A stretch of 64,000 bases of DNA. Origin: Leptolyngbyaceae cyanobacterium (GTDB taxonomy: Bacteria; Cyanobacteriota; Cyanobacteriia; Cyanobacteriales; Aerosakkonemataceae). Shown here in pieces: positions 1-64,000 of this stretch. The stretch's first letter is position 1; every line of letters starts with the position of its first letter. Location of the stretch: the NCBI GenBank assembly GCA_036703985.1, contig DATNQN010000021.1, forward strand, positions 1 to 64,000, written 5' to 3'. The notes under the pieces are model-generated. The model searched no databases, had not been told where the DNA came from, and saw only the letters and a list, made by a program, of their open reading frames with translations. A program made the position numbers and the translations under genes.

Positions 1-990
<990 letters not shown>

Positions 991-1043
991 CATTGATTGG
1001 TTTTTGTTGCTATGCAGTCTTCCCGGTTTTGACCACAAGCTTT

Positions 1044-1160
1044 CCTGGTGCTTTTGGCGCAGTGGAACCACTCCGACCCCATCCCGAACTCGGTTGTGAA
1101 ACGCTGCTGCGGCGAAGATACTCGGCGGGTCACTGCCCGGTACAATAGCTCGGTGCCAGG
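1044..1160 (+). rRNA. rrf: 5S ribosomal RNA
   Basis: A 117-base 5S gene begins 53 bases after 23S. Its ends CCTGGTGCT and the terminal CGGTGCCAGG pair as the helix I stem, and the conserved internal segments CCACTCCGACCCCATCCCGAACTCGG and CGGCGGGTCACTGCCCGG are present in order. The order 23S-5S without an intervening tRNA is normal for cyanobacterial rrn operons. Confidence 0.95.
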
Positions 1161-1180
1161 TTTCTTTTAACACACAAAAC

Positions 1181-1221
1181 CAAAAGCCCTCTTGAGATTG
1201 TGACAAGAGGGCTTTTGTGTT
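1181..1221 (+). terminator. rrn operon Rho-independent terminator
   Basis: A perfect 14-bp stem, CAAAAGCCCTCTTG (1181-1194) with CAAGAGGGCTTTTG (1204-1217) around a 9-base loop, followed by a T-rich run, sits 20 bases after the 5S end. It is a classic intrinsic terminator for the rRNA operon. Confidence 0.9.
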
Positions 1222-1256
1222 TTATAAACTCGAAAAGGAAAGATAACGGACAGCCT

Positions 1257-2240
1257 ATGGCTAATGTTGTTGCTGAAAACTTGAGCAAGGTCTATCCAGT
1301 TGCTGTCAAAGAATCTGGGTTAAAGGGGACTTTGCTGCATTTTCTGCGTCGCACTTATCGCTCAGTGAAGGCAGTCCAAAGTGTTTCGTTTCAAATCGAT
1401 CCTGGTGAAGTGGTAGGATTTTTAGGCCCAAACGGAGCAGGCAAAACTACTACGCTGAAAATGCTCACGGGATTAATTCATCCTTCCTCCGGTAAGGTGA
1501 AAGTAGCTGGTTATGTACCTTTCCGCCGAGAAGAAGGCTTTTTACAAAAGATTACCTTGGTAATGGGGCAAAAGCAACAACTGCTATGGGACTTACCAGC
1601 GTTAGATTCTCTAAAAGTAAATGCTGCTGTATATAATATTACCGATAAAGACTTCCGGTGGAGAGTAGGTGAATTAACTGAGTTATTGAGACTTGAGGGA
1701 AAGCTTACTCAACCTGTGCGTAAGCTTTCTTTAGGAGAGCGAATGAAAGCAGAGTTGCTGGCGGCACTTTTGCATCATCCCCAAGTACTTTTTTTAGATG
1801 AACCTACACTGGGACTTGATGTGAACGCGCAAGTGGCAGTGCGGGACTTTCTGCGGGAGTACAACCAGCGATACCAAGCTACAGTGCTTTTAACCAGTCA
1901 CTATATGGCGGATATTACCGCTCTTTGTCAGCGGGTTCTGCTAATTCACCAGGGACAACTAATCTACGATGGTAGTCTTGATAGGCTATTGGAACGGTTT
2001 GCACCTTATCGAGAGGTGAAAGTTGAGCTAGCCCAACCTTTGGCTGAAAATGTGCTGTTGCAATATGGAGAGTTGGAATCCATAGAGGGGCGGGAAGTGC
2101 GTTTTTTAGTGCAACGAGAAGCACTTACTCGTACTGTTGCCCGTATACTTGCTGAATTAGAAGTGCTAGATTTGACTGTTACTGACCCACCAGTAGAAGA
2201 GGTGATAGGCCGAGTATTTAGTGCAGGAGTAGCCTCATGA
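1257..2240 (+). CDS. ABC-2 type transporter ATP-binding protein
   Basis: This is the ATPase of an exporter, energising the two membrane subunits encoded next. It shows Walker A GPNGAGKT (residues 57-64), the ABC signature region LSLGERMKAEL (about 157), Walker B VLFLDEP followed by TLGLD, and a C-terminal accessory region after the nucleotide-binding domain. The ATG at 1257 was chosen because the in-frame GTG at 1200 lies inside the rrn terminator. The stop overlaps the next start as ATGA, so the three genes are probably one operon. The family resembles uncharacterised NatA/DrrA-like importers or exporters (COG4586 type); the substrate cannot be read from sequence. Confidence 0.9.
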   Translation: MANVVAENLSKVYPVAVKESGLKGTLLHFLRRTYRSVKAVQSVSFQIDPGEVVGFLGPNGAGKTTTLKMLTGLIHPSSGKVKVAGYVPFRREEGFLQKITLVMGQKQQLLWDLPALDSLKVNAAVYNITDKDFRWRVGELTELLRLEGKLTQPVRKLSLGERMKAELLAALLHHPQVLFLDEPTLGLDVNAQVAVRDFLREYNQRYQATVLLTSHYMADITALCQRVLLIHQGQLIYDGSLDRLLERFAPYREVKVELAQPLAENVLLQYGELESIEGREVRFLVQREALTRTVARILAELEVLDLTVTDPPVEEVIGRVFSAGVAS

Positions 2241-3025
2241 AAAGGGTTTTGAGGAAAGCGAGAGTGCTACTGTCTGTCTATTATGCTCACATGGTGGAGT
2301 ATCGAGCAGAACTGGTGCTTTGGGTTTTAGCTGGCTCTTTGCCAATAATACTGATGGGAATTTGGATGCAGGCAGCGCAAGGCGGTCAGTTCGGATTTAC
2401 ACCAGCGGAATTTGCACGCTACTTTTTGGCAGTTTTCTTTGTGCGACAGTTTTCTATAGTTTGGGTAATTTGGGAGTTTGAAAAAGAAGTAGTAGAAGGT
2501 AAACTTTCTTCTAAATTGCTACAACCGTTAGATCCGGTGTGGCATCACGTCGCATCTCATATTTCCGAACGCTTTGCTCGCTTGCCATTTGCCATATTGC
2601 TGTTTGTGTTATTTTTTATGCTATATCCCCAAGCTATATGGATACCGAGCCTGCAAGCGGTGTTGCTGTGCGTGCTAGCGTTGACGATCGCATTTGTGAT
2701 GCGGTTTTTGATCCAATATACTTTTGCGATGTTCGCTTTTTGGATTGAAAGGGCTGCTGCGATCGATGAATTGTGGTTTTTGATATACCTATTTTTATCT
2801 GGCGTAATTGCACCATTGGAAGTTTTCCCACCGCTAGTGCGAGAAATTGTACTTTGGACTCCGTTTCCCTACCTGATTTATTTTCCAGCCGCTTTGTTAG
2901 TCGGGCAAGAAGTGAATGTGGTAAAAGGATTTTTAGTAATGTTCGTTTGGAGTTTGTTATTTTTTATTTGTAATAGATGGTTGTGGCGTCGGGGACTTAA
3001 AAAGTATTCGGGAATGGGCGCATAG
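2237..3025 (+). CDS. ABC-2 family transporter permease (first subunit)
   Basis: A 262-residue integral membrane protein with about six hydrophobic segments (for example around residues 25-45, 55-75, 105-130, 138-160, 175-195 and 225-245). It overlaps the ATPase gene by four bases (ATGA), indicating translational coupling, and precedes a second permease of similar size. The pair plus ATPase matches the arrangement of the COG4586/4587/3694 exporters that contain ABC-2 (DUF990-type) membrane subunits. The substrate is unknown. Confidence 0.85.
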   Translation: MKRVLRKARVLLSVYYAHMVEYRAELVLWVLAGSLPIILMGIWMQAAQGGQFGFTPAEFARYFLAVFFVRQFSIVWVIWEFEKEVVEGKLSSKLLQPLDPVWHHVASHISERFARLPFAILLFVLFFMLYPQAIWIPSLQAVLLCVLALTIAFVMRFLIQYTFAMFAFWIERAAAIDELWFLIYLFLSGVIAPLEVFPPLVREIVLWTPFPYLIYFPAALLVGQEVNVVKGFLVMFVWSLLFFICNRWLWRRGLKKYSGMGA

Positions 3026-3050
3026 CAATTAAAAATCAAAAATTTCGGTA

Positions 3051-3833
3051 ATGAAGCGATATTTAAAAGTTTTATCACTATTTTGGAGTACTGCGATCGC
3101 AGCTGAGATGGAGTACCGCGTTAACTTTGTCTTATCAGCGCTAAGCAGTGTGGGAAACTTAATCGGCAGTTTGTTCAGCCTATTCTTGTTCTACCGTACT
3201 GGCTACACTTTCCGGGATTGGTCTTGGGAAGAAGCTTTAGTAGTACTGGGAATATTTACTTTATTACAAGGCTTTTCCAGCACTTTCCTCGCTCCCAATC
3301 TAAATCGGATCGTGCGGCACGTTCAAGAAGGTACTCTCGATTTTGTGTTGCTCAAACCCATCAGCAGCCAGTTTTGGCTTTCCGCACGCAGTATATCACC
3401 TTGGGAAATGCCGGATTTGTTATTTGGTTTACTGCTGATTGGATACGCAGGTACAAGGCTGGGTTTGAGTATTAACGATTACTTAGTTAGTATTGTACCT
3501 TTATGCTTTGGCTTCCTGATTTTGTACAGCTTGTGGTTTATGTTGGGAGCGACTAGCATCTGGTTCGTCAAAATATACAATGTTACCGAAGTACTCAGAG
3601 GTCTGCTAGAGGCAGGAAGATACCCAATGGTGGCTTATCCTGCTACTTATCGGTTCTTTTTTACTTTCGTCATTCCAGTAGCTTTTTTAACTACTGTACC
3701 AGCCGAAGCTATGTTAGGTCGAGGTGAAATTGGCTGGGTAATGGGTGCGGGATTGTTGTCAGTTATCCTGTTATTTGTTTCCGTGGGATTTTGGCGGTTT
3801 GCATTGCGTTTTTATACTAGTGCTTCTAGTTAA
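3051..3833 (+). CDS. ABC-2 family transporter permease (second subunit)
   Basis: A 260-residue membrane protein with about six hydrophobic spans, beginning 25 bases after the first permease. It shares the size and architecture of its neighbour (a charged N-terminal segment containing AAEMEYRVNF that parallels HMVEYRAELV in the first permease), which suggests the two permeases are paralogous halves of one heteromeric pore. Third gene of the exporter operon; no clear terminator follows. Confidence 0.85.
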   Translation: MKRYLKVLSLFWSTAIAAEMEYRVNFVLSALSSVGNLIGSLFSLFLFYRTGYTFRDWSWEEALVVLGIFTLLQGFSSTFLAPNLNRIVRHVQEGTLDFVLLKPISSQFWLSARSISPWEMPDLLFGLLLIGYAGTRLGLSINDYLVSIVPLCFGFLILYSLWFMLGATSIWFVKIYNVTEVLRGLLEAGRYPMVAYPATYRFFFTFVIPVAFLTTVPAEAMLGRGEIGWVMGAGLLSVILLFVSVGFWRFALRFYTSASS

Positions 3834-4326
3834 AGCCTAAATTTTGCACCCGCAACTTTCACGTAAAGAGTCGCTCCAAGCGTAGGGGTGAATCATCGAT
3901 CGAATATTAATTATAAATGCTCTTATAACTTTTATATTCTGGATTTTATAGTTGAAAATCAGTGACAGCACAAACAACGTTGCCTTGTTCATCGTACCCA
4001 AAGTATGTAGGATAAATGCCGTCACCCCAACCTGACGAAAATGCGATGACATCCTAAAAATCGTTAATTGACTAATTTTCTATAAATCTTGAAATTATCT
4101 TGCCAATTGTCTAATAGTTGATATAGGTTTTGCAATCATTCTAAGGTAGTGTTCCCAGTTATCTGGTAGGAAATCACAGCAGGAGTAGGGGTCAGTTCCC
4201 TCTTGCCTCCGGCCCCCTAACTCCTGTATTCATTGATAAAATCTCTGTAGAATAGCAGATAACTGCCCGAACTCTGGTCTGGGTTGCATACTTTGTTGAT
4301 TGGCCTTTAGCGGTAGAGGAAAGCTG
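3834..4326. other. Intergenic region upstream of dnaA
   Basis: About 490 bases without a supported gene. It contains an imperfect inverted repeat (AGGAGTAGGGG at 4181-4191 with CCCCCTAACTCCT at 4213-4225) about 100 bases before dnaA that could fold in the dnaA leader. No DnaA-box cluster is visible on this side of the gene. No convincing promoter could be assigned. Confidence 0.5.
4315..4320 (+). promoter_or_regulatory. Ribosome binding site deciding the dnaA start
   Basis: AGAGGA lies six bases before a GTG codon at 4327. This supports GTG as the dnaA start rather than the TTG at 4300. Confidence 0.65.
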
Positions 4327-5709
4327 GTGGAACTTGCCCTTGAGAGTCTCTGGAGTCAGGTACTGGAACGGTTACAGCTACAATTAAGCCGCCCCACTTT
4401 TGAGACTTGGATTAAAACCGCTACTGCCGAGCAACTGGAAAATAATTGTTTGGTAATTCGCACTCCCAATCCGTTTGCGCGGAATTGGCTTCAGAAATAC
4501 TATATTAAAACGATCGCAGATGTAGTTGAAGATATTTTGGGCCATCCAGTAGAAATTTACATCACGGTAGCGCAAGGTGATGAAGCTACCACCCATCGAG
4601 ATGGGGAGGCATCTTGGCCCATGCCAGTGGAAACTAATATACCAGAAACTAGCGATCGCCATCCACCCAGACCAACCACATTAAATTCCAAGCACGTTTT
4701 TTCCCGCTTTGTAGTTGGCTCAAATAATCGGATGGCTCATGCCGCTTCCCTAGCAGTGGCGGAATCTCCCGGACGAGAATTTAACCCCTTGTTTTTATGC
4801 GGTGGCGTTGGATTGGGAAAAACTCACTTAATGCAGGCAATCGGTCATTATCGCTTGGAAATTGCCCCTGATTCCAAAATATTCTATGTTTCCACCGAGC
4901 AATTTACCAACGATTTGATTGCGGCAATTCGCAAAGATAGCATCCAGAGTTTTCGGGAACATTACCGCGCCGCCGACGTGCTGTTGGTGGATGATATCCA
5001 ATTTATTGAAGGTAAGGAATATACCCAAGAGGAATTTTTCCACACTTTTAATACTTTACATGAGGCCGGCAAACAAGTGGTGTTGGCTTCCGATCGCCCA
5101 CCCAAACAAATTCCTCGTTTGCAAGAACGCCTGTGTTCTCGTTTCTCGATGGGGTTAATTGCCGATATCCAACCGCCAGATTTAGAAACTAGGATGGCAA
5201 TTCTGCAAAAAAAGGCAGAATACGAAAATATGCGCCTGCCTCGCAATGTAATCGAGTATATTGCAACTAATTACACTTCTAATATTCGAGAACTAGAAGG
5301 CGCTTTGATTCGCGCGGTTGCTTATATTTCGATTTCCGGACTACCGATGACGGTGGAAAATATCGCACCTGTTTTAAATCCACCGACAGAAAAAGTAGCA
5401 GCAACGCCGGATACGGTACTGATGGTAATTGCTGATGCTTTTAATGTTTCGATCGAGGATCTCAAGGGTAACTCTCGACGACGGGAAATCAGTCAAGCAA
5501 GACAAATCGGGATGTACCTGATGCGGTATCACACGGAATTGAGTTTGCCTAGAATTGGCGAGGAGTTTGGCGGCAAGGATCACACTACTGTTTTATATAG
5601 TTGTGAAAAAGTTGCCCAACTGCGAGATAGCGATCCGAATATGGCACAAAATTTACGACAGTTGAGCGATCGCATTAACTTGGCAAGTCGTTCTCAGAGT
5701 AATTCGTGA
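4327..5709 (+). CDS. dnaA: Chromosomal replication initiator protein DnaA
   Basis: DnaA binds boxes at the origin and opens the duplex. All four domains are visible: domain I (residues 1-80, beginning MELALESLW), a linker, the AAA+ domain with Walker A GGVGLGKT (159-167) and Walker [13 protein letters not shown], and domain IV with the signature [15 protein letters not shown]. The GTG start at 4327 gives 460 residues, has an AGAGGA ribosome site, and lines up with the N-terminus of filamentous cyanobacterial DnaA. DnaA boxes lie directly downstream, then dnaN, the ancestral dnaA-oriC-dnaN order. Confidence 0.97.
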
Positions 5710-5794
5710 GTGGGTGAGTGGATGAGGAAGAAATGAGGAAATAGAGGGAAATTTTTTACTTCACACTTCAGACTTCATCCTTTTGCCTTTCCCT

Positions 5795-5968
5795 TGTGGA
5801 AAACCCTGTGGAAAATTTGTGGAAAAACTGGTGCTAACAGTGGAAAATTACGGAAGTATAAATACTTTGTGGAAAAAGTAACTATTTTTTCCCCAAGTTT
5901 TCCACAGGTAAAGATGAATGAAAAGCTTATAGAAAAAAGATTTGTCAACTTTTTCCACATTTTCCACA
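5795..5968. other. oriC: Putative chromosomal origin (oriC) with DnaA boxes
   Basis: Seven perfect copies of TTTTCCACA lie within 174 bases: bottom strand at 5795-5803, 5807-5815, 5818-5826 and 5868-5876; top strand at 5898-5906, 5951-5959 and 5960-5968, the last two abutting. An eighth, one-mismatch copy is at 5839-5847. The boxes face inward from both sides and the surrounding DNA (to 6164) is AT-rich, suitable for unwinding. Position between dnaA and dnaN strengthens the call. Confidence 0.85.
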
Positions 5969-6164
5969 GCTGATTTTTTTACTAAGGATAGGAGAAAATA
6001 CAGACTACAGATGTAAACAGGGGTATTACGAGTCGATTTGGTGTCGATCGCAAATCAAAAATCCAAAGACATATATAATACTGATGTACTACAATATGAT
6101 TCTAAGTTATGCTTGCCAGAGTAGTTACGTCAGTTAAACAACTGCCAGCAAGCAACAGAACTTC

Positions 6165-7346
6165 ATGAAATTCATTTGTGAGCAGAACGACCTGAGTACC
6201 AATCTCTCATTGGTGAGTCGTGCGGTTCCTTCTCGGCCAACACACCCTGTATTGGCTAACGTATTATTAACAGCAGATCCAGAAACACAACGGGTCAGCT
6301 TAACAGCGTTCGATCTGAGCTTGGGTATCCGAACTAGCTTTCCCGCACAAGTAGAAAGTAGTGGCGAGATCACCCTACCCGCTAAGCTACTCAACGATAT
6401 TGTTTCCCGTTTGCCTGGGGGTCAAATTACAGTTGACGATGAAGCGGGAGAATTCGTAGCTACTATCACCGCCACTTCCGGACGTTACCAAGTGCGGGGA
6501 ATGGGAGCAGAAGAATATCCAGAGTTACCTGCGATCGAAGATGATGGTCAAACATTTTATTTGCCACCGGATACCTTAATTGAAGGATTGCACGGAACAT
6601 TATTTGCCACTAGTGCAGACGAAACAAAGCAGGTTTTAACCGGCGTTCATCTGACTGGTAAGAAAGATAGTTTGGAATTTGCTTCTACCGACGGACATCG
6701 CTTGGCAATGGTAGAAACTCTTAATCAGCCGCCAGAAGACGATAGTAGAAATGATGAAGAGGAAGAGAGCGATTTTGAGCTAAAAGTAACTGTTCCCGCT
6801 AGAGCATTGCGAGAAGTCGAAAGAATTTTGGGAATGCGACAAGGACAAGGGACAGACCAACCAGTAGCGCCGGTGGCCTTGCGGTTCGATCGCTCTCAGG
6901 TAGTCTTGGAATGTGGCAACCAGCGTTTGACTACTCGCCTGCTAGAGGGACAGTATCCCGCTTACCGTAATTTACTACCCAATAAATTTATCCGGTCTAT
7001 GACGCTCGATCGCAAACAGTTCTTGAGTGCCTTAGAGCGCATTTCCGTTTTAACCGACCAAAAAAACAACACCGTCAAAGCCAGTCTCAACAGTGAAACT
7101 CAGAAACTTACCTTATCTATAGAAGCGAAAGATGTCGGTAGCGGACAAGAGTCCATTCCCATTCAACTATCCGGAGAAAGCATCGATATCGCTTTCAACG
7201 TCAAATACTTGATGGAAAGCCTCAAAAACTTAACTACCCAAGAAGTAGAAATCGATCTTAACGAAGTTTTAAGCCCTGTGGTGTTAAAACCGTTAGGAGG
7301 CCCGAAAGCTACCCACTTAATCATGCCCGTTCAGCTTCGTACTTAA
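6165..7346 (+). CDS. dnaN: DNA polymerase III subunit beta (sliding clamp)
   Basis: The beta clamp encircles DNA and tethers the replicative polymerase. The 393-residue product begins MKFICEQNDLSTNLSLVSRA and contains the three repeated clamp domains (about 1-125, 130-265 and 270-393), ending in the conserved VLKPLGGPKATHLIMPVQLR, whose MPVQLR tail is the usual clamp C-terminus. A small acidic insertion (DDSRNDEEEESD, about residue 190) lies in domain II. It follows oriC directly. Confidence 0.97.
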   Translation: MKFICEQNDLSTNLSLVSRAVPSRPTHPVLANVLLTADPETQRVSLTAFDLSLGIRTSFPAQVESSGEITLPAKLLNDIVSRLPGGQITVDDEAGEFVATITATSGRYQVRGMGAEEYPELPAIEDDGQTFYLPPDTLIEGLHGTLFATSADETKQVLTGVHLTGKKDSLEFASTDGHRLAMVETLNQPPEDDSRNDEEEESDFELKVTVPARALREVERILGMRQGQGTDQPVAPVALRFDRSQVVLECGNQRLTTRLLEGQYPAYRNLLPNKFIRSMTLDRKQFLSALERISVLTDQKNNTVKASLNSETQKLTLSIEAKDVGSGQESIPIQLSGESIDIAFNVKYLMESLKNLTTQEVEIDLNEVLSPVVLKPLGGPKATHLIMPVQLRT

Positions 7347-7480
7347 CCTCTAAGAGCAAAGGAAAGGGGGCAGGGAAGCAGGGGCAAGGGAAGCTCGACA
7401 AAGAGTGTATATTGTCAAAGAAAGCGCTCTAGTCCCTAGTCTCCGAATTTCCAGTCCCTAATTTCTATTCCTTGATACCC

Positions 7481-8047
7481 ATGCGTTCTCAAACGGTTGA
7501 AATTTTATCCTCACAAGAATTAAGGCGCACGGTCACCCGCATGACTTCTCAAGTGATCGAAAAAGCTCGCGACTTATCGAAACTAGCACTGATTGGAATT
7601 TATACCAAAGGCTTTCCCCTGGCCAAATTGATGGCGCGTCAAATAGAATTGCTCGAACAAGTGCAAGTCCCAGTAGGGGCACTAGATATTACTTTTTATC
7701 GAGACGATCTCGACCAGATTGGTTTGCGGACACCTGCTAAAACAGATATTTCATTCGATCTTTCTGGCAAAACAGTAGTACTTGTAGACGATGTAATTTA
7801 TAAAGGGAGAACCGTTCGCGCTGCACTAAACGCCGTGAGCGAGTATGGTAGACCAGAAGCAATTTGGTTAGCTGTATTGGTTGACCGAGGTCATCGAGAA
7901 TTACCGATTCATCCAGATTTTACTGGCAAACAACTGCCAACAGCAAAAGAAGAACAGGTGAAAGTTTATCTTCAGGATATGGATGGTCGAGATGCTGTAG
8001 AACTGTTGAAAAAGAATTCAGAAGTCAGAATTCAAGAGTCAGAATAG
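7481..8047 (+). CDS. pyrR: Bifunctional PyrR (pyrimidine operon regulator / uracil phosphoribosyltransferase)
   Basis: PyrR is a PRTase-fold protein that can convert uracil and PRPP to UMP and in some bacteria regulates pyr mRNA. The PRPP-binding loop [13 protein letters not shown] and the N-terminal HTH-free fold starting [17 protein letters not shown] are typical. The ATG at 7481 matches family starts; an in-frame TTG lies nine bases earlier. The last 11 codons and the stop are made of five heptameric repeats (8013-8047), giving a non-conserved tail [11 protein letters not shown]. No pyr genes are nearby. Confidence 0.93.
8013..8047 (+). repeat. Heptamer tandem repeat inside the 3' end of pyrR
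   Basis: Five consecutive 7-mers, AGAATTC, AGAAGTC, AGAATTC, AAGAGTC and AGAATAG, cover the end of pyrR, with the stop codon inside the last unit. The same heptamer family occurs between genes at 20291 and 32159. Confidence 0.8.
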
Positions 8048-8164
8048 GGAAGAGAGAAAGGGAAAGGGAGAGAGAAAAGGGAGCAGAAAAGAGGGATAGG
8101 GAACACTGTAGAATAAGCCTAGTTTTCTTTCTCTTTTTCCCTTTTTATTCCCCCTCTTCCCTAA

Positions 8165-8199
8165 CCCCTAGTCCCTAGCCCCTAGTCCCTAGTTCCTAG
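8165..8199 (+). repeat. Heptamer tandem repeat (CCCTAGT family)
   Basis: Five near-identical 7-base units of the form CCCTAGT/C/TCCTAG lie just before the IPP isomerase gene. Seven-base short tandem repeats between genes are typical of filamentous cyanobacteria. Confidence 0.75.
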
Positions 8200-8203
8200 C
8201 TAT

Positions 8204-9232
8204 ATGACAGAAACTCAAACGCGCAAGGCAGATCATTTACGTATTTGTTTGGATGAAGACGTACAGTTTCACCAAACGACAACAGGATTAGAACGTTACA
8301 GGTTTACCCACTGTTGTTTGCCAGAATTAAATAGAGATCAAGTAGATATCAGTACAAATTTTTTAGGAAAAAAATTGGGTGCGCCGCTACTGATATCTTC
8401 CATGACTGGGGGAACTGAACTGGCAGGAAATATTAATTATCGTCTAGCAGAAGTAGCTCAACATTACAAAATTGCAATGGGTGTTGGTTCTCAGCGGGTA
8501 GCGGTGGAAAATCCCGAATTAGCAAAGACGTTTGCGGTGCGAAATCTAGCGCCGGATATTCTCTTATTTGCTAATTTAGGAGCAGTGCAACTAAACTACG
8601 AATACGGCTTAGAACAATGCTTGCGAGTAATTGATTTATTAGAAGCAGATGCCTTGATTTTACATTTGAATGTTTTACAAGAATGCGTGCAAACTAAAGG
8701 AGATACAAATTTTAAAGGTTTATTGGAAAAAATTGCTATGCTGTGCAAGAAGTTGCCAGTGCCGGTAATTGCCAAAGAAGTGGGTAACGGGATTTCGGCA
8801 GGGATGGCGCAGAAGTTAATTTATGCTGGAGTAGCTGCGATCGATGTAGCTGGTGCGGGTGGTACTTCTTGGGCAATGGTGGAGAGCGAACGGGCAAAAG
8901 ATGCGATGCAGCGACGTTTAGGGGCAACTTTTGCCGATTGGGGAATCCCAACTGCTGAGTGTATCGAAAGCATTCGCACGATTGCTCCCAGCGTGCCTTT
9001 AATTGCGTCTGGCGGACTGCGAAATGGCTTGGATGCGGCGAAAGCGATCGCGCTGGGAGCCGATATTGCTGGTATGGCATTGCCATTTTTACAAGCAGCG
9101 GCAAAATCAATAGATGCTTTGCACGCTTTAGTTAATGTGTTAATGGCTGAAATTACGACGGTTTTATTCTGCACGGGCAACGCTAATCTATCAGATCTGA
9201 AAGCTTCTGGAGCTTTGCACAAGCTAGGATAG
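8204..9232 (+). CDS. fni: Type 2 isopentenyl-diphosphate delta-isomerase
   Basis: This FMN-dependent enzyme interconverts isopentenyl and dimethylallyl diphosphate, the C5 units for carotenoids, phytol and quinones. The 342-residue TIM barrel shows ISSMTGGT early (about residue 65), the GVGSQR segment, the AKEVGNGIS strand and the glycine-rich phosphate-binding motifs AGAGGTSW and SGGLRNG. Cyanobacteria using the MEP pathway commonly carry this type. The ATG is followed by [16 protein letters not shown], typical of the family. Confidence 0.95.
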
Positions 9233-9275
9233 TAGCGTTAAGAGTTAGGAGTTAGTGGGAAAAATCTCTTCCACT

Positions 9276-9309
9276 AACAAATAACCAATAACCAATAACA
9301 AATAACCAC
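9276..9309 (+). repeat. Heptamer tandem repeat (ATAACCA family)
   Basis: Alternating 7-mers ATAACCA and ATAACAA run up to the sppA start region. Confidence 0.7.
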
Positions 9310-9316
9310 TAAAAGT

Positions 9317-11146
9317 ATGCGCGATTTTCTCAAGTACACTTTTGCCAACTTAGTAAGTTTACTAATTTTGTTAGGTTTAGGAACGGGGGGACTAATTTTT
9401 TTGTTAGTTGCTGTCGCTACTAAAAATACAGAACCGCAAGTTAAAGATAAGTCGGTATTGGTTTTTGATATGTCTACCAGAATTACCGATACAAATCCTT
9501 CTTCAGGAACTGGCGAACTGGTTCAAAAAGCGATATCCGGTGAAAAAGATGGAGAATCAATTACTCTTCGCACGGTTTTAGATACTATAGATAAGGCTAC
9601 AAAAGATAAAAGAATTATTGGGATTTACTTAGATGGGAGTGGAGAATCATCTGGGATTAGTTCTGGTTTTGCCACTCTTAAAGAAGTAAGACAAGCCTTG
9701 GAAAAATTTAAAGCTGCTGGCAAAAAAATCATTGCTTACGATGTTGATTGGGATGAACCTACTTATTATTTAGGTTCGGTGGCGGATACGGTGGTGGTTA
9801 ACCCATTGGGTATGATGGAATTGAATGGTTTGCGTTCGGAAACCATGTTTTTGACCGGTGCATTTGAAAAGTACGGTATTGGGGTACAAGTAATCCGGGT
9901 AGGAAAGTATAAATCGGCTGTTGAGCCATTTGTGTTAACCAAATTGAGTCCGGAAAATCGCCAACAAATTCAAAAATTGTTAAATGATATTTGGGGTGAG
10001 TTTCGCGTCACGGTTGCCAAAAATCGGAAATTAACTCCGCAGCAAGTGCAGGCGATCGCAAATAATCAAGGTTTGTTGATGGCTGACCAAGCTCGGAAAA
10101 ATCGCTTGGTAGATAAAGTGGCTTATTACGATGAAGTAGTGGCTGACTTAAAAAAGCTAACCGAAAGTAAAAAGGAAGATAAATCTTTTCGGCAAATTGA
10201 CTTAAGTGCTTATGGAAATGTTTCTGATAAATTAGTCGGTACGGAGCGGAGTTCTAAAAATAAAATAGGGGTGATTTATGCGGAGGGAGAAATCGTTAGC
10301 GGTCAAGGTAGCTTGAGGCAGGTAGGAGGCGATCGTTTAGCTAGCCAACTGCGCCAAATGCGACTGGATGATGATATCAAGGCTGTGGTACTGCGGGTGA
10401 ATAGTCCGGGTGGGAGTGCTACCGCCTCAGAAATAATTCAGCGAGAAGTCAGGCTGATTCGCGAGAAAAAACCAGTCGTAGTTTCAATGGGAAATGTAGC
10501 GGCTTCTGGGGGTTATTGGATCTCCACTTATGCCAATCGAATTTTTGCCGAGCCAAATACAATTACTGGTTCGATAGGCGTGTTTGGAATGCTGCTCAAT
10601 GTCCAAAAATTAGCTACTAATAATGGGATTAGTTGGGATGTGGTAAAAACGGGAAAATATGCCGATTCACAAACTATTTCACGACCGAAAACTCCTGAAG
10701 AGTTATCAATTTATCAAAGCTCTGTAAACCGCATCTACTATCAATTTGTCGGCAAAGTAGCAGAATCGCGCAAGCTACCTCAAAACAAAGTACAGGAAAT
10801 TGCTCAAGGACGGGTATGGTCTGGCTTGGCAGCAAAAGAAATTGGTCTGGTGGATGAAATTGGTGGCTTAGATCGGGCGATCGCTCATGCAGCTAAGACA
10901 GCTAAATTGGGTGAAGATTGGGAGGTTAAACAATATCAAAAAAGCCGTAGTTTGGAAGAAAGATTGCTGAAAAATTTGTTGGGTAGTAGCATCCAAAATA
11001 ATGACCAAAACGCGAATAAAGACCCTCTATTTGGCTCTCTCAACGCTCCTTATCAACAATTACGGGAAAACATAGATATACTGGGAAGCTTGAACGATCC
11101 TTTCGGAATTTATGCAAGGTTGCCCTACTATCTTCATATTAGGTAA
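9317..11146 (+). CDS. sppA: Signal peptide peptidase SppA, 67K type
   Basis: A membrane serine protease that degrades cleaved signal peptides; cyanobacterial homologues are linked to thylakoid acclimation. One N-terminal membrane segment (about residues 12-34) is followed by two tandem S49 peptidase domains, giving the long 609-residue form. The Ser-Lys dyad is visible as Lys199 in GKYKSAVEP (N-terminal domain) and Ser397 in NVAASGGYW (C-terminal domain). It begins 84 bases after fni in the same direction, separated by heptamer repeats. Confidence 0.95.
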   Translation: MRDFLKYTFANLVSLLILLGLGTGGLIFLLVAVATKNTEPQVKDKSVLVFDMSTRITDTNPSSGTGELVQKAISGEKDGESITLRTVLDTIDKATKDKRIIGIYLDGSGESSGISSGFATLKEVRQALEKFKAAGKKIIAYDVDWDEPTYYLGSVADTVVVNPLGMMELNGLRSETMFLTGAFEKYGIGVQVIRVGKYKSAVEPFVLTKLSPENRQQIQKLLNDIWGEFRVTVAKNRKLTPQQVQAIANNQGLLMADQARKNRLVDKVAYYDEVVADLKKLTESKKEDKSFRQIDLSAYGNVSDKLVGTERSSKNKIGVIYAEGEIVSGQGSLRQVGGDRLASQLRQMRLDDDIKAVVLRVNSPGGSATASEIIQREVRLIREKKPVVVSMGNVAASGGYWISTYANRIFAEPNTITGSIGVFGMLLNVQKLATNNGISWDVVKTGKYADSQTISRPKTPEELSIYQSSVNRIYYQFVGKVAESRKLPQNKVQEIAQGRVWSGLAAKEIGLVDEIGGLDRAIAHAAKTAKLGEDWEVKQYQKSRSLEERLLKNLLGSSIQNNDQNANKDPLFGSLNAPYQQLRENIDILGSLNDPFGIYARLPYYLHIR

Positions 11147-11506
11147 ATACGATCGAAAAAGGAATTTTTAGGGGTCTAAACTTCTGAATTCTGAATCGAT
11201 CTAGGTTTCAACTGGAGTTCGTCGAAGGAACTCCAGTTGAAGGCGTGTTAAATTTTTATGGTTTTGTAAACTATTTCTTAATAAGTATTAACATAAAATT
11301 ATATTTTGCAAATTTTTTAAAGTATATAATTACAAAAGATTGAGGTTATCTTAATATCTTCATAGAGAACAAGCATGAAATTAACTGTTATGGTAGATAG
11401 ATGATAATCAGTTGATAAGAATTGTATTGCTTTCAGGACTAATACCTCTGATGTACATATACTAAATTGTGTATTCCATCGTTTGCATTAACGAGGAGGC
11501 CCCAAA
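11147..11506. other. Intergenic region between sppA and a small gene
   Basis: About 360 AT-rich bases. Apart from a hairpin at 11207-11241, nothing gene-like is seen. Confidence 0.5.
11207..11241 (+). terminator. Hairpin after sppA, possible terminator
   Basis: A perfect 14-bp stem, TTCAACTGGAGTTC (11207-11220) with GAACTCCAGTTGAA (11228-11241) around a 7-base loop, lies 60 bases after sppA. The T-run following it is weak (AAATTTTTA ten bases on), so it may be a repeat rather than an intrinsic terminator. Confidence 0.5.
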
Positions 11507-11707
11507 ATGGTTCACACTTACGAAGTGTTGGTAGATATTAAAGAGTACGCTGACCAGGCTACCAATGCTTTCCATATAGGAACATCACGGTACGAAATTG
11601 ATGCAGAGTCCAGGCAGAAAGCGGATTTAATGGCGCGAGTACAAGCGAGAAACGAGCATTCACAAGGCATCGAGTACGATGTGCGAGTAACTAGGTTACT
11701 CAAATAA
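11507..11707 (+). CDS. Small conserved-looking protein of unknown function
   Basis: A 66-residue soluble protein beginning MVHTYEVLVDIKEYADQ, preceded by a very strong ribosome site GAGGAGG (11493-11499) eight bases before the ATG. It is charged, has no membrane segment and no cysteine, and looks like a compact alpha/beta domain. No family name is recognised. It stands alone between sppA and a convergent histidine kinase; the strong ribosome site argues that it is translated. Confidence 0.75.
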   Translation: MVHTYEVLVDIKEYADQATNAFHIGTSRYEIDAESRQKADLMARVQARNEHSQGIEYDVRVTRLLK

Positions 11708-11969
11708 AAAAACATTACATAGCACGGTAGAAAACTTTACCTTCATAACTCATTCCAAAAAGTAAATAGGATTGAGATTTATCAGCCATCCAAAAGCTAC
11801 TTTTTAGGCGGGTGCGATGATTTTTGTAAAGATCTTCGTTTCCTAATTCTTAGGTATACTTCGATCTCCAAGTAGCTGAAGAATGCGATCGAGTAAGCTA
11901 CCGTGCTCAATTAGGAAATATTAATAGCATGATTCCCAGCGATTAAACCCTGTTTGATGATTTAAGAAT

Positions 11970-14381
11970 TTAAGGATTGCATTCGGTTGAAAAATGGGTA
12001 TTAATATACTCTTCCGTGACTTCAAAGATGGCGTCCATCCGAAAGTTTTCCACTAAGTTGGTTAAAGTATTAGCTAGTTCTCCGGCACGATCGGGTATTT
12101 CTTGAATCAATTGAACAGCTTCGCTATCGTCAACTGTCAGTGCGGCTTGATGTAATTTTTCAATCCATTCTCTAGGCATTATACTTAAATCATCGACTGT
12201 AAGGGGTTTGTTTTGGGATTGTGAACTAGTTAAATTAGATGACAAGTCTTCTTCGTAGATATACTCCACACCTAAATACTTGCCTAATTTTTCAAGCAGT
12301 ATTTCCGAACGAAAAGGTTTAGGTAAAAAATCGTCACAGCCGGCTTCTAGAATTAGTGATTTTTCTTCTTCAAACGCGCTAGCGGTGAGGGCAATAATTA
12401 CAGTGCGTGGATTTGCAGATGATATTGATTCGGATTCTTTTGCTAATAATTGTTTAATTTGTCTAGTCGCTTCATATCCATTCATCACTGGCATTTGTAT
12501 ATCCATCCATATTAGATGGGGTTTCCAACTTTTCCACAAGTCTACTGCTTCTTGACCATTTTCTGCCTCTTTTACTGCAAAACCCAATGGAGAGAGCAAT
12601 TTTACTAATAATTGGCGATTTTCTTGGATATCTTCAACTATTAAAATGCGATAGGTCAGTTGATTGGGTTTTAATGCGATCGCGCGTCGGCTGGTAAAGG
12701 TAGCAGCCGTAGGTTCTTGGGATGCTACTTTAGCTAAAATATCAAATGTAAAGGTGGTTCCTTTACTTAGTTGACTGTTAACCGCAATATCTCCACCCAT
12801 TAATTTGATAAATTGTTTGCTAATCGATAAACCTAAGCCAGTTCCTTGCATCGATTTGCGACCTGTTTCGGTTTGGACGAAAGGTTTAAATAAAGTTAAT
12901 ATTTCTTCTGGAGAAATTCCAGGGCCAGTATCTTCTACTTCAAAAATAATTTTCACGAATTGCTGGGTATTCGATCGATCTAACTGATGCGGTGTTGTAT
13001 TATCTATTGATATATTTGCTTCATTATTTGATTGTCCGCTATATTCGGCAACTTTCGATCGCAATATAACGCTGCCAAATTGAGTAAATTTGAGCGAGTT
13101 ACCGAGGAGATTAATGAGAACTTGGCGCAGTTTACCTTCGTCTGTTTCGATATATTTAGGAACATTGCAATCCCGTTCAAATTTCAGCTGTAAACCTTTG
13201 GCATTAGCTTTAATTTTAAGCATTTCTTCAATTGAGAACAATAACTGATATAAATCAAAGTTACTTGCATTGACATCGATTTGGCCTGATTCTATTTTCG
13301 CCATCGATAAAACATCATTAATGAGTGCTAATAAATGTTCGCCACTGCGATTAATAATTTTGAGATATTCTTGTTGTTCTTCTGTTAAAGAATTGCCACG
13401 AGCCATGATTTGAGTGAATCCCAAGATAGCATTAAGAGGAGTACGCAATTCGTGGCTCATTTTAGCCAGAAATTGGCTTTTTGCTTGGTTTGCTATTTCA
13501 GCAGTTTCTTTGGCTTTCTGTAAAGCAATTTCAGCTTGCTTTCGATATGTAATATCTTGACTGACGGAAATGACGCATTTTTCTTCATTGATATCGATCG
13601 TTTCGGCTGACAATAAAGCCGTTTTTATTTCACCTAATTTAGTCTGAAATTTAAATTCAAAATTACGAACGCACCTTGCTGATTTTAGTAAATTAAATAA
13701 TTCATATCGGTCTTCTAGATTTACCCATAAATTTAATTCTACTGCGGTTCTGCCAATGATTTCTTCAAGGGCGTAACCGATCATTTCGCAGAAAGCGTCA
13801 TTAACTTCGATATGTTTCCCACTATTGAAAGAAGTAATGGTAATCGCATGGGGGGTACAGCGAAAAGCTTTGGCAAATTTTTCTTCTGACAGGCGCAGTG
13901 CGACGGTTCGTTGTTCTACTAGATTTTCTAGTTGTTCGTTCAGTTGTTGCAGTTGAGCATTTTTTTCGGCTAAATCTTTATCTTGTAAATAGCTACGAAT
14001 TGCTTCTTTAGCAGTTAAAATTAAATCTTCATGTTCCCAAGGTTTAGCAATATAACGGTAAAGGTTGGCATATTTAATAGCTTTACTGACTGTTTCTACA
14101 TCGGCTTGCCCAGTGAGCATGATTTTCCGTGTTTTGGGGGAAATTTTATGAATATGGCTTAATAAAGCATCCCCTTTAATCACTGGCATAATATAATCGG
14201 AAATCACCAGAGGAACTTCATATCCATCTTCTAGTAATTCTGCTAATAATTCTAAAGCTTCTTCACCGTCAATAGCTGTTTCAATAGTAAATCGTTCTCC
14301 CAGTTCTCTTTTTAATTCAACCTTCAAACTATTCAAAATAGTTTCTTCATCATCAACACAGATAATCACCAGATTTTTCAT
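11970..14381 (-). CDS. Hybrid sensor histidine kinase / response regulator
   Basis: An 803-residue soluble signalling protein. Domains in order: a receiver domain (1-130, phosphoacceptor in VISDYIMPV), a coiled coil, a PAS domain (about 165-285) sensing an unknown signal, HisKA with MSHELRTPLNAILGF (about 305), HATPase_c with G-boxes DTGPGISPE and GTGLGLSI, a second receiver (about 585-715, WMDIQMPVMNGYEATRQ) and a short helical C-terminal tail of about 90 residues that might act as an Hpt-like segment, though no Hpt motif is clear. A receiver at the N-terminus lets it take phosphate from another kinase. Confidence 0.93.
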   Translation of the reverse strand: MKNLVIICVDDEETILNSLKVELKRELGERFTIETAIDGEEALELLAELLEDGYEVPLVISDYIMPVIKGDALLSHIHKISPKTRKIMLTGQADVETVSKAIKYANLYRYIAKPWEHEDLILTAKEAIRSYLQDKDLAEKNAQLQQLNEQLENLVEQRTVALRLSEEKFAKAFRCTPHAITITSFNSGKHIEVNDAFCEMIGYALEEIIGRTAVELNLWVNLEDRYELFNLLKSARCVRNFEFKFQTKLGEIKTALLSAETIDINEEKCVISVSQDITYRKQAEIALQKAKETAEIANQAKSQFLAKMSHELRTPLNAILGFTQIMARGNSLTEEQQEYLKIINRSGEHLLALINDVLSMAKIESGQIDVNASNFDLYQLLFSIEEMLKIKANAKGLQLKFERDCNVPKYIETDEGKLRQVLINLLGNSLKFTQFGSVILRSKVAEYSGQSNNEANISIDNTTPHQLDRSNTQQFVKIIFEVEDTGPGISPEEILTLFKPFVQTETGRKSMQGTGLGLSISKQFIKLMGGDIAVNSQLSKGTTFTFDILAKVASQEPTAATFTSRRAIALKPNQLTYRILIVEDIQENRQLLVKLLSPLGFAVKEAENGQEAVDLWKSWKPHLIWMDIQMPVMNGYEATRQIKQLLAKESESISSANPRTVIIALTASAFEEEKSLILEAGCDDFLPKPFRSEILLEKLGKYLGVEYIYEEDLSSNLTSSQSQNKPLTVDDLSIMPREWIEKLHQAALTVDDSEAVQLIQEIPDRAGELANTLTNLVENFRMDAIFEVTEEYINTHFSTECNP

Positions 14382-14405
14382 GATAGATTTATTAAAATAG
14401 CCTAC

Positions 14406-14509
14406 TATAGCGATCCTAAATGAATTGCGAACAACTAAACCCCTCCCAACCCTCCCCTTGGTAAGGGGAGGGCTAGGGTGGGGTTGATTATTTAAATAGG
14501 AGCGCTATA
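14406..14509 (-). mobile_element. 104-bp MITE-like palindromic element, copy A
   Basis: One of three 104-bp copies in this window (others at 21887 and 42741); this one is inverted relative to them. It starts TATAGCGATCCTA and ends with a near-complement (one mismatch), with a central hairpin of CCTCCCCTTGGTAAGGGGAGG. It has no coding capacity. Confidence 0.8.
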
Positions 14510-14633
14510 GTTTAGAGTTACTAGAAAAAGCTTACCATTATTAGTAATGCTAACTGGCTTCAGCCAGGGTTGGTGCCAAAGTTTTTGCTCTCAAGAGCGG
14601 TAAATTTAAATAGGAATATGTTAAAAATCATAA

Positions 14634-14657
14634 ACCCCGCCTCTTAAAAGACGGGGT
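14634..14657 (-). terminator. Terminator of the SufR-like regulator gene
   Basis: Read on the minus strand, ACCCCG and CGGGGT pair around a partly paired centre and are followed by a T-rich run (TTTATGATTTTT). It lies about 40 bases after the stop of the 14695 gene. Confidence 0.6.
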
Positions 14658-14694
14658 GGTTTTGCTGAGAATATTATGCGGGAAGTGCTGCTTA

Positions 14695-15339
14695 CTAAAG
14701 CGATCGATCGCCGATTAAATAAGCACAGCGACGATCTCCCTGCAAACTATGTTCTACTCGCTGGATCGATACATCCCCTAACACCGAATTGAACATTTCC
14801 TGTTCGCAATGGCATAACAGTTGACAGCTAGCGGCGGCAGAACGAATCGGACAGTGATTTTCTACTAAAAGCAAAGTGCCATCTGGCTGTTCGATTGCTT
14901 CAGCCATGTACCCTTCTCGATCGCGCAAACAAGCCAGCGCCGCGACTCTCTCCCGCCAATCTTTGATGGTGGAAAATTCAGATAAACGCGCCGAGTAGTT
15001 CTCGATTTGTCTTTGGGTGCGTTCCGCTAACAGCTTTTCGAGTCCCTCTCGGCCAAAAATGGTTTCTACTCCCAAAAGCAAATCAACCATTAAATCTCCG
15101 TGACTATCGGGAAAACTATTAGTACACTGTTCTGTCAGTTGCCACAATTTGACCGGACGCCCCAACGGACGCCGCTGTTGTTGATAGGTGACTTGTTGCA
15201 TCGCCTGTAATGCTTGTAAATGCTGGCGAACAGCCATTGGAGAGATTTGCAACTGCTCTGCCAAAGCGGTGGCTGTCTGAGGGCCTTGCATTTTCAGCAA
15301 GTACAGGATTTGATGTTTAGATTTTTGTCGATCCTCCAT
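14695..15339 (-). CDS. SufR-like transcriptional regulator (DeoR/COG2345 family)
   Basis: A winged-helix regulator: HTH at residues 10-60 (TATALAEQLQISPMAVRQHL), then GRPVKLWQLTE, and a C-terminal cysteine-rich region. There C-x12-C spacing (starting CPIRSAAASC) and a last Cys 28 residues further resemble the [4Fe-4S] ligands of cyanobacterial SufR, repressor of the suf operon. However, no sufBCDS genes are adjacent, so a paralogue is equally possible. The ATG at 15339 gives 214 residues, near SufR length; a TTG at 15369 is an alternative start. Confidence 0.75.
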   Translation of the reverse strand: MEDRQKSKHQILYLLKMQGPQTATALAEQLQISPMAVRQHLQALQAMQQVTYQQQRRPLGRPVKLWQLTEQCTNSFPDSHGDLMVDLLLGVETIFGREGLEKLLAERTQRQIENYSARLSEFSTIKDWRERVAALACLRDREGYMAEAIEQPDGTLLLVENHCPIRSAAASCQLLCHCEQEMFNSVLGDVSIQRVEHSLQGDRRCAYLIGDRSL

Positions 15340-15500
15340 TCTGTTTAACTCAGGCTCAATCTGGCTCAACGGTTTGTAAAATTGTTTTCAACTAAGGTAT
15401 GTTTAGATTTGTTAAAGAAGCAACGATCGCATTTTTCCGTTTTTTGGGCAGAATATATTAGAGCTAACTAATTGAACAGTCTCAAAAGTTACATCCATCT

Positions 15501-15764
15501 ATGGACAGAAAAAGACATCGCCCTACGGATAGAAAAGTAAATCGCTTCTTCCTTTATATTGTGGCTTGTAGCGCGATCGGTGTGGTGCTGGGAGGAACGG
15601 CTAGTTGGGCCCAAAGTAATCAGTGTTGGCAAGCGGAAAACACTACCAGTCAATGCCTGACTGAAGATCCGGTTCTGAAAACCATTCAGGGTATGAGCAC
15701 TGGGTTGATCGCGGGTGCTGGCGCGGCGCTGGGTGCGACTTGGCAAATGAAGCGGGATGAGTGA
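15501..15764 (+). CDS. Small membrane protein of unknown function
   Basis: An 87-residue protein with a basic N-terminus, a hydrophobic segment (about 17-37, ending SWAQ, possibly a signal peptide with cleavage after AQS or an anchor), two cysteines in the exported part and a second hydrophobic glycine/alanine-rich segment (about 65-82). No family is recognised. It is divergent from the SufR-like gene, with about 160 bases between starts. Its stop touches a decayed gene on the other strand. Confidence 0.55.
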   Translation: MDRKRHRPTDRKVNRFFLYIVACSAIGVVLGGTASWAQSNQCWQAENTTSQCLTEDPVLKTIQGMSTGLIAGAGAALGATWQMKRDE

Positions 15765-16099
15765 AAGCGATAATTGCGATCGCGTACCCACCAGCTAACG
15801 GGAACGGCATTGCCTTGGGCGTTCACCTCCACTTCCAACACAAAAGGTATGCTTTTTCCCGGCTGTCTCTCTTGGCCGCTTTGAGTTTGTCCGATATCCT
15901 GATTAATTTGTTCCCGTCGATCTTCTGGGAAACGATCGGCTTCCAGTCCATAGGTAACTTGGCCATAGGGCATTTGTCCCTTGATAGCTGAGCGATCGGC
16001 TTTTAAGTTAAAAGGACGAGTGCTGCTAAGTGCGATCGGTTTCCCAGGATCGGGACGACCTGAAGAGTTTGGTTCTTGAGCGAGAGCTTCTAAAATTAC
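15764..16099 (-). pseudogene. 5'-truncated remnant of a GDYXXLXXXXXR-type gene
   Basis: On the minus strand 112 codons are open from just after an in-frame TAG (16100-16102). They read like the C-terminal part of cyanobacterial GDYXXLXXXXXR proteins: AIKGQMPYGQVTYGLEADRF, then PEDRREQIN, then LEVEVNAQGNAVPVSWWVRD and NYRF, the usual C-terminus. The N-terminal half with the naming motif is missing, no start codon fits, and no stop follows NYRF; the frame runs on into the antisense of the 15501 gene. I read it as a relic truncated at both ends; the family assignment is from memory of its C-terminus. Confidence 0.5.
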
Positions 16100-16166
16100 C
16101 TATATATTTGAAATTTGGACATCCTTTTTTTCCGTTAAGATGTGACAGTTATCAACACATCTGCTA

Positions 16167-17153
16167 ATGGAAAAGCCTTCTAACTTGTTACTCAAAATCA
16201 GTCGTCGTTTGTTTGAAGACCAAACAGAACGAGAAAAATTTATTGACGCATTGATAAATCCTCAATTTTATAATTCTAGTATTCTTTGGTGTCGAGCCAA
16301 ACCGGATAACCTGCCCTTTACCATAGAAACGCCGATTTCTTGGCAACCGAAATTTGTCGATCGCATATCTTTAGGAACCAAACCCGGTCAACATCAATTA
16401 CACGAAGAAGGTTATTATTATTGTTTAGATTTCTCTTCCGTGTTTGCCGCTTCTACTCTGTTAACTATTTCTTCCCCGATAGACTTAGTTTTCGATATGT
16501 GTGCCGCACCTGGAGGGAAAAGCATTTTTGCTTGGCAAGCATTATCACCAAATTTGTTAATTACTAACGAAGTCATTGGTAAACGGCTGGGAATGCTGAT
16601 TTCTAATTTAAAACGCTGTCAAATTTCTCCTAGCGTGGTTTTAAATCGCGATTCCAGCATTCTGGCCGAATCATTTGCAAGTACGAGTAATCTAGTAATT
16701 GTAGATGCCCCTTGTTCCGGACAATCTTTATTAGCAAAAGGGGATACAGCCGCCGGATGTTTTCACGAAGCTAATATTAATAAATGCGCTAATCGCCAAA
16801 AAAGAATTATTGCCAATTCAGCAAAAATTGTCGCACCGCAAGGCTATCTTGCTTATATGACTTGTACTTATTCACCGCAGGAAAACGAACAAGTTGCGGA
16901 ATGGCTTTTGAAGAAATTTCCCCAATTTGCACCAGTAGAAGTTCCCCTCTTAGCCGATTACCAATCTCATTTAACTAGTATTCCTTGTTATCGGATGTGG
17001 CCGCAATCAGGGTTAGGTGCTGGTGCTTTTACGATTTTATTTAAAAATATGGAAGAAGATGGTATCAATCAAGTCGATCTAGATTTAATAAAAGAAATAG
17101 AGGTGATTAATATTTTAAAAAATCATCTTCGTTTATGGAGACAATCGGGGTAG
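16167..17153 (+). CDS. RsmB/NOP family RNA cytosine methyltransferase
   Basis: A SAM-dependent m5C RNA methyltransferase. Motif I is visible as FDMCAAPGGKS (about residue 110), motif IV as VDAPCSG with its Cys, and motif VI as MTCTYSPQENE with the catalytic Cys. Length is 328 residues, shorter than E. coli RsmB (which has an N-terminal NusB-like domain), so this is the catalytic domain with a short N-terminal extension. The substrate (rRNA or tRNA) cannot be told from sequence. The next small gene overlaps its 3' end by 19 bases. Confidence 0.92.
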   Translation: MEKPSNLLLKISRRLFEDQTEREKFIDALINPQFYNSSILWCRAKPDNLPFTIETPISWQPKFVDRISLGTKPGQHQLHEEGYYYCLDFSSVFAASTLLTISSPIDLVFDMCAAPGGKSIFAWQALSPNLLITNEVIGKRLGMLISNLKRCQISPSVVLNRDSSILAESFASTSNLVIVDAPCSGQSLLAKGDTAAGCFHEANINKCANRQKRIIANSAKIVAPQGYLAYMTCTYSPQENEQVAEWLLKKFPQFAPVEVPLLADYQSHLTSIPCYRMWPQSGLGAGAFTILFKNMEEDGINQVDLDLIKEIEVINILKNHLRLWRQSG

Positions 17154-17323
17154 AAACTGTTTATCCTCATCAATTAGTTTTAACAATTCCTGCTCGTGAA
17201 ACGATGGGAGTTCGCGAACATTTAACAGCAGTGTTAGATAATTTATCGGATGATTTAGTGGCTGAAGTTCGTGACTTTGCGGAATTTTTACAGCAGAAAC
17301 AGCAACAGAAGCAAGCCAGTTAA
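17135..17323 (+). CDS. Small DUF2281-like protein
   Basis: A 62-residue protein that starts inside the end of the methyltransferase gene. The C-terminal half, with NLSDDLVAEVRDFAEFLQQ followed by glutamine-rich KQQQKQ, resembles the DUF2281/VapB-like small proteins that often act as antitoxins. No toxin gene follows, so it is either an orphan antitoxin-like protein or unrelated. The overlap suggests translational coupling. Confidence 0.6.
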   Translation: METIGVETVYPHQLVLTIPARETMGVREHLTAVLDNLSDDLVAEVRDFAEFLQQKQQQKQAS

Positions 17324-17520
17324 CAAAATGCTAACCGATCCGGATCTGAAATTGACTTCAAATTCCTATCCCATCGCTTTCCAAACAATGTTGCATTGTC
17401 GCCTACATCGATCGCCTCAAAACTATTCTCAGAATAGTTTGAGGGAAATTTGAGAGAAGTTAATAAGTAAGCAATCTCAGCAATTTGTACATTGCTTACT
17501 ACACAATGCTTTAAAAAATA

Positions 17521-17594
17521 TGGACACAACTGGACTCGAACCAGTGGCCTCCACGATGTCAACGTGGCGCTCTAACCAACTGAGCTATGCGTCC
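17521..17594 (-). tRNA. trnV-GAC: tRNA-Val (anticodon GAC)
   Basis: On the minus strand the sequence folds as a cloverleaf: acceptor GGACGCA with TGTGTCC, D-arm AGCTCAGTTGGTTAGAGC, anticodon arm CCACG-TTGACAT-CGTGG with anticodon GAC, and T-arm CTGGTTCGAGTCCAG. The 3' CCA is not encoded. A TATTTTTT run right after the gene can serve as terminator. Confidence 0.96.
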
Positions 17595-17815
17595 TTCACG
17601 GCTTTATCAATATAGCACGAATTATTTTAGTTGTGCAACTTTTTCAAACGCGATCGCAGAAACTGTTGTTTGACATACTCCCAGCGCCAAGCTTCGCGGT
17701 GACTGGCTCCACGAGACAGCTTCAATCTTCCACAATAAAAAAGGAAAAGCAGGAACTTGACAATTCCCATTTTCCTTTTTTATGGTTTGGTTGTTTTTGC
17801 GATCGGGCATCAAGA

Positions 17816-18739
17816 TTAAGTACCAGAACAGCGATCGAACCATTCTTGGTAAGTTTTTTGATGTTCTGGATTTTCTAGAACTATCTCTACTCTTACCGTT
17901 TGGCAACCGTGATTTTTTTGTCTGGCAATGGCATCTAACAACAAGCTGGCAGTTTTGGGAGAAGTAAACACACCCTTGGCTGTCAGTTGATTGTCTGAAT
18001 CTGAACGATCGGTTGCAGACATTGCCAAACCGGAAATATCCGGTTGGCTCAAATCAATTTCTGCAAGTCGTTTTTGTTCTGGCCCAACTTGCTCGACAAT
18101 CAATTTTTCATACTGCACTGGCACTTCTACCATGCGAGTTTCCACTTCTTTGCGGACAACTACTTCACCGACTTTCCGTTTATTCAGATTAACTACCAGC
18201 CGTTCTTCCAGTAAACGGATCGCCTCTTCTTCCACTACATCTGATAGGGAATCATCAGCCAAGTTTTCTTCGTTATCGGTGAAATCTAAGTTGTCTGTTG
18301 ATTCGGAGGGAGCGGGCATTTGCTCGGCATAGGAGTTAACATCGTTAACCTGACTAAACTGCTCTTGAGATGCTTCTATTGAGTTTTCGGAAAAGGGCAT
18401 TTCAGGAGTTGGGAAAGGTCTATATTCAGCTAAATCTGGAATGTTTATTTGGTGAATATCCAGGAAAATGGTTTGGTTGGTATAATCTACTTGCTTGATG
18501 TGATTGCTTCTTAATAAAAATAGGTGAGAAACTTCTCTCTCCCCTTCAGAGATTACTAAATTTAGCCGACGCAAGCTATCAAGATGTACGCTTTTTAGTC
18601 GCCCTACCAAATTTCCTTCGTTATCGCGGACAGCAAAATTTTTCAGCTTAGTTCTGAGCTTATCCAATAGAACTTTAATCCGCAGGCTATTTTTGGATAG
18701 TTCTCCTGGTTTATTTTTCGCAGATGGTTGATTAGTCAT
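17816..18739 (-). CDS. DUF2382 domain protein with a PRC-like N-terminus
   Basis: A 307-residue soluble protein. Residues about 30-110 resemble a divergent PRC-barrel (NFAVRDNEGNLVGRLKSVHL), a low-complexity acidic linker follows (115-165), and residues 170-240 carry the DUF2382/YsnF signature (IRLLEERLVVN, then KRKVGEVVVRKEVETR and VPVQYEKLIVEQV). A C-terminal segment of about 60 residues is not shared with its neighbours. First of four related genes on the minus strand; DUF2382 proteins include the akinete marker AvaK and are stress-associated, biochemical role unknown. Confidence 0.85.
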   Translation of the reverse strand: MTNQPSAKNKPGELSKNSLRIKVLLDKLRTKLKNFAVRDNEGNLVGRLKSVHLDSLRRLNLVISEGEREVSHLFLLRSNHIKQVDYTNQTIFLDIHQINIPDLAEYRPFPTPEMPFSENSIEASQEQFSQVNDVNSYAEQMPAPSESTDNLDFTDNEENLADDSLSDVVEEEAIRLLEERLVVNLNKRKVGEVVVRKEVETRMVEVPVQYEKLIVEQVGPEQKRLAEIDLSQPDISGLAMSATDRSDSDNQLTAKGVFTSPKTASLLLDAIARQKNHGCQTVRVEIVLENPEHQKTYQEWFDRCSGT

Positions 18740-18869
18740 TGTTCCGGTTGGTAAATTGATGTAAAAGATTTAACAACTGATATGATGGTTTTTTTAAAAG
18801 CACAGGCAGAGCTTTTGTTTTGCCCCGCCTGCACGTTAGCACTTAGTTACTTAAGATGGAAAAACTTGC

Positions 18870-19766
18870 TTAAATTCGGTCAGATGGGATGCGATCGGAA
18901 CCGATAATGGGATTACCATCGGTGTTGATATCTAATTCTTCCCGACGGATAGTTTCTTCAGCATCTACGGTATCCCGATCTACTACTTTCCTAACTTTAA
19001 CTTCTTCGCGAACAAAAGCTTCTTTGCGAATGTCTGGGGTTTCTTCGTAGACTTCGATGCGTGCTACTTCGCCTTCTTGGAAATTAACTTCACCGGGAGC
19101 AACTGCTCTTCCGCTATCTATAGGAGTAGTACGCTCGATTACTACTCTTTCTTTTTCTACGGGAACTGACACGCGAGCGGTTTCGGTTTCGATGTGTTTG
19201 CCAACCGTTACTTCCCCTGCTTTGTAGCGGTTTTTATTAGCAATCAATCTTTCTTCATAAAGTCTGAAAGTTTGATGATCGCGATCGTTCATGCCAAATA
19301 AGTTGGGTTCGCGATCGTAGGTGTAGTCATTGCGATCGAAACTAGTATAGCCTGCTTCTACGGGCGCGGATGCTTCGACTGGCGGTACGAAATCGCTGGA
19401 CGTGCGATTAAAAGGAGTACGATAAACGTTTCTTACTCTTTCTTCATAATCGTAGTCAGCAACGGTGCGATCGCTATATTCGGGTAAGTTTTCTGCTTGT
19501 TCTCTACTCATGTTCATCGCATATACCCGGTCTGCATTATAGTCGATGCGGGAAAGGCCAACGGGCAGTAAAACTTTCTTGCCAAAAATCCAAAAACCTA
19601 AGTCTACTACTAAATAGCGAAAATGACCATCTTCATCAACTAAAACATCGCTAACCGTGCCAACTTTTTCTTCTCTTTCCGTGTATACGTCGAATCCTTT
19701 TACGTCATCACCTTCAAAAGTTTCTCGGTAGTTAGGATCGAATTCATTTAATTTCAAAAGTGCCAT
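18870..19766 (-). CDS. PRC-barrel and DUF2382 stress-type protein
   Basis: A 298-residue soluble protein. The N-terminal PRC-barrel (about 15-90) has KGFDVYTEREEKVGTVSDVL and GKKVLLPVGLSRIDYN. The C-terminal DUF2382 domain (about 165-285) has RLYEERLIANKNRYKAGEV, VSVPVEKERVVIERT and two consecutive EEV.VRK repeats. An AAGGAG ribosome site lies nine bases before the ATG. It is a clear paralogue of the 20360 gene, with over half of positions identical by eye. Function is unknown; AvaK-like family. Confidence 0.92.
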   Translation of the reverse strand: MALLKLNEFDPNYRETFEGDDVKGFDVYTEREEKVGTVSDVLVDEDGHFRYLVVDLGFWIFGKKVLLPVGLSRIDYNADRVYAMNMSREQAENLPEYSDRTVADYDYEERVRNVYRTPFNRTSSDFVPPVEASAPVEAGYTSFDRNDYTYDREPNLFGMNDRDHQTFRLYEERLIANKNRYKAGEVTVGKHIETETARVSVPVEKERVVIERTTPIDSGRAVAPGEVNFQEGEVARIEVYEETPDIRKEAFVREEVKVRKVVDRDTVDAEETIRREELDINTDGNPIIGSDRIPSDRI

Positions 19767-20359
19767 ATTTTTAATCTCCTTTTTGAGGAATTTATATTTT
19801 TATGCTATTTTTTTTATTAGCTTGTTTCATCTTCCTTGAGACTGAACCGTTCTATTCACTTAGATTTTTAAAGATTTTTTACAATAGAAATATCGAAAGT
19901 TTTCAATCGATATTTTTTATTTATGCCAAGCATTTACTTAGATATTAACCAAGCCATCGTACTGACAAAAGAAAAATTAGGGTCTTTCGGGTTTATGGTG
20001 GAAAATGTTTATATATGTTACAGATAGGTGGGATAGTGGGTTACGGCCCGGAACTTAATTATTGCTTGAAAGTACTGAAACGATCGCCCGTGCCTAACCC
20101 ACCCTACGATTAGATAAGTTTCTATTATCATCACCAAAACGGGAGAGCCAATCAGTAGGAATAACAACCCAGCTATTGATGCTATCTAGCTAAATGGTCA
20201 CTGCTGAATTATTTTTCGATCAAATAGACGATTCCCTCTCCCCCAACATTGGGGAGAGGGTACAAAAACACTAGAGAACTTATCTAAATAGAATTCAGGA
20301 GTCAGAATTTAGTATTCAGTATTCTGGCTTCTGAATCCTTCTTCAATCAGTTTGAAATG
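19767..20359. other. Intergenic region between two DUF2382 genes
   Basis: About 590 bases without a gene. It holds an inverted-repeat element (GTGGGTTA at 20036-20043 with TAACCCAC at 20095-20102, continued imperfectly), a 10-bp stem hairpin CCCTCTCCCC/GGGGAGAGGG (20234-20260), and a heptamer repeat at 20291-20338. Confidence 0.6.
20291..20338 (+). repeat. Heptamer tandem repeat (GAATTCA family)
   Basis: Consecutive 7-mers GAATTCA, GGAGTCA, GAATTTA, GTATTCA, GTATTCT, GGCTTCT, GAATCCT, drifting from the same consensus as the repeats at 8013 and 32159. Confidence 0.7.
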
Positions 20360-21208
20360 CTATCTATTAAGGGATTTGTCCACAATTGGATTACCCGCTG
20401 CGTCGATATCTAATTCTTCGCGACGAATCGTTTCTTGTGCATTTACAGTGTCGCGATCGACTTCTTTACGAACGTTTACTTCTTCACGCACGTAGGCTTC
20501 TTTACGAACATCAGCAGTTTCTTCATAAATATCCATGTGTGCGATTTCTCCCTCCCGGAAGTTCGCTTCACCAGGCGCAACTGGTCTGCCGGCATCTACG
20601 GGAGTAGTCCGCTCAACGATCACTCGTTCTTTTTCTACCGGGACGGAAACTCTAGCAGTCTCGGTTTCAACGTGCTTACCAACCGCTACTTCCCCTGCTT
20701 TGCGGCGTTGTTTGTTAGCAATCAGGCGTTCTTCGTAGAGTTTGATGGTTTGGTGGTCTTGTTGGTTCGTACCGTACAGATTTGGTTGTCGATCGTAATC
20801 GTAGCTATTGCGATCGGATGCTGCATAATCTGTTTGTGCAGTAGTTGCAGGACTATAAACTCCTCTTACCTGGTCTTCATAATCGTAGTCAACTCGTTCT
20901 AAGTCGTTGAATTCAGGTAAATTTTCGGCTTGGTCTTTGGTCAAACCTACTGCATAAATGCGTTGTTGGTTGGCGTCAACGCGGGAACGACCAACTGGCA
21001 GTAATATTTTCTTACCGAAAATCCAAAATCCCGTATCGATTACAAAATAACGAATCCGACCGCTATCGTCATCAACTAACACATCCGTTACGGAACCAAT
21101 TTTTTCGTTATTTAGATCGGAATAGACATCGATTCCTTTGATATCTTCTCCATCAAAAAGTTCGTTTTGGTAATTGGGATAGAAATCTGCTATTTTTGCA
21201 AGAGCCAT
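20360..21208 (-). CDS. PRC-barrel and DUF2382 stress-type protein (paralogue)
   Basis: A 282-residue paralogue of the 18870 gene with the same two domains: PRC-barrel (KGIDVYSDLNNEKIGSVTDV, GKKILLPVGRSRVDAN) and DUF2382 (LYEERLIANKQRRKAGEVAV, VSVPVEKERVIVERTTPVDA). The C-terminal YVREEVNVRKEVDRDTVNAQ segment is nearly identical to its sister. The linker between domains is shorter. The tandem arrangement points to local duplication. Confidence 0.92.
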   Translation of the reverse strand: MALAKIADFYPNYQNELFDGEDIKGIDVYSDLNNEKIGSVTDVLVDDDSGRIRYFVIDTGFWIFGKKILLPVGRSRVDANQQRIYAVGLTKDQAENLPEFNDLERVDYDYEDQVRGVYSPATTAQTDYAASDRNSYDYDRQPNLYGTNQQDHQTIKLYEERLIANKQRRKAGEVAVGKHVETETARVSVPVEKERVIVERTTPVDAGRPVAPGEANFREGEIAHMDIYEETADVRKEAYVREEVNVRKEVDRDTVNAQETIRREELDIDAAGNPIVDKSLNR

Positions 21209-21390
21209 TCTTTTGTCCCTCGTATTATCTACACAAATATGCTAGATAATGGGTGATTTTATCTGCCTCTTGCTAGGGAAGGATACTGATGTTATTTTTG
21301 AGTACTTACTTACTATGTCATTGGATATAAAGCAGGCAAAATCAGCCATGTTTAGGCGTGATAATTACCTTTTTAAATGCTTAATATTTC

Positions 21391-21765
21391 TTAACTCATG
21401 GAAACCAGAGAATTAAAAATGCGTTCCACTTGTTGGCGGTAAGTTTCGTCAACTTGTGTTGTTTCGTTATATTCAGGGAGTGCTTTAATTTTTTCTCGAT
21501 TAAGTTGATGCACGTAAACTCGTCTTTCATTGTAATCAACCAGAGAACTAGTTACGGGAACTAAAATTTGTTTGCTAATTTCCCCAAATTTCAAGTCGAT
21601 TACTAAATATCGGAAAATACCATTTCCATCTACTAAAGCATCTTTTACTACACCTAGCTTCCGATCGGTAGGACTGGCGTATACGTCTAGATTTTTGATG
21701 TCGTCTCCACCAAAAAGCTTTCTCCGATAATTGGGATAAAATTTTTCTACAGGAAAAAGAATCAT
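21391..21765 (-). CDS. PRC-barrel domain protein
   Basis: A 124-residue protein consisting only of the PRC-barrel part of the neighbouring DUF2382 proteins (FYPNYRRKLFGGDDIKNLDV, then VVKDALVDGNGIFRYLVIDL and QILVPVTSSLVDYNERRVYV). It ends where the linker would begin in its relatives, so it may have lost the DUF2382 half or be the ancestral form. ATG at 21765 is preferred over a TTG at 21780. Confidence 0.85.
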   Translation of the reverse strand: MILFPVEKFYPNYRRKLFGGDDIKNLDVYASPTDRKLGVVKDALVDGNGIFRYLVIDLKFGEISKQILVPVTSSLVDYNERRVYVHQLNREKIKALPEYNETTQVDETYRQQVERIFNSLVSMS

Positions 21766-21886
21766 TTTATCTTTTCTCAACTCATTTCACAAAGAATAAG
21801 GTAGCAAATATTTTCTAACAGTCCATCGTTCTAGAGATTGATTAATTATTAAGTTATGAGGATTTATTGAGTTAACGATTCTAATG

Positions 21887-21990
21887 TATAGCGATCCTAT
21901 TTAAGTAATCAACCCCACCCTAGCCCTCCCCTTACCAAGGGGAGGGTTGGGAGGGGTTTAGTTGTTCGCAATTCATTTAGGATCGCTATA
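21887..21990 (+). mobile_element. 104-bp MITE-like palindromic element, copy B
   Basis: Same element as at 14406 (inverted) and 42741 (direct). The 13-bp ends TATAGCGATCCTA and TAGGATCGCTATA are perfect complements, and the centre CCTCCCCTTACC/AAGGGGAGG forms a hairpin. It separates the PRC-barrel gene from the aldolase gene. Confidence 0.85.
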
Positions 21991-22095
21991 TTAACCAAAA
22001 GGATAGAGCAAACCCAGTCAGGAATATTTCAAAAGTAATTTAGGTTTAAATAAATTATCTAAAAGCTTTAATATACGGGGTATGCCCAAAAGTAG

Positions 22096-22773
22096 ATGCA
22101 AAGAATGTCTAATGAGTGTTGGCTAAGATTGTTGCAGCAACAGCGAGCGATCGCGGTGATTCGAGCCGAAAATCTAGAAATCGGTTATCAAATGGCTCTA
22201 GCTGCTGCCTCTGGTGGAATCAACTCGATCGAAATAACTTGGAATAGTGACAAACCACAAGAATTGATTGCGAAATTACGTTCCGAATTACCAAACTGTA
22301 CGATCGGCACCGGTACCCTGCTAAACTTAAATCAGATGCAGCAGGCGTTAGCAGCTGGTGCCCAATTTCTCTTTACCCCTCACGTTGACCCAGCTTTGAT
22401 TCGGACGGCGCTAGATGTGGGGATACCGATCGTTCCAGGGGCGCTCTCACCAACAGAAATTGTCACCGCATGGCAAATGGGAGCCAGTTGTGTCAAAGTG
22501 TTTCCCATTCAAGCAGTGGGAGGAGTAAATTATATCCGCAGTTTGCAAGGGCCACTGGGACATATCCCATTGATTCCCACTGGTGGAGTAACCCTAGAAA
22601 ATGCTACGGAATTTTTGCAAGCAGGTGCATTTGCTGTTGGACTAGCAGGCGATTTATTTCCTCAGAAATTAATCGCGGCTGGGAATTGGGAAGCGATTTC
22701 ACAAAGAGCGATAAAATTAATGCAACAGTTACAGACTAAATCAAATAATCGATCTACCATAACAAAGAAATAA
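22096..22773 (+). CDS. eda: Bifunctional 4-hydroxy-2-oxoglutarate / KDPG aldolase
   Basis: A class I aldolase that cleaves 2-keto-3-deoxy-6-phosphogluconate to pyruvate and glyceraldehyde 3-phosphate, last step of the Entner-Doudoroff route. The 225-residue TIM barrel shows the catalytic Glu in SIEITWNS (about residue 45), TIGTGTLL, and the Schiff-base Lys in SCVKVFPIQAVGG (about 135), followed by PTGGVTLEN for phosphate binding. A second ATG at 22105 is possible. No other pathway genes are adjacent. Confidence 0.93.
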   Translation: MQRMSNECWLRLLQQQRAIAVIRAENLEIGYQMALAAASGGINSIEITWNSDKPQELIAKLRSELPNCTIGTGTLLNLNQMQQALAAGAQFLFTPHVDPALIRTALDVGIPIVPGALSPTEIVTAWQMGASCVKVFPIQAVGGVNYIRSLQGPLGHIPLIPTGGVTLENATEFLQAGAFAVGLAGDLFPQKLIAAGNWEAISQRAIKLMQQLQTKSNNRSTITKK

Positions 22774-22832
22774 GCCCTTACTGCTCACATCAATTTGTTA
22801 AATAAAGCGGTAGGATGCAAATTTTCTGCCGT

Positions 22833-22840
22833 GAGGAGGA
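22833..22840 (+). promoter_or_regulatory. Ribosome binding site deciding a GTG start
   Basis: GAGGAGGA lies seven bases before GTG at 22848, favouring that codon over the ATG at 22815. Confidence 0.65.
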
Positions 22841-22847
22841 TTCGATA

Positions 22848-23609
22848 GTGCCAAAAGTTTTTTCTTCTTTTTGGTTACGTTGCTCAAGCGCTTTATTGCT
22901 TAGTGCTATAGTAACTTTAACTAGCTTGTCAGCTTGGTCAAGACCAAAATCGCAGGTTAATTCTTCAACCGCAACCACATCTGTTGCTAATCAACCAAGA
23001 CCGCGAGTAACTTACAGAGTTAGAAAACAATCTGTCAATCGCTATCAACCTAAACCGCGCGTTACTTATGCAGTCCGGAAAAATTCCGTCAATCGCGATC
23101 GACCAAAGTCGCGAGTGACATATGCAGTCCGCAGAAAATCAACTACTCGCTATATTCCAAAACGGTCTGTTAGTTCCGTAAAACCACAAAATTCTCTCGC
23201 CAACAAAGCTCTCAAACAGAAGATAGCAGAGAAAATTTTGAGTTTACAACAAACCAATCAACGTTGGATTCAAATAGACTTATCAAGTCAACGCCTGATC
23301 GCCTGGGAAGGTACAAATCCAGTTTATGCTGTCGTAGTTTCCACTGGTAAAAGATCTACCCCCACACCCATCGGTACTTTTGCCGTTAAAACTAAGTACG
23401 AATCTACCAGAATGGTAGGGCCGGGATACGATGTAAGCAACGTGCCTCATACTATGTACTATCATGGAGGCTACGCCATTCACGGTGCTTACTGGCATAA
23501 CAAATTTGGCACGCCAGTTAGTCATGGTTGCACTAATGTAGCTCCGGATCATGCAGAATGGTTGTTCGATTGGGCTACTGTAGGAACGCCGATCGTCGTG
23601 CATTATTGA
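22848..23609 (+). CDS. L,D-transpeptidase (YkuD family) with basic repeats
   Basis: An exported enzyme that cross-links or modifies peptidoglycan by L,D-transpeptidation. From the GTG start it has a signal peptide (SALLLSAIVTLTSLSAWS), then three basic near-repeats of about 20 residues (RVTYRVRKQSVNR, RVTYAVRKNSVNR, RVTYAVRRKSTTR, residues about 55-110), then the YkuD domain with HGAYWHN and the catalytic Cys in SHGCTNV. The arginine-rich repeats could bind acidic wall polymers; that is inference. A second YkuD gene follows 315 bases on. Confidence 0.92.
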   Translation: MPKVFSSFWLRCSSALLLSAIVTLTSLSAWSRPKSQVNSSTATTSVANQPRPRVTYRVRKQSVNRYQPKPRVTYAVRKNSVNRDRPKSRVTYAVRRKSTTRYIPKRSVSSVKPQNSLANKALKQKIAEKILSLQQTNQRWIQIDLSSQRLIAWEGTNPVYAVVVSTGKRSTPTPIGTFAVKTKYESTRMVGPGYDVSNVPHTMYYHGGYAIHGAYWHNKFGTPVSHGCTNVAPDHAEWLFDWATVGTPIVVHY

Positions 23610-23923
23610 TTGGCAAGTTGTTAATTATATCGTTAAAGCTGGTAGTGGGTAGTAGCTGTTGGCGAATTGCTGTCGCTACTAGTAGTCCGCCATCACAATT
23701 TTGATGGATTTAAGAAACCCGGTTTTTCTAAAAAACCGGGTTTCTAGCAAATGACAAACTAGCGAAATTAATCTGGCAGTCTACTGTGCTGATATTCGAT
23801 CGATCGCAAACAAATATAAAAAGTTTTTTCTTTTTTGTTTTCAATTTTTAACGTTTTATGTTTAATTTTTAATTGGCGTTCGTGAGTTTATGCAGTAACC
23901 TAGAACCCAGGAGGAAGTGAACT
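23610..23923. other. Intergenic region between two L,D-transpeptidase genes
   Basis: About 314 bases; holds the AAACCCGG hairpin at 23713-23745 and the AGGAGGA ribosome site (23909-23915) of the next gene. Confidence 0.5.
23713..23745. repeat. AAACCCGGTTT hairpin repeat
   Basis: AGAAACCCGGTTTTT and its complement around a short loop. Member of a family also at 37431, 38004, 47856 and 58516; here it may terminate the first transpeptidase gene. Confidence 0.75.
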
Positions 23924-24496
23924 ATGGAAAATATCATTCGCTCTGCTTGGTTACGGCGCTCTGGGACTTTTTGGGCTGGTTTGGTTTTGGTATTGGTGGC
24001 TTTATTTTCGTGGTCAACGCCTGCGGAGGCTGCATCGCGATCGGGAAGACAAACCCAAGTCAGTCAAAGTAGAATTACTAGAACAGTTGGTACAAAAGCA
24101 CGCCGCGCTAAACGCAACAAAGCAAAAGCAGTGCGGGCAAGAGGTAGAGGACGCTGGATCGAGGTTAACCTAGCAAAGCAACGGTTAATTGCTTGGGAAA
24201 ATGGCAGAGTGGTTTATTCTAGCCGGATTTCCAGTGGTAAATCCGCTACTCCCACTCGTCGTGGCGTATTTAGCATTCAACGGAAGTATCGCGCTAAGAC
24301 AATGCGGGGAAGGGGTTACGTAGCGCCTAACGTTCCCTATACCATGTTTTATTCTGGTGGCTATGCCATTCACGGTGCTTATTGGCATAACCGATTTGGT
24401 ACGCCAGTTAGTCACGGCTGCGTTAATTTACCAGTAAGCGCATCCCGTCGGTTATATAGTTGGGCTGGTGTTGGTACAAAAGTAGTAGTCCGGTAA
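23924..24496 (+). CDS. L,D-transpeptidase (YkuD family)
   Basis: A 190-residue exported L,D-transpeptidase, paralogue of the preceding gene. It has a signal peptide ending WSTPAEAA (about residue 37), a very basic linker (KARRAKRNKAKAVRARGRGR) and a YkuD domain with GGYAIHGAYWHNRFGTPVSH and the catalytic Cys in HGCVNL. The ribosome site AGGAGGA is strong. It lacks the triplicated repeat of its neighbour. Confidence 0.93.
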   Translation: MENIIRSAWLRRSGTFWAGLVLVLVALFSWSTPAEAASRSGRQTQVSQSRITRTVGTKARRAKRNKAKAVRARGRGRWIEVNLAKQRLIAWENGRVVYSSRISSGKSATPTRRGVFSIQRKYRAKTMRGRGYVAPNVPYTMFYSGGYAIHGAYWHNRFGTPVSHGCVNLPVSASRRLYSWAGVGTKVVVR

Positions 24497-24498
24497 AA

Positions 24499-24533
24499 AG
24501 GATAAAGGATGAAGGATAAAGGTTGAAGTATAA
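24499..24533 (+). repeat. Heptamer tandem repeat (AGGATAA family)
   Basis: AGGATAA, AGGATGA, AGGATAA, AGGTTGA, AGTATAA directly after the transpeptidase stop; the same family recurs at 37891. Confidence 0.7.
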
Positions 24534-24578
24534 AAAATACACGCTTCATTATATATTTCATCCTTCAGACTTCATCCT

Positions 24579-26177
24579 TTAGCTGAGTTGAACTACTGGT
24601 CGATCGTCTAAGAGAGTTTCTTTGGTTAGGATATCTTTGACGGTCATTCGCAAAAAGCGATCGCTATCCACCTGAAACAAGATTCTGATGCGATCGCTTC
24701 CCGGATAACCTGGGGGTGTGAGTTGGGCGATAGTACGCGCACCTTCTCTGTCATTTAGAGGTTTGACTTGAGTGCGATCGCCTGTCAAACTACGAGTAAT
24801 TAAACGATCGCCATCAAAATAAACTTCCATACCAGTGGTTGATTCAGCACCCAACTCACCAATAATTAATTCAATGCTGGGCTGATTTTCCACAGAAGCA
24901 CCCAAAGTTAATTCTACTGGTTCGCTCATCGGATAAGGTTGACCGGCTTTAATTAAAGGATGCCAGTTGTGCTTGCTATGACGACGATCCCAATAACGAA
25001 TACCGTAACTGTGATAGAGAAAATCTTTTAGTTCAATGCCTTGGGTTAATTGTAAGGCACCTTGGGCGATCGCTTCAAAAGGTCGTTCGCAGCGAATCTT
25101 TTTATGATCAAAATATTGCTGCACCCAAGTTTGCACAGATGGGATTTGCACAGTACCGCCGACTAACAAAACCGCATCAATGTCAGAAACTTCGATTCCT
25201 TGTCGTCGCGCTTGCTGAAGCACTTGATTCATCGACTCATCGAGTTTATCAAAAAACTGATGTTCTTTCAATATCTCTTCAAAGCGATCGCGATCTAACT
25301 CCAACTCGTAACTATCGAGAGTTTCATCATTAAAATAAACTTCTCGTCCGCTTCTTTGCAAAGACAACTGAATTTTCAATCGTTCTGCCAAACGAGTAGT
25401 TAAAGGAGTAGTAGTCAAACCTTGAGTTTTGGCAAAGTAATCTATCACCCAATTATCAATATCGGAACCGCCTAAATTTTGACCTGCTTTTGCCAAAACG
25501 CGGGCAGTTTTTGGCTTTTGTCCGGAAGATTCTGCTAAGGATTTTTCACCCCATTTGAGAATAAAGCCAAGGGGTTTTTTGCTAACTGTCGTATCTAACC
25601 GTACTAGAGAAAGATCCAGCGTACCGCCACCAAAATCTATTACTAACAGAATTTGACTATCTCCCATTCCGTAGCCTAAAGCAGCGGCAGTGGGTTCGTC
25701 TAACATCCGCACTTGTTGTACTGGGAGAGATTGACAAACTTTTCCCAACCAGTAACGGTAAGCTTCAAAACTATCTACCGGAACAGTCAAGATTAAAGAT
25801 TCTCCCACATCTGGGGAGACTGTTTGTACTTTTTCAATTAAGTGAGTGAGAAACCATTCTCCCACTTGTTCAAAAGTAACGATTTTTCCATCTAATTCGG
25901 GCAGAAAACCTTGAATCTCTGCGCCAATTCCTCGTTTAAAACTGCGAAAAAAGCGGGGATCGGTTTTGAGATCCAAACCGCGATCGCGCACTGCTTGCCC
26001 CACTACCACTTTACCGGAGGAGGCATCTTCTACATAGAGCAGGCTGGGAATTAAAGGCGGGTTCTGACTCATCTGAACCGAGACGCCGGGTAAGCTTAAG
26101 GTTTCTGGCTTTTGGGTGACTGGGTTCCAGCGAGTAATTACCGTGTTGCTAGTTCCGAAATCAATTGCGATCGTCAT
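24579..26177 (-). CDS. Hsp70-family protein (DnaK-like)
   Basis: A 532-residue chaperone-like ATPase, shorter than DnaK (about 635). The actin-like ATPase motifs are present: phosphate 1 IDFGTSNTVI at the N-terminus, phosphate 2 LLVIDFGGGTLDLSLV (about 175), and the adenosine motif VLLVGGTVQIPSV (about 340). The C-terminal part (about 390-532) is a reduced beta-domain without the helical lid. Such truncated Hsp70s are common in cyanobacteria alongside true DnaKs; the client is unknown. No grpE or dnaJ is nearby. Confidence 0.9.
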   Translation of the reverse strand: MTIAIDFGTSNTVITRWNPVTQKPETLSLPGVSVQMSQNPPLIPSLLYVEDASSGKVVVGQAVRDRGLDLKTDPRFFRSFKRGIGAEIQGFLPELDGKIVTFEQVGEWFLTHLIEKVQTVSPDVGESLILTVPVDSFEAYRYWLGKVCQSLPVQQVRMLDEPTAAALGYGMGDSQILLVIDFGGGTLDLSLVRLDTTVSKKPLGFILKWGEKSLAESSGQKPKTARVLAKAGQNLGGSDIDNWVIDYFAKTQGLTTTPLTTRLAERLKIQLSLQRSGREVYFNDETLDSYELELDRDRFEEILKEHQFFDKLDESMNQVLQQARRQGIEVSDIDAVLLVGGTVQIPSVQTWVQQYFDHKKIRCERPFEAIAQGALQLTQGIELKDFLYHSYGIRYWDRRHSKHNWHPLIKAGQPYPMSEPVELTLGASVENQPSIELIIGELGAESTTGMEVYFDGDRLITRSLTGDRTQVKPLNDREGARTIAQLTPPGYPGSDRIRILFQVDSDRFLRMTVKDILTKETLLDDRPVVQLS

Positions 26178-26321
26178 TCAGATTCAGTTCACCAGTGGAT
26201 CGGGATTCGATCATACTATGGTAAATAGCAGCCCAAATGCAAACACAACATTATGAGCCAATGGACTTCATGCCATTAGCTGATTACTAATTAGCGACGT
26301 TTGCTAGCAGTACCGATCTAT

Positions 26322-27263
26322 CTAAAAAGCTGTATTTAGTAATTCTTGCCTGACAAAGGCAGCATACTTTTTAGCATGAGCAACCGTTAAGTGGATACCA
26401 TCCCTAGTCTTCCACTCTTGAGATGGCGGTTGTGGCAACCATTCAAAAGTATCCGGAGGAAAAAGCTCCTTAAGAAGTTTTTGCACTTGTTGTTGATAAA
26501 TAGTTTGCTCTACTCGCATTTCTCCCGGTACGTTGAATAAAACAATTTTTACATTAAATTTTTTAATCTCTGATATTTGCTTTTTAATATACTCCGCTTC
26601 TTTTCTAATTTTTTCCTCTATTTCTTTAGACAAAGGTTGCCTCCAACCATTAGCAGTACGGCTAATTAATTCTTCTCTCAACCGCCAATTAATTTTTTCT
26701 GTTTCCTTATTACTTACGTCTTCTTCCATACTGGATTGATTATTGATTTTTTTGACTTGTTCTAAAAAAGTACTAACTGGTTGATATTCTTGCCGAAACA
26801 TAGGAAAATAAAACCGGAGCCAATATAATGCTGGTTGATAAACAGAATCTATTATCTTATTACTAATTTCTCTTTGAATTGTATGATTCAGTTCAATCAA
26901 TAGTATAGATGGTTTAAATTTACTTCTTTTAATTATCTCTAAACCTGTTTGACTAGAAAGTGCTGACATCGCTAGATTAGCTACATTATTGCCAATATAT
27001 TCGGGTTTAATCCGAGCAGCAATTGAGCTACCTACTAAAATCATTCTTAAATTATGTTTATTATTATAAACATAACGTTGAATTTTAATTACGTTTGTTT
27101 CCCATTGACTAAACCCATTACTAGGCTGTATCATGCCGCCAGAAACTAAACCATGATATAAAGTCAGCAAAAAAACACTGACTAATAATGCTCTTAGAAT
27201 AGACGTTAATTGACGATTCTTAATGAATTTTGTAATTTTATCAGAAAATGTGTTCATCAACAT
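26322..27263 (-). CDS. Membrane-anchored SGNH-like protein, MBOAT partner
   Basis: A 313-residue protein with an N-terminal membrane anchor (about residues 23-43), then a domain containing ILVGSSIAARI (about 75), which resembles the block-I GxS of SGNH/GDSL-type hydrolases. A late D-x-x-H fits DGIHLTVAHAKKYA (about 290), the block-V Asp/His. Paired with the MBOAT gene upstream on the same strand, it resembles DltD/AlgX/AlgJ-like partners that transfer acyl groups outside the membrane. Family and substrate are inferred. Confidence 0.65.
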   Translation of the reverse strand: MLMNTFSDKITKFIKNRQLTSILRALLVSVFLLTLYHGLVSGGMIQPSNGFSQWETNVIKIQRYVYNNKHNLRMILVGSSIAARIKPEYIGNNVANLAMSALSSQTGLEIIKRSKFKPSILLIELNHTIQREISNKIIDSVYQPALYWLRFYFPMFRQEYQPVSTFLEQVKKINNQSSMEEDVSNKETEKINWRLREELISRTANGWRQPLSKEIEEKIRKEAEYIKKQISEIKKFNVKIVLFNVPGEMRVEQTIYQQQVQKLLKELFPPDTFEWLPQPPSQEWKTRDGIHLTVAHAKKYAAFVRQELLNTAF

Positions 27264-27415
27264 CTACCCATTTACATTTATCAATTATAATTAACCAATA
27301 TAAATTTTAACTGGTAACCAGTTAAAATCAAGACAAAGTAACAGAAAAATTCGTTGTCTGTTGCATCACCAAATTGCCCCCTCTAGATTGATAGCCTAAT
27401 AAACTAAAGCTTTTT

Positions 27416-28903
27416 TCAAAACTGGAAGTAAATAAATTCGTCTGAATTACCGCTATTCAATAATATAGCTGCAAGCATTATACCAATTGCGACTTCTTTA
27501 CAAAGAATCCACCAAGCATTTTTAGGCAAGTAGTTATTATCTACTTCACTTTTTTGTAAGTGAGGCAAATGGGGTATGTGATAAATAATAACTGGCAAAG
27601 AAAAAATCATCACTGGGATTATTTTGCTTAGTTGGGGAGTTAGTTCTACATCTTGAAATAAACTGACTAGGAAATCTAATGCTTCTTCAAAACGAGGTAA
27701 CTTGAACAAAAGCCAGCCTAAGGAAACAAATGAGAATACGGCCAGAATTTGCAAGTAATCTAATAAAATGTTTTTCCAAGTAAATTTTGAATTTTCAGTA
27801 AGATTCTTTTCACGGTTATCTAATCCTAAAAATCTTTCTATCGCCAATCCAATCCCGTGAAAAATTCCCCAGACGGCATAACTCCAAGCTGCTCCATGCC
27901 AGAGTCCCCCAAGTGTCATCACGATCATTAAATTAATATAGGTTCTTACTTTTCCTTTCCGATTACCACCCAAGGAAATGTATAAATAATCTCGCAACCA
28001 AGTTGATAAAGAAATATGCCAACGTCTCCAGAATTCAGCTATCGAGCGAGAAATATAAGGAAAATTAAAGTTATCTGGAAGACTATAACCGAGGGAAGCA
28101 CCTAAACCAATAGCTATCAAGGAATAACCCGCAAAATCTGCAAATATTTGCATAGAATAGCCAAATAATAAGCATAAATTTGTGATAGTTCCCAATCCTT
28201 GGTAGTAGGGGTAAGCAATCCAGAAAGTGTAATCTTTTAAATTATCAGCTACTACCATTTTTAAAAAATAGCCAACAACTAATGAATTGAATACTACATA
28301 CCAATTTATATTTTTAAAATATTTGATACTTATTTGTGGATAGAATTGACGTGCTTTTAGTATTGGCCCTGCAATCAAGTGGGGGAAGAAAGCTATAAAG
28401 AAAGAAGTATTAAGGAAGTGTTCTAGCAAATTTGAGCTTACAAAGTTGTTTTGTTCTAAATCTTTGTCTCTCTGGCGCATCACATCTATGACCAAACTAA
28501 TTCCTTCAAATGTATAAAAAGAAATACCGATGGGAAGTGGTAAGTGTAACAGTAAGGCAATGATACCTTCTTCTGGTCGATTATAAGAAAAAGTATCGAT
28601 AAACAAATGGGTAATTAAAGAGCCATATTTAAATAAAGATAAAATTAATAAGTTGATAATTACTCCTATTACTGCCCAAAATAGGCGCTTGTTTTTTTTG
28701 TCATGAGCCACTCGAAAGCTAATAATTACATTCAGGGATATCGAAATTAATAATAAAATCAATAGAGTGGGCGAACTCCAAGCATAAAATATTAAACTAG
28801 CAATAATCAAAATTATTACTTGGAAGTTCCGAACAAAAGGTAAATAGTAAATAAAAAAAGTAATTAGAAAGAAAATTATAAACGTAGCGCTATTAAATAA
28901 CAT
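27416..28903 (-). CDS. MBOAT family O-acyltransferase (AlgI-like)
   Basis: A 495-residue polytopic membrane protein with about ten hydrophobic spans. Two MBOAT hallmarks are clear: AEFWRRWHISLSTWLRDYLYI (about residue 295) and the catalytic His in LGGLWHGAAWSYAVWGIFHG (about 335). AlgI/DltB-type MBOATs pass acyl groups from the cytoplasm across the membrane for O-acetylation of exopolysaccharides or cell-wall polymers. The SGNH-like gene 152 bases downstream is the likely extracellular partner. Confidence 0.93.
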   Translation of the reverse strand: MLFNSATFIIFFLITFFIYYLPFVRNFQVIILIIASLIFYAWSSPTLLILLLISISLNVIISFRVAHDKKNKRLFWAVIGVIINLLILSLFKYGSLITHLFIDTFSYNRPEEGIIALLLHLPLPIGISFYTFEGISLVIDVMRQRDKDLEQNNFVSSNLLEHFLNTSFFIAFFPHLIAGPILKARQFYPQISIKYFKNINWYVVFNSLVVGYFLKMVVADNLKDYTFWIAYPYYQGLGTITNLCLLFGYSMQIFADFAGYSLIAIGLGASLGYSLPDNFNFPYISRSIAEFWRRWHISLSTWLRDYLYISLGGNRKGKVRTYINLMIVMTLGGLWHGAAWSYAVWGIFHGIGLAIERFLGLDNREKNLTENSKFTWKNILLDYLQILAVFSFVSLGWLLFKLPRFEEALDFLVSLFQDVELTPQLSKIIPVMIFSLPVIIYHIPHLPHLQKSEVDNNYLPKNAWWILCKEVAIGIMLAAILLNSGNSDEFIYFQF

Positions 28904-29328
28904 AAATTTTCTTATTTGTTTGTGCTATTACATTTTATGACATTTTTTTTACAAGCAAGAATGCTTTTAATACTTCTTGCACTAGCTACTTTTTTTTACA
29001 AAAATAGTAAAAAACTCTAATTTTTTAGATTAGCCCTTGTTGCCGAAAAAATCAATATTTTAATAAACAACTTAATATTTTCTAATTTAAGTCTAACCTA
29101 GTTCGGTATTCAGGTTAAAAAAGAACAAACCATTTTGAGCGAAAAAGGTGTGCAGTCGGCTTTGTCCTTTATATGATATATCCCAGTCTTCCTACTGAAA
29201 GGTAATTTTAGCTACCGTTTTTAATGTATATCTTGAGAAATATGGCAAGTAAAAAAAATATTTCTTAACATAAAGAAGGCTAAGCGATCGCATCGCTATG
29301 TCCGATCGACCTTAAAAAAACTCAAGCC
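28904..29328. other. AT-rich intergenic region
   Basis: About 425 bases between divergent genes (MBOAT on minus, small protein on plus). Strongly AT-rich with homopolymer T runs. It presumably holds promoters for both sides; none could be assigned reliably. Confidence 0.45.
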
Positions 29329-29550
29329 ATGAATAACCAGCAGGAATCATCGGAACTTTCCACCTTTTTAAACAACCTCAAAAGCGGGATTTGGCTTGTG
29401 GGGATTTCATCGTGGCTGTTTGGCATTACCGATCGCACGATCGCTGCCTTAGCTGACGGTTATTTATCCGCGATCGACATCATGCAGTTATTTACTGCTT
29501 CCTTCTTCTTTATCAGCTGGCTGTTTCTCAAGCCCACATCCAAAATGTAA
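29329..29550 (+). CDS. Small membrane protein of unknown function
   Basis: A 73-residue protein with two hydrophobic segments (about 18-35 and 50-66) separated by a loop containing TDRTIAALADGYLSAIDI. No family is recognised. The start lacks a clear ribosome site, yet the composition (balanced, with two helical membrane spans) looks coding. Confidence 0.5.
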   Translation: MNNQQESSELSTFLNNLKSGIWLVGISSWLFGITDRTIAALADGYLSAIDIMQLFTASFFFISWLFLKPTSKM

Positions 29551-29725
29551 CAAGAACTACCGAGGGTTAAATTTTGTTCCTGGCGATTTATCTACCGTAC
29601 CGGGGCTGCATCTTTTCCTGGCAAAATAATCTATTTAACTTCGTAGAGATGTAATCAGCTATGTCTCTTCCCTTTCCCATAGTAATTAAATGATTAAAAA
29701 TTCCTCTTCAATCAGCTTTAGACAA

Positions 29726-29762
29726 AGCTACAGTTCCGTTGCGGGATTCTATTAGTTGAAAG
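29726..29762 (+). repeat. Degenerate CRISPR-repeat-like sequence 1
   Basis: GTTGCGGGATTCTATTAG followed by TTGAAAG resembles the 3' part of cyanobacterial CRISPR repeats and agrees at 17 of the last 22 positions with the sequence at 29885-29921. The 5' part is degraded. Confidence 0.35.
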
Positions 29763-29884
29763 GATTTATTAATAGTACCGCGAAGCAAATTCTGGAAACA
29801 TTAATAATGTACCAGAAGCCCACACCGACTTAACGGTACAATGTGGGTAGTTCACATCATAAAAAACCGCCACTAAGGTCGATA

Positions 29885-29921
29885 GTTTCAATCCCGTTGT
29901 CGGAATTCAGTTAATTGAAAG
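29885..29921 (+). repeat. Degenerate CRISPR-repeat-like sequence 2
   Basis: A 37-base sequence starting GTTTCAATCCCGTTG and ending GTTAATTGAAAG has the layout of a cyanobacterial CRISPR repeat: GTTTCAATCCC start, small central palindrome and GAAAG end. It occurs once here, 159 bases after the other degenerate copy; no array or cas gene is present. Confidence 0.4.
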
Positions 29922-30131
29922 TTGTAAATGCCTGTTTAACAGCAATTCCCTATCACATCTATCCACAGGGATATTTCAATCAAAATAGGCCAAATTAGAG
30001 CTTAATGTTGAATTAATTATTAAATACCCCCCTATAGGATTGATTTTTTTAGCTAAGAGAGGTTTTATTAAAAGGTTACACCTATACTTACTAAGCTGGG
30101 TGCAAAAAAGAGAAAAGAGTAGTTACTAAAT

Positions 30132-30884
30132 ATGAATATCATCGCGCCCTTTAATATTGGGTTTACCAACTTACTGCACTGGGTAATGCAACCCCAGTTA
30201 GCCTTACACATACCAGACGGCTTCTTAAGCCTACCCGTTATTTTCGTCACCTGGGTGCTTGCCATTGGTTTAATTGCCTTATCCCTCTCTCAAGTGAAAG
30301 CAGAATACCAAGAACGGGCAGTTCCCCTGATGGGAGTTTGCGCTGCCTTTATCTTTGCCGCCCAAATGATCAACTTTCCCATACCGGGCGGTACATCCGG
30401 TCACTTGTTAGGTGGAACCTTAGCGGCAATACTACTTGGCCCTTGGGCTGGGTCATTAGTAATGGCAGTAGTATTCATCGTGCAAGCAGTCTTGTTTCAA
30501 GATGGCGGACTCACAGTACTGGGAGCCAACATCACTAATATGGGATTAATCGGCACATTTGTTGGTTACTACTTATACAAAGTGATTAGATATAGCATCG
30601 GTCGCAATAGTTGGCGGGGAATGTCGATCGCTACTGCCGTTGCTGCTTGGACTAGCGTATTCGTGGCAGCTATTTTAACCGCAATTCAACTTGCGGTGTC
30701 CGGTACTGTCCCCTTGGGAATAGCGATTTCGGCAATGGCTTTTTGGCACGTATTAATTGGCATTGGCGAAGCGCTAATAACAGTCATCGCCGTGAGTTTT
30801 GTTTGGAAAAATCGACCGGATTTGTTATTCGATCCGCCTAGAAAAGCAGTTTCCTCCACATCCGGCCATCTTTCACATCGTTAA
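30132..30884 (+). CDS. cbiM: Cobalt/nickel ECF transporter substrate-binding subunit CbiM
   Basis: The S-component of an energy-coupling-factor importer for Co2+ (for cobalamin) or Ni2+. The 250-residue membrane protein carries the family hallmark HIPDGFLSLPVI and a second metal-ligand region MINFPIPGGTSGHLLGG. In the family the free N-terminus and the next His bind metal, yet here HIPDG is preceded by about 25 residues (MNIIAPF... to LAL), so either cleavage or a different start (ATG at 30186) is implied. First gene of cbiM-PDGLE-cbiQ-cbiO. Confidence 0.93.
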   Translation: MNIIAPFNIGFTNLLHWVMQPQLALHIPDGFLSLPVIFVTWVLAIGLIALSLSQVKAEYQERAVPLMGVCAAFIFAAQMINFPIPGGTSGHLLGGTLAAILLGPWAGSLVMAVVFIVQAVLFQDGGLTVLGANITNMGLIGTFVGYYLYKVIRYSIGRNSWRGMSIATAVAAWTSVFVAAILTAIQLAVSGTVPLGIAISAMAFWHVLIGIGEALITVIAVSFVWKNRPDLLFDPPRKAVSSTSGHLSHR

Positions 30885-30904
30885 TTTAGATAGGAATTAA
30901 CATT

Positions 30905-31276
30905 ATGAGTATGGAACTCGATCGTCAACGCAACCGTGCCTTCGTGATTGCTGGTTTAGGCGTGGCATTGCTAATTGCCATTTTTGTTTCTCCCTTCGCC
31001 AGTTCAGATCCGGATGGACTAGATAGAGTTTCTCAAGATTTGGAATTTGAAGATCGCGCGATCGAAGATGCACCAGCCAAAAAATTACCTTTTTATCATG
31101 TATTTGAAGAATACGCATTGAGAGGAGTCCCCGAAGGAGTAGCCACTCCTTTAGCAGGATTGATCGGCACTTTAGCAACCTTTGGTTTAGCTTGGGGTAT
31201 TGGCAAGGTGGCTATTCGCAATTCTGCTTCATCTTCTAGTGATGATGATGTCTCAACCAATTCCGATCCTTCTTAA
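30905..31276 (+). CDS. PDGLE-domain protein (CbiN-like transporter subunit)
   Basis: A 123-residue protein with two membrane spans (about 14-30 and 80-100) around an extracytoplasmic loop containing SSDPDGLDRVSQDLEFED, which matches the PDGLE motif. Such proteins replace CbiN/NikN in cobalt/nickel ECF systems and are found fused or next to CbiM. It begins 20 bases after cbiM and is the second operon gene. Confidence 0.9.
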   Translation: MSMELDRQRNRAFVIAGLGVALLIAIFVSPFASSDPDGLDRVSQDLEFEDRAIEDAPAKKLPFYHVFEEYALRGVPEGVATPLAGLIGTLATFGLAWGIGKVAIRNSASSSSDDDVSTNSDPS

Positions 31277-31342
31277 CATCAGTCATAGAATATTCGATCG
31301 TAAATAATCTTCAGATATACGATCGACTTTTCTAACAGGTGT

Positions 31343-31367
31343 AATCCCAAATCCCAAATCCCAAATC
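31343..31367 (+). repeat. Heptamer tandem repeat (TCCCAAA)
   Basis: Three and a half copies of TCCCAAA just before cbiQ. Confidence 0.7.
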
Positions 31368-31379
31368 TAAAATCGTTAG

Positions 31380-32153
31380 ATGTTACTGCACGTCAATGCT
31401 TTTCAACTAGATGTCGATAGCAAACACGCAACCATTTGGCATTCCATCGCACCTCGTACCCGCATCTTATGTACCCTTTTACTTGTATTTGCGATCGCCC
31501 TCACGCCAAACGGACGTTGGTGGACTTGGGCAATTTACGGACTAGGAGTATCGACGCTAATCTTACTCAGCCGGGTAACTCTGCCAGTACTGCTAAAACG
31601 AATCGCCGTTGAATTTGCTTTTATTGCCGTGGTGCTGTTAGGTACTTTATTCCGTCGGGGGGGTGAGGTAGTCTTTGCTTGGGGTGCGATCGAAATTACC
31701 AGCGAAGGTTTAATCGTATTGGGTAGCGTCACTACCAAAGCTCTATTATCTCTATTAATGCTAAATTTGCTTACTTTAACAACTTCAATTTCTGCTTTAT
31801 TAAATGGTTTAGTAGCCTTAAAAACTCCTCCTTTATTAGTGGCGATTTTGGCATCTATGTATCGATATATTAACGTACTTGTCGGCGAATTTAATGCGAT
31901 GCGTCGCGCTGCTGCCTCTCGCAATTTAACAGGTAATAGCAGTTGGCATCGTCAGGTGATTGGCAACATGATGGGAGTCTTATTTATTCGCACTTACGAA
32001 AGAGGCGATCGCGTTTATCAAGCTATGCTAGCACGAGGTTATCGAGGTGTACCCCCCGTGCTGGACGTTCCTCCCAGTGGAAAAAAAGACTTCATAGCTT
32101 TAACTTTAACTCTTATTTTAACTTTGCTCGGACAAGCAGTTTACTTATTTTAA
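31380..32153 (+). CDS. cbiQ: Cobalt/nickel ECF transporter transmembrane subunit CbiQ
   Basis: The T-component that couples ATP hydrolysis to the substrate subunit. A 257-residue protein with about five or six hydrophobic spans and the characteristic cytoplasmic motif regions MRRAAASRNL and YERGDRVYQAMLARGYRG, the latter containing the A-R-G coupling-helix signature that contacts the ATPase. It lies between the PDGLE gene and cbiO. Confidence 0.94.
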   Translation: MLLHVNAFQLDVDSKHATIWHSIAPRTRILCTLLLVFAIALTPNGRWWTWAIYGLGVSTLILLSRVTLPVLLKRIAVEFAFIAVVLLGTLFRRGGEVVFAWGAIEITSEGLIVLGSVTTKALLSLLMLNLLTLTTSISALLNGLVALKTPPLLVAILASMYRYINVLVGEFNAMRRAAASRNLTGNSSWHRQVIGNMMGVLFIRTYERGDRVYQAMLARGYRGVPPVLDVPPSGKKDFIALTLTLILTLLGQAVYLF

Positions 32154-32158
32154 AATCT

Positions 32159-32200
32159 AGAAGTCAGAATTCAGAACTCAGAATTCAGAATTCAGAATTA
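32159..32200 (+). repeat. Heptamer tandem repeat (AGAATTC family)
   Basis: Six consecutive 7-mers AGAAGTC, AGAATTC, AGAACTC, AGAATTC, AGAATTC, AGAATTA directly after cbiQ; identical units occur inside pyrR. Confidence 0.8.
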
Positions 32201-32222
32201 CCACCTTGTAACTCCCAATTCC

Positions 32223-32250
32223 TGCTCCCTTGCTCCCCTGCTCCCCTGCC
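32223..32250 (+). repeat. Heptamer tandem repeat (TGCTCCC family)
   Basis: TGCTCCC, TTGCTCC-type units ending about ten bases before the cbiO start. Confidence 0.6.
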
Positions 32251-32259
32251 TCTTCTCCC

Positions 32260-33069
32260 ATGCACCATAACCCGATATTTATTGAAAATCTCAGTTATAC
32301 TTACCCCGATGGTACCCAAGCTCTTAGGGGTATTAACTTATCAATTAGAGCCAACGAACGAGTAGCATTAATTGGGGCTAATGGTTCGGGAAAATCAACT
32401 TTGCAATTGCATCTTAACGGTATTTTGATCCCTCAAGAAGGAGAGATAAAAATAGGAGATTGGGTAGTAAATCCGCAAAATTTACGGGAAATTCGCAACT
32501 TTGTGGGTTTAGTATTTCAAAACCCCGATAATCAATTGTTTATGCCTACGGTTTGGGAAGATGTCGCTTTTGGCCCAATGAATCAGGGTTTGCGAGGTAG
32601 GGAACTGACAAACCGAGTCGTGCAAGCAATGACAGCCGTTAGCATCGATCCGGAGCGTTATAGTAAGCGAAATACGGATAATTTGTCTGGAGGAGAGAAG
32701 AAACGGATCGCGATCGCAGGGGTGTTAGCAATGAACCCCCAAGTGTTGGTTTTTGACGAACCTTCCGCTCAATTAGATCCTCGTTCTCGTCGTCAATTAA
32801 TTCAATTGTTGCAAAGTTTACCTTTAACTCAACTGATTGCTACTCACGATCTGGATATGGCACTGGAACTTTGCGATCGCACGGTTGTTCTCAGTCAGGG
32901 TGAAGTCGTCTTTGATGGTAAAACCGAACAAGTAATGAGCGATCGCGATTTCTTAATTCAACATTCTTTAGAGTTACCCTTAAGTTACAGTCGTCCTTAC
33001 TGCGTACTAAAAGATGCACCGACACCAGTTGTATCAGTACCGCATCATCAGGTAAGTCATCATCATTAA
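32260..33069 (+). CDS. cbiO: Cobalt/nickel ECF transporter ATPase CbiO
   Basis: The ATP-binding A-component. It has Walker A GANGSGKST (about residue 38-46), Q-loop LVFQNPDNQLF, signature NLSGGEKKRIAIAG, Walker B VLVFDEPSAQLD and the switch His in ATHDLD. The ATG at 32260 (MHHNPIFIENLSYTY) was chosen over a TTG at 32230 that lies in repeat DNA. The product ends in a histidine-rich tail (VPHHQVSHHH), which could bind metal; that is inference. Confidence 0.94.
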   Translation: MHHNPIFIENLSYTYPDGTQALRGINLSIRANERVALIGANGSGKSTLQLHLNGILIPQEGEIKIGDWVVNPQNLREIRNFVGLVFQNPDNQLFMPTVWEDVAFGPMNQGLRGRELTNRVVQAMTAVSIDPERYSKRNTDNLSGGEKKRIAIAGVLAMNPQVLVFDEPSAQLDPRSRRQLIQLLQSLPLTQLIATHDLDMALELCDRTVVLSQGEVVFDGKTEQVMSDRDFLIQHSLELPLSYSRPYCVLKDAPTPVVSVPHHQVSHHH

Positions 33070-33331
33070 GGAATTTTTTACCACAGATGTCCACAGATGT
33101 AGGCGATCGCCTTGCCGTAGGCTACACAGATGGTGGATTAGATCGCTCTTATCTTAAATTTATTGATATGTTTTAGCGTTAAAAGCTATTTGCTAATTAT
33201 TTAATCAAGGATACAAAAGCTGATAATATGTCACTTTTGACTGATATAGCTTGCTAAATTGCGATCGGTAGTAGATTTTTTTTAGTAAAAATTTGCAATA
33301 ATATCCTAGTCTAATCGAGATCGAAAATGAG

Positions 33332-34333
33332 ATGGGTAATCACCTCCTGCCAGAAAAAGGAAAACCTTGGAGTCGCCGCCAACTATTGCAACTGGGATTG
33401 GCAGGCGGGATCGGTATGGCTGGTGCTGCTGTAGCATTGCAAACATTAACCGCCAAACGAATTCCTCAAGTGAAAGTGCCGCCCCTACCTGGCGATACAC
33501 CTAGTTTTGGCAATAGCATTAGTCCGATGGCGATGCTGCGGGACTTCGACTACGGCACTGTTAAGCGAGAAAATGGCAGGACGATCCGCGAATTTCGGAT
33601 AACGGCAGAAACTTCTACTTTACAACTGAATAGCGCTGTTACTTTTAATACTTGGAATTGTAACGGGCGAGTGCCTGGGCCAACTTTACGGGCGCAAGAA
33701 GGCGATCGCATTCGAGTTCTCTTTTACAACAAAGGCGGACATTCCCACTCACTGCACTTTCACGGCGTTCACCCCTCCGAAATGGATGGAGTAAAACCGA
33801 TCGCGCATGGTAAAGCTACCATTTATGAATTCGATGCCGAACCTTATGGACTCCATCTTTATCACTGCCACGTCGAACCGGTAACTCGCCATATAGGGAA
33901 AGGACTTTACGGGATGTTCGTCATCGATCCTCCCGGTGGGCGTCCTCCAGCCGATGAGATGGTGCTGATCATGTCCGGCTACGATATCAACGACGACGAT
34001 CGCAACGAACTTTATGCTTTTAATGGGTTGCCGCATTATTATATGCACCACCCCATCCCTATTTATAAAGATCAGCTAATTCGGTTGTACGTCCTCAACA
34101 TGATTGAATTCGAGGCGGCGGCGACATTTCATTTACACGCTAACTTCTTTGATGTTTATCGCACCGGGATGACTCTCACTCCTTCTGAGAAAACCGATGT
34201 AATTACGATGGGAGTAGCCGAACGCCACATTCTGGAATTTGCTTTTCGCTATCCCGGTAAGTATATGTTCCATCCCCATCAAGATGCGATCGCCGAACAC
34301 GGCTGCATGGGTGAATTTGAGGTGATTGGCTAA
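33332..34333 (+). CDS. Multicopper oxidase (two-domain, possible ferroxidase)
   Basis: A periplasmic copper oxidase of 333 residues. The N-terminus has a twin-arginine-like signal (SRRQLLQLGLAGGIGMAGAA). Copper-ligand motifs are SLHFHGVHP (about 145), LHLYHCHVEPVTRH (about 180), FHLHANFFDVY (about 267) and MFHPHQDAIAEHGCMG at the C-terminus, with His, Cys and Met ligands. It has only two cupredoxin domains. Downstream are a lipoprotein, a ferritin-like protein and an FTR1 permease, so it probably oxidises Fe2+ for uptake; ferroxidase activity is inferred from context. Confidence 0.9.
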   Translation: MGNHLLPEKGKPWSRRQLLQLGLAGGIGMAGAAVALQTLTAKRIPQVKVPPLPGDTPSFGNSISPMAMLRDFDYGTVKRENGRTIREFRITAETSTLQLNSAVTFNTWNCNGRVPGPTLRAQEGDRIRVLFYNKGGHSHSLHFHGVHPSEMDGVKPIAHGKATIYEFDAEPYGLHLYHCHVEPVTRHIGKGLYGMFVIDPPGGRPPADEMVLIMSGYDINDDDRNELYAFNGLPHYYMHHPIPIYKDQLIRLYVLNMIEFEAAATFHLHANFFDVYRTGMTLTPSEKTDVITMGVAERHILEFAFRYPGKYMFHPHQDAIAEHGCMGEFEVIG

Positions 34334-34616
34334 TCGAAAGGTTAGGACTTAGAGATCGACTAGATTGATTAAAAATATTTGCAATAAGTCTCAGAGCAAG
34401 AGAACGATCGCCAAAATCCCCAATGCCCGCTCCCCAATGCTCGATGCCTAAATTTTCCCGCAAAGTTGACAAATTTTCTCATTAACTAGAAAATGATGAA
34501 TTACACAAAGCTTCAATAAAATACCATTGCAAAAAATCTTTGCAAAAGCAGGCAATTGGGAAATTTCTCGGAGTGCCTGCCAGTCTTACTTACTAAAAAT
34601 TTTGTGGGTTAACCAG

Positions 34617-35639
34617 ATGTCTACTTTTCGTTCCTTGTCTTTTGCTTTTTCGATCGCCAGTTTAGTTACCCTGACTTCTTGTGGCGGCAACCAAAACAAC
34701 GTACAGAGTACCTCAACCCCAGCTGCTTCGCCCAATGCTGGCACTACAGAAACAGTCAGCCACACCACCGGTCATACTGGAAAGCCGAAAATCAATATTA
34801 ATACGGCTATTTTGTCAGAATTAGATAAACTAGAAGCCAAATTAGGCGTACCAGCCCTATCTAACAAAATACAATCAAATCGACCTTACGGAAAAATCGA
34901 GGAATTAGTATCTAAACAAGTCATCACCCAAGAACAGTTTGACCAAGTTAAAGATATGGTGACAATTGAAGATATTGTCCTCACTGGTGAAGCGAAAGAT
35001 GTTGATTACATGACCAAACTGGGGTTGATGAAGGGACATCTTTTAGTGGCAAGAGAATTGCTCGAACAGCAACAACCAAAACAAGCCGAACCTCACATCG
35101 GACACCCGGTTGAAGAAATTTATGTAGATGTAGAAGACCAATTAAACGAGCGAAATGTTAAAGAATTCAAGACAAATTTAATTAGTTTGCAAGATTTAGT
35201 AAAATCAAAACCGAAAGACGCCAAAATTACTACCGAGTTTGGCAATTCCATGCAGGCGGTAGATGCGGCGATCCAAGGAATACCCCAAACACAAAGAAAT
35301 TCACCTGAATTTGTGCTAAAGGTAATAAACGGATTGCTGGATGCAGCGAAGGCCGAGTACGGGGCTGCGATCGCAAATGGCAAAGTAACGGCAGCCATCG
35401 AGTATCAAGACTCTCGCGGCTTCGTCACCTATGCCAACGACCTTTACAAAGGGATCGCCGACCAAATGGTAAAAGAGTATCCCGATGCTCACAAAGCCAT
35501 TGAAACCAATATGGCTGAGTTAACCAAAGCTTGGCCCTCCGTGATTCCTCCCAGCGCACCAGTGCTAACTCCCGATCGAGTGTCCGAGTTGATTAACGCA
35601 ATTGAGCTAAATACTCAAAAAGTAACGATTAAGAGTTAG
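34617..35639 (+). CDS. Lipoprotein with helix-hairpin-helix-like domain, iron-uptake neighbour
   Basis: A 340-residue protein with a lipoprotein signal: LVTLTSC gives the lipobox Cys at about residue 22. A low-complexity Ser/Thr linker follows, then a ComEA-like segment (ININTAILSELDKLEAKLGV, about 60-115), and a helical C-terminal region with conserved histidines (EPHIGHPVEEIYVDVE). The C-terminal part may be an EfeO-like or ferritin-type helical bundle. ATG at 34617 was chosen because earlier in-frame starts give a non-secretory leader. Function inferred only from neighbours. Confidence 0.8.
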   Translation: MSTFRSLSFAFSIASLVTLTSCGGNQNNVQSTSTPAASPNAGTTETVSHTTGHTGKPKININTAILSELDKLEAKLGVPALSNKIQSNRPYGKIEELVSKQVITQEQFDQVKDMVTIEDIVLTGEAKDVDYMTKLGLMKGHLLVARELLEQQQPKQAEPHIGHPVEEIYVDVEDQLNERNVKEFKTNLISLQDLVKSKPKDAKITTEFGNSMQAVDAAIQGIPQTQRNSPEFVLKVINGLLDAAKAEYGAAIANGKVTAAIEYQDSRGFVTYANDLYKGIADQMVKEYPDAHKAIETNMAELTKAWPSVIPPSAPVLTPDRVSELINAIELNTQKVTIKS

Positions 35640-35696
35640 TAATTTGTGGTTAGTAGTCAGTTAAAACTTATCAATAAAAACTATCTACTAACCAAT

Positions 35697-35724
35697 GCCC
35701 CATTCCCCATTCCCCATTCCCATT
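35697..35724 (+). repeat. Heptamer tandem repeat (CCCCATT)
   Basis: Nearly four copies of CCCCATT ending at the start of the ferritin-like gene. Confidence 0.7.
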
Positions 35725-35725
35725 T

Positions 35726-36163
35726 ATGATGAGAGAACTAGACATAAAAAAAGCGACCGGCCTGCTAAATAGCATTATGGAATTTGAATTGGCAGGTGTG
35801 GTGCGTTATACCCATTATTCCCTAATGGTAACTGGCCCCAACCGAATTCCCATTGTAGAATTCTTCAAATTACAGGCAACTGAGTCCTTAACTCATGCTC
35901 AACAAGTAGGAGAAATTCTCACCGGTTTAGAAGGTCATCCCACTTTGCGGATCGCTCCTATGGAAGAGACTTATAAGCATACCGTGCGGGATATTTTAGA
36001 AGAAAGCCTAGCCCATGAAAGAAAAGCTTTAGAGCTTTATAAATCTTTGCTAGATACAGTTGAGGATGCCAGCGTTTATCTAGAAGAATTTGCCCGCACC
36101 ATGATTGGGCAAGAAGAAATGCACAACATAGAAATCAAAAAAATGTTGCGAGATTTCAGTTAA
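35726..36163 (+). CDS. Ferritin-like / bacterioferritin-family protein
   Basis: A 145-residue four-helix diiron protein. The ligands are visible in order: Glu in IMEFELAGVVRYTHY (about 20), E-x-x-H in QATESLTHAQQVGE (about 53-56), Glu in ILEESLAHERKALE (about 90) and E-x-x-H in MIGQEEMHNIEIKK (about 131-134). This pattern fits the ferroxidase centre of bacterioferritin/Dps-like proteins. No haem-binding Met was identified. Placed between the lipoprotein and FTR1 genes, it may store imported iron. Confidence 0.88.
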   Translation: MMRELDIKKATGLLNSIMEFELAGVVRYTHYSLMVTGPNRIPIVEFFKLQATESLTHAQQVGEILTGLEGHPTLRIAPMEETYKHTVRDILEESLAHERKALELYKSLLDTVEDASVYLEEFARTMIGQEEMHNIEIKKMLRDFS

Positions 36164-36230
36164 TTGTCATTAGTCATTAGTCATTTGTGTTTGGTGATTT
36201 ACTATTTTTATTCTCATCAAAAACACTAAC

Positions 36231-36299
36231 GAATAACAAATGACCAATGACTAATGACCAATAACAAATGACCAATAACAAATGACCAATAACAAATGA
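36231..36299 (+). repeat. Heptamer tandem repeat (ACCAATA/ACAAATG family)
   Basis: About ten 7-base units (ATGACCA, ATGACTA, ATAACAA and similar) fill the gap up to the FTR1 gene; the longest such array in the window. Confidence 0.8.
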
Positions 36300-36309
36300 A
36301 AAATTAATT

Positions 36310-37284
36310 ATGGATTTTAGTTCTGCCCTACCAACTTTTTTTATTACCCTGCGAGAAGGCGTAGAAGCAGCTTTAGTCGTAGGAATTGTATTGGCTTTAT
36401 TGAAAAAAGCCAAGCAAAGCCAACTTAACCCTTGGGTTTATGCGGGAATATTAGCTGGGATTGTCGCCAGTGCGCTGGTAGGCGTGTTATTTGGCTGGCT
36501 ATTTCAGTTGGTAGGGTCATTAAATCCCCAGTACACCTCTATAATCGAGCCATTGTTAGAAGCGGCGTTTGGGGTAGCTGCGATCGCCATGCTGAGTTGG
36601 ATGCTGATCTGGATGACCCAACAAGCCAAATCTCTCAAATCACAAATTGAGGGTTCTGTCAATGCTGCGCTCAAACAAGAAACTGTGGCTGGATGGGGGG
36701 TTTTTACCCTAATTTTCATCGCTGTTTTACGAGAAGGCTTTGAGACAGTTTTGTTTATAGTTGCCAAATTTCAACAAGGTTTAATTCCCGCTTTCGGATC
36801 GCTGGGTGGATTAGCAGTAGCCGCTGGGATTGGCGTACTGTTATTTAAATGGGGCGTTAAAATTAACATCCGCCAATTCTTTCAAATTATGGGAGTTTTA
36901 TTACTCCTGATCGTGGCGGGTTTAGTTGTCTCATCTTTAGCAGATTTTGATGAGGCGATGAGAAATTTATCGCAAGTCGATCGCGCTTCTGAATCAATTT
37001 GTTTTTACTACGAAAGATTTTCTAAAAATCCTTCTTGCATTTTAGGGCCAATGGTTTGGAACGCTACCCAAATTTTGCCACAAAACAAGTTTCCCGGCAT
37101 CATACTCCATACCCTTTTCGGTTATCCTGACAAACTTTATCTAGTGCAAACCGTGGGTTATTTAGTGTTTTTGTCTACTATTGGTGGCATATATTTCCGC
37201 AGTTTGAGCGGTCAAACTTCTGCCTCTAGTAAAAATGGTAAGAAAAATTCACCAAATGCCGAAACTTCCATCCGTCCTCAGTAG
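36310..37284 (+). CDS. FTR1 family iron permease
   Basis: A 324-residue membrane permease with about seven spans. The two REGxE iron-binding motifs are REGVEAAL (about residue 15) and REGFETVL (about 140), the hallmark of Ftr1/EfeU. Ftr1 takes iron that a multicopper oxidase has oxidised; a multicopper oxidase gene lies three genes upstream. The C-terminal tail is polar (SKNGKKNSPNAETSIRPQ). Confidence 0.94.
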   Translation: MDFSSALPTFFITLREGVEAALVVGIVLALLKKAKQSQLNPWVYAGILAGIVASALVGVLFGWLFQLVGSLNPQYTSIIEPLLEAAFGVAAIAMLSWMLIWMTQQAKSLKSQIEGSVNAALKQETVAGWGVFTLIFIAVLREGFETVLFIVAKFQQGLIPAFGSLGGLAVAAGIGVLLFKWGVKINIRQFFQIMGVLLLLIVAGLVVSSLADFDEAMRNLSQVDRASESICFYYERFSKNPSCILGPMVWNATQILPQNKFPGIILHTLFGYPDKLYLVQTVGYLVFLSTIGGIYFRSLSGQTSASSKNGKKNSPNAETSIRPQ

Positions 37285-37430
37285 TCAAAAAATTCAGCAT
37301 ACAGAAATCGGGTTTGTATCCCGTATTTCACAAAAACTGGCATTTGCTGTAATTTTTTATTGACAAACAGCTTATTAGAAAAGCCAGTTGTTTTGTAATT
37401 ACAGCGCTTTCCTGGTAAATTTGGCACATA

Positions 37431-37462
37431 AAAACCCGGTTTATTCAAGAAACCGGTTTTTT
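37431..37462. repeat. AAACCCGGTTT hairpin repeat
   Basis: AAAACCCGGTTTATTC and AAGAAACCGGTTTTTT form a hairpin between the convergent FTR1 and CsbD genes and probably act as a bidirectional terminator; member of the family at 23713. Confidence 0.65.
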
Positions 37463-37563
37463 ATCCTGTACTTCAGGTGACAGGAATTTGCTATAAATAT
37501 GAAAAAATCCAGCAAGTTTTTAATTTGCTGGATGAAGGCAGCAGTAATCTTTAATTCCTTAAA

Positions 37564-37752
37564 CTATGCTCTGTCGATAAATTCTTTTGCTCTATCTTTG
37601 AGGTCTTCTTTGGCGTGCATAGCAGCTGCTTGCTCTTGCTTGGCTTGACCTTCTACTTTATCTTTGGGATCGCCAGTAACTTCGCTCATCGCTTCTTGCA
37701 CTTTGCCTTCCACATTTTTGGCAATAGCGTTTAGCCGATCTTCAATACTCAT
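37564..37752 (-). CDS. CsbD family stress-response protein
   Basis: A 62-residue highly charged helical protein beginning MSIEDRLNAIAKNVEGKVQE, with the family segment GDPKDKVEGQAKQ. CsbD proteins are small general-stress proteins of unknown mechanism. The ribosome site GAAAGGAG lies seven bases before the ATG. Length is normal for the family. Confidence 0.92.
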   Translation of the reverse strand: MSIEDRLNAIAKNVEGKVQEAMSEVTGDPKDKVEGQAKQEQAAAMHAKEDLKDRAKEFIDRA

Positions 37753-37890
37753 ATTAAACTCCTTTCCAGATTTATGAATTTCAAATTTAGAAGCGCTTCT
37801 ATATCTAGTATGAGTATTGGATGTGTTTGGTCGGGTCTTTCGATAGTAAGATTGAGTGCTAACCGAAATGTATATTTTGCAGAAGTCTTA

Positions 37891-37940
37891 AGGATGAAGG
37901 ATGAAGTCTGAAGGATGAAGTCTGAAGGATGAAGAATGAA
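37891..37940 (+). repeat. Heptamer tandem repeat (AGGATGA/AGTCTGA)
   Basis: Seven units: AGGATGA, AGGATGA, AGTCTGA, AGGATGA, AGTCTGA, AGGATGA, AGAATGA. Confidence 0.8.
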
Positions 37941-37968
37941 AACTAAATTATAGCAACCGTCAAGGCGG

Positions 37969-38097
37969 TTAACTCACATCTTGCACCATTCTCAACAAGA
38001 CCTAAGAAACCGGGTTTCTTAACGAAAAATATAGGTTTTCCAGTTTAGCTATTGGCAAGAAACTAAGGTGATATGCCAGGTGCAAGATCTGAGTTAA
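37969..38097. mobile_element. 129-bp element with 19-bp terminal inverted repeats
   Basis: TTAACTCACATCTTGCACC (37969-37987) and GGTGCAAGATCTGAGTTAA (38079-38097) are inverted with one mismatch. The interior contains a GAAACCGGGTTTC palindrome. Size and ends fit a MITE; only one copy is in the window. Confidence 0.45.
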
Positions 38098-38321
38098 GGC
38101 ATTCTTAATTGCACCAAACTATTATAAATTTTCTCTTATCACGATAAATAAGCCTTGCCATCCCTGCACTTGGGGATCGTTCCCAATGTCTCGCTTGATG
38201 ACAGAAAGCAAGCTTTTTTAGAAAATTGGTACTAACATATTTGGTTGAAGCTGACAAATACTTTTCGGGGTAGAGAGTAGAAAAATAAGTAAATTAAAGA
38301 GCCGGGAAGATTAAGATAGCG

Positions 38322-41300
38322 ATGAGATTCGATCGGCGATTTTTGCCTTACGTAGTTTCGATTGGCTCGACCGCGATCGCTCTATTGCTGACCCTCTGGC
38401 TAGAACCGATCGTGTCGCCAATTATTAGTCCGCTTTTTTACATCGCCATCATTGTTAGTACCTGGTACGGTGGTTTCCGACCGGGAATGATGACGATCGT
38501 TCTTTCGACGATCGCTATTAGATATTTCTTTATTTTTCCTCCCCATCAATTTCGGATCGAGCCACCGGGAGATGTATTGCGCTTGAGTATTTTCCTATTG
38601 GTGGCGTTAGTAATTAATTTACTCACCAGCCATCTTCTGGAGAGCAAGAAAAAGATCGCCCAACTCAGTCAGCAAGTAGCGCGAGAGAATGCCGAACAAC
38701 TGGCGATGGCGCTGTCTGCGGCTCAAATGGGCATCTGGAACTGGAATACGGTCACCGGAGAAATTAAATGGTCGCCGGAACACGAGCAGCTATTCGGCTT
38801 AGTTCCGGGAACCTTTGATGGCAGATATGAAACATTTGAAGCCTGCGTGCATCCGGACGATCGGGAGGAAGTAACACAAACCATACAACGGGCGCTGCAA
38901 GATCGCCGCCACTACGAGCAAGAATTTCGGGTTGTTTGGGCGGATGGCAGCATTCACTGGCTGGAAGGAAGGGGACGAGCTTTTTATGATTCGGCAGGGC
39001 GACCCGTGCGAATGACCGGCACGATCGTAAATATTGATGATGAGAAGCAGGCAGAAATTCTGCTGCATCAGCAATACCAGCAACAACGAATCGTCATGGA
39101 AATTAGCCAGCACATCCGAAGATCGCTCAATTTAGCTGAAATTCTCCAAACCACGGTAGAAGAAGTCCGCCAGTTTCTTCAGGTCGATCGCGTCATCATC
39201 TTCCAATTTGGGCGTGATTGGAGCGGAACGGTAATCGTAGAATCAGTCGGAGCGGAATGGAGAGCCATTTTATCTACGCAAATCAATGACCCTTGCTTTA
39301 ACGATCGATATGTCGAACCCTATAAGCAAGGTTTAGTAACCGCCATATCAGATATCTACACAGAGGAAATCGATGCTTGTCACTTGGAACTGCTAGCGAA
39401 TTTCCAAGTAAGGGCAAATTTGGTCGTTCCGATCGTTCAAGGCGGGGAACTGTGGGGATTACTGATCGCTCATCACTGTGCGGAACCTCGTTCGTGGCAA
39501 CCTTCAGAAATTGCTCTGATGCGACAGCTAGCAACGCAAGCGGGTATTGCGATTCAGCAGGGCACGCTGGTAGAACGATTACAAATAGAATTAGGGCAAC
39601 GTCGGGAAACGGAAGCTGCTCTGCGAGAAAACGAACGGAAATTTCGCCAACTGGCAGAAAATATTCAAGAAGTTTTCTATCTATATACCGCAGATTACGG
39701 CGAACTTCTCTACATCAATGGGACATACGAAGTGATCTGGCAGCGTTCTGCCAAAACTCTTTATCAAAATCCGCTTTCATTTATCGACGCCATTCACCCG
39801 GACGATCGCGATCGCGTTTCCGATGCTTTCGATCTCCTACTGAACGGACGGGCAGATTTTCAGGAAGAATACCGCATCATCCGTCCCGACGGTTCGATTC
39901 GTTGGATTTACGATCGTTCCTCTTTCGTCTACGACGAAGCGGGTGAACCGTATCGCGTTGCTGGACTGGCGACGGATATTACCGATCGCAAACAAACGGA
40001 GATCTCGCTGCAACAAATGAATGCCCAACTGGAACAAAGGGTAGCGCAACGAACGGCAGAACTAACGCAGGTCAACGCTCTCCTGCAACAAGAACTAATT
40101 CAAAAAGAACAGCTACAACAACAGCTAATTCAAAGAGAAAAACTATTAGATAGTTTCTTTAATGCCGCATCTGCTGCCCATATCGGGCTATCGATTCACG
40201 ATCGAAACTTGCACTATCTCAAGAGCAACCGAGCATTAGCCGATATTAACGGCTGCTCTATCCAAACACTTTTAGAATCAACCCAACCAGAACTGTTATC
40301 GCAGCTGGGTAAAAAATTGATGCCACTGCTTAACAGCGTGATGGAGACGGGACAACCGATCAGCACGGAAGAATTATCTGCTTCTAATGCAAATCAGCCT
40401 GAATTGTCGCGTTACTGGTTGGTTTCTTGCTTTCCGATTTTTGCACAAGCCCAACAGCCGATCGCCGTGGGAACGATTTTACTCGAAATTACCGATCGCA
40501 AACATAGCGAACAAGCCCTTCAACAAGCTAATGCCCGCTTACTAGAGCAGACAAATAAGTTGGAACTAATCAATCAAGAATTGCAAACTACTCTAGAAAC
40601 ACTGCAAATTTCCGAGGAAGAACTGAGGAACAGCCACGAACAATTAGAAACGATTGCATTAGCGGCGCAATTGGAACAACAGCGATATCAAGACCTGTTT
40701 AACTTTGCCCCAGATGGTTATCTAGTCACGGATTCAAACGGCGTGATTCAAGAAGCCAATCAAGCCGCAGGTATGCTATTAGGGGTCAATCCCCCTGCAT
40801 TAGTTCGCAAGGCATTATCTATCTACATTGCCAAGCAGGATCGTTCTCTATTTCGGACGCATTTAAACCAATGTTTGAGTCAGTTAACCTACGAGTTAAC
40901 CATTCAACCGCACGGCGGCAATTCATTCCCCGCTACGGTCACCCTTTCGACGATCCGCGATGGAGAGGATCGACCGATCGGGATTCGGTGGCTGATTAAA
41001 GATATGACCGAGCGCAAACAGGCACAAGCAAAGCTGCAAGAAGCGGAGAGACGCTGGCGATTTTTGCTGGAAAACGTGCAATTAGCAGTAGTCGGACTCG
41101 ATCTCAACGGTACTCTCAATTACGTTAATCCTTTCTGCTTGCAAATTACCGGTTACGCCGAATCGGAAGTATTGGGTCTGAACTGGTTTGAAACTTTTAT
41201 ATCCCCTGCCGATCGCCCACAAATTCAAAAGATATTTTCCGAAATATTAACATCGAACGCTCATACTTACTATCAGAATTTTATCGTTACCAAATCGGGA

Positions 41301-42107
41301 GAACAAAGGTTTATTGCTTGGAACAATACGCTATTGAGAGATTTAGCCGGAAATGCGATCGGCACGATCGGTATTGGCGAAGACATTACCGAACGACGCA
41401 AAATCGAGCAGATGAAAAATGAGTTTCTTGGCATTGTCAGCCACGAACTCCGCACCCCGCTGACTGCCATTCGAGCATCTTTGGGATTGCTGCAATCGGG
41501 AATGTACGACAACAAGCCAGAGAAGGTCAAACGCTTGATCGAGATCGCCGCCATCGATAGCGAACGCTTAGTGCGCTTAGTCAACGATATTCTCGATTTA
41601 GAACGCTTAGAGTCGGGTCGAGCGATCTTAGAGAAAACTACTTGCAAAGCCGCTGATTTGATGCAGCAAGCTGTAAATGCAGTGCAAGGGATCGCTTTGC
41701 CGCAAAATATCACTTTATCGATCCATCCTACCGATGTGGAAGTTTGGGCGGCGTCGGATGCGATCGTGCAAGTACTCACCAATCTGCTGACTAATGGGAT
41801 TAAATTTTCCCCTCCCGATACTACTATTACTTTGCAAGCTCGACGACAAAACGGTCTGGTATTGTTCCAAGTTAGCGATCGGGGTAGGGGTATTCCCGCC
41901 GATAAATTAGAAGCGATTTTCGGCAGATTTCAACAAGTGGATGCCTCGGATTCTCGCGATAAAGGAGGAACTGGCTTGGGACTGGCCATTTGTCGCAGTA
42001 TTATCGATCGACATGGCGGACGCATCTGGGCTGAAAGTACTCTGGGTATCGGCAGTACGTTTAATTTCACGTTGCCACTGCCATCAAAGCAAAATAATGA
42101 GCTTTAA
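38322..42107 (+). CDS. Multi-PAS/GAF sensor histidine kinase
   Basis: A 1261-residue membrane sensor kinase. The N-terminus has three or four membrane segments like the KdpD/DUF4118 domain (about 1-110). Then a PAS/PAC domain (130-250), a GAF domain (265-410) without an obvious bilin-binding Cys, and further PAS/PAC domains (about 425-555, 610-740, 785-895 and 910-1030) separated by coiled coils. HisKA has IVSHELRTPLTAIRASLG (about 1040) and HATPase_c has DRGRGIPADK and GGTGLGLAI. There is no fused receiver; a lone receiver gene follows 140 bases on and is the likely partner. Confidence 0.93.
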   Translation: MRFDRRFLPYVVSIGSTAIALLLTLWLEPIVSPIISPLFYIAIIVSTWYGGFRPGMMTIVLSTIAIRYFFIFPPHQFRIEPPGDVLRLSIFLLVALVINLLTSHLLESKKKIAQLSQQVARENAEQLAMALSAAQMGIWNWNTVTGEIKWSPEHEQLFGLVPGTFDGRYETFEACVHPDDREEVTQTIQRALQDRRHYEQEFRVVWADGSIHWLEGRGRAFYDSAGRPVRMTGTIVNIDDEKQAEILLHQQYQQQRIVMEISQHIRRSLNLAEILQTTVEEVRQFLQVDRVIIFQFGRDWSGTVIVESVGAEWRAILSTQINDPCFNDRYVEPYKQGLVTAISDIYTEEIDACHLELLANFQVRANLVVPIVQGGELWGLLIAHHCAEPRSWQPSEIALMRQLATQAGIAIQQGTLVERLQIELGQRRETEAALRENERKFRQLAENIQEVFYLYTADYGELLYINGTYEVIWQRSAKTLYQNPLSFIDAIHPDDRDRVSDAFDLLLNGRADFQEEYRIIRPDGSIRWIYDRSSFVYDEAGEPYRVAGLATDITDRKQTEISLQQMNAQLEQRVAQRTAELTQVNALLQQELIQKEQLQQQLIQREKLLDSFFNAASAAHIGLSIHDRNLHYLKSNRALADINGCSIQTLLESTQPELLSQLGKKLMPLLNSVMETGQPISTEELSASNANQPELSRYWLVSCFPIFAQAQQPIAVGTILLEITDRKHSEQALQQANARLLEQTNKLELINQELQTTLETLQISEEELRNSHEQLETIALAAQLEQQRYQDLFNFAPDGYLVTDSNGVIQEANQAAGMLLGVNPPALVRKALSIYIAKQDRSLFRTHLNQCLSQLTYELTIQPHGGNSFPATVTLSTIRDGEDRPIGIRWLIKDMTERKQAQAKLQEAERRWRFLLENVQLAVVGLDLNGTLNYVNPFCLQITGYAESEVLGLNWFETFISPADRPQIQKIFSEILTSNAHTYYQNFIVTKSGEQRFIAWNNTLLRDLAGNAIGTIGIGEDITERRKIEQMKNEFLGIVSHELRTPLTAIRASLGLLQSGMYDNKPEKVKRLIEIAAIDSERLVRLVNDILDLERLESGRAILEKTTCKAADLMQQAVNAVQGIALPQNITLSIHPTDVEVWAASDAIVQVLTNLLTNGIKFSPPDTTITLQARRQNGLVLFQVSDRGRGIPADKLEAIFGRFQQVDASDSRDKGGTGLGLAICRSIIDRHGGRIWAESTLGIGSTFNFTLPLPSKQNNEL

Positions 42108-42247
42108 CTTTATATTTTGACTGAATATAATGAACTCAAAAAGCAGCTAACAATTGAACAGATCGGCGGGTGCGTATAAAAATATTTCTCAACAATTTTT
42201 CTTCTTATCCCCTTTCCCTCCTTCCCCCTTCTCCCTGCCCCTAAATT

Positions 42248-42631
42248 ATGATTACTAAACAAGTATTAATAGTGGATGACGAAGAACGTCTGCGCGAACT
42301 AGTGCAAGCTTGCTTGGAAGATTTGGCAGGATGGGCAACGCTGAGCGCTAAATCGGGGCAAGAAGCTCTGAAACTCGTTCGCGAAGAAGCAGCAGCAATT
42401 GATGCCATCCTGTTAGATATATCAATGCCTGATATGGATGGGTTTACAGTTTATGAAGAACTTCAGGCAAATCAAGCCAGCCGAGCGATTCCAGTAGTAG
42501 TGCTAACGGCCAAAGTTTTGCCAAGCGATCGCGCTCGTTTTGCTCAAATGGGAATTGCCGGAGTGATTACCAAACCTTTCGATCCGATTACGATCGGCGA
42601 TGAAGTCGCCAAAATCCTGGGTTGGTCGTAA
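42248..42631 (+). CDS. Response regulator, single receiver domain
   Basis: A 127-residue CheY-like protein: acidic pocket VDDEE, phosphoacceptor Asp in AILLDISMPDMDGF (about 57), Thr in VVLTAK (about 87) and Lys in ITKPFDP. It lacks an output domain, so it acts by protein contact or phosphotransfer. It follows the 1261-residue kinase, its probable phosphodonor, and is a close paralogue of the receiver at 44443. Confidence 0.93.
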   Translation: MITKQVLIVDDEERLRELVQACLEDLAGWATLSAKSGQEALKLVREEAAAIDAILLDISMPDMDGFTVYEELQANQASRAIPVVVLTAKVLPSDRARFAQMGIAGVITKPFDPITIGDEVAKILGWS

Positions 42632-42740
42632 ATTATCGCATTTCACTCAAGCACTGTTCCGTTGACTATTTTGCGGATCTCCCGTTTTTGTGATGATGAG
42701 CGCTTTTCAGGTGAATGCGGTACACTCCGAACCAGGTTTC

Positions 42741-42844
42741 TATAGCGATCGTATTTAAGTAATCAACCCCGCCTTAGCCCTGCTCTTACCAAGGGGAGGG
42801 TTGGGCGGGGTTTAGTCGTCCGCAATTCATTTAGGATCGCTATA
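42741..42844 (+). mobile_element. 104-bp MITE-like palindromic element, copy C
   Basis: Direct copy of the element at 21887: starts TATAGCGATCGTATTTAAG, ends TTTAGGATCGCTATA, and is exactly the same length. One end carries a C-to-G change relative to copy B. Confidence 0.85.
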
Positions 42845-43137
42845 TACTTCACGCAAATAGAATCTGCTGTAAAGTTAAGTGTTCTAAGTAAATTTTTCAT
42901 CCTCGATACTTTATTATTCATGCTTTCCAAAGCTATTTTTATTTGCGAGTTTCTTCAGAAAAATATTAAGTTTTTGTTATAATCCTCTATCTTCATCAGT
43001 TTTTTATTTTTTTGATTTATCTTTTGGTTCATGGGTATCAGCCTAAACCGGGTCAATCGATTTTAGATTTTCGATATTAGAGCTAGCCCATCCCTTATCC
43101 CAAATCCGGGTAAAAAAAGCCCCTTTTTATGTTGAGT

Positions 43138-43168
43138 CGTCAAAACCTTCTAAAAGAAGGTTTTGACG
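43138..43168. repeat. Perfect 13-bp inverted repeat
   Basis: CGTCAAAACCTTC and GAAGGTTTTGACG around TAAAA, between the response-regulator and DUF1816 genes. No T-run follows, so it is not a clear terminator. Confidence 0.65.
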
Positions 43169-43295
43169 AAATTCATTCCCTAGATCGTAAAAGAGGTAAA
43201 TAACCTGGATTTGGTATAAATTCCTACTCTCCTACCCCCTGAAACTAGCTTATATTTTCATTCAATTCAATTCAATTACTTCTCGTGCGAGCATT

Positions 43296-43568
43296 ATGAT
43301 GACAAAAAAACTCGTTTTGAATTTGCCATCATTTGGCAAAGGGAATTGGTGGGTAGAAATTACCACAAATGAGCCTTTTTGTAAGTATTACTTCGGCCCT
43401 TTTGAACATCCGCAAGAAGCGGAAAATTTACGACCGGGTTACGTGGAAGATTTAGAAAAAGAGGGGGCAAAAGAAATCAAAGCAGTTATCAAACGCTGTC
43501 AGCCAGCCAAGCTCACCATATTTGAAGAAAAAAATCGCGTTGAAAGTGATGGCCAGAGAACCTATTGA
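43296..43568 (+). CDS. DUF1816 domain protein
   Basis: A 90-residue protein with the DUF1816 pattern NWWVEITTNEPFCKYYFGPF, then EHPQEAENLRPGYVEDLEKE and AKEIKAVIKRCQP. DUF1816 proteins are small cyanobacterial proteins, some near or fused to CpcD-like linkers; function is unknown. The next gene starts inside its 3' end. Confidence 0.85.
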   Translation: MMTKKLVLNLPSFGKGNWWVEITTNEPFCKYYFGPFEHPQEAENLRPGYVEDLEKEGAKEIKAVIKRCQPAKLTIFEEKNRVESDGQRTY

Positions 43569-43776
43569 GCAACCTTATCAGAGTACTTGGAAATCAGAGA
43601 ATTCAGTTGACTTAATCTTTAATGCCAATCTCCAAAAATTCGCTCAGAGCATCAGTTATCTCTGCAATTTAGAAACAGCCGGAAAAATTTCACCAATTGA
43701 AGCTTTTCAAAAAATGGAAAATCTTTGGCAGCAACTAGAACAAAGCGCTAAAGAAATTGGGATCGCTCCCTGGTAA
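43549..43776 (+). CDS. Small DUF7219-like cyanobacterial protein
   Basis: A 75-residue soluble protein that overlaps the DUF1816 gene by 20 bases. FNANLQKFAQSISYLCNLET followed by AGKISPIEAFQKM and LWQQLEQSAKEIG recalls a small cyanobacterial family I know as DUF7219 (assignment from memory). ATG at 43549 gives the family-like length; an earlier in-frame start at 43522 would add nine residues. Function unknown; the overlap implies co-translation with DUF1816. Confidence 0.65.
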   Translation: MAREPIEQPYQSTWKSENSVDLIFNANLQKFAQSISYLCNLETAGKISPIEAFQKMENLWQQLEQSAKEIGIAPW

Positions 43777-43923
43777 GCAAACCAAAGTTTAATTTTTGTT
43801 AAAACCTTTTCATCTTTATCAGTTTTGTATTTTTGGCAGCTAAGATTTTGATGTTCGGGTAGAAGTTATTTACTTCACAAATTCATCAATCAGTCCGATT
43901 ATAAAGTTAAGGTAAAAAAAGAC

Positions 43924-44442
43924 ATGAACTCGATTTACTGGAATTGGCTCCAAAAATTAGATTGTTTTAATGAATCGATGCTCAATTCATTGGCAAGCTT
44001 TATGCAAGCTTGCCAGCAATCAACCCTGTGGATCGGCAATACAAGCGAAGTAGCCCCAACGGAAATTACCATTCGCGAAACCGCTAAAAGAGTCTCGCTC
44101 GAAGTTTTGATGGCTGATATTGATATTAACAATATAGAAATTCAAGTCAGTCAGGAAACTCTTTTACTTCAAGGTAGATTGAGTGAAGAAACAGGAGTAG
44201 ATGGTTATTTCCATCCCGGTCAGTTTAAAACTTTGATTCCGCTTCCCCATCCCGTCGATCCTCAAACCGCTTCGGCTGAATTAAAGGAAAATGTTTTGCT
44301 AATTCGGCTATTCAAAAAAAAAGCCATTCAACCATCAAGAATTCCCGTTTATCTAAATAATTCAAATTTTGTGTTTTCTCAAATATGCGAACGAGAGTTA
44401 GAATTGGAATCCCAACCGTTACATTACTTAACATCTAATTAA
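43924..44442 (+). CDS. Hsp20/alpha-crystallin family protein
   Basis: A 172-residue small heat-shock-type protein. The alpha-crystallin domain covers about residues 60-150: RVSLEVLMADIDINNIEIQV, then TLLLQGRLSEE and the closing AELKENVLLIRLFKK, equivalent to the A-x-x-x-n-GvL-x-I/V motif in degenerate form. The first 50 residues are unrelated to usual Hsp20 N-termini and the tail lacks a clear I-x-I motif, so chaperone assembly may differ. It abuts the following receiver gene. Confidence 0.8.
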   Translation: MNSIYWNWLQKLDCFNESMLNSLASFMQACQQSTLWIGNTSEVAPTEITIRETAKRVSLEVLMADIDINNIEIQVSQETLLLQGRLSEETGVDGYFHPGQFKTLIPLPHPVDPQTASAELKENVLLIRLFKKKAIQPSRIPVYLNNSNFVFSQICERELELESQPLHYLTSN

Positions 44443-44859
44443 ATGAACAGTGCATCCGTGGTATCTATGACCACAAAAACTATATTAGTAATTGAAGATG
44501 AACGTAACGTGCGAGATATTGTCCAATTCTGTCTGGAAGATTTAGCTGGCTGGAATGTCTTAGCTGTGAGTTCTGCGTTAGAAGGATTGCAAAGAGCAGC
44601 ACTCGCTCGTCCCGATGCGATATTACTCGATATCTCAATGCCCGAAATGGATGGTTTTATGTTTCTAGAAGTATTGAGAAACAACTCACAAACTCAAGCT
44701 ATTCCCGTGGTATTAGTGAGTGCGAAAGCTCGGTGGCTAGACCCTCAAATTCTGCAAAAATATCAAGTAGCGGGTGCGATCGCTAAACCATTCGATGTCA
44801 TTGGATTTCCTAGCCAACTGGCTAAACTTTTGGGGTGGAATTTCATCCCTCTATCTTAA
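44443..44859 (+). CDS. Response regulator, single receiver domain
   Basis: A 138-residue receiver with EDERN acidic pocket, phosphoacceptor in AILLDISMPEMDGF, Ser in VVLVSAK and Lys in IAKPFDV. It is closely similar to the receiver at 42248 (shared CLEDLAGW and ILLDISMP.MDGF segments and K.LGW ends). Its ATG is the base after the Hsp20 stop; a second ATG at 44467 begins MTTKTILVIEDE. Co-transcription with Hsp20 and the DUF genes is likely. Confidence 0.9.
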   Translation: MNSASVVSMTTKTILVIEDERNVRDIVQFCLEDLAGWNVLAVSSALEGLQRAALARPDAILLDISMPEMDGFMFLEVLRNNSQTQAIPVVLVSAKARWLDPQILQKYQVAGAIAKPFDVIGFPSQLAKLLGWNFIPLS

Positions 44860-45102
44860 GGGCGATCGCTGGCGTGCTGGCACGTTTGCTGACTCGGGAG
44901 AAAGCAGTCGGCTCCAAATCTGCGTGAAAAAATCGCCATCGGACTCGGCAGTTGAATTCACAACGGCACAACCGTAAGCGTTCGCGTCAGCGCTTAGCCT
45001 TCCCAAAGGGTAGTCCGCTATCTTTCGGGAACACCGATGGCAAGTGCGGGCTCCATTGTCAAGGCAGTATTAAACACGGATTTAATATGACCCACTCTAC
45101 AC

Positions 45103-47751
45103 CTATTCTTCTTCAAATGTTCTATCAAACTCTGTTAGAGAATCTTCTTCTATTTCAATCTCATCAACTGCATTATCAGTTAACCCTAGCTCCTTCTTAG
45201 CAAATACACGCCTTGCGCGGCGATCGAGAATTTTGATAATGTTAGTTCGATCTTCTTTAATCGCCTCAATATCTTCTTTTTGAATCAGCACCATATAGTA
45301 ACGGGATACTTCCATCATACGATAAGCGTACTGGAAAGCATCTCTAGTAAACTCACCAGTAGTAACGATCATTACCACATCAGCGCCAGTAACAAATGTC
45401 ATGCCTACTTCTTTAGCTAACACTTCAACATCTACTCGTTTGGTGTTTTTGCACTGAATTTGCCAACGGTGATAGACAAAGCGATCCGATGCAGCTAAAA
45501 CATCTACTTCCCCTTGCCCAGTTTCATAGTCTCGTTTCCGCCATTTCGTGAATCGAAGACTCGTCAAGCGAATCATCCAAATTGCTAACAATTCTAGGGC
45601 TTTACCTTTAATATGTTTATCTGGACGATCTAAGTCATTAACAACATCTTCAAAACTGCGATTTAGCTCAGTTTGAGAAATTTCTGTCATGTCTGCAATA
45701 GATGCTAACAGTTTACAAAGTAATTCTCGCTGTGCTTTTTCAGTCAGTTTAACCAAATTCGGTTTAGCACCACGTCCGCCCGTAGTTTTCTCAGTTTCAA
45801 TTAAACCTAATTCTACTAAGGGTTGAATAATATCCTTAACAAATGACTTTGAGGGAAACCTTACTTTATAAACGCTCACCGCGTAGTTAGCAATGTCATT
45901 CCATTTGGTTAGCTCTATAATACTCATCTGGAGCATTGCTAATAGAAAATATTTTTGCTCTGCGGTAAGAGTGTAAATCTCATCGATATAATCTTTATCA
46001 AGTTCTAAAATGTCATAAACTCGATCCCAGTTAATCTCGTATGTTTTCTCAAATACCCCTGCTTCTTGTAACCATTGACGCATAGTGCTGACATAAATGG
46101 CGTTGGGAGAAAGAGAATATCCCATTTCTTGAAGTTCGTAACCAATTAGATCCAATTTAGGTTTATCGCCTCTACTATTAATTGCTTCCACTGCTTTCAA
46201 CAAAGACATTCCAGTTAAGTTAGTCAGGATGTGACGGGCAAAAATCGTAGCTGCTTCATCAGCATCACTTTGATTTTCTAATATTTCATTAGCAATATCT
46301 GTTAATTTGTATTGCCAATCATCATCATTAATCGACTCAACTAACTTGTAAGCACGGAGAGAAAGAAATGTATTCATAGCAAGTTTGCTACGATTTTCTC
46401 CTTTCTGTAAATCATTTTGAGTTGAGTGGCTAGAAAAATAACGCTTGGCAATTTCATCCTGTAGAATACGGCGATCGGGTTGGCAATTTATACATAGTTG
46501 CACCAGTTCCGGTAAATTCATCGTTTTAGGTTCAAACTGATGCCCATAAGTAAATTTAAGTTTTTGTTCTGGCATATTGTAGCTGGTAATTGGAAATAAT
46601 TCTAATTGTTTTGGCATATCCTGATTCTCTGGTTTAGATGAAGTTTTAATGTAATCAGGCGCTAACAAGAGTGCTTTTGCTTTCAGTGCTTTTTTATCTT
46701 TTAAGGGCGTAACCACTAATGGCGCATCTTCTTCAAATCGAAATTGTGATGCTTTAAGATAATTTTCATCTAATTCAAATGCCAACCAACGGCGATCGAG
46801 GGTTTCAGCTACTCTTCCCGTCATGTTTGAACCAGCGAACGGATCGAGAACTAAATCACCAGGTTCGGTACAAAGTGCGATCGCAAATTCAGGTAATGCT
46901 TGGGGAAATCGCGCCGGATGAGCTTTTATTCCTTCTTCCTTGCATCGCCTTTGGTAGTAATCATTAGATGCAGTGTTAGAAGCTGAAATAACATTAACAG
47001 GCTGTGCTAAATCGTTATCTAAAATCCAATTAAATTCTCCTAAGATTGGTTGACCGATTAATGTGTTCGATCCCCAAGTAGAATCGGCGATAATATTGGG
47101 AGGTATTGCACCCCCGCGATCGTTTTGAAACTTAGTAGAAATATCATGACCAGAGGGTCGTAGTTTTGCATCATACCCATTTTTCAAGAGGTTTTTCATC
47201 GCCTCGCTGTAAGGGCGTAAAACTCTCTTATTATTTGCTTTAGGATGGGGATCTTTTGATAACCACCAAACTGTATTTACAGCATCTTTTACCCGCTCTC
47301 TTCGCACTGTCACCCACTCAGCAGGTGTCGGAAGTTTGGCTGGGTTGTACCAAAAAAGCTCTTGGGCGAGGAAAAATCCTAAACCACCTTCTGATTTTGG
47401 TTTGCAAAGCTCTATTACTAACTCAAAATGATAAAGCGATCGCACGGGAAAACCTTTAAGCCAAGTTCCGCCAATATCGATTACTAGAGAGCCTTGGGGC
47501 TTGATAATTCGATAAAATTCACGGGCAAATTCTTTGAACCATTCGACGTATTTATGAGCATCTACATTGCCATATTCTTTCTTTCTTACTAGGGCAAAAG
47601 GTGGAGAAGTGCAAATTAGATCGACGCTCTCATCTGGCAATTCTGCCATGAGATCTAAACTATTACCTAAGTAGGCAGAACCTAGCTGCGTGGTGTAGTA
47701 AGGTTGACAGCTAATTTTGTTTGAAATATCAATTTTAGAAACACTTTGCAC
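45103..47751 (-). CDS. DNA methyltransferase fused to an Mrr-like nuclease
   Basis: An 882-residue fusion. Residues 1-340 are a beta-class DNA methyltransferase: catalytic motif TSPPFAL (48-54, the form typical of N4-cytosine enzymes), HPARFP (278-283) and SAM motif DPFAGSN (303-309). Residues about 400-690 are helical with winged-helix-like segments and could recognise DNA. Residues 698-830 look like an Mrr-type PD-(D/E)xK nuclease: Glu720, Asp750 in GEVDVL, and Gln766-x-Lys768 in WQIQCKN. The tail is acidic. Likely a single-chain restriction-modification enzyme; no separate R, S or M gene is adjacent. Confidence 0.87.
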   Translation of the reverse strand: MQSVSKIDISNKISCQPYYTTQLGSAYLGNSLDLMAELPDESVDLICTSPPFALVRKKEYGNVDAHKYVEWFKEFAREFYRIIKPQGSLVIDIGGTWLKGFPVRSLYHFELVIELCKPKSEGGLGFFLAQELFWYNPAKLPTPAEWVTVRRERVKDAVNTVWWLSKDPHPKANNKRVLRPYSEAMKNLLKNGYDAKLRPSGHDISTKFQNDRGGAIPPNIIADSTWGSNTLIGQPILGEFNWILDNDLAQPVNVISASNTASNDYYQRRCKEEGIKAHPARFPQALPEFAIALCTEPGDLVLDPFAGSNMTGRVAETLDRRWLAFELDENYLKASQFRFEEDAPLVVTPLKDKKALKAKALLLAPDYIKTSSKPENQDMPKQLELFPITSYNMPEQKLKFTYGHQFEPKTMNLPELVQLCINCQPDRRILQDEIAKRYFSSHSTQNDLQKGENRSKLAMNTFLSLRAYKLVESINDDDWQYKLTDIANEILENQSDADEAATIFARHILTNLTGMSLLKAVEAINSRGDKPKLDLIGYELQEMGYSLSPNAIYVSTMRQWLQEAGVFEKTYEINWDRVYDILELDKDYIDEIYTLTAEQKYFLLAMLQMSIIELTKWNDIANYAVSVYKVRFPSKSFVKDIIQPLVELGLIETEKTTGGRGAKPNLVKLTEKAQRELLCKLLASIADMTEISQTELNRSFEDVVNDLDRPDKHIKGKALELLAIWMIRLTSLRFTKWRKRDYETGQGEVDVLAASDRFVYHRWQIQCKNTKRVDVEVLAKEVGMTFVTGADVVMIVTTGEFTRDAFQYAYRMMEVSRYYMVLIQKEDIEAIKEDRTNIIKILDRRARRVFAKKELGLTDNAVDEIEIEEDSLTEFDRTFEEE

Positions 47752-48069
47752 GATATCGCTTTCCTACAACAATCCAACGAGATATAGTAACGCTTTTTAT
47801 CAACATATTGAACTAAGACTTGCCCAGATTAGTATAGCATTCATACCTGAAAGCTAGAAACCCGGTTTCTTCAAGAAACCGGGTTTTTAATTTCCAAGTC
47901 AATTGATGGGAATATCAATCATTAGCGTAAATGATATGAGAAAGGATGTTTATTGTTGATGATTTGAAAAAAGCTCGGTTTGCTCAAAAATTAATTATTG
48001 CGCCCTTTCCCTAAAACATTTAACAATCGGCACAATATAAGGAGAAGCTGTAATATTTCGCAAACACCG
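47752..48069. other. Intergenic region with a hairpin repeat
   Basis: About 318 bases between divergent genes, holding the hairpin at 47856 and a distant AAGGAG (48040-48045) before the PHP gene; nothing else seen. Confidence 0.5.
47856..47888. repeat. AAACCCGGTTT hairpin repeat
   Basis: AGAAACCCGGTTTCTT-C-AAGAAACCGGGTTTTT, almost identical to the copy at 58516. Confidence 0.8.
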
Positions 48070-48906
48070 ATGCTCGAACTACACTGTCATACTACCTACT
48101 CTGATGGCACTCTTACCCCAACTGAACTAGTTTCCGCCGCAGTTAAGGCAGGGGTACGCGCTTTAGCAATTACCGATCACGATACTCTTTCTGGTTGGGG
48201 AGAAGCATTTGCGGCGGCGGAGGAACAAAATTTGGAAATTGTACCGGGTGTGGAGTTAAGCACGGTTCATCATGATTGTTCTTTGCACATTCTCGGCTTT
48301 TATCCGGATGCAGAAAAGTTGCGAGAACCTTTGCTCGATCGCACGGAAGGACGTTTTCGCCGCGCTAGGCAAATGGCGGAAAAATTAGCCGAATTGGGAT
48401 ATCCGATCGAATTACCCTACTTAGGGGAAGGAATGGCTCCCGGACGACCGCATATTGCTACGGCATTGGTTAGAGCGGGTTACGTGCAATCATCGGCAGA
48501 AGCTTTTGAACGCTGGTTAGGTGATGGTGGCCCAGCTTACGTAAATTACGAAAAGTTTTCCATTCAAGATGGAATTAGTTTATTACGTAGTTGCGGTGCG
48601 GTACCAGTTTGGGCGCATCCTTATTTATTTCGAGGTGGTGAAGTAGAACAAGTATTGAAAGAGTTGGTAGATGCTGGTTTGATGGGAGTAGAAGTTTATC
48701 ACCCAAATCATTCTGCCGGACAAACAGCACATCTGAAAAAGTTGTGCAAAGAATATGGGTTGCTGATGAGTGGTGGCAGCGATTATCACGGGCCGAATTC
48801 TGGGGTGAGAGGGAAAGAAAGCATTAAATTAAATATGCTGAACGTGCCTTGGGAATTGCTCGATCCGATTAAAAAAGCGGCTGCCAGTTTAACTACAACT
48901 GTGTAA
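48070..48906 (+). CDS. PHP-domain phosphoesterase (RNase AM/TrpH-like)
   Basis: A 278-residue metal-dependent phosphoesterase of the PHP fold. Metal-ligand motifs are all visible: LHCHTTYSDG at the N-terminus, ITDHDTLSGW, PGVELSTVHHD, VWAHPYLF and GGSDYHGP near the C-terminus. The length and order match the YciV/TrpH family, which includes the E. coli 5'-3' exonuclease RNase AM that acts on nucleotides and RNA ends. ATG at 48070 is chosen because earlier in-frame codons give an unrelated leader. Substrate not determined. Confidence 0.9.
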   Translation: MLELHCHTTYSDGTLTPTELVSAAVKAGVRALAITDHDTLSGWGEAFAAAEEQNLEIVPGVELSTVHHDCSLHILGFYPDAEKLREPLLDRTEGRFRRARQMAEKLAELGYPIELPYLGEGMAPGRPHIATALVRAGYVQSSAEAFERWLGDGGPAYVNYEKFSIQDGISLLRSCGAVPVWAHPYLFRGGEVEQVLKELVDAGLMGVEVYHPNHSAGQTAHLKKLCKEYGLLMSGGSDYHGPNSGVRGKESIKLNMLNVPWELLDPIKKAAASLTTTV

Positions 48907-48959
48907 TGTACAGAGATGAGACGTTTCATGCAACGTCTCTACAAAATTTCTTGGTAACT

Positions 48960-49961
48960 TTAATTTTTGGAAATATCTAGTTGACTAATTTGTTTGAAGG
49001 ATACGTTACCGCCACTAATAATTATGCCTACTTTGCTATTTGGTGCGGTAACTTTACCTTCTAACAAAGCTGCTGCTGCTAACGCGCCTGTCGGTTCGAC
49101 AACGATTTTCAATCGTTCCCAAATAAAAAACATGGTGCGAATAATTGCTTCTTCAGAAACGGTTACCATGTCATCAACATAATGCAGTATTAAGGGAAAG
49201 GTAATTTCTCCTAAGCAAGGGGTACGAACGCCATCGGCAATGGTATCGGGATTATGAACTTTGTGCAGAGTTTTAGTATGAAAAGAGCGAGTTGCATCAT
49301 CGGCTTTTTCCGGTTCTACGCCTATTATTCGACAGTTGGGTGATAAGGTTTTAGTGGCAATGGCTGAACCGGAAAGCAAACCGCCACCGCCACAGCAAAC
49401 TAAGAGTAAATCCAATTCTCCTACTTCGGAAATTAGTTCTAGCGCTGCCGTACCTTGTCCTGCAACGACGTGAGGATGGTTGTAGGGGGGAATTAGGGTT
49501 AAATTGCGATCGCGTGCGATATTTTGAGCGAATTCTTCTCTGTTGGCTTGGTTGGGATCGTACAATACAACCTCAGCGCCATATCCGCGAGTGGCGGCAA
49601 TTTTCACGTCGGGTGCGTTTTCTGGCATGACGATAACTGTGGGGATACTAAGTAGTTTGCCAGCTAACGCGATCGCTTGTGCGTGATTGCCGGAAGAATA
49701 AGCTAAAACTCCTTGTTGTTTTTCTTTTTCTGATAGCTGTATTAACGCATTATAAGCGCCGCGTAATTTAAATGAACCTGTGCGTTGGAAATTTTCGCAT
49801 TTAAAAAATACCTGGCTACCTGTTAATTCGTTAACTGTGGTTGAAGTAAGAATGGGGGTGCGATGAGCAATATTTGCTAATCTGGTGGCGGCAGCTTGGA
49901 TGTCTTGGTAGGTGACAGATAAGTTTTTTTCGTTAGGTGCGTTCGATTGATGGGAGTTCAT
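48960..49961 (-). CDS. Threonine/serine dehydratase (PLP-dependent)
   Basis: A 333-residue fold-type II PLP enzyme. The PLP-binding Lys lies in KCENFQRTGSFKLRGAYN (about residue 62), with SSGNHAQAIAL and the glycine loop VCCGGGGLLSG (about 190) for the cofactor phosphate. The absence of a C-terminal regulatory ACT-like domain makes it the short catabolic form (threonine dehydratase, serine racemase or 3-hydroxyaspartate ammonia-lyase). Which substrate is used cannot be told from sequence. Confidence 0.92.
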   Translation of the reverse strand: MNSHQSNAPNEKNLSVTYQDIQAAATRLANIAHRTPILTSTTVNELTGSQVFFKCENFQRTGSFKLRGAYNALIQLSEKEKQQGVLAYSSGNHAQAIALAGKLLSIPTVIVMPENAPDVKIAATRGYGAEVVLYDPNQANREEFAQNIARDRNLTLIPPYNHPHVVAGQGTAALELISEVGELDLLLVCCGGGGLLSGSAIATKTLSPNCRIIGVEPEKADDATRSFHTKTLHKVHNPDTIADGVRTPCLGEITFPLILHYVDDMVTVSEEAIIRTMFFIWERLKIVVEPTGALAAAALLEGKVTAPNSKVGIIISGGNVSFKQISQLDISKN

Positions 49962-50478
49962 TAAAATTGATGATAAATAAAAAAATGGCTACCAGCCGCG
50001 TGTCAAGAATAAATCTTTTGCGATCGCGATCGCGTTTTTGATTTACTCTTGATAGGCAAATTACCTACTGCGGCATGAGTAACCCATAACCAGCAACCTT
50101 TTTTGCAGCATATCCCATCTGCATTTGCAGTCCGCTCTATCTATAGATATAATTTCTCTTGACAATTACCCTTGGAACTTCTTCCTAATTAATTACCAGT
50201 TGGAGTAACTAACTTACCCAATTTGTCGTTCGCACACCAAAACCGTGCCTTTTTTTCCTCTAGTAATCCGCAATTCTTCATCAAGATAAAGTATCTCTCA
50301 GCTTTGTTTTGGCTGCTTCGGTAGCTTGAGTTTGCCTATTCATTTTTTAATTGTCAGTGTTTTTTTAAGGTAGTTTATTAATACAGAATTCAGGAGTTAG
50401 AATTCTGTATTAATTATAATCCAACTGGCAGCTGACTTATGAATACTATTCTAGTTGTCGATGTGCCAGTTATTTTAG
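49962..50478. other. Intergenic region between convergent-side genes
   Basis: About 517 bases without a supported gene, moderately AT-rich; the only structure is the 15-bp inverted repeat at 50377-50414. Confidence 0.5.
50377..50414. repeat. Perfect 15-bp inverted repeat
   Basis: ATTAATACAGAATTC (50377-50391) and GAATTCTGTATTAAT (50400-50414) around AGGAGTTA. It lies 65 bases after the DUF928 stop but has no T-run on that strand. Confidence 0.65.
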
Positions 50479-51216
50479 TTACCCATCTTCTGCATTACAA
50501 CAGTCTAGAAAAGGAGTGGTATTATATTTTTCTAATTTAACCGATCGCAAAAATTCTTGCCATTCTTTTGGATACATTTGGCGTTGTTCGATCATGATAT
50601 CTAAGGCTTCTTGCCAAATCGATGCAGCCGCATATAATTTTGCTTGTTTAAGAGGATCGATTTCTTGTTGTAGCTGACTGTTTAATCGATCGGTTGGCTC
50701 AACTCTCCGAATTATACCATTAACAAAAGGATTAGAAGAAACCCCTTCTTCGTCACAGACAACAATAAAACTCCACCGATAATTTTTCCCACTTTCTAAA
50801 ACAACTGTATTGGGAAAATTTAGTTTAATGATTCCTTCTTTACCAGAAGTTAGCAAGCTACTTTCATACAAAACATTTTCTCCATCTGAGTCTTCTATTC
50901 TAAATTCTGCCGATCGTGCTTTATCTTGTTTGGGAAGATAAATATACAAAGGAGGGTTAGAATTAATGGTAGTTACCACGCTGTTTAGGGGAACGATTGC
51001 TTCTGGCGATCGCGAAACTGGTTGCAAGCAACGATATCCGCCTGCCGTACTTCCCCGCAAGCGTTGTTCTCCCCTTTCTTTGGTGGCTGTAAAACGCACG
51101 CCAATTAAATTTGGGGCAGAAGCCGTGACTATTTGGCTGTTCGCATAACTGACAAATATGCTAGTAATTATCATCAACAGAAATAAGAAATTCGGTCTTT
51201 TCATTTTCAACATCAT
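50479..51216 (-). CDS. DUF928 domain exported protein
   Basis: A 245-residue protein with a signal peptide (FLFLLMIITSIFVSYANS). The DUF928 features are RLRGSTAGGYRCLQPV, IVPLNSVVTTINSNPPLYIY and YRWSFIVVCDE, followed by a helical C-terminal part (LNSQLQQEIDPLKQAKLYAA) and a CC near the end. DUF928 is common in cyanobacteria and of unknown function. Its start is 18 bases after the HD-kinase stop, so it may be the third gene of the RNA-repair operon. Confidence 0.88.
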   Translation of the reverse strand: MMLKMKRPNFLFLLMIITSIFVSYANSQIVTASAPNLIGVRFTATKERGEQRLRGSTAGGYRCLQPVSRSPEAIVPLNSVVTTINSNPPLYIYLPKQDKARSAEFRIEDSDGENVLYESSLLTSGKEGIIKLNFPNTVVLESGKNYRWSFIVVCDEEGVSSNPFVNGIIRRVEPTDRLNSQLQQEIDPLKQAKLYAAASIWQEALDIMIEQRQMYPKEWQEFLRSVKLEKYNTTPFLDCCNAEDG

Positions 51217-51234
51217 TTACCTCTGATTAGTTAT

Positions 51235-52395
51235 TTAATTAATCATCATTCCATCGACTACCCAATTTACTAAATGAGCTTCCGTAAGATCGGGAACCTC
51301 TAGGCGATCGCACATTTTTTCAATTATCGATTCTGGCACCATTGCTTCCCGTTCCCGATTGCGTTTTAGCAATTCTTCATAAGGAACTTCTAAATAAACG
51401 ATCCTAATTCTGGCGCGATAAGCAGAAAATAAATTAATTAATCCAGAACGGATTTGTCGGGAAAGATTAGTGCCATTCCATACGAATGATTTGCCCGCTC
51501 TCATATATTCTTTAGCAACTGATTTAGCCTGATTTATTACCTCACCTTGTTCGTCTTTAGGAGATATATTCATCTGTTTTCGCACTTCATCCAAAGCGAT
51601 CGCTCTCCAATCGGGAAGATTTTCTCTTACCCAGTAATCTTTACCAGAACCAGGTAATCCAGACATCAAAATCACTTCAAATTTGGTATCATCAAAAGCT
51701 GCATAATCTGGGTTGCCATCTTCCTTTTGAAAATAAACAAACCGACTGTGATGGGAAGCAAACTGTCTGGGATATTCAAAACAATGATTTTCCTGACAAA
51801 ATTCTCGAAAGAATTGAATTTTTTCTAGTAATTGCGATCGGTCATCACAATGGCGACCCCTCACGTCTGCTTCGGCTAACAATCCTAATAAATCGCAGCG
51901 AATTAGTTGACTGGCTTTAATTACAGCACGTTGGGGATTGGATTTATCCCAAAACCATAGAGGCAAACTACCATAAAGTATTAAAGCAATAATTGCTTCT
52001 CTTTGGCGAAATGGCACGTTCATCAAATAAAGAATTTGTCTGGCCATTTTTGCACCTTGACGAACGTGACCTTTAGAAGTGATACTGCCATCAATTTCTC
52101 GATTAGTGGCGCTGGGTTTTGCCACATCATGCAATAAAGCAGCCGCAAACAAAATCGAGCGTTCGGTAGGTGGCAATTCTCGCCAAGCAGGTAATGAAAT
52201 GAGCGCTTCGCAAACTAAGCGGGTGTGGGTAAGAACATCGCCTTCCGCGTGATAGCGGGGGTCTTGGGGACAATTTTCTAGCGCTTGCAACCAATCAAAT
52301 TCTGCTTGAACTGCCGACCAATTGAGATACCAATTCGGCGGTTTCGGACAGAAAGGAAATGACCAGGATGGAGATAAAATTTGGGCAGAATTCAT
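51235..52395 (-). CDS. HD-domain polynucleotide 5'-kinase (HD-Pnk type)
   Basis: A 386-residue bifunctional end-healing enzyme. Residues about 30-220 are an HD phosphohydrolase (His57 in HT, then LLHDVAKPSATN with His89-Asp90, His110 in KGH). Residues about 238-386 are a P-loop kinase: GLPGSGKD (246-253), SLDE-like ALDEVRK, VWNGTNLSRQIR and an Arg-rich lid KRNREREAMVP. This matches HD-Pnk proteins that remove 2',3'-phosphates and phosphorylate 5'-OH ends of RNA. In the P-loop the Ser/Thr after the Lys are Asp and Tyr, a deviation. It overlaps the ligase stop by four bases. Confidence 0.87.
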   Translation of the reverse strand: MNSAQILSPSWSFPFCPKPPNWYLNWSAVQAEFDWLQALENCPQDPRYHAEGDVLTHTRLVCEALISLPAWRELPPTERSILFAAALLHDVAKPSATNREIDGSITSKGHVRQGAKMARQILYLMNVPFRQREAIIALILYGSLPLWFWDKSNPQRAVIKASQLIRCDLLGLLAEADVRGRHCDDRSQLLEKIQFFREFCQENHCFEYPRQFASHHSRFVYFQKEDGNPDYAAFDDTKFEVILMSGLPGSGKDYWVRENLPDWRAIALDEVRKQMNISPKDEQGEVINQAKSVAKEYMRAGKSFVWNGTNLSRQIRSGLINLFSAYRARIRIVYLEVPYEELLKRNREREAMVPESIIEKMCDRLEVPDLTEAHLVNWVVDGMMIN

Positions 52396-53183
52396 AATGC
52401 AAATAAATCGACTTCCGGACTTAATTGATTTGGGATAATGGGACGGTTAAGCCAATGACCGTCCGATTGTAATACTGTGGTTAAAAAGCTAGCACGCACG
52501 TATTTATAACGAGCCGTAACTATCGATTCTTCTTCTACTTTGATGTATAATCCCTCCATGAGAGTAGTGGGATCGGTTTGCGCGATCGATCTTTCTACAT
52601 CTAATCCTTTTTCTTCACACGATAACCGAAATCGCTCTAGATGTCCCGCTCGGATATAATTGGAGTTGGCCAATAATCCGGTTAGCTGTTTGTAAGATTG
52701 CAGTATTCCGGCGAATAAAACTGGTACGGAAACTAGCGGCAACCCTGAAAGTAATTGATTTCGGCTTTTGGTACTGAGAAATTCGTTTTTTTCTGTATCC
52801 ATTACATCATATTCTAAAAAATAATGGGGTAAATAATCGTAAAAAATTGTATGTTTGGCATAAAGCCATTCGCCGTACAATATGTAACGATTACCTAATA
52901 TTTCCCAAAATGCTGCTGCATGACTATATGCCCATTGTTTAAACAAATTAAAATGTTTTTCCCTTTCCCCGCCTGTCAGATAATGACCTCGACTTTGCAG
53001 CCTGATTTGACCGTCATCGCTAAAACTAATGGCAGCATTTGCACCATCAACTTTTTCTTCTACTATTACATAACGATTTGCGATCGCATTAAAAGGTACG
53101 CTATCTAAATCTTCATCTCCCGGTTGCAGTCTGGAACCTTGAATGTGATGAGTGCGGGGATATTTCCGAATTTGATGTTCCAT
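52392..53183 (-). CDS. ATP-dependent RNA ligase (Rnl2-like)
   Basis: A 263-residue nucleotidyltransferase that seals 3'-OH/5'-phosphate RNA ends. The adenylated Lys is Lys44 in EEKVDGANAAI (motif I KxDG); motif III is ILYGEWLYAKHT, IIIa FLEYDVMD, IV EGLYIKVEE and V RYKYVRASF. It is first in an operon with the HD-polynucleotide kinase, the stop and next start overlapping as ATGA. Together they would heal and seal broken RNA, for example tRNAs cut by ribotoxins. Confidence 0.9.
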   Translation of the reverse strand: MEHQIRKYPRTHHIQGSRLQPGDEDLDSVPFNAIANRYVIVEEKVDGANAAISFSDDGQIRLQSRGHYLTGGEREKHFNLFKQWAYSHAAAFWEILGNRYILYGEWLYAKHTIFYDYLPHYFLEYDVMDTEKNEFLSTKSRNQLLSGLPLVSVPVLFAGILQSYKQLTGLLANSNYIRAGHLERFRLSCEEKGLDVERSIAQTDPTTLMEGLYIKVEEESIVTARYKYVRASFLTTVLQSDGHWLNRPIIPNQLSPEVDLFAL

Positions 53184-53388
53184 TATTACCCTACTTTAGC
53201 AACTGCTATGACGAGCCAATAAATAGTATAGAGGGTTTGAAAACCCCTACGTTTCTCATCGGGTACGGAAGTTCTGTATTATCTCCTATTGCCATGACTA
53301 GAATTCTGATGTAAGTTGTATTTTTAGAAGAAAATATCCGATTTGGTGTGAAAAATTAATCAACTTTTCTCTTGAAGGTGTAAAAATT

Positions 53389-53982
53389 ATGACTCAGATA
53401 TTCGGAGATTTCATCGATAATATATCTTCCGATCGCGATTCTTTAGAACTTATATTTACTCATAGCTCTCATTCCCTTAAATTAGGCTGGCGTAACAATC
53501 GCTTATCAGCACATTTCGTGGCTAATTATTTTTTAACTTTCTTGCCAGTCGATGATAAAGACCCGAATGGCGAAGATAAGGTAAGAGAAAGTAGAGATGC
53601 TGTGAGCTATGTAGGCAATGAATTATTAGAAAATGCCATGAAACATAACGATATAGAAAGTAATTATCAAGTCAAATTTGGCATTCACTTATTAGAAGAA
53701 TCGGAATTGAAAGTAGTGATTTTTGCTAGTAATGCTTTGAAATCTGAGGAAATAAGCAAGTTTCAAGATTTTATTAAAGAATTAATTACATCAGATCCCG
53801 ATGAGCTATTCGTGCGTCAGGTGGAAAAGAGTGCAGAGGAAGAATATAGCGAATCTTCAGGATTAGGGCTGATTACGAGTATCAATGATTATTCAGCTAA
53901 ATTGGGCTGGAAATTTGAACCTTTACCAAGTCAGCCAGATTTCACTATTGTGACGGCAATGGCTCAACTTAAAGTATTATAA
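53389..53982 (+). CDS. slr1658-type GHKL ATPase-like regulator
   Basis: A 197-residue protein with a HATPase/GHKL fold: N-box in VGNELLENAMKHN (about 80) and glycine box SSGLGLITSINDY (about 167). This looks like the slr1658 family, anti-sigma-factor-like regulators of cyanobacteria that pair with PP2C phosphatases and sigma-factor antagonists. No partner gene is beside it here. It is divergent from the RNA ligase. The ribosome site GAAGGTG lies eight bases before the ATG. Confidence 0.8.
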   Translation: MTQIFGDFIDNISSDRDSLELIFTHSSHSLKLGWRNNRLSAHFVANYFLTFLPVDDKDPNGEDKVRESRDAVSYVGNELLENAMKHNDIESNYQVKFGIHLLEESELKVVIFASNALKSEEISKFQDFIKELITSDPDELFVRQVEKSAEEEYSESSGLGLITSINDYSAKLGWKFEPLPSQPDFTIVTAMAQLKVL

Positions 53983-54014
53983 AACTTCGTCCATACAACC
54001 TTTTGTAATAAAAA

Positions 54015-54037
54015 TCCCCCGCTATTTGGACGGGGGA
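54015..54037 (-). terminator. Terminator of the FKBP gene
   Basis: TCCCCCG/CGGGGGA around a nine-base loop; on the minus strand it is followed by ATTTTTATT, 27 bases after the FKBP stop. It also lies 32 bases after the slr1658-type gene. Confidence 0.7.
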
Positions 54038-54063
54038 AGAGCGAATTTCTAATTTAAAATTAT

Positions 54064-54495
54064 TTAGGAATTAAGTGCCACTAAGTGAATGTCAAACGTG
54101 AGGTCTTGACCTGCTAAAGGATGATTGGCATCGAGAACTACTTTTGAATCATCCATTTCCGTGACCGTGACATTAATCACTTGTCCGGAAGGATGCTGTA
54201 GTTGGAGTTGCAGACCTTCTTCAATTTCTAAATCGTCGGGAATTTGTTGGCGGTCTACTAGCATTACCATTTCTGGACGGTGAGGCCCGTAGGCTCGATC
54301 GCATGGTATTTCTTCGGTTTTTGTTTCGCCGGGACTCATTCCGATCACTGCTTGTTCAAAACCAGGTATTACCTCGCCTTCGCCAATGGAAAATTCTAAG
54401 GGATCGCGAGACATGGAAGAATCGAAAACAGTACCGTCAAGCAACCTACCAGTGTAGTGAACTAGCACGGTGTCACCTAATTTAGCCTGCATCAT
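54064..54495 (-). CDS. FKBP-type peptidyl-prolyl isomerase (SlyD-like)
   Basis: A 143-residue proline isomerase and chaperone. FKBP core motifs are TVLVHYTGRLLDGTVFDSS, DPLEFSIGEGEVIPGFEQAV and MSPGETKTEEIPCDRAYGPH; an insert-in-flap domain (about 75-125, with LDANHPLAGQDLTFDI) marks it as SlyD-like. It lacks the His-rich tail of E. coli SlyD. A GGAG ribosome site lies seven bases before the ATG. Confidence 0.93.
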   Translation of the reverse strand: MMQAKLGDTVLVHYTGRLLDGTVFDSSMSRDPLEFSIGEGEVIPGFEQAVIGMSPGETKTEEIPCDRAYGPHRPEMVMLVDRQQIPDDLEIEEGLQLQLQHPSGQVINVTVTEMDDSKVVLDANHPLAGQDLTFDIHLVALNS

Positions 54496-54734
54496 AGTTT
54501 TGCTCCGGTATCACATCTATCATTATGGCTTGTATATCAGTTGAAAATCCGATCGTTATATTCTTTTAAGAGGCATTCTGATTTTTTCGTTTTTTTTTCA
54601 ATGACAAAGCTTTTTATTGTCTGTTCGGAGCGCTTTAAAAAAGTGAAATAATAACGAGCATAGGACAAGAAAAACTTTCCTGTCCCGTGCAATACTAGTG
54701 ATTGAATTAGGTTTTGATTTTCGAGAAGAAAAAC

Positions 54735-55043
54735 CTAGAAACGTCGCGACGAGTTGCGGTTATTTCCCCAGTTTCCATTACCATTAGAAGGTCTTCTTTC
54801 TTCACGGGGTCTTGCTTTGTTAACCTTAAGAGTACGAGTCATCCATTCAGCGCCATCGAGGTTTTCGATCGCGGTGGCTTCTTCATCTTCGGTGTCCATT
54901 TCGACAAAGGCAAAACCGCGTACTCTTCCGGTTGTACGATCGATCGGAATCTGAACTTTTTTTACAGAACCATATTCTGCAAAAACATCGTTCAACTCGG
55001 CTTCCGTAACCTCATAAGAAAGATTACCTACATAAACTGTCAT
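54735..55043 (-). CDS. RNA-binding protein, RRM type
   Basis: A 102-residue protein with one RRM: RNP2 VYVGNL at the N-terminus and RNP1 RGFAFVEM (about residue 44), plus a short glycine/asparagine-rich tail (NGNGNWGNNRNSSRRF). Cyanobacterial Rbp proteins with such tails are often cold-induced. AGAGGTAAG lies before the ATG. A paralogue is at 62648. Confidence 0.93.
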   Translation of the reverse strand: MTVYVGNLSYEVTEAELNDVFAEYGSVKKVQIPIDRTTGRVRGFAFVEMDTEDEEATAIENLDGAEWMTRTLKVNKARPREERRPSNGNGNWGNNRNSSRRF

Positions 55044-55277
55044 AACTTACCTCTAGTCGAGTAGCTTGTAGAGATTGGAAGTCGGAGGTAAGCTTACTAA
55101 CTTAACACTAACCAGAAAATCTTTTCTTAATGCCAGCGAAAATTCAGCTACCAATACCTAATCCGATGACTATCATAACTTTTTTAGCCAAAAAAACGTT
55201 ATCTATCTATAGGATGATGCCATAACTCAGTAACATCGAACACTTTACACCTTGGAAGGGAAGCCAAATTTGCAATT

Positions 55278-56924
55278 ATGTTTTGTCTAACAGGAATTCA
55301 CTCAATTTCAGATTTTGTTGACTGCCAGCAAGATGTGAGTGAATTGTCGTGTAATTACTGGTATGAAGGGCGTTGTCCGGAAAGTGGAGAATTGTTGAGT
55401 TTGCCTCGCACGGCGTTGGCAGAAGCGATCGCAAAAGGTTTAATGGCGCGACTGGCGACGGACGATCGTTATTCCCGCGAAGGCAAGATGTATGGGGTAT
55501 TGCTGGTGCAATTGCCCAATGGGGAACGGGGGGTAATCAAAGCTTTTTCCGGTCTACTGAATGGTTGTAGCGTGGTGGAAGGGTGGGTACCGCCGATGGC
55601 CGGCACAGAAGAAATTGTTGGGCAAGAAAGGCAAACTTTGGCACAACTGGAAACGCTCAAACGGGAATTAATTACTCTTTACCAATTACCAGAAAGACAA
55701 CATTATGAAAGATTAGCTCGCGAATTCGATCGACGCTGGCAAGAAATGCGCGATCGCCATCGCATATCCAAACAACAACGACAAGAAAAACGCCAGATAA
55801 TTTTGGAAAAATTGAGTGAAGAAAATCAGGCGATCGCTGTTGAAAAACTTGATGAAGAAAGCCGTTTAGAAGGAATTGAGCGACGAAAATTCAAGCGAGA
55901 ACGGGATACCGTATTGCAGCCGCTCAAAGAGTCTATAGCTAAAGCAGACGAACAGATCCGCCAACTAAAACAACAGCGCAAACAGTTATCCCGTCAACTG
56001 CAAGCTCAAATGTACGAAGCTTACTCATTAACTAATTTTTTCGGGCGGTCTTTATCATTACAAAAATTGATGCCAACAGATTGGTTGCCCACTGGTACGG
56101 GTGATTGTTGCGCTCCTAAATTACTGCATTATGCCGCAACGCACAATCTCAAACCTTTAGCAATGGCCGAATTTTGGTGGGGTTTGCCTTCTATGAATGG
56201 TGACAAAATTCCGGGAGAATTTTACGGAGCTTGTGCAGAGCGCTGTCAGCCACTGATGGGTTTTTTGCTGTCTGGCTTATCTAATAAAGTGAGTGAAATA
56301 GAGATTATTTATGAAGATAAATGGTTGATTGCTGTTAATAAACCTGCGGGGTTGCTTTCTGTACCTGGTCGTTATGTCGATCGCCAAGATAGCGTTTTGA
56401 GTCGTTTGCGTCATCTGTTACCTGATGGGATGGCGTTGAGTGCCGTGCATCGCTTGGATTTGGAAACATCTGGTATTCTTTTGTTCGCGCGATCGCGAGA
56501 ATGCGATCGCTTGCTCAGGCAGCAGTTTCAGCAGCGAAAAGTTACCAAAGTTTATGAAGCCTTGCTTTCCGGTTTTTTAACAGAAAAAACTGGTGTGATT
56601 GAATTACCACTTTGGGGAAATCCAGAAAATCGCCCTTATCAAATAGTAGATGAAAAGCAAGGTAAACTCAGCGTAACTAGTTACCGCGTGATGAAAAAAG
56701 AAGGAAGCTATACCCGCGTAGAGTTTTTTCCCATCACCGGACGCACCCATCAAATTAGAGTTCACGCTGCCGATCGCAGGGGATTGGGAACTCCTATTTT
56801 AGGCGATCGTCTTTATGGATGTCATAAAATAGCCAGTCGGTTACATCTTCATGGGAGAGAACTTAGTTTTCAGCATCCTCACTCAGGTGCGATCGTTCAT
56901 TTACAAGCTGAGACACCGTTTTGA
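55278..56924 (+). CDS. RluA-family RNA pseudouridine synthase
   Basis: A 548-residue protein. The first 325 residues hold a cyanobacterial-type N-terminal extension (with a long charged coiled coil, about 130-230, rich in Arg, Glu and Gln). The catalytic domain follows: EDKWLIAVNKPAGLLSVPGR, HRLDLETSGILLFARS with the catalytic Asp, and GRTHQIRVHAADR. The S4 domain is absent. It modifies uridines in rRNA or tRNA; which positions is unknown. ATG at 55278 has no strong ribosome site. Confidence 0.92.
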   Translation: MFCLTGIHSISDFVDCQQDVSELSCNYWYEGRCPESGELLSLPRTALAEAIAKGLMARLATDDRYSREGKMYGVLLVQLPNGERGVIKAFSGLLNGCSVVEGWVPPMAGTEEIVGQERQTLAQLETLKRELITLYQLPERQHYERLAREFDRRWQEMRDRHRISKQQRQEKRQIILEKLSEENQAIAVEKLDEESRLEGIERRKFKRERDTVLQPLKESIAKADEQIRQLKQQRKQLSRQLQAQMYEAYSLTNFFGRSLSLQKLMPTDWLPTGTGDCCAPKLLHYAATHNLKPLAMAEFWWGLPSMNGDKIPGEFYGACAERCQPLMGFLLSGLSNKVSEIEIIYEDKWLIAVNKPAGLLSVPGRYVDRQDSVLSRLRHLLPDGMALSAVHRLDLETSGILLFARSRECDRLLRQQFQQRKVTKVYEALLSGFLTEKTGVIELPLWGNPENRPYQIVDEKQGKLSVTSYRVMKKEGSYTRVEFFPITGRTHQIRVHAADRRGLGTPILGDRLYGCHKIASRLHLHGRELSFQHPHSGAIVHLQAETPF

Positions 56925-57236
56925 ATTGCGAGTAAATAGACTAATTTTAAAATGGCAGATTTTTTTACCACAGATAAACACCAATATAAATGTAAATTAA
57001 TTCTCAAATAAATGAGTGTTAGAAAATCCGTAAAAATTCGGTTGTGTTGTATGTAAATGTTCGATACCCAATGCACAATTCATTCGACAAGTTTTTCTAA
57101 TGTAATCATTCAGATTTACTTATTAAAAAAATTACTGCTAACCTACTAATAGTCTAGTAAACTAATTAATCGGCTTTGAAATTCATCACGAAGGCGAACA
57201 ATTACACGTTTGGGTAGCCAACGATTATTGCGACCT
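56925..57236. other. Intergenic region with a possible orphan coding tail
   Basis: About 312 bases between the RluA gene and the hydrolase gene. Residues 57169-57240 encode a protein-like string ending in TGA that overlaps the hydrolase ATG; see findings. Otherwise AT-rich with nothing seen. Confidence 0.45.
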
Positions 57237-58490
57237 ATGAAACTGCATTTTATTCCTAGAAAATGGTGGCGATCGCTCAAGTATCTTTCTCTACTTTTTC
57301 TAGCATCATTCACCACCGTATTGTTGGCAGGTCAACCGATCGCAGCGATCGAGCAACCACCTTTTCCGGAAGGGGAAATTTTACAACCACCCCTTACCCA
57401 AGAAGAGATTCCACAACCATCTTTTCCAGAAATTCGCGGCGTTTGGATGACCAAAAATGACAGTGAAATACTCATGGATCGCCCCAAACTCCAAGAAGCC
57501 ACCAGTCAACTAGCGCGACTGAATTTCAACACCATCTATCCCGTAGTATGGAATTCTGGCTACGTCTTGTATGAAAGTGATGTAGCACGACAAACTGGTA
57601 TTCAACCTTTTGTTCGGAAAGGATTTCAAGAACAAGATATCTTAGCTGACCTAGTAACAATATCCCATCAGCAAGGCTTGTTAGTAATACCTTGGTTCGA
57701 GTTCGGTTTCATGGCACCTCCAGTATCGGAATTGACATTAAATCATCCTGACTGGATTACCCAAAAACAAGACGGTAGCCAAACTTCTATCGGCGCTGCT
57801 GGTGAGGTAGTTTGGCTGAATCCTTTTCATCCAGAAGTGCAAAAATTCATCACCGATTTGGTATTGGAAGTTGTCACTAAATATGATGTAGATGGAATTC
57901 AGTTTGACGATCATACCAGTTTGCCAAACTCATTTGGCTACGATGATTACACGATCGCTTTGTACAAAAAAGAAACCGAGCGAAATCCCCCTTCTAATCC
58001 TAGCGACCCTGCCTGGGTGCGCTGGCGGGCAGACAAAATTACCGCTTTCATGACTCAATTGAATCAAGCGGTCAAACAAGTCAAACCTAATACTATTTTT
58101 TCAGTTGCTCCTAATCCTTATAGCACTGCTTACAACAGCCATTTGCAAGACTGGTTAACGTGGGTACGTCAGGGAATTGTCGATGAATTAATCGTGCAAG
58201 TTTATCGTCCCGATTTATTAAGTTTTGTCGAACAAATCCTTCGTCCGGAAATTGCAGAAGCACGACAACAAATTCCTACTGGAGTGGGTATTTTAACGGG
58301 GTTGAGAAATCGACCGATTCCCATACAACAAATTCAAGATAAAGTACAAGCTGCACGCGATCGCGGTTTGGGCGTGTCTTTCTTCTTTTATGAAAGTCTT
58401 TGGGATTATGCACCAGAACCGATCGAAGAACGAAAATCAAATTTTCAAGCGCTTTTTAGTTTACCCGCTTCTCGTTTTTCAATGAAATAA
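57237..58490 (+). CDS. GHL10-type glycoside hydrolase-like protein (DUF187)
   Basis: A 417-residue secreted protein. The signal peptide (YLSLLFLASFTTVLLAGQPI, about 20-40) is followed by a proline-rich stretch and a TIM-barrel DUF187/GHL10 domain starting EIRGVWMTKNDSEIL. Motifs include IYPVVWNSGYV, ENLWF-like VIPWFEFGFM, and DVDGIQFDDHTSLPNSFGYD with acidic residues. Such proteins act on cell-wall or extracellular polysaccharides; the substrate is unknown. ATG at 57237 fits the signal peptide; an earlier TTG at 57210 does not. Confidence 0.87.
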   Translation: MKLHFIPRKWWRSLKYLSLLFLASFTTVLLAGQPIAAIEQPPFPEGEILQPPLTQEEIPQPSFPEIRGVWMTKNDSEILMDRPKLQEATSQLARLNFNTIYPVVWNSGYVLYESDVARQTGIQPFVRKGFQEQDILADLVTISHQQGLLVIPWFEFGFMAPPVSELTLNHPDWITQKQDGSQTSIGAAGEVVWLNPFHPEVQKFITDLVLEVVTKYDVDGIQFDDHTSLPNSFGYDDYTIALYKKETERNPPSNPSDPAWVRWRADKITAFMTQLNQAVKQVKPNTIFSVAPNPYSTAYNSHLQDWLTWVRQGIVDELIVQVYRPDLLSFVEQILRPEIAEARQQIPTGVGILTGLRNRPIPIQQIQDKVQAARDRGLGVSFFFYESLWDYAPEPIEERKSNFQALFSLPASRFSMK

Positions 58491-58515
58491 TTTCTTTGGG
58501 AGTTATAGCGAATTT

Positions 58516-58548
58516 AGAAACCCGGTTTCTTGAAGAAACCGGGTTTCT
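58516..58548. repeat. AAACCCGGTTT hairpin repeat
   Basis: AGAAACCCGGTTTCTT and its exact complement around one base; the most perfect copy of the family. It sits 25 bases after the hydrolase gene and before a convergent small gene, so it likely terminates both. Confidence 0.8.
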
Positions 58549-58564
58549 ATTTCTCTCAATTACC

Positions 58565-58849
58565 TCAATTAAAAAAACATCTAAATATATCTAGTTTGAC
58601 AATTAAATGGCGATCGCCAATTTGCAACGCTGTAAACAAATCTTCGTGGGGAAAGGCTATGCGCGTTACGCGATTGCTAGTCTCGCCCCAAAATAGCCTC
58701 TCTTCTTCCGGCAACATCTCGCGATCGGGATATTTGCCAATGTTTAAAGCAATCGATAATGTTTTGCCATTTGCTGTAAAAATATTGTCGAGTTTGCATA
58801 ACCAATTTTTTAAATCCTCTAGAGACAAGTGGGCGATCGCTCTCAACAT
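58565..58849 (-). CDS. Small protein of unknown function
   Basis: A 94-residue protein starting MLRAIAHLSLEDLKNWLCKL, with mixed charged and hydrophobic residues and no membrane segment. No family is recognised. Composition and codon usage (including GCGATCGC in its coding sequence) look like a real gene, and it is the only long frame in the gap. Its 3' end meets the hairpin at 58516. Confidence 0.55.
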   Translation of the reverse strand: MLRAIAHLSLEDLKNWLCKLDNIFTANGKTLSIALNIGKYPDREMLPEEERLFWGETSNRVTRIAFPHEDLFTALQIGDRHLIVKLDIFRCFFN

Positions 58850-59094
58850 TTAACTGAAATGCCGCTCGGCTTACTTTTGATAAGTTTTACACTTCTTGAG
58901 TATGAGTAACAATTTGTCACTTCTGACAGATTTAGTCTTTACTTAATCGCACTAACTTAGAAGTAAGTTGATTTTCCATCGTTCGAGTAATTCTGACTAT
59001 CCATCTGATGGTAGTTAAGAAAAAAGTTTTCCTTGTACCAATGGAAAAAATATTCTTGCTGGTTTTTTGTTTTGTAATATTAGGTGACCTTTTT

Positions 59095-59556
59095 ATGAAC
59101 TACCAACATAATCATTATCAATTCGAGTCACACCTAGAAGATATAGAAGAATTAGGCTCCCTTGCTTCCGAGCAGATTATGGGGCTGCAAATCTGTGGAG
59201 AATTATTAGTAGAATCCAGACACGTTATTTTAGGTGCGCTCGCCTGGAAAGGATGGATAGAACACGGTCGATGCCTGATTATGGTCAATTTACCCGATGC
59301 TACTAATTTTTCCCACTCCATCGATCTGCCAATGGGCATAATGGTGCAAAACGATCCCTTAATTAAAATAGTCGATGCAGAACAATTAGTAAAAGAATAC
59401 GATCCTCTATCTGAAGGAGTACTAGTTGTCTCTTATTGGGATAAAAATTATTGTATTGCTTCCACTTGCATTTTTAATCCGGGCTTGCCACCGCAAGTTT
59501 GTTATCAGGAAGTGCTTAATCGACCTTCAGAATTTGATTTTGCTTGGGCTAGTTAA
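59095..59556 (+). CDS. Conserved-looking protein of unknown function
   Basis: A protein of about 153 residues from the ATG at 59095 (MNYQHNHYQFESHLEDIEEL), with an AGGTGA site nine bases upstream. An in-frame ATG at 59008 would add 29 residues that form a hydrophobic stretch, so a membrane-anchored form is possible. Cysteines lie at intervals (LQICGELLVE, NYCIASTCIF, PPQVCYQEV). No family recognised. Confidence 0.65.
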   Translation: MNYQHNHYQFESHLEDIEELGSLASEQIMGLQICGELLVESRHVILGALAWKGWIEHGRCLIMVNLPDATNFSHSIDLPMGIMVQNDPLIKIVDAEQLVKEYDPLSEGVLVVSYWDKNYCIASTCIFNPGLPPQVCYQEVLNRPSEFDFAWAS

Positions 59557-59707
59557 TCGGTAAATTTAACAGGGAAATCGCTAAGCCGCTCGACTTAAAA
59601 ATCCGTAATGTTTTTAACTGAATAGACATCTCCAAAAATTAAATGGAATTCTTTATAATGAACAAATTTTACGATGTCTAAACCTGGAGATGTCTAATTA
59701 AACAATT

Positions 59708-60058
59708 TTACTTGTACAAAACAGCGTCCTTTAAAGTAGCAACATGGTTTAAGACTGTATTAATATCCTCCTGAGGCAGATGGCGATCGGCTAGTGCTTC
59801 CCCCAAATGTTTTGCGATCGCATCAAAATGTTCTGGTTGTAAATTTAAACCTGCGTGTGCTTTTTCCATTGAGCGTCCGCTGTATTGAGGGCCACCCAAA
59901 GCATAGGAAATAAAAGCAGTTTGATGACGGCGCTGCTTTTCCATATCTGTATGAGCAAAAAAATAGTTGACAGTATCATCTGCCAAAACCCGTTGGTAAA
60001 AATCATCGACTATTTCTTTGACTGCTTCTTGTCCGCCTACTTTTTCGTATAATGTCAT
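59708..60058 (-). CDS. glbN: Group 1 truncated haemoglobin (GlbN)
   Basis: A 116-residue 2/2 haemoglobin. The proximal His is His68 (MEKAHAGL); His45 (KQRRHQTAF) matches the E10 His that serves as sixth ligand in Synechocystis GlbN. The B-helix FYQRVLADDTVNYFF and glycine motif GGPQYSGRSM are typical. In cyanobacteria it protects against reactive nitrogen species. Gap of 240 bases to the lipoxygenase gene downstream on the same strand. Confidence 0.95.
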   Translation of the reverse strand: MTLYEKVGGQEAVKEIVDDFYQRVLADDTVNYFFAHTDMEKQRRHQTAFISYALGGPQYSGRSMEKAHAGLNLQPEHFDAIAKHLGEALADRHLPQEDINTVLNHVATLKDAVLYK

Positions 60059-60298
60059 GGTATTTGATAAAGTTCAACCTCAGTATTTTAACACTTAAAT
60101 AGCAAATTTTTTATCAGTCCAAAGTAGTAATATATAAATAAGTATTACACTGTTAAACTAATGTGCATTTTTATTAAAAAAAGTATTTTTGAGTAAATAA
60201 ATATCATATCTAACAACACGGCCTTTATCTTTTAAATAAACGGGTAGTAGTTAATCAGCATTCCGCACTCCTACTACTACCCATTATTAATCGAACGC

Positions 60299-62215
60299 TC
60301 AGATGTTGATACTCTGAGGAATTCGGGAGGGAAGTAAAAAGGTATAGGGAAGACGTGACGAATCAGCCAAATCTCCTTGGTGATTATTTTTAGCTTGAAT
60401 CTGTCTCTCAATTGTCTTCAACTGAGTTTGAAAATTGGCTAAAGGTTGTTTTACTCGTTCGTCAGTGAAGTAATTGCGATCGTAATTTCCCAAAGTAGTA
60501 TAGTAAACCGAACCAAGTAAGTACAAAACATCTAACTGAGTTTTGGCTTGGTCTAAAGGTGGCAATAGATTAAAGAAATCTGACTCGGTTAAAGAGTTAA
60601 TCGATGTAGGAGTTGGGGCGTAACCAGCCAGAGGCATTGCAGGCGCGTATGTCATGATATTAGCTTGCGGGAAATTAACCGCAGCGTGTTGAGCGCTGGC
60701 GGTAAAGATAATATGAGCGACCGCATCGATCAGATAAGATTTCGATCGCAAAACGCCATTCTCACCCATATCCTTAATGCAACCCCCATTGGGAGAAATC
60801 AAATCGGCAAACCAAGCTTGCAGTTCTGTATCTCTTTGCACGTCAGCATCTTTTAGATAATAAATCGACAGATAATCTGACACCCATTGATGGATGGCAT
60901 TCCAGATTTGCATCCCATCATCGCGATAAGGATAATCTGGCAAAAGTTTTTCGTCATTTACTCCCCGCAATTCAAGATCTTTGGGAAACATTGATTGATT
61001 GAAAGAAAATTGTTGTAAATCTTCTACAGTAGTTTGCAAAGATGTGCTGATAGTACCTGCTAGTAAAGTATCCACTTGACCCTCTGGTGCAACTAATTGG
61101 GTACGTGCAAGGTAATTAATATTTACAGTTCCTTCAAAATGCGGTAGCAATAAAATCCGCAAAGGATGGTTGCTAGCTAAACAACGATGAGTGAAAATGA
61201 CGAAAGGTTCCACAAATAAGTGAGTACGTCCGAGATGGGAAATTAATTCATGATGATTTGCATCGGCAATTTGCACGATCGTTTTGGCAATTAACCAGTT
61301 GGGATCGTTGGGATTGTTTGGGTTAGGGGTGACGATCGCATTTTCATCGGCATTTTGTCCCAATTGAATCGCCACCGGACGCAAAGGCCATAAACCACTG
61401 TATCCTTTAGGAACCACAAATAAAGCTAAAGGAGCGCTTAAATATTTTTGTTTGGCTGGAAAATTCCCATTGCTGATTTTGCCGAGAACTGCGTAGTCAG
61501 CTAGATAAAGACGCCCTTCTCGTCCAGCTGCGATGAGGGTGTCTTGAGAATCTTTAATCGCTGTTTGATAGTGTTCGTTAGTCACCGGAAATTTGTCTGG
61601 TAAAGCATCGATCCGTCTCAACACCAGCGGATTTGGGCCAGCCACTCGCAAGCGAGCAAATACTTCGTCGCTTTGGAAATCTAAAGCTATTTCCGGTAAA
61701 GATATTTTCCGAAAAAGATTTTCGTAATCGTCAATATCGGGAGTTGTCGAGCCCAAAAATCTTTCTTTTACAGAATCTTTTAAATTGCTCAAATTTGGGG
61801 GAGTCAATGCTTTTTCTGTTTGCTCGATCGAAGAAATGATATCTTCGATAAAACGCTTTAATTCCTCAGGGTTTCTAGCTTTACTTTTCCGCTCCAAAAA
61901 CTGTTTGTAAATATCCCCTACTTTAGATTGAGCCATAAATTGATTAGGCTCGATTTTCCTGGTGATTGAAAGGGAATTAGCTAGAATTGCCAACAGAGAT
62001 TCAGCTACCAATAAATACCAGCTTAAAGAAGGTTGAGCGCTCCCAGGTACTTTAGTTACCATCGGTAACGAGTTGGTGTAGGGATAGATAAATTGATACT
62101 CTGCTTGCCCATTTTTGATATCTTGTTGACGAAGGGTGGGTGATGGGTCATTTTGTGGAAGTAAAGGTGGTCTTTTCTTACCTCCAGAAAAAAACTCTTT
62201 TGAATTAAATGTCAT
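60299..62215 (-). CDS. Lipoxygenase family protein
   Basis: A non-haem iron dioxygenase of polyunsaturated fatty acids, 638 residues, without the plant PLAT domain. Iron ligands are visible: H-x4-H-x4-H in ANHHELISHLGRTHL (about 327-337), the His/Asn pair in SAQHAAVNFPQ (about 520), and the C-terminal carboxylate of Ile in PQSINI. The substrate-entry motif FARLRVAGPNPL (about 190) is typical of cyanobacterial enzymes. ATG at 62215 is preferred over 62230 because GAGG lies eight bases before it. Confidence 0.92.
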   Translation of the reverse strand: MTFNSKEFFSGGKKRPPLLPQNDPSPTLRQQDIKNGQAEYQFIYPYTNSLPMVTKVPGSAQPSLSWYLLVAESLLAILANSLSITRKIEPNQFMAQSKVGDIYKQFLERKSKARNPEELKRFIEDIISSIEQTEKALTPPNLSNLKDSVKERFLGSTTPDIDDYENLFRKISLPEIALDFQSDEVFARLRVAGPNPLVLRRIDALPDKFPVTNEHYQTAIKDSQDTLIAAGREGRLYLADYAVLGKISNGNFPAKQKYLSAPLALFVVPKGYSGLWPLRPVAIQLGQNADENAIVTPNPNNPNDPNWLIAKTIVQIADANHHELISHLGRTHLFVEPFVIFTHRCLASNHPLRILLLPHFEGTVNINYLARTQLVAPEGQVDTLLAGTISTSLQTTVEDLQQFSFNQSMFPKDLELRGVNDEKLLPDYPYRDDGMQIWNAIHQWVSDYLSIYYLKDADVQRDTELQAWFADLISPNGGCIKDMGENGVLRSKSYLIDAVAHIIFTASAQHAAVNFPQANIMTYAPAMPLAGYAPTPTSINSLTESDFFNLLPPLDQAKTQLDVLYLLGSVYYTTLGNYDRNYFTDERVKQPLANFQTQLKTIERQIQAKNNHQGDLADSSRLPYTFLLPSRIPQSINI

Positions 62216-62230
62216 TATTTTTCCTCGCAT

Positions 62231-62647
62231 TTATTAAGTGCTTAGTTATACTCTACAATCTATACTCCACTGTCTTTTGGCTTGTTACCGTATAAAATTG
62301 AGACTCGTTAGTGCATCTGTCCACTTCTACTGCAAAGATGGGATGATAAGATGAAGGAAAACTAGCGGATTACTTTTGGTACTCGATCGCTAGATCCGTA
62401 GGGTCACTGCTTCAATATCAAATCTAAATATCGAACAAAGCGAAGTATAAACTGGGAAAATTAAGTAATTGTCCTCATTAGCTAACTTTATTCTCTTTTT
62501 TCACAACTATGTGCTATTATGTGGGATGAGTGTGAATTCGGTTGTAGTGTTTGTTTTTAGTATTGATGGGTACTTTCCTTTTGGTATTGACAGGACTCTC
62601 TCCGAAATCTCAACCTCTGCACCCGCGATAGATTTTGGAGACAAACT
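62231..62647. other. Intergenic region with long leader of the rbp gene
   Basis: About 417 bases between the lipoxygenase gene (minus) and the RRM gene (plus). It is AT-rich; a TTGACA (62588-62593) could be a -35 box but no matching -10 was confirmed. Long leaders are usual for cold-regulated rbp genes. Confidence 0.4.
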
Positions 62648-62962
62648 ATGTCTATTTATGTAGGCAATCTTTCCTACCAAGTTACTGAAGAAGACCTGAG
62701 CGCCGTTTTTGCGGAATATGGTTCCGTAAAGCGAGTTCAGTTACCTACCGATCGGGAAACAGGCCGTTTGCGTGGGTTTGCTTTTGTAGAGATGAGTAGT
62801 GAAGCTGAAGAAACGGCTGCTATTGAAGCCCTTGACGGTGCTGAGTGGATGGGCCGTGACATGAAAGTTAATAAAGCGAAACCTCGTGAAGACCGGGGTT
62901 CTTTTGGTGGTGGTGGCGGTGGTGGTAATCGCCGCAACAACAGTTTCTCTCGTCGATACTAA
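62648..62962 (+). CDS. RNA-binding protein, RRM type with Gly-rich tail
   Basis: A 104-residue protein with one RRM: RNP2 IYVGNL and RNP1 RGFAFVEM, and a glycine-rich tail (SFGGGGGGGNRRNN). It is a paralogue of the gene at 54735 (shared EYGSVK, ALDGAEWM versus NLDGAEWM). Gly-rich Rbp proteins in cyanobacteria are cold-induced RNA chaperones. GGAGAC lies before the ATG. Confidence 0.94.
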   Translation: MSIYVGNLSYQVTEEDLSAVFAEYGSVKRVQLPTDRETGRLRGFAFVEMSSEAEETAAIEALDGAEWMGRDMKVNKAKPREDRGSFGGGGGGGNRRNNSFSRRY

Positions 62963-63458
62963 ACTTCTAGGTGCTGACGCTTGATGATTGCTTGTCCTAG
63001 CTGATGGAAAATCATCGATTAAACAGTGATTCAAAATCAGCTTTAGTCACTAAATTATAATCTTCAAAAGGCTCGGTAATTAGATACTCGAGCCTTTTTC
63101 TGATTTTTGCAGGGAGATTTTTTGATATTTATACGACTTAAGCGCATATTCCCAGTTTATCGCCAAAAATCGATGCAGAAACCGCGTTTCTAGCCTCACT
63201 AGGTAGGAGAAAGGAGGAAAATTCTGCTTATTTTATTCATTTGTGCATCTGCCCAAAGAGTTATCATTTTTAAATGATAACTTAAAACTCAAAGCTCAAA
63301 ATTCAAAACTCTCTACGATCTTTTGAAGTCAAAGTGGTACAAAATTTCTACTTAAATGCACAAAATCCCTATATAACTGCGATCGCTTTCAGACGAATGC
63401 TAAACTCGAAGTATGAGTTTTCCTTTCTCAGGCAAGTTAGTCAAGAGACAAAAATCCC
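62963..63458. other. Intergenic region after the rbp gene
   Basis: About 496 bases; holds the terminator at 63066-63099 and otherwise nothing supported. Confidence 0.5.
63066..63099 (+). terminator. Terminator of the RRM gene
   Basis: AAAAGGCTCG (63066-63075) pairs with CGAGCCTTTT (63089-63098) around a 13-base loop and is followed by TC; a good intrinsic terminator about 100 bases after the RRM stop. Confidence 0.75.
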
Positions 63459-63890
63459 ATGACCGAAACGCAGCCAGAAAAAATTATTGACTCTCCCGTA
63501 GTGTCAGAACCTACTAGTGCAGTGGTGTCAGAAATTCCTACAACCAAGCAGGGTAGTATTTTGAGCAATTGGAAAATAAAAGCCGGTTTGATCGGTACGG
63601 TGCTAGCTTTTACTTTAGTAGGCATCTTTGCGATCGCTTTCTTTTGGGCGCACTGGATTGCTGGTATGGGTATGAGAGATTGGTCATCCCGTGCTGGTGC
63701 TTCGCCGATCGAGTGCATGATTAAAGATACTAACGATGATGGCTACGTTAGTTGTAGCGCCATGCTAAGAGGTGAAGTAGTACCCCTAGAATGCGGATCG
63801 AGCATATTTAATATAGGTTGTCGCGTTAATTATGGTGCTGCTGCTTCGCCACAGGTACGTCCTGGCAGAACTTCACAAGCGCTTCCATAA
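63459..63890 (+). CDS. Membrane protein of unknown function
   Basis: A 143-residue protein: polar N-terminus (1-37), one membrane span (about 42-64), then an extracytoplasmic part with four cysteines (IECMIKDTNDDGYVSCSAML, VPLECGSS, IGCRVNYG), two probable disulfides. No family is recognised. The DNDDGYVSCS segment looks like a loop that could bind a metal ion; that is speculation. Confidence 0.65.
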   Translation: MTETQPEKIIDSPVVSEPTSAVVSEIPTTKQGSILSNWKIKAGLIGTVLAFTLVGIFAIAFFWAHWIAGMGMRDWSSRAGASPIECMIKDTNDDGYVSCSAMLRGEVVPLECGSSIFNIGCRVNYGAAASPQVRPGRTSQALP

Positions 63891-64000
63891 TATTTTTGCC
63901 GATCGACATTGATGATTTATAAATAATTCAGACCAGCTTAATTGTAGTCTGAGTTAGAAAATGAAAATTGTCCTACTGAGTATGACGATTTTAATTGAGA

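Follow-up and report, generated by a model that had tools for sequence, protein, structure and literature searches.

Gene content of the locus

The window analysed here, a 64,000-nucleotide stretch of a Leptolyngbyaceae cyanobacterium contig, carries four consecutive plus-strand genes (MCO, LIP, FER and FTR1), and the identities given to them in the original prediction are borne out by the open reading frames and by Pfam matches. The genes and their flanking signals are as follows.

33282..33298, + strand: degenerate copy of the palindrome TTGCAAATNATTTGCAA, a candidate operator, matching at 12 of 17 positions
33332..34333, + strand: MCO, Tat-type two-domain multicopper oxidase of 333 aa, likely a ferroxidase
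34466..34494, + strand: promoter-like site before the LIP gene, a consensus match only
34617..35639, + strand: LIP, lipoprotein, counted from the best ATG
35726..36163, + strand: FER, ferritin-like diiron protein of 145 aa
36310..37284, + strand: FTR1, iron permease of the FTR1/cFTR1 type with both REGxE motifs
37436..37456, + strand: terminator-like hairpin with a T tail after FTR1

The mechanical open reading frame of LIP begins upstream of the best ATG, with a TTG at 34527. An Rfam search near the four-gene cluster gave no match, and a PHROGs search returned a single weak match of unknown function. A Co/Ni-type CbiM-CbiQ-CbiO operon lies upstream of the cluster within the window.

Oxidase, ferritin-like protein and permease

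MCO is likely a ferroxidase. Pfam places Cu-oxidase_3 at residues 94-201 and Cu-oxidase_2, in its best stretch, at 223-331, and the translation has a Tat-like SRRQLL start, in keeping with the two-domain enzyme with a Tat-like signal that had been proposed; a third cupredoxin domain, as in the three-domain Fet3, was not found by the Pfam search over the 333 aa. Its family match to the two-domain oxidases of known structure 3gdc and 7rab/7rac spans almost all of the mature chain (E 7e-89 for PDB 3gdc and 2e-79 for 7rab). The trinuclear-site histidines 142, 144, 178, 180, 267, 269, 314 and 316 and the type-1 ligands H139/C179/H187 of domain 1 are at least 98% identical across 80 aligned rows, where identity, for this protein as for FER and FTR1, was scored per column after rows containing stops had been excluded. 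The role of each residue as a ligand follows general knowledge of the family. The predicted type-1 (domain 1) and trinuclear ligand sets appear complete and fit a two-domain multicopper oxidase, and the score against the copper nitrite reductase model TIGR02376 lies below its cut-off (81.5 vs 296.3 bits).

FER is a member of the ferritin-like diiron superfamily, as claimed, with a Ferritin match of 72.6 bits (cut-off 24.5) and with E21, E53, H57, E98, E130 and H133 at least 98% identical in 80 aligned rows. The protein is probably cytosolic, since no signal peptide was seen by eye. The FTR1 assignment also holds: PF03239 is matched at 193 bits (cut-off 25.3), and both REGxE motifs (R15-E16-E19 and R141-E142-E145) are at least 98% identical in 79 aligned rows. 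This is the sole FTR1 match in the window's genome, and it scores below the cut-offs of the EfeU equivalog NF041756 (188 vs 255 bits) and of TIGR00145 (236 vs 303.8 bits). We take it to belong to the same cyanobacterial permease family as cFTR1 (Slr0964) of Synechocystis, reportedly the subject of the cFTR1 study of Xu et al. 2016 and cited in PMC7676907 and PMC11221513; the permease described here differs in being linked to MCO, LIP and FER.

A lipoprotein with a predicted double four-helix bundle

LIP probably belongs to no known family. A signal peptide and a lipobox (C22) are visible in the translation, followed by a helix-hairpin-helix (HHH) domain at about 57-115 and a C-terminal tandem four-helix-bundle domain at about 120-340. 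Of the "HHH/EfeO-like" character first attributed to the lipoprotein, the HHH part stood, with a borderline HHH_3 match (27.3 bits vs a cut-off of 27.0) and a structural match to the ComEA-related 2duy (Z 8.4, rmsd 2.7, 65 aligned). The high-confidence model of the isolated C-terminal domain (pLDDT 94.0, pTM 0.91) shows a pair of four-helix bundles, in which a set of His and Glu residues is invariant. Conserved residues include H141, H160, H163, E166, E167, Y169, E247, E262, Q264, D265 and R267, and all 81 close rows agree at 13 chosen residues. Of 17 distant rows hand-picked by the analyst, 15 retain His 141, 160 and 163, and each of these 15 comes from a genome with an MCO match; the two that lack the histidines (L051, L054) come from genomes with no MCO match at E 1e-40. 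A sequence search of solved structures returned only two matches to LIP, both with E >0.7 and one of them ComEA-related; profile matches of the C-terminal domain to designed helical proteins and to a lectin-domain chain were put down to composition. Equivalence to the periplasmic domain at the N terminus of bacterial FTR1s (Deinococcus) was considered for this domain and dropped (hhalign probability 0.1%).

The EfeO-like part of the attribution has weak support, and sequence homology of LIP to EfeO (M75) is at most tentative. Were LIP a true M75/EfeO protein that has diverged far, with MCO standing in for EfeB or for the cupredoxin domain of EfeO, the locus would be a divergent EfeUO system, a reading we consider unlikely. 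Foldseek with the domain model does rank E. coli EfeO, P. syringae EfeM and Algp7 at the top (probabilities 0.99, 0.87 and 0.85), the predicted layout resembles the double four-helix bundle described for imelysin-like proteins and EfeM in the passages available from PMC3143127 and PMC9174327, and Peptidase_M75 is matched weakly by three of 17 LIP members (best E 7e-4). However, no Foldseek match reached E 0.001 (EfeO, E 0.065), the superposition on EfeO is loose (query TM 0.45-0.46, rmsd 9.5-10), and profile-profile comparison by hhalign gave probabilities of 0.8% and 0.4%. By eye, LIP shows nothing that clearly corresponds to the HxxE and GEEDRY motifs, and in two genomes M75 and FTR1 form a pair of their own, with a very distant FTR1. 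Pfam found no M75 match in the LIP of this genome, nor was one found anywhere in the window's genome. EfeO is not among the 50 VIA-align rows for the domain, which has no bearing on the relationship.

Two separable gene pairs

Gene order, the comparison of which across cyanobacteria had been suggested with the original prediction, proved conserved. The MCO-LIP-FER-FTR1 order occurs in 21 of 244 cyanobacterial genomes and in 64 of 80 loci picked by LIP similarity, and the four-gene cluster is carried by many filamentous cyanobacteria. Among the 244 genomes, 45 have MCO, 48 have LIP and 43 have both; MCO is directly followed by LIP in 40 of these 43 (a raw count that ignores kinship), far beyond chance for unordered genes. 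FER is directly followed by FTR1 in 46 of the 52 genomes that have both, and LIP precedes FTR1 in 31 of 43. The cluster is two joined, separable pairs, MCO-LIP and FER-FTR1, so that the proposed iron-uptake module is upheld in its conserved order and in its iron-related neighbours elsewhere, but not as a single unit. MCO and LIP appear to be its core. Counting against the iron-uptake reading, three genomes (G116, G175, G181) have both without any FTR1 match, and MCO occurs without LIP in two (G193 and G123, the latter a fragment).

LIP-linked FTR1s cluster on the tree apart from most others (4 changes vs a shuffled mean of 13.0), and the window's FTR1 falls among them. G019 and G174 have FTR1s of the LIP-linked group with no LIP match. 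The linkage may be nearly one event on the tree, and the adjacency counts are therefore not independent.

Candidate regulatory signals

Most relatives have the palindrome TTGCAAATNATTTGCAA near position -49 relative to the MCO start, and at least 13 of its 17 positions are matched in 55 of 63 MCO upstream regions, compared with none of 315 shuffles. With at most one mismatch, 11 genomes have 0-3 sites each and the window's genome has none; sites besides the MCO promoter share no theme by eye. The region around the promoter-like site at 34466..34494 is no richer in such sites than its own shuffles, and the gaps between the four genes hold no terminator-like hairpin on the plus strand.

An upstream Fur-box search, likewise suggested earlier, gave a modest signal in relatives and a weak one in the window. 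With the 7-1-7 and 19-bp boxes, which we take to be the Fur consensuses, 12 of 15 positions of the 7-1-7 box were reached in 24/64 MCO upstreams (5/320 shuffles) and 16/79 LIP upstreams (9/395), and the 19-bp box reached 14 in 33/79 LIP upstreams (12/395). Part of the signal upstream of MCO coincides with a TTGACA element. For the FurA consensus from the literature, 14 or more of 19 positions were matched in 20/63 MCO upstreams (38/315 shuffles) and 28/78 LIP upstreams (33/390). The window's own 7-1-7 scores are 9 and 10 of 15; its FurA scores are 14/19 before both LIP and FER, a level reached by 10 and 7 of 300 shuffles, respectively, with no FurA signal before MCO or FTR1. Because of these scores in relatives and in the window, iron control of the cluster is plausible.

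Iron and other metals in the neighbourhood

Iron-uptake porins and YbiX-type dioxygenases are usually tied to iron scavenging. Fourteen loci have LIP apart from FTR1, and nine of them carry a bacterioferritin, an iron-uptake porin or a YbiX-type Fe(II) dioxygenase close by (raw count, tblastn added), which is also nine of the 11 with MCO beside LIP (raw count). Curated models alone identify, at LIP loci with FTR1 elsewhere, the porin NF033921 four times, an Fe2+-dependent dioxygenase twice and a bacterioferritin once. Beyond the cyanobacteria, Deinococcus taeanensis has a LIP relative immediately ahead of FTR1, and Roseovarius indicus has another ahead of an Fe2+-dependent dioxygenase.

These neighbours also bear on a role in detoxification and storage, in which MCO would clear reactive Fe(II) from the periplasm under plentiful iron, FTR1 would import the Fe(III) and the ferritin would store it. 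The tight FER-FTR1 link (46/52), the lack of a clear Fur box in the window and a bacterioferritin-like gene pair near MCO-LIP in L047-L049 speak for it. We nevertheless regard it as quite improbable given the porins and dioxygenases near LIP. The available text of PMC11221513, which names the Synechocystis FTR1 among the iron-deficiency adaptation genes bound by IutR1, also argues against it.

The substrate of MCO could be another metal. MCO relatives on plasmids precede a ZIP-type or "metal transporter" gene in all seven regions read, with MntR or a metal-dependent regulator alongside in four and copper or copper-resistance genes near some. In Arthrobacter sp. FB24, which we take to be the source of 3gdc, a ZIP transporter gene comes after the MCO relative and a metal-dependent regulator flanks the oxidase on the opposite side, in place of LIP and FTR1. 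Since MCO relatives elsewhere adjoin ZIP-type transporters, some with Mn-type regulators, iron as the substrate is something we infer. If MCO instead oxidised Mn(II) or Cu(I) and LIP handled that metal, the proximity to FTR1 would be secondary; the Co/Ni-type operon upstream and a Mn/Zn-type ABC transporter near the MCO-LIP locus L049 (ORFs, by eye) would fit. Yet the seven plasmid relatives are 42-49% identical and their plasmids hold no LIP relative (three records in the whole collection searched), and LIP-bearing loci neighbour FTR1, ferritin, iron-uptake porin, YbiX-type dioxygenase and bacterioferritin genes, which makes a non-iron metal very unlikely.

Relation to known systems and proposed function

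As in yeast Fet3p/Ftr1p, a multicopper oxidase is encoded alongside an FTR1 permease bearing two REGxE motifs, and by analogy the oxidase is a putative coupled ferroxidase. Unlike the yeast pair, MCO has two domains rather than three and a Tat-type signal, LIP is added, and a ferritin gene precedes FTR1. The cluster shares with EfeUOB/EfeUO(M) an FTR1-family permease and a periplasmic all-helical partner, here modelled as two four-helix bundles. It differs in that LIP has an HHH domain and neither an M75 match nor a cupredoxin domain, and in its separate MCO; none of the four genes matched DyP peroxidase (EfeB). According to the accessible portion of PMC11966278, FtrABCD likewise sets an FTR1-family permease alongside a periplasmic copper protein, proposed as a ferrous oxidase; FtrB, in contrast, is a single-domain cupredoxin, and that portion describes no two-domain MCO or LIP.

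We favour, at a probability of roughly 60%, an oxidase-dependent iron-uptake module, based on the genes, the conservation of their residues and order, their arrangement in two pairs and the iron-related genes nearby. Tat-exported MCO would oxidise periplasmic Fe(II), and membrane-anchored LIP would bind the Fe(III) with a His/Glu cluster in the first bundle, together with Glu/Asp residues of the second. LIP would then hand Fe(III) to the permease, in this genome the neighbouring FTR1 and in others perhaps a different one; FTR1 would import it, and FER would re-oxidise and store the iron in the cytosol. A further, tentative proposal, for which the odds are somewhat short of even, is that LIP defines a new periplasmic family of ferric-iron chaperones and forms with MCO a portable ferroxidase-chaperone core, with which a dedicated FTR1 subfamily co-evolved. 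Such a core would be coupled to differing outer-membrane porins and inner-membrane permeases (mostly FTR1, possibly FutABC-type ABC transporters in others), as a bacterial counterpart of Fet3 that passes iron via a carrier without direct channelling.

The accessible parts of PMC3143127, PMC11966278, PMC11221513, PMC7676907, PMC9174327, PMC4005646 and PMC3610870, among the literature searched, describe neither the cluster nor LIP, a conserved and testable component. No oxidase is named in the available text of PMC7676907, and a conserved copper oxidase gene adjoining a distinct FTR1 group is a concrete candidate for such an enzyme. If the iron-uptake reading is true, copper supply and iron uptake would be coupled in many filamentous cyanobacteria.

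Results and discussion

The cluster of four consecutive plus-strand genes, named an iron-uptake module in the original prediction, is real and conserved, as judged by Pfam identities and by gene order in relatives. Its open reading frames lie where they had been placed, and the Pfam names agree:

33332-34333, plus strand: two-domain multicopper oxidase, MCO (Pfam multicopper oxidase, two Cu-oxidase domains)
34617-35639, plus strand: lipoprotein, LIP (Pfam HHH_3-bearing protein)
35726-36163, plus strand: ferritin-like diiron protein, FER (Pfam Ferritin)
36310-37284, plus strand: iron permease, FTR1 (Pfam FTR1)
33282-33298: remnant of a palindrome (12/17), before MCO

No terminator-like site was found on the plus strand in the gaps between the four genes, and one lies 3' of FTR1. 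In a structure sequence search, the nearest solved structures to MCO are the two-domain oxidases 3gdc and 7rab. Because MCO scores far under the nitrite-reductase cut-off and keeps four HxH motifs conserved among aligned relatives, a trinuclear copper site is expected in it; Leu192 presumably takes the place of the Met found in nitrite reductases. The permease is the sole FTR1 match in the 7.68-Mb assembly, in which no match to the EfeO-type family Peptidase_M75 (M75) was found. By eye, the FER-FTR1 gap (36170-36300) is filled with short direct repeats of units like AACAAATGACCAAT, and downstream of the cluster, on the same strand, comes a large sensor histidine kinase that seems to contain PAS repeats (38322-42107). 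A CbiM-CbiQ-CbiO Co/Ni-type ECF transporter operon (30132-33069) lies directly upstream, also on the same strand.

Gene order is conserved across cyanobacteria, and the cluster is an MCO-LIP pair joined to a FER-FTR1 pair, since the two also occur separately. Searches of 244 genomes with each protein or family detected LIP in 48 (E 0.001), MCO in 45 (E 1e-40), FER in 67 (E 1e-10), and FTR1 in 79 (E 0.001). Among genomes with both genes, adjacency (within 5 kb, one strand, stated order) held for MCO>LIP in 40/43, FER>FTR1 in 46/52, LIP>FTR1 in 31/43, LIP>FER in 25/35, and MCO>FTR1 in 27/41. The full order MCO-LIP-FER-FTR1 occurs in 21 of the 244 genomes, and FER-FTR1 without MCO and LIP in 14. 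In nine genomes the MCO-LIP pair is present while FTR1 stands unlinked, and in three (G116, G175, and G181) MCO and LIP are accompanied by no FTR1 match. Among the best 80 of 356 confirmed LIP loci in genome_contigs, those nearest to the window's LIP, 64 have the full order, 10 have LIP-FER-FTR1, 3 have LIP-FTR1, and three other orders occur once each, with absent genes and contig ends counted alike and all gene-order counts drawn from related genomes rather than independent events. Parts of the same Cbi operon (≥70% identical) lie upstream of LIP in 7/80 of these loci, and more distant CbiM/CbiO matches lie near LIP in many others. Genome G174 has a second ferritin-like gene after FTR1 (locus L057:5332-5793; 42% identical), giving FER-FTR1-FER.

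Besides its lipobox cysteine (Cys22), the lipoprotein has an HHH domain followed by a ~220-residue C-terminal domain. The latter is the only part matched in more distant genomes, in some of which it comes after a Gly/Glu-rich linker. AlphaFold2 gave pLDDT 82.7 for the whole protein and 94.0 (pTM 0.91) for the C-terminal domain alone, whose modeled helices fit two bundles of four. Identical in 81/81 close rows are H141, H160, H163, E166, E167, and Y169 in the first half and E247, Y248, E262, Y263, Q264, D265, and R267 in the second. The three His are retained in 15/17 distant rows, among which E166 is replaced by Asp in three and R267 by Met in one; the set is gone in two (L051 and L054), whose genomes have no MCO match. 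H141 and H163 lie at about equal height of the first hairpin of the model, counted from the loop, so bundle 1 may plausibly hold a metal site. Foldseek ranked EfeO, EfeM, and Algp7 at the top for the C-terminal domain (probability 0.99-0.85, E 0.065-0.14), none reaching significance, and the VIA-align list was filled by unrelated bundles. Comparison with profiles of cyanobacterial M75 proteins also failed, and LIP is therefore not filed as an M75 member. The EfeO-like look first attributed to LIP holds for layout, and the resemblance probably extends to role.

LIP-linked permeases tend to group together. In a tree of 67 FTR1 sequences, the 23 LIP-linked rows required 4 label changes versus a shuffled mean of 13.0 (as low in 0/500 shuffles). 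They fall into two groups, both separate from a 34-member group that holds 13/17 FER-only and 21/27 other FTR1s. Ten genomes in the tree have one LIP-linked FTR1 and a second without an M75 link; the second copy belongs to the group of 34 in nine of them and sits with the LIP-linked rows in the tenth (G030). FER-only rows G019 and G174 sit inside the LIP-linked part, the M75-linked FTR1s of G125 and G167 are on a very long branch, and the window's FTR1 is weakly placed (support 81/56).

A conserved 17-bp palindrome (consensus TTGCAAATNATTTGCAA), seen upstream of MCO in loci L061-L139, is a candidate operator of a metal regulator, just downstream of a putative promoter. It matches at ≥13/17 in 55/63 MCO upstreams versus 0/315 shuffles, mostly ~49 bp 5' of the MCO start, and precedes LIP in 2/78, FER in 0/76, and FTR1 in 0/79. 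A TTGACA/T-type promoter pattern occurs in 49/63 MCO upstreams, mostly ~40 bp further 5'. Eleven genomes hold 0-3 palindrome copies each at ≤1 mismatch. The Fur-box search proposed originally showed enrichment before MCO and LIP in relatives, but the signal is weak in the window.

Neighbors of LIP away from FTR1 include other iron-related genes. In the 14 loci with LIP not beside FTR1 (L040, L041, and L043-L054), curated models identified the iron-uptake porin NF033921 (L040, L043, L052, and L053), an Fe2+-dependent dioxygenase (L045 and L048), and bacterioferritin (L048), and tblastn with these proteins found at least one of the three near LIP in L046, L047, and L049. At least one is thus present in 9/14 loci, or 9/11 of those with MCO beside LIP; in L044 the porin match lies 4.7 kb away, and models and tblastn detected none near LIP in L041 (a 3-kb contig), L050, L051, and L054. 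L040 and L043 also hold SBP_bac_6/8-type solute-binding proteins that look FutA-like by eye, a likeness that no model confirmed, and in L060, L062, and L065 a porin match sits between LIP and FER.

Outside cyanobacteria, LIP relatives occur in 3 of 72,556 plasmid records: Indioceanicola profundi (hhalign probability 100%), Roseovarius indicus (99.0%), where it precedes an Fe2+-dependent dioxygenase, and Deinococcus taeanensis (98.7%), where FTR1 comes directly next. Beside the first lies a fusion of a MauG-type di-haem peroxidase with a cupredoxin-like domain (L140:8652-10001). By eye, the Deinococcus protein (L141:8019-9020) shows an apparent internal duplication, with a second half similar to the neighboring FTR1 in its N-terminal stretch; hhalign of the cyanobacterial LIP profile against that FTR1 failed. 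MCO relatives occur in 128 plasmid records (E 1e-40), and in 7/7 regions read (L162-L168) the next gene is annotated as "metal transporter" or ZIP, and the two of these transporters that were compared with the Zip model score just under its cut-off; an MntR-type or metal-dependent regulator adjoins in 4/7. These pairs, from Actinomycetota, Alphaproteobacteria, Deinococcota, and cyanobacteria, support metal transport in general and no particular metal.

The likeliest reading of the cluster is a module for oxidase-dependent iron uptake, known in its general kind and including a lipoprotein for which we found no description in the literature searched; iron as the substrate, the transport direction, and the hand-over are inferred.
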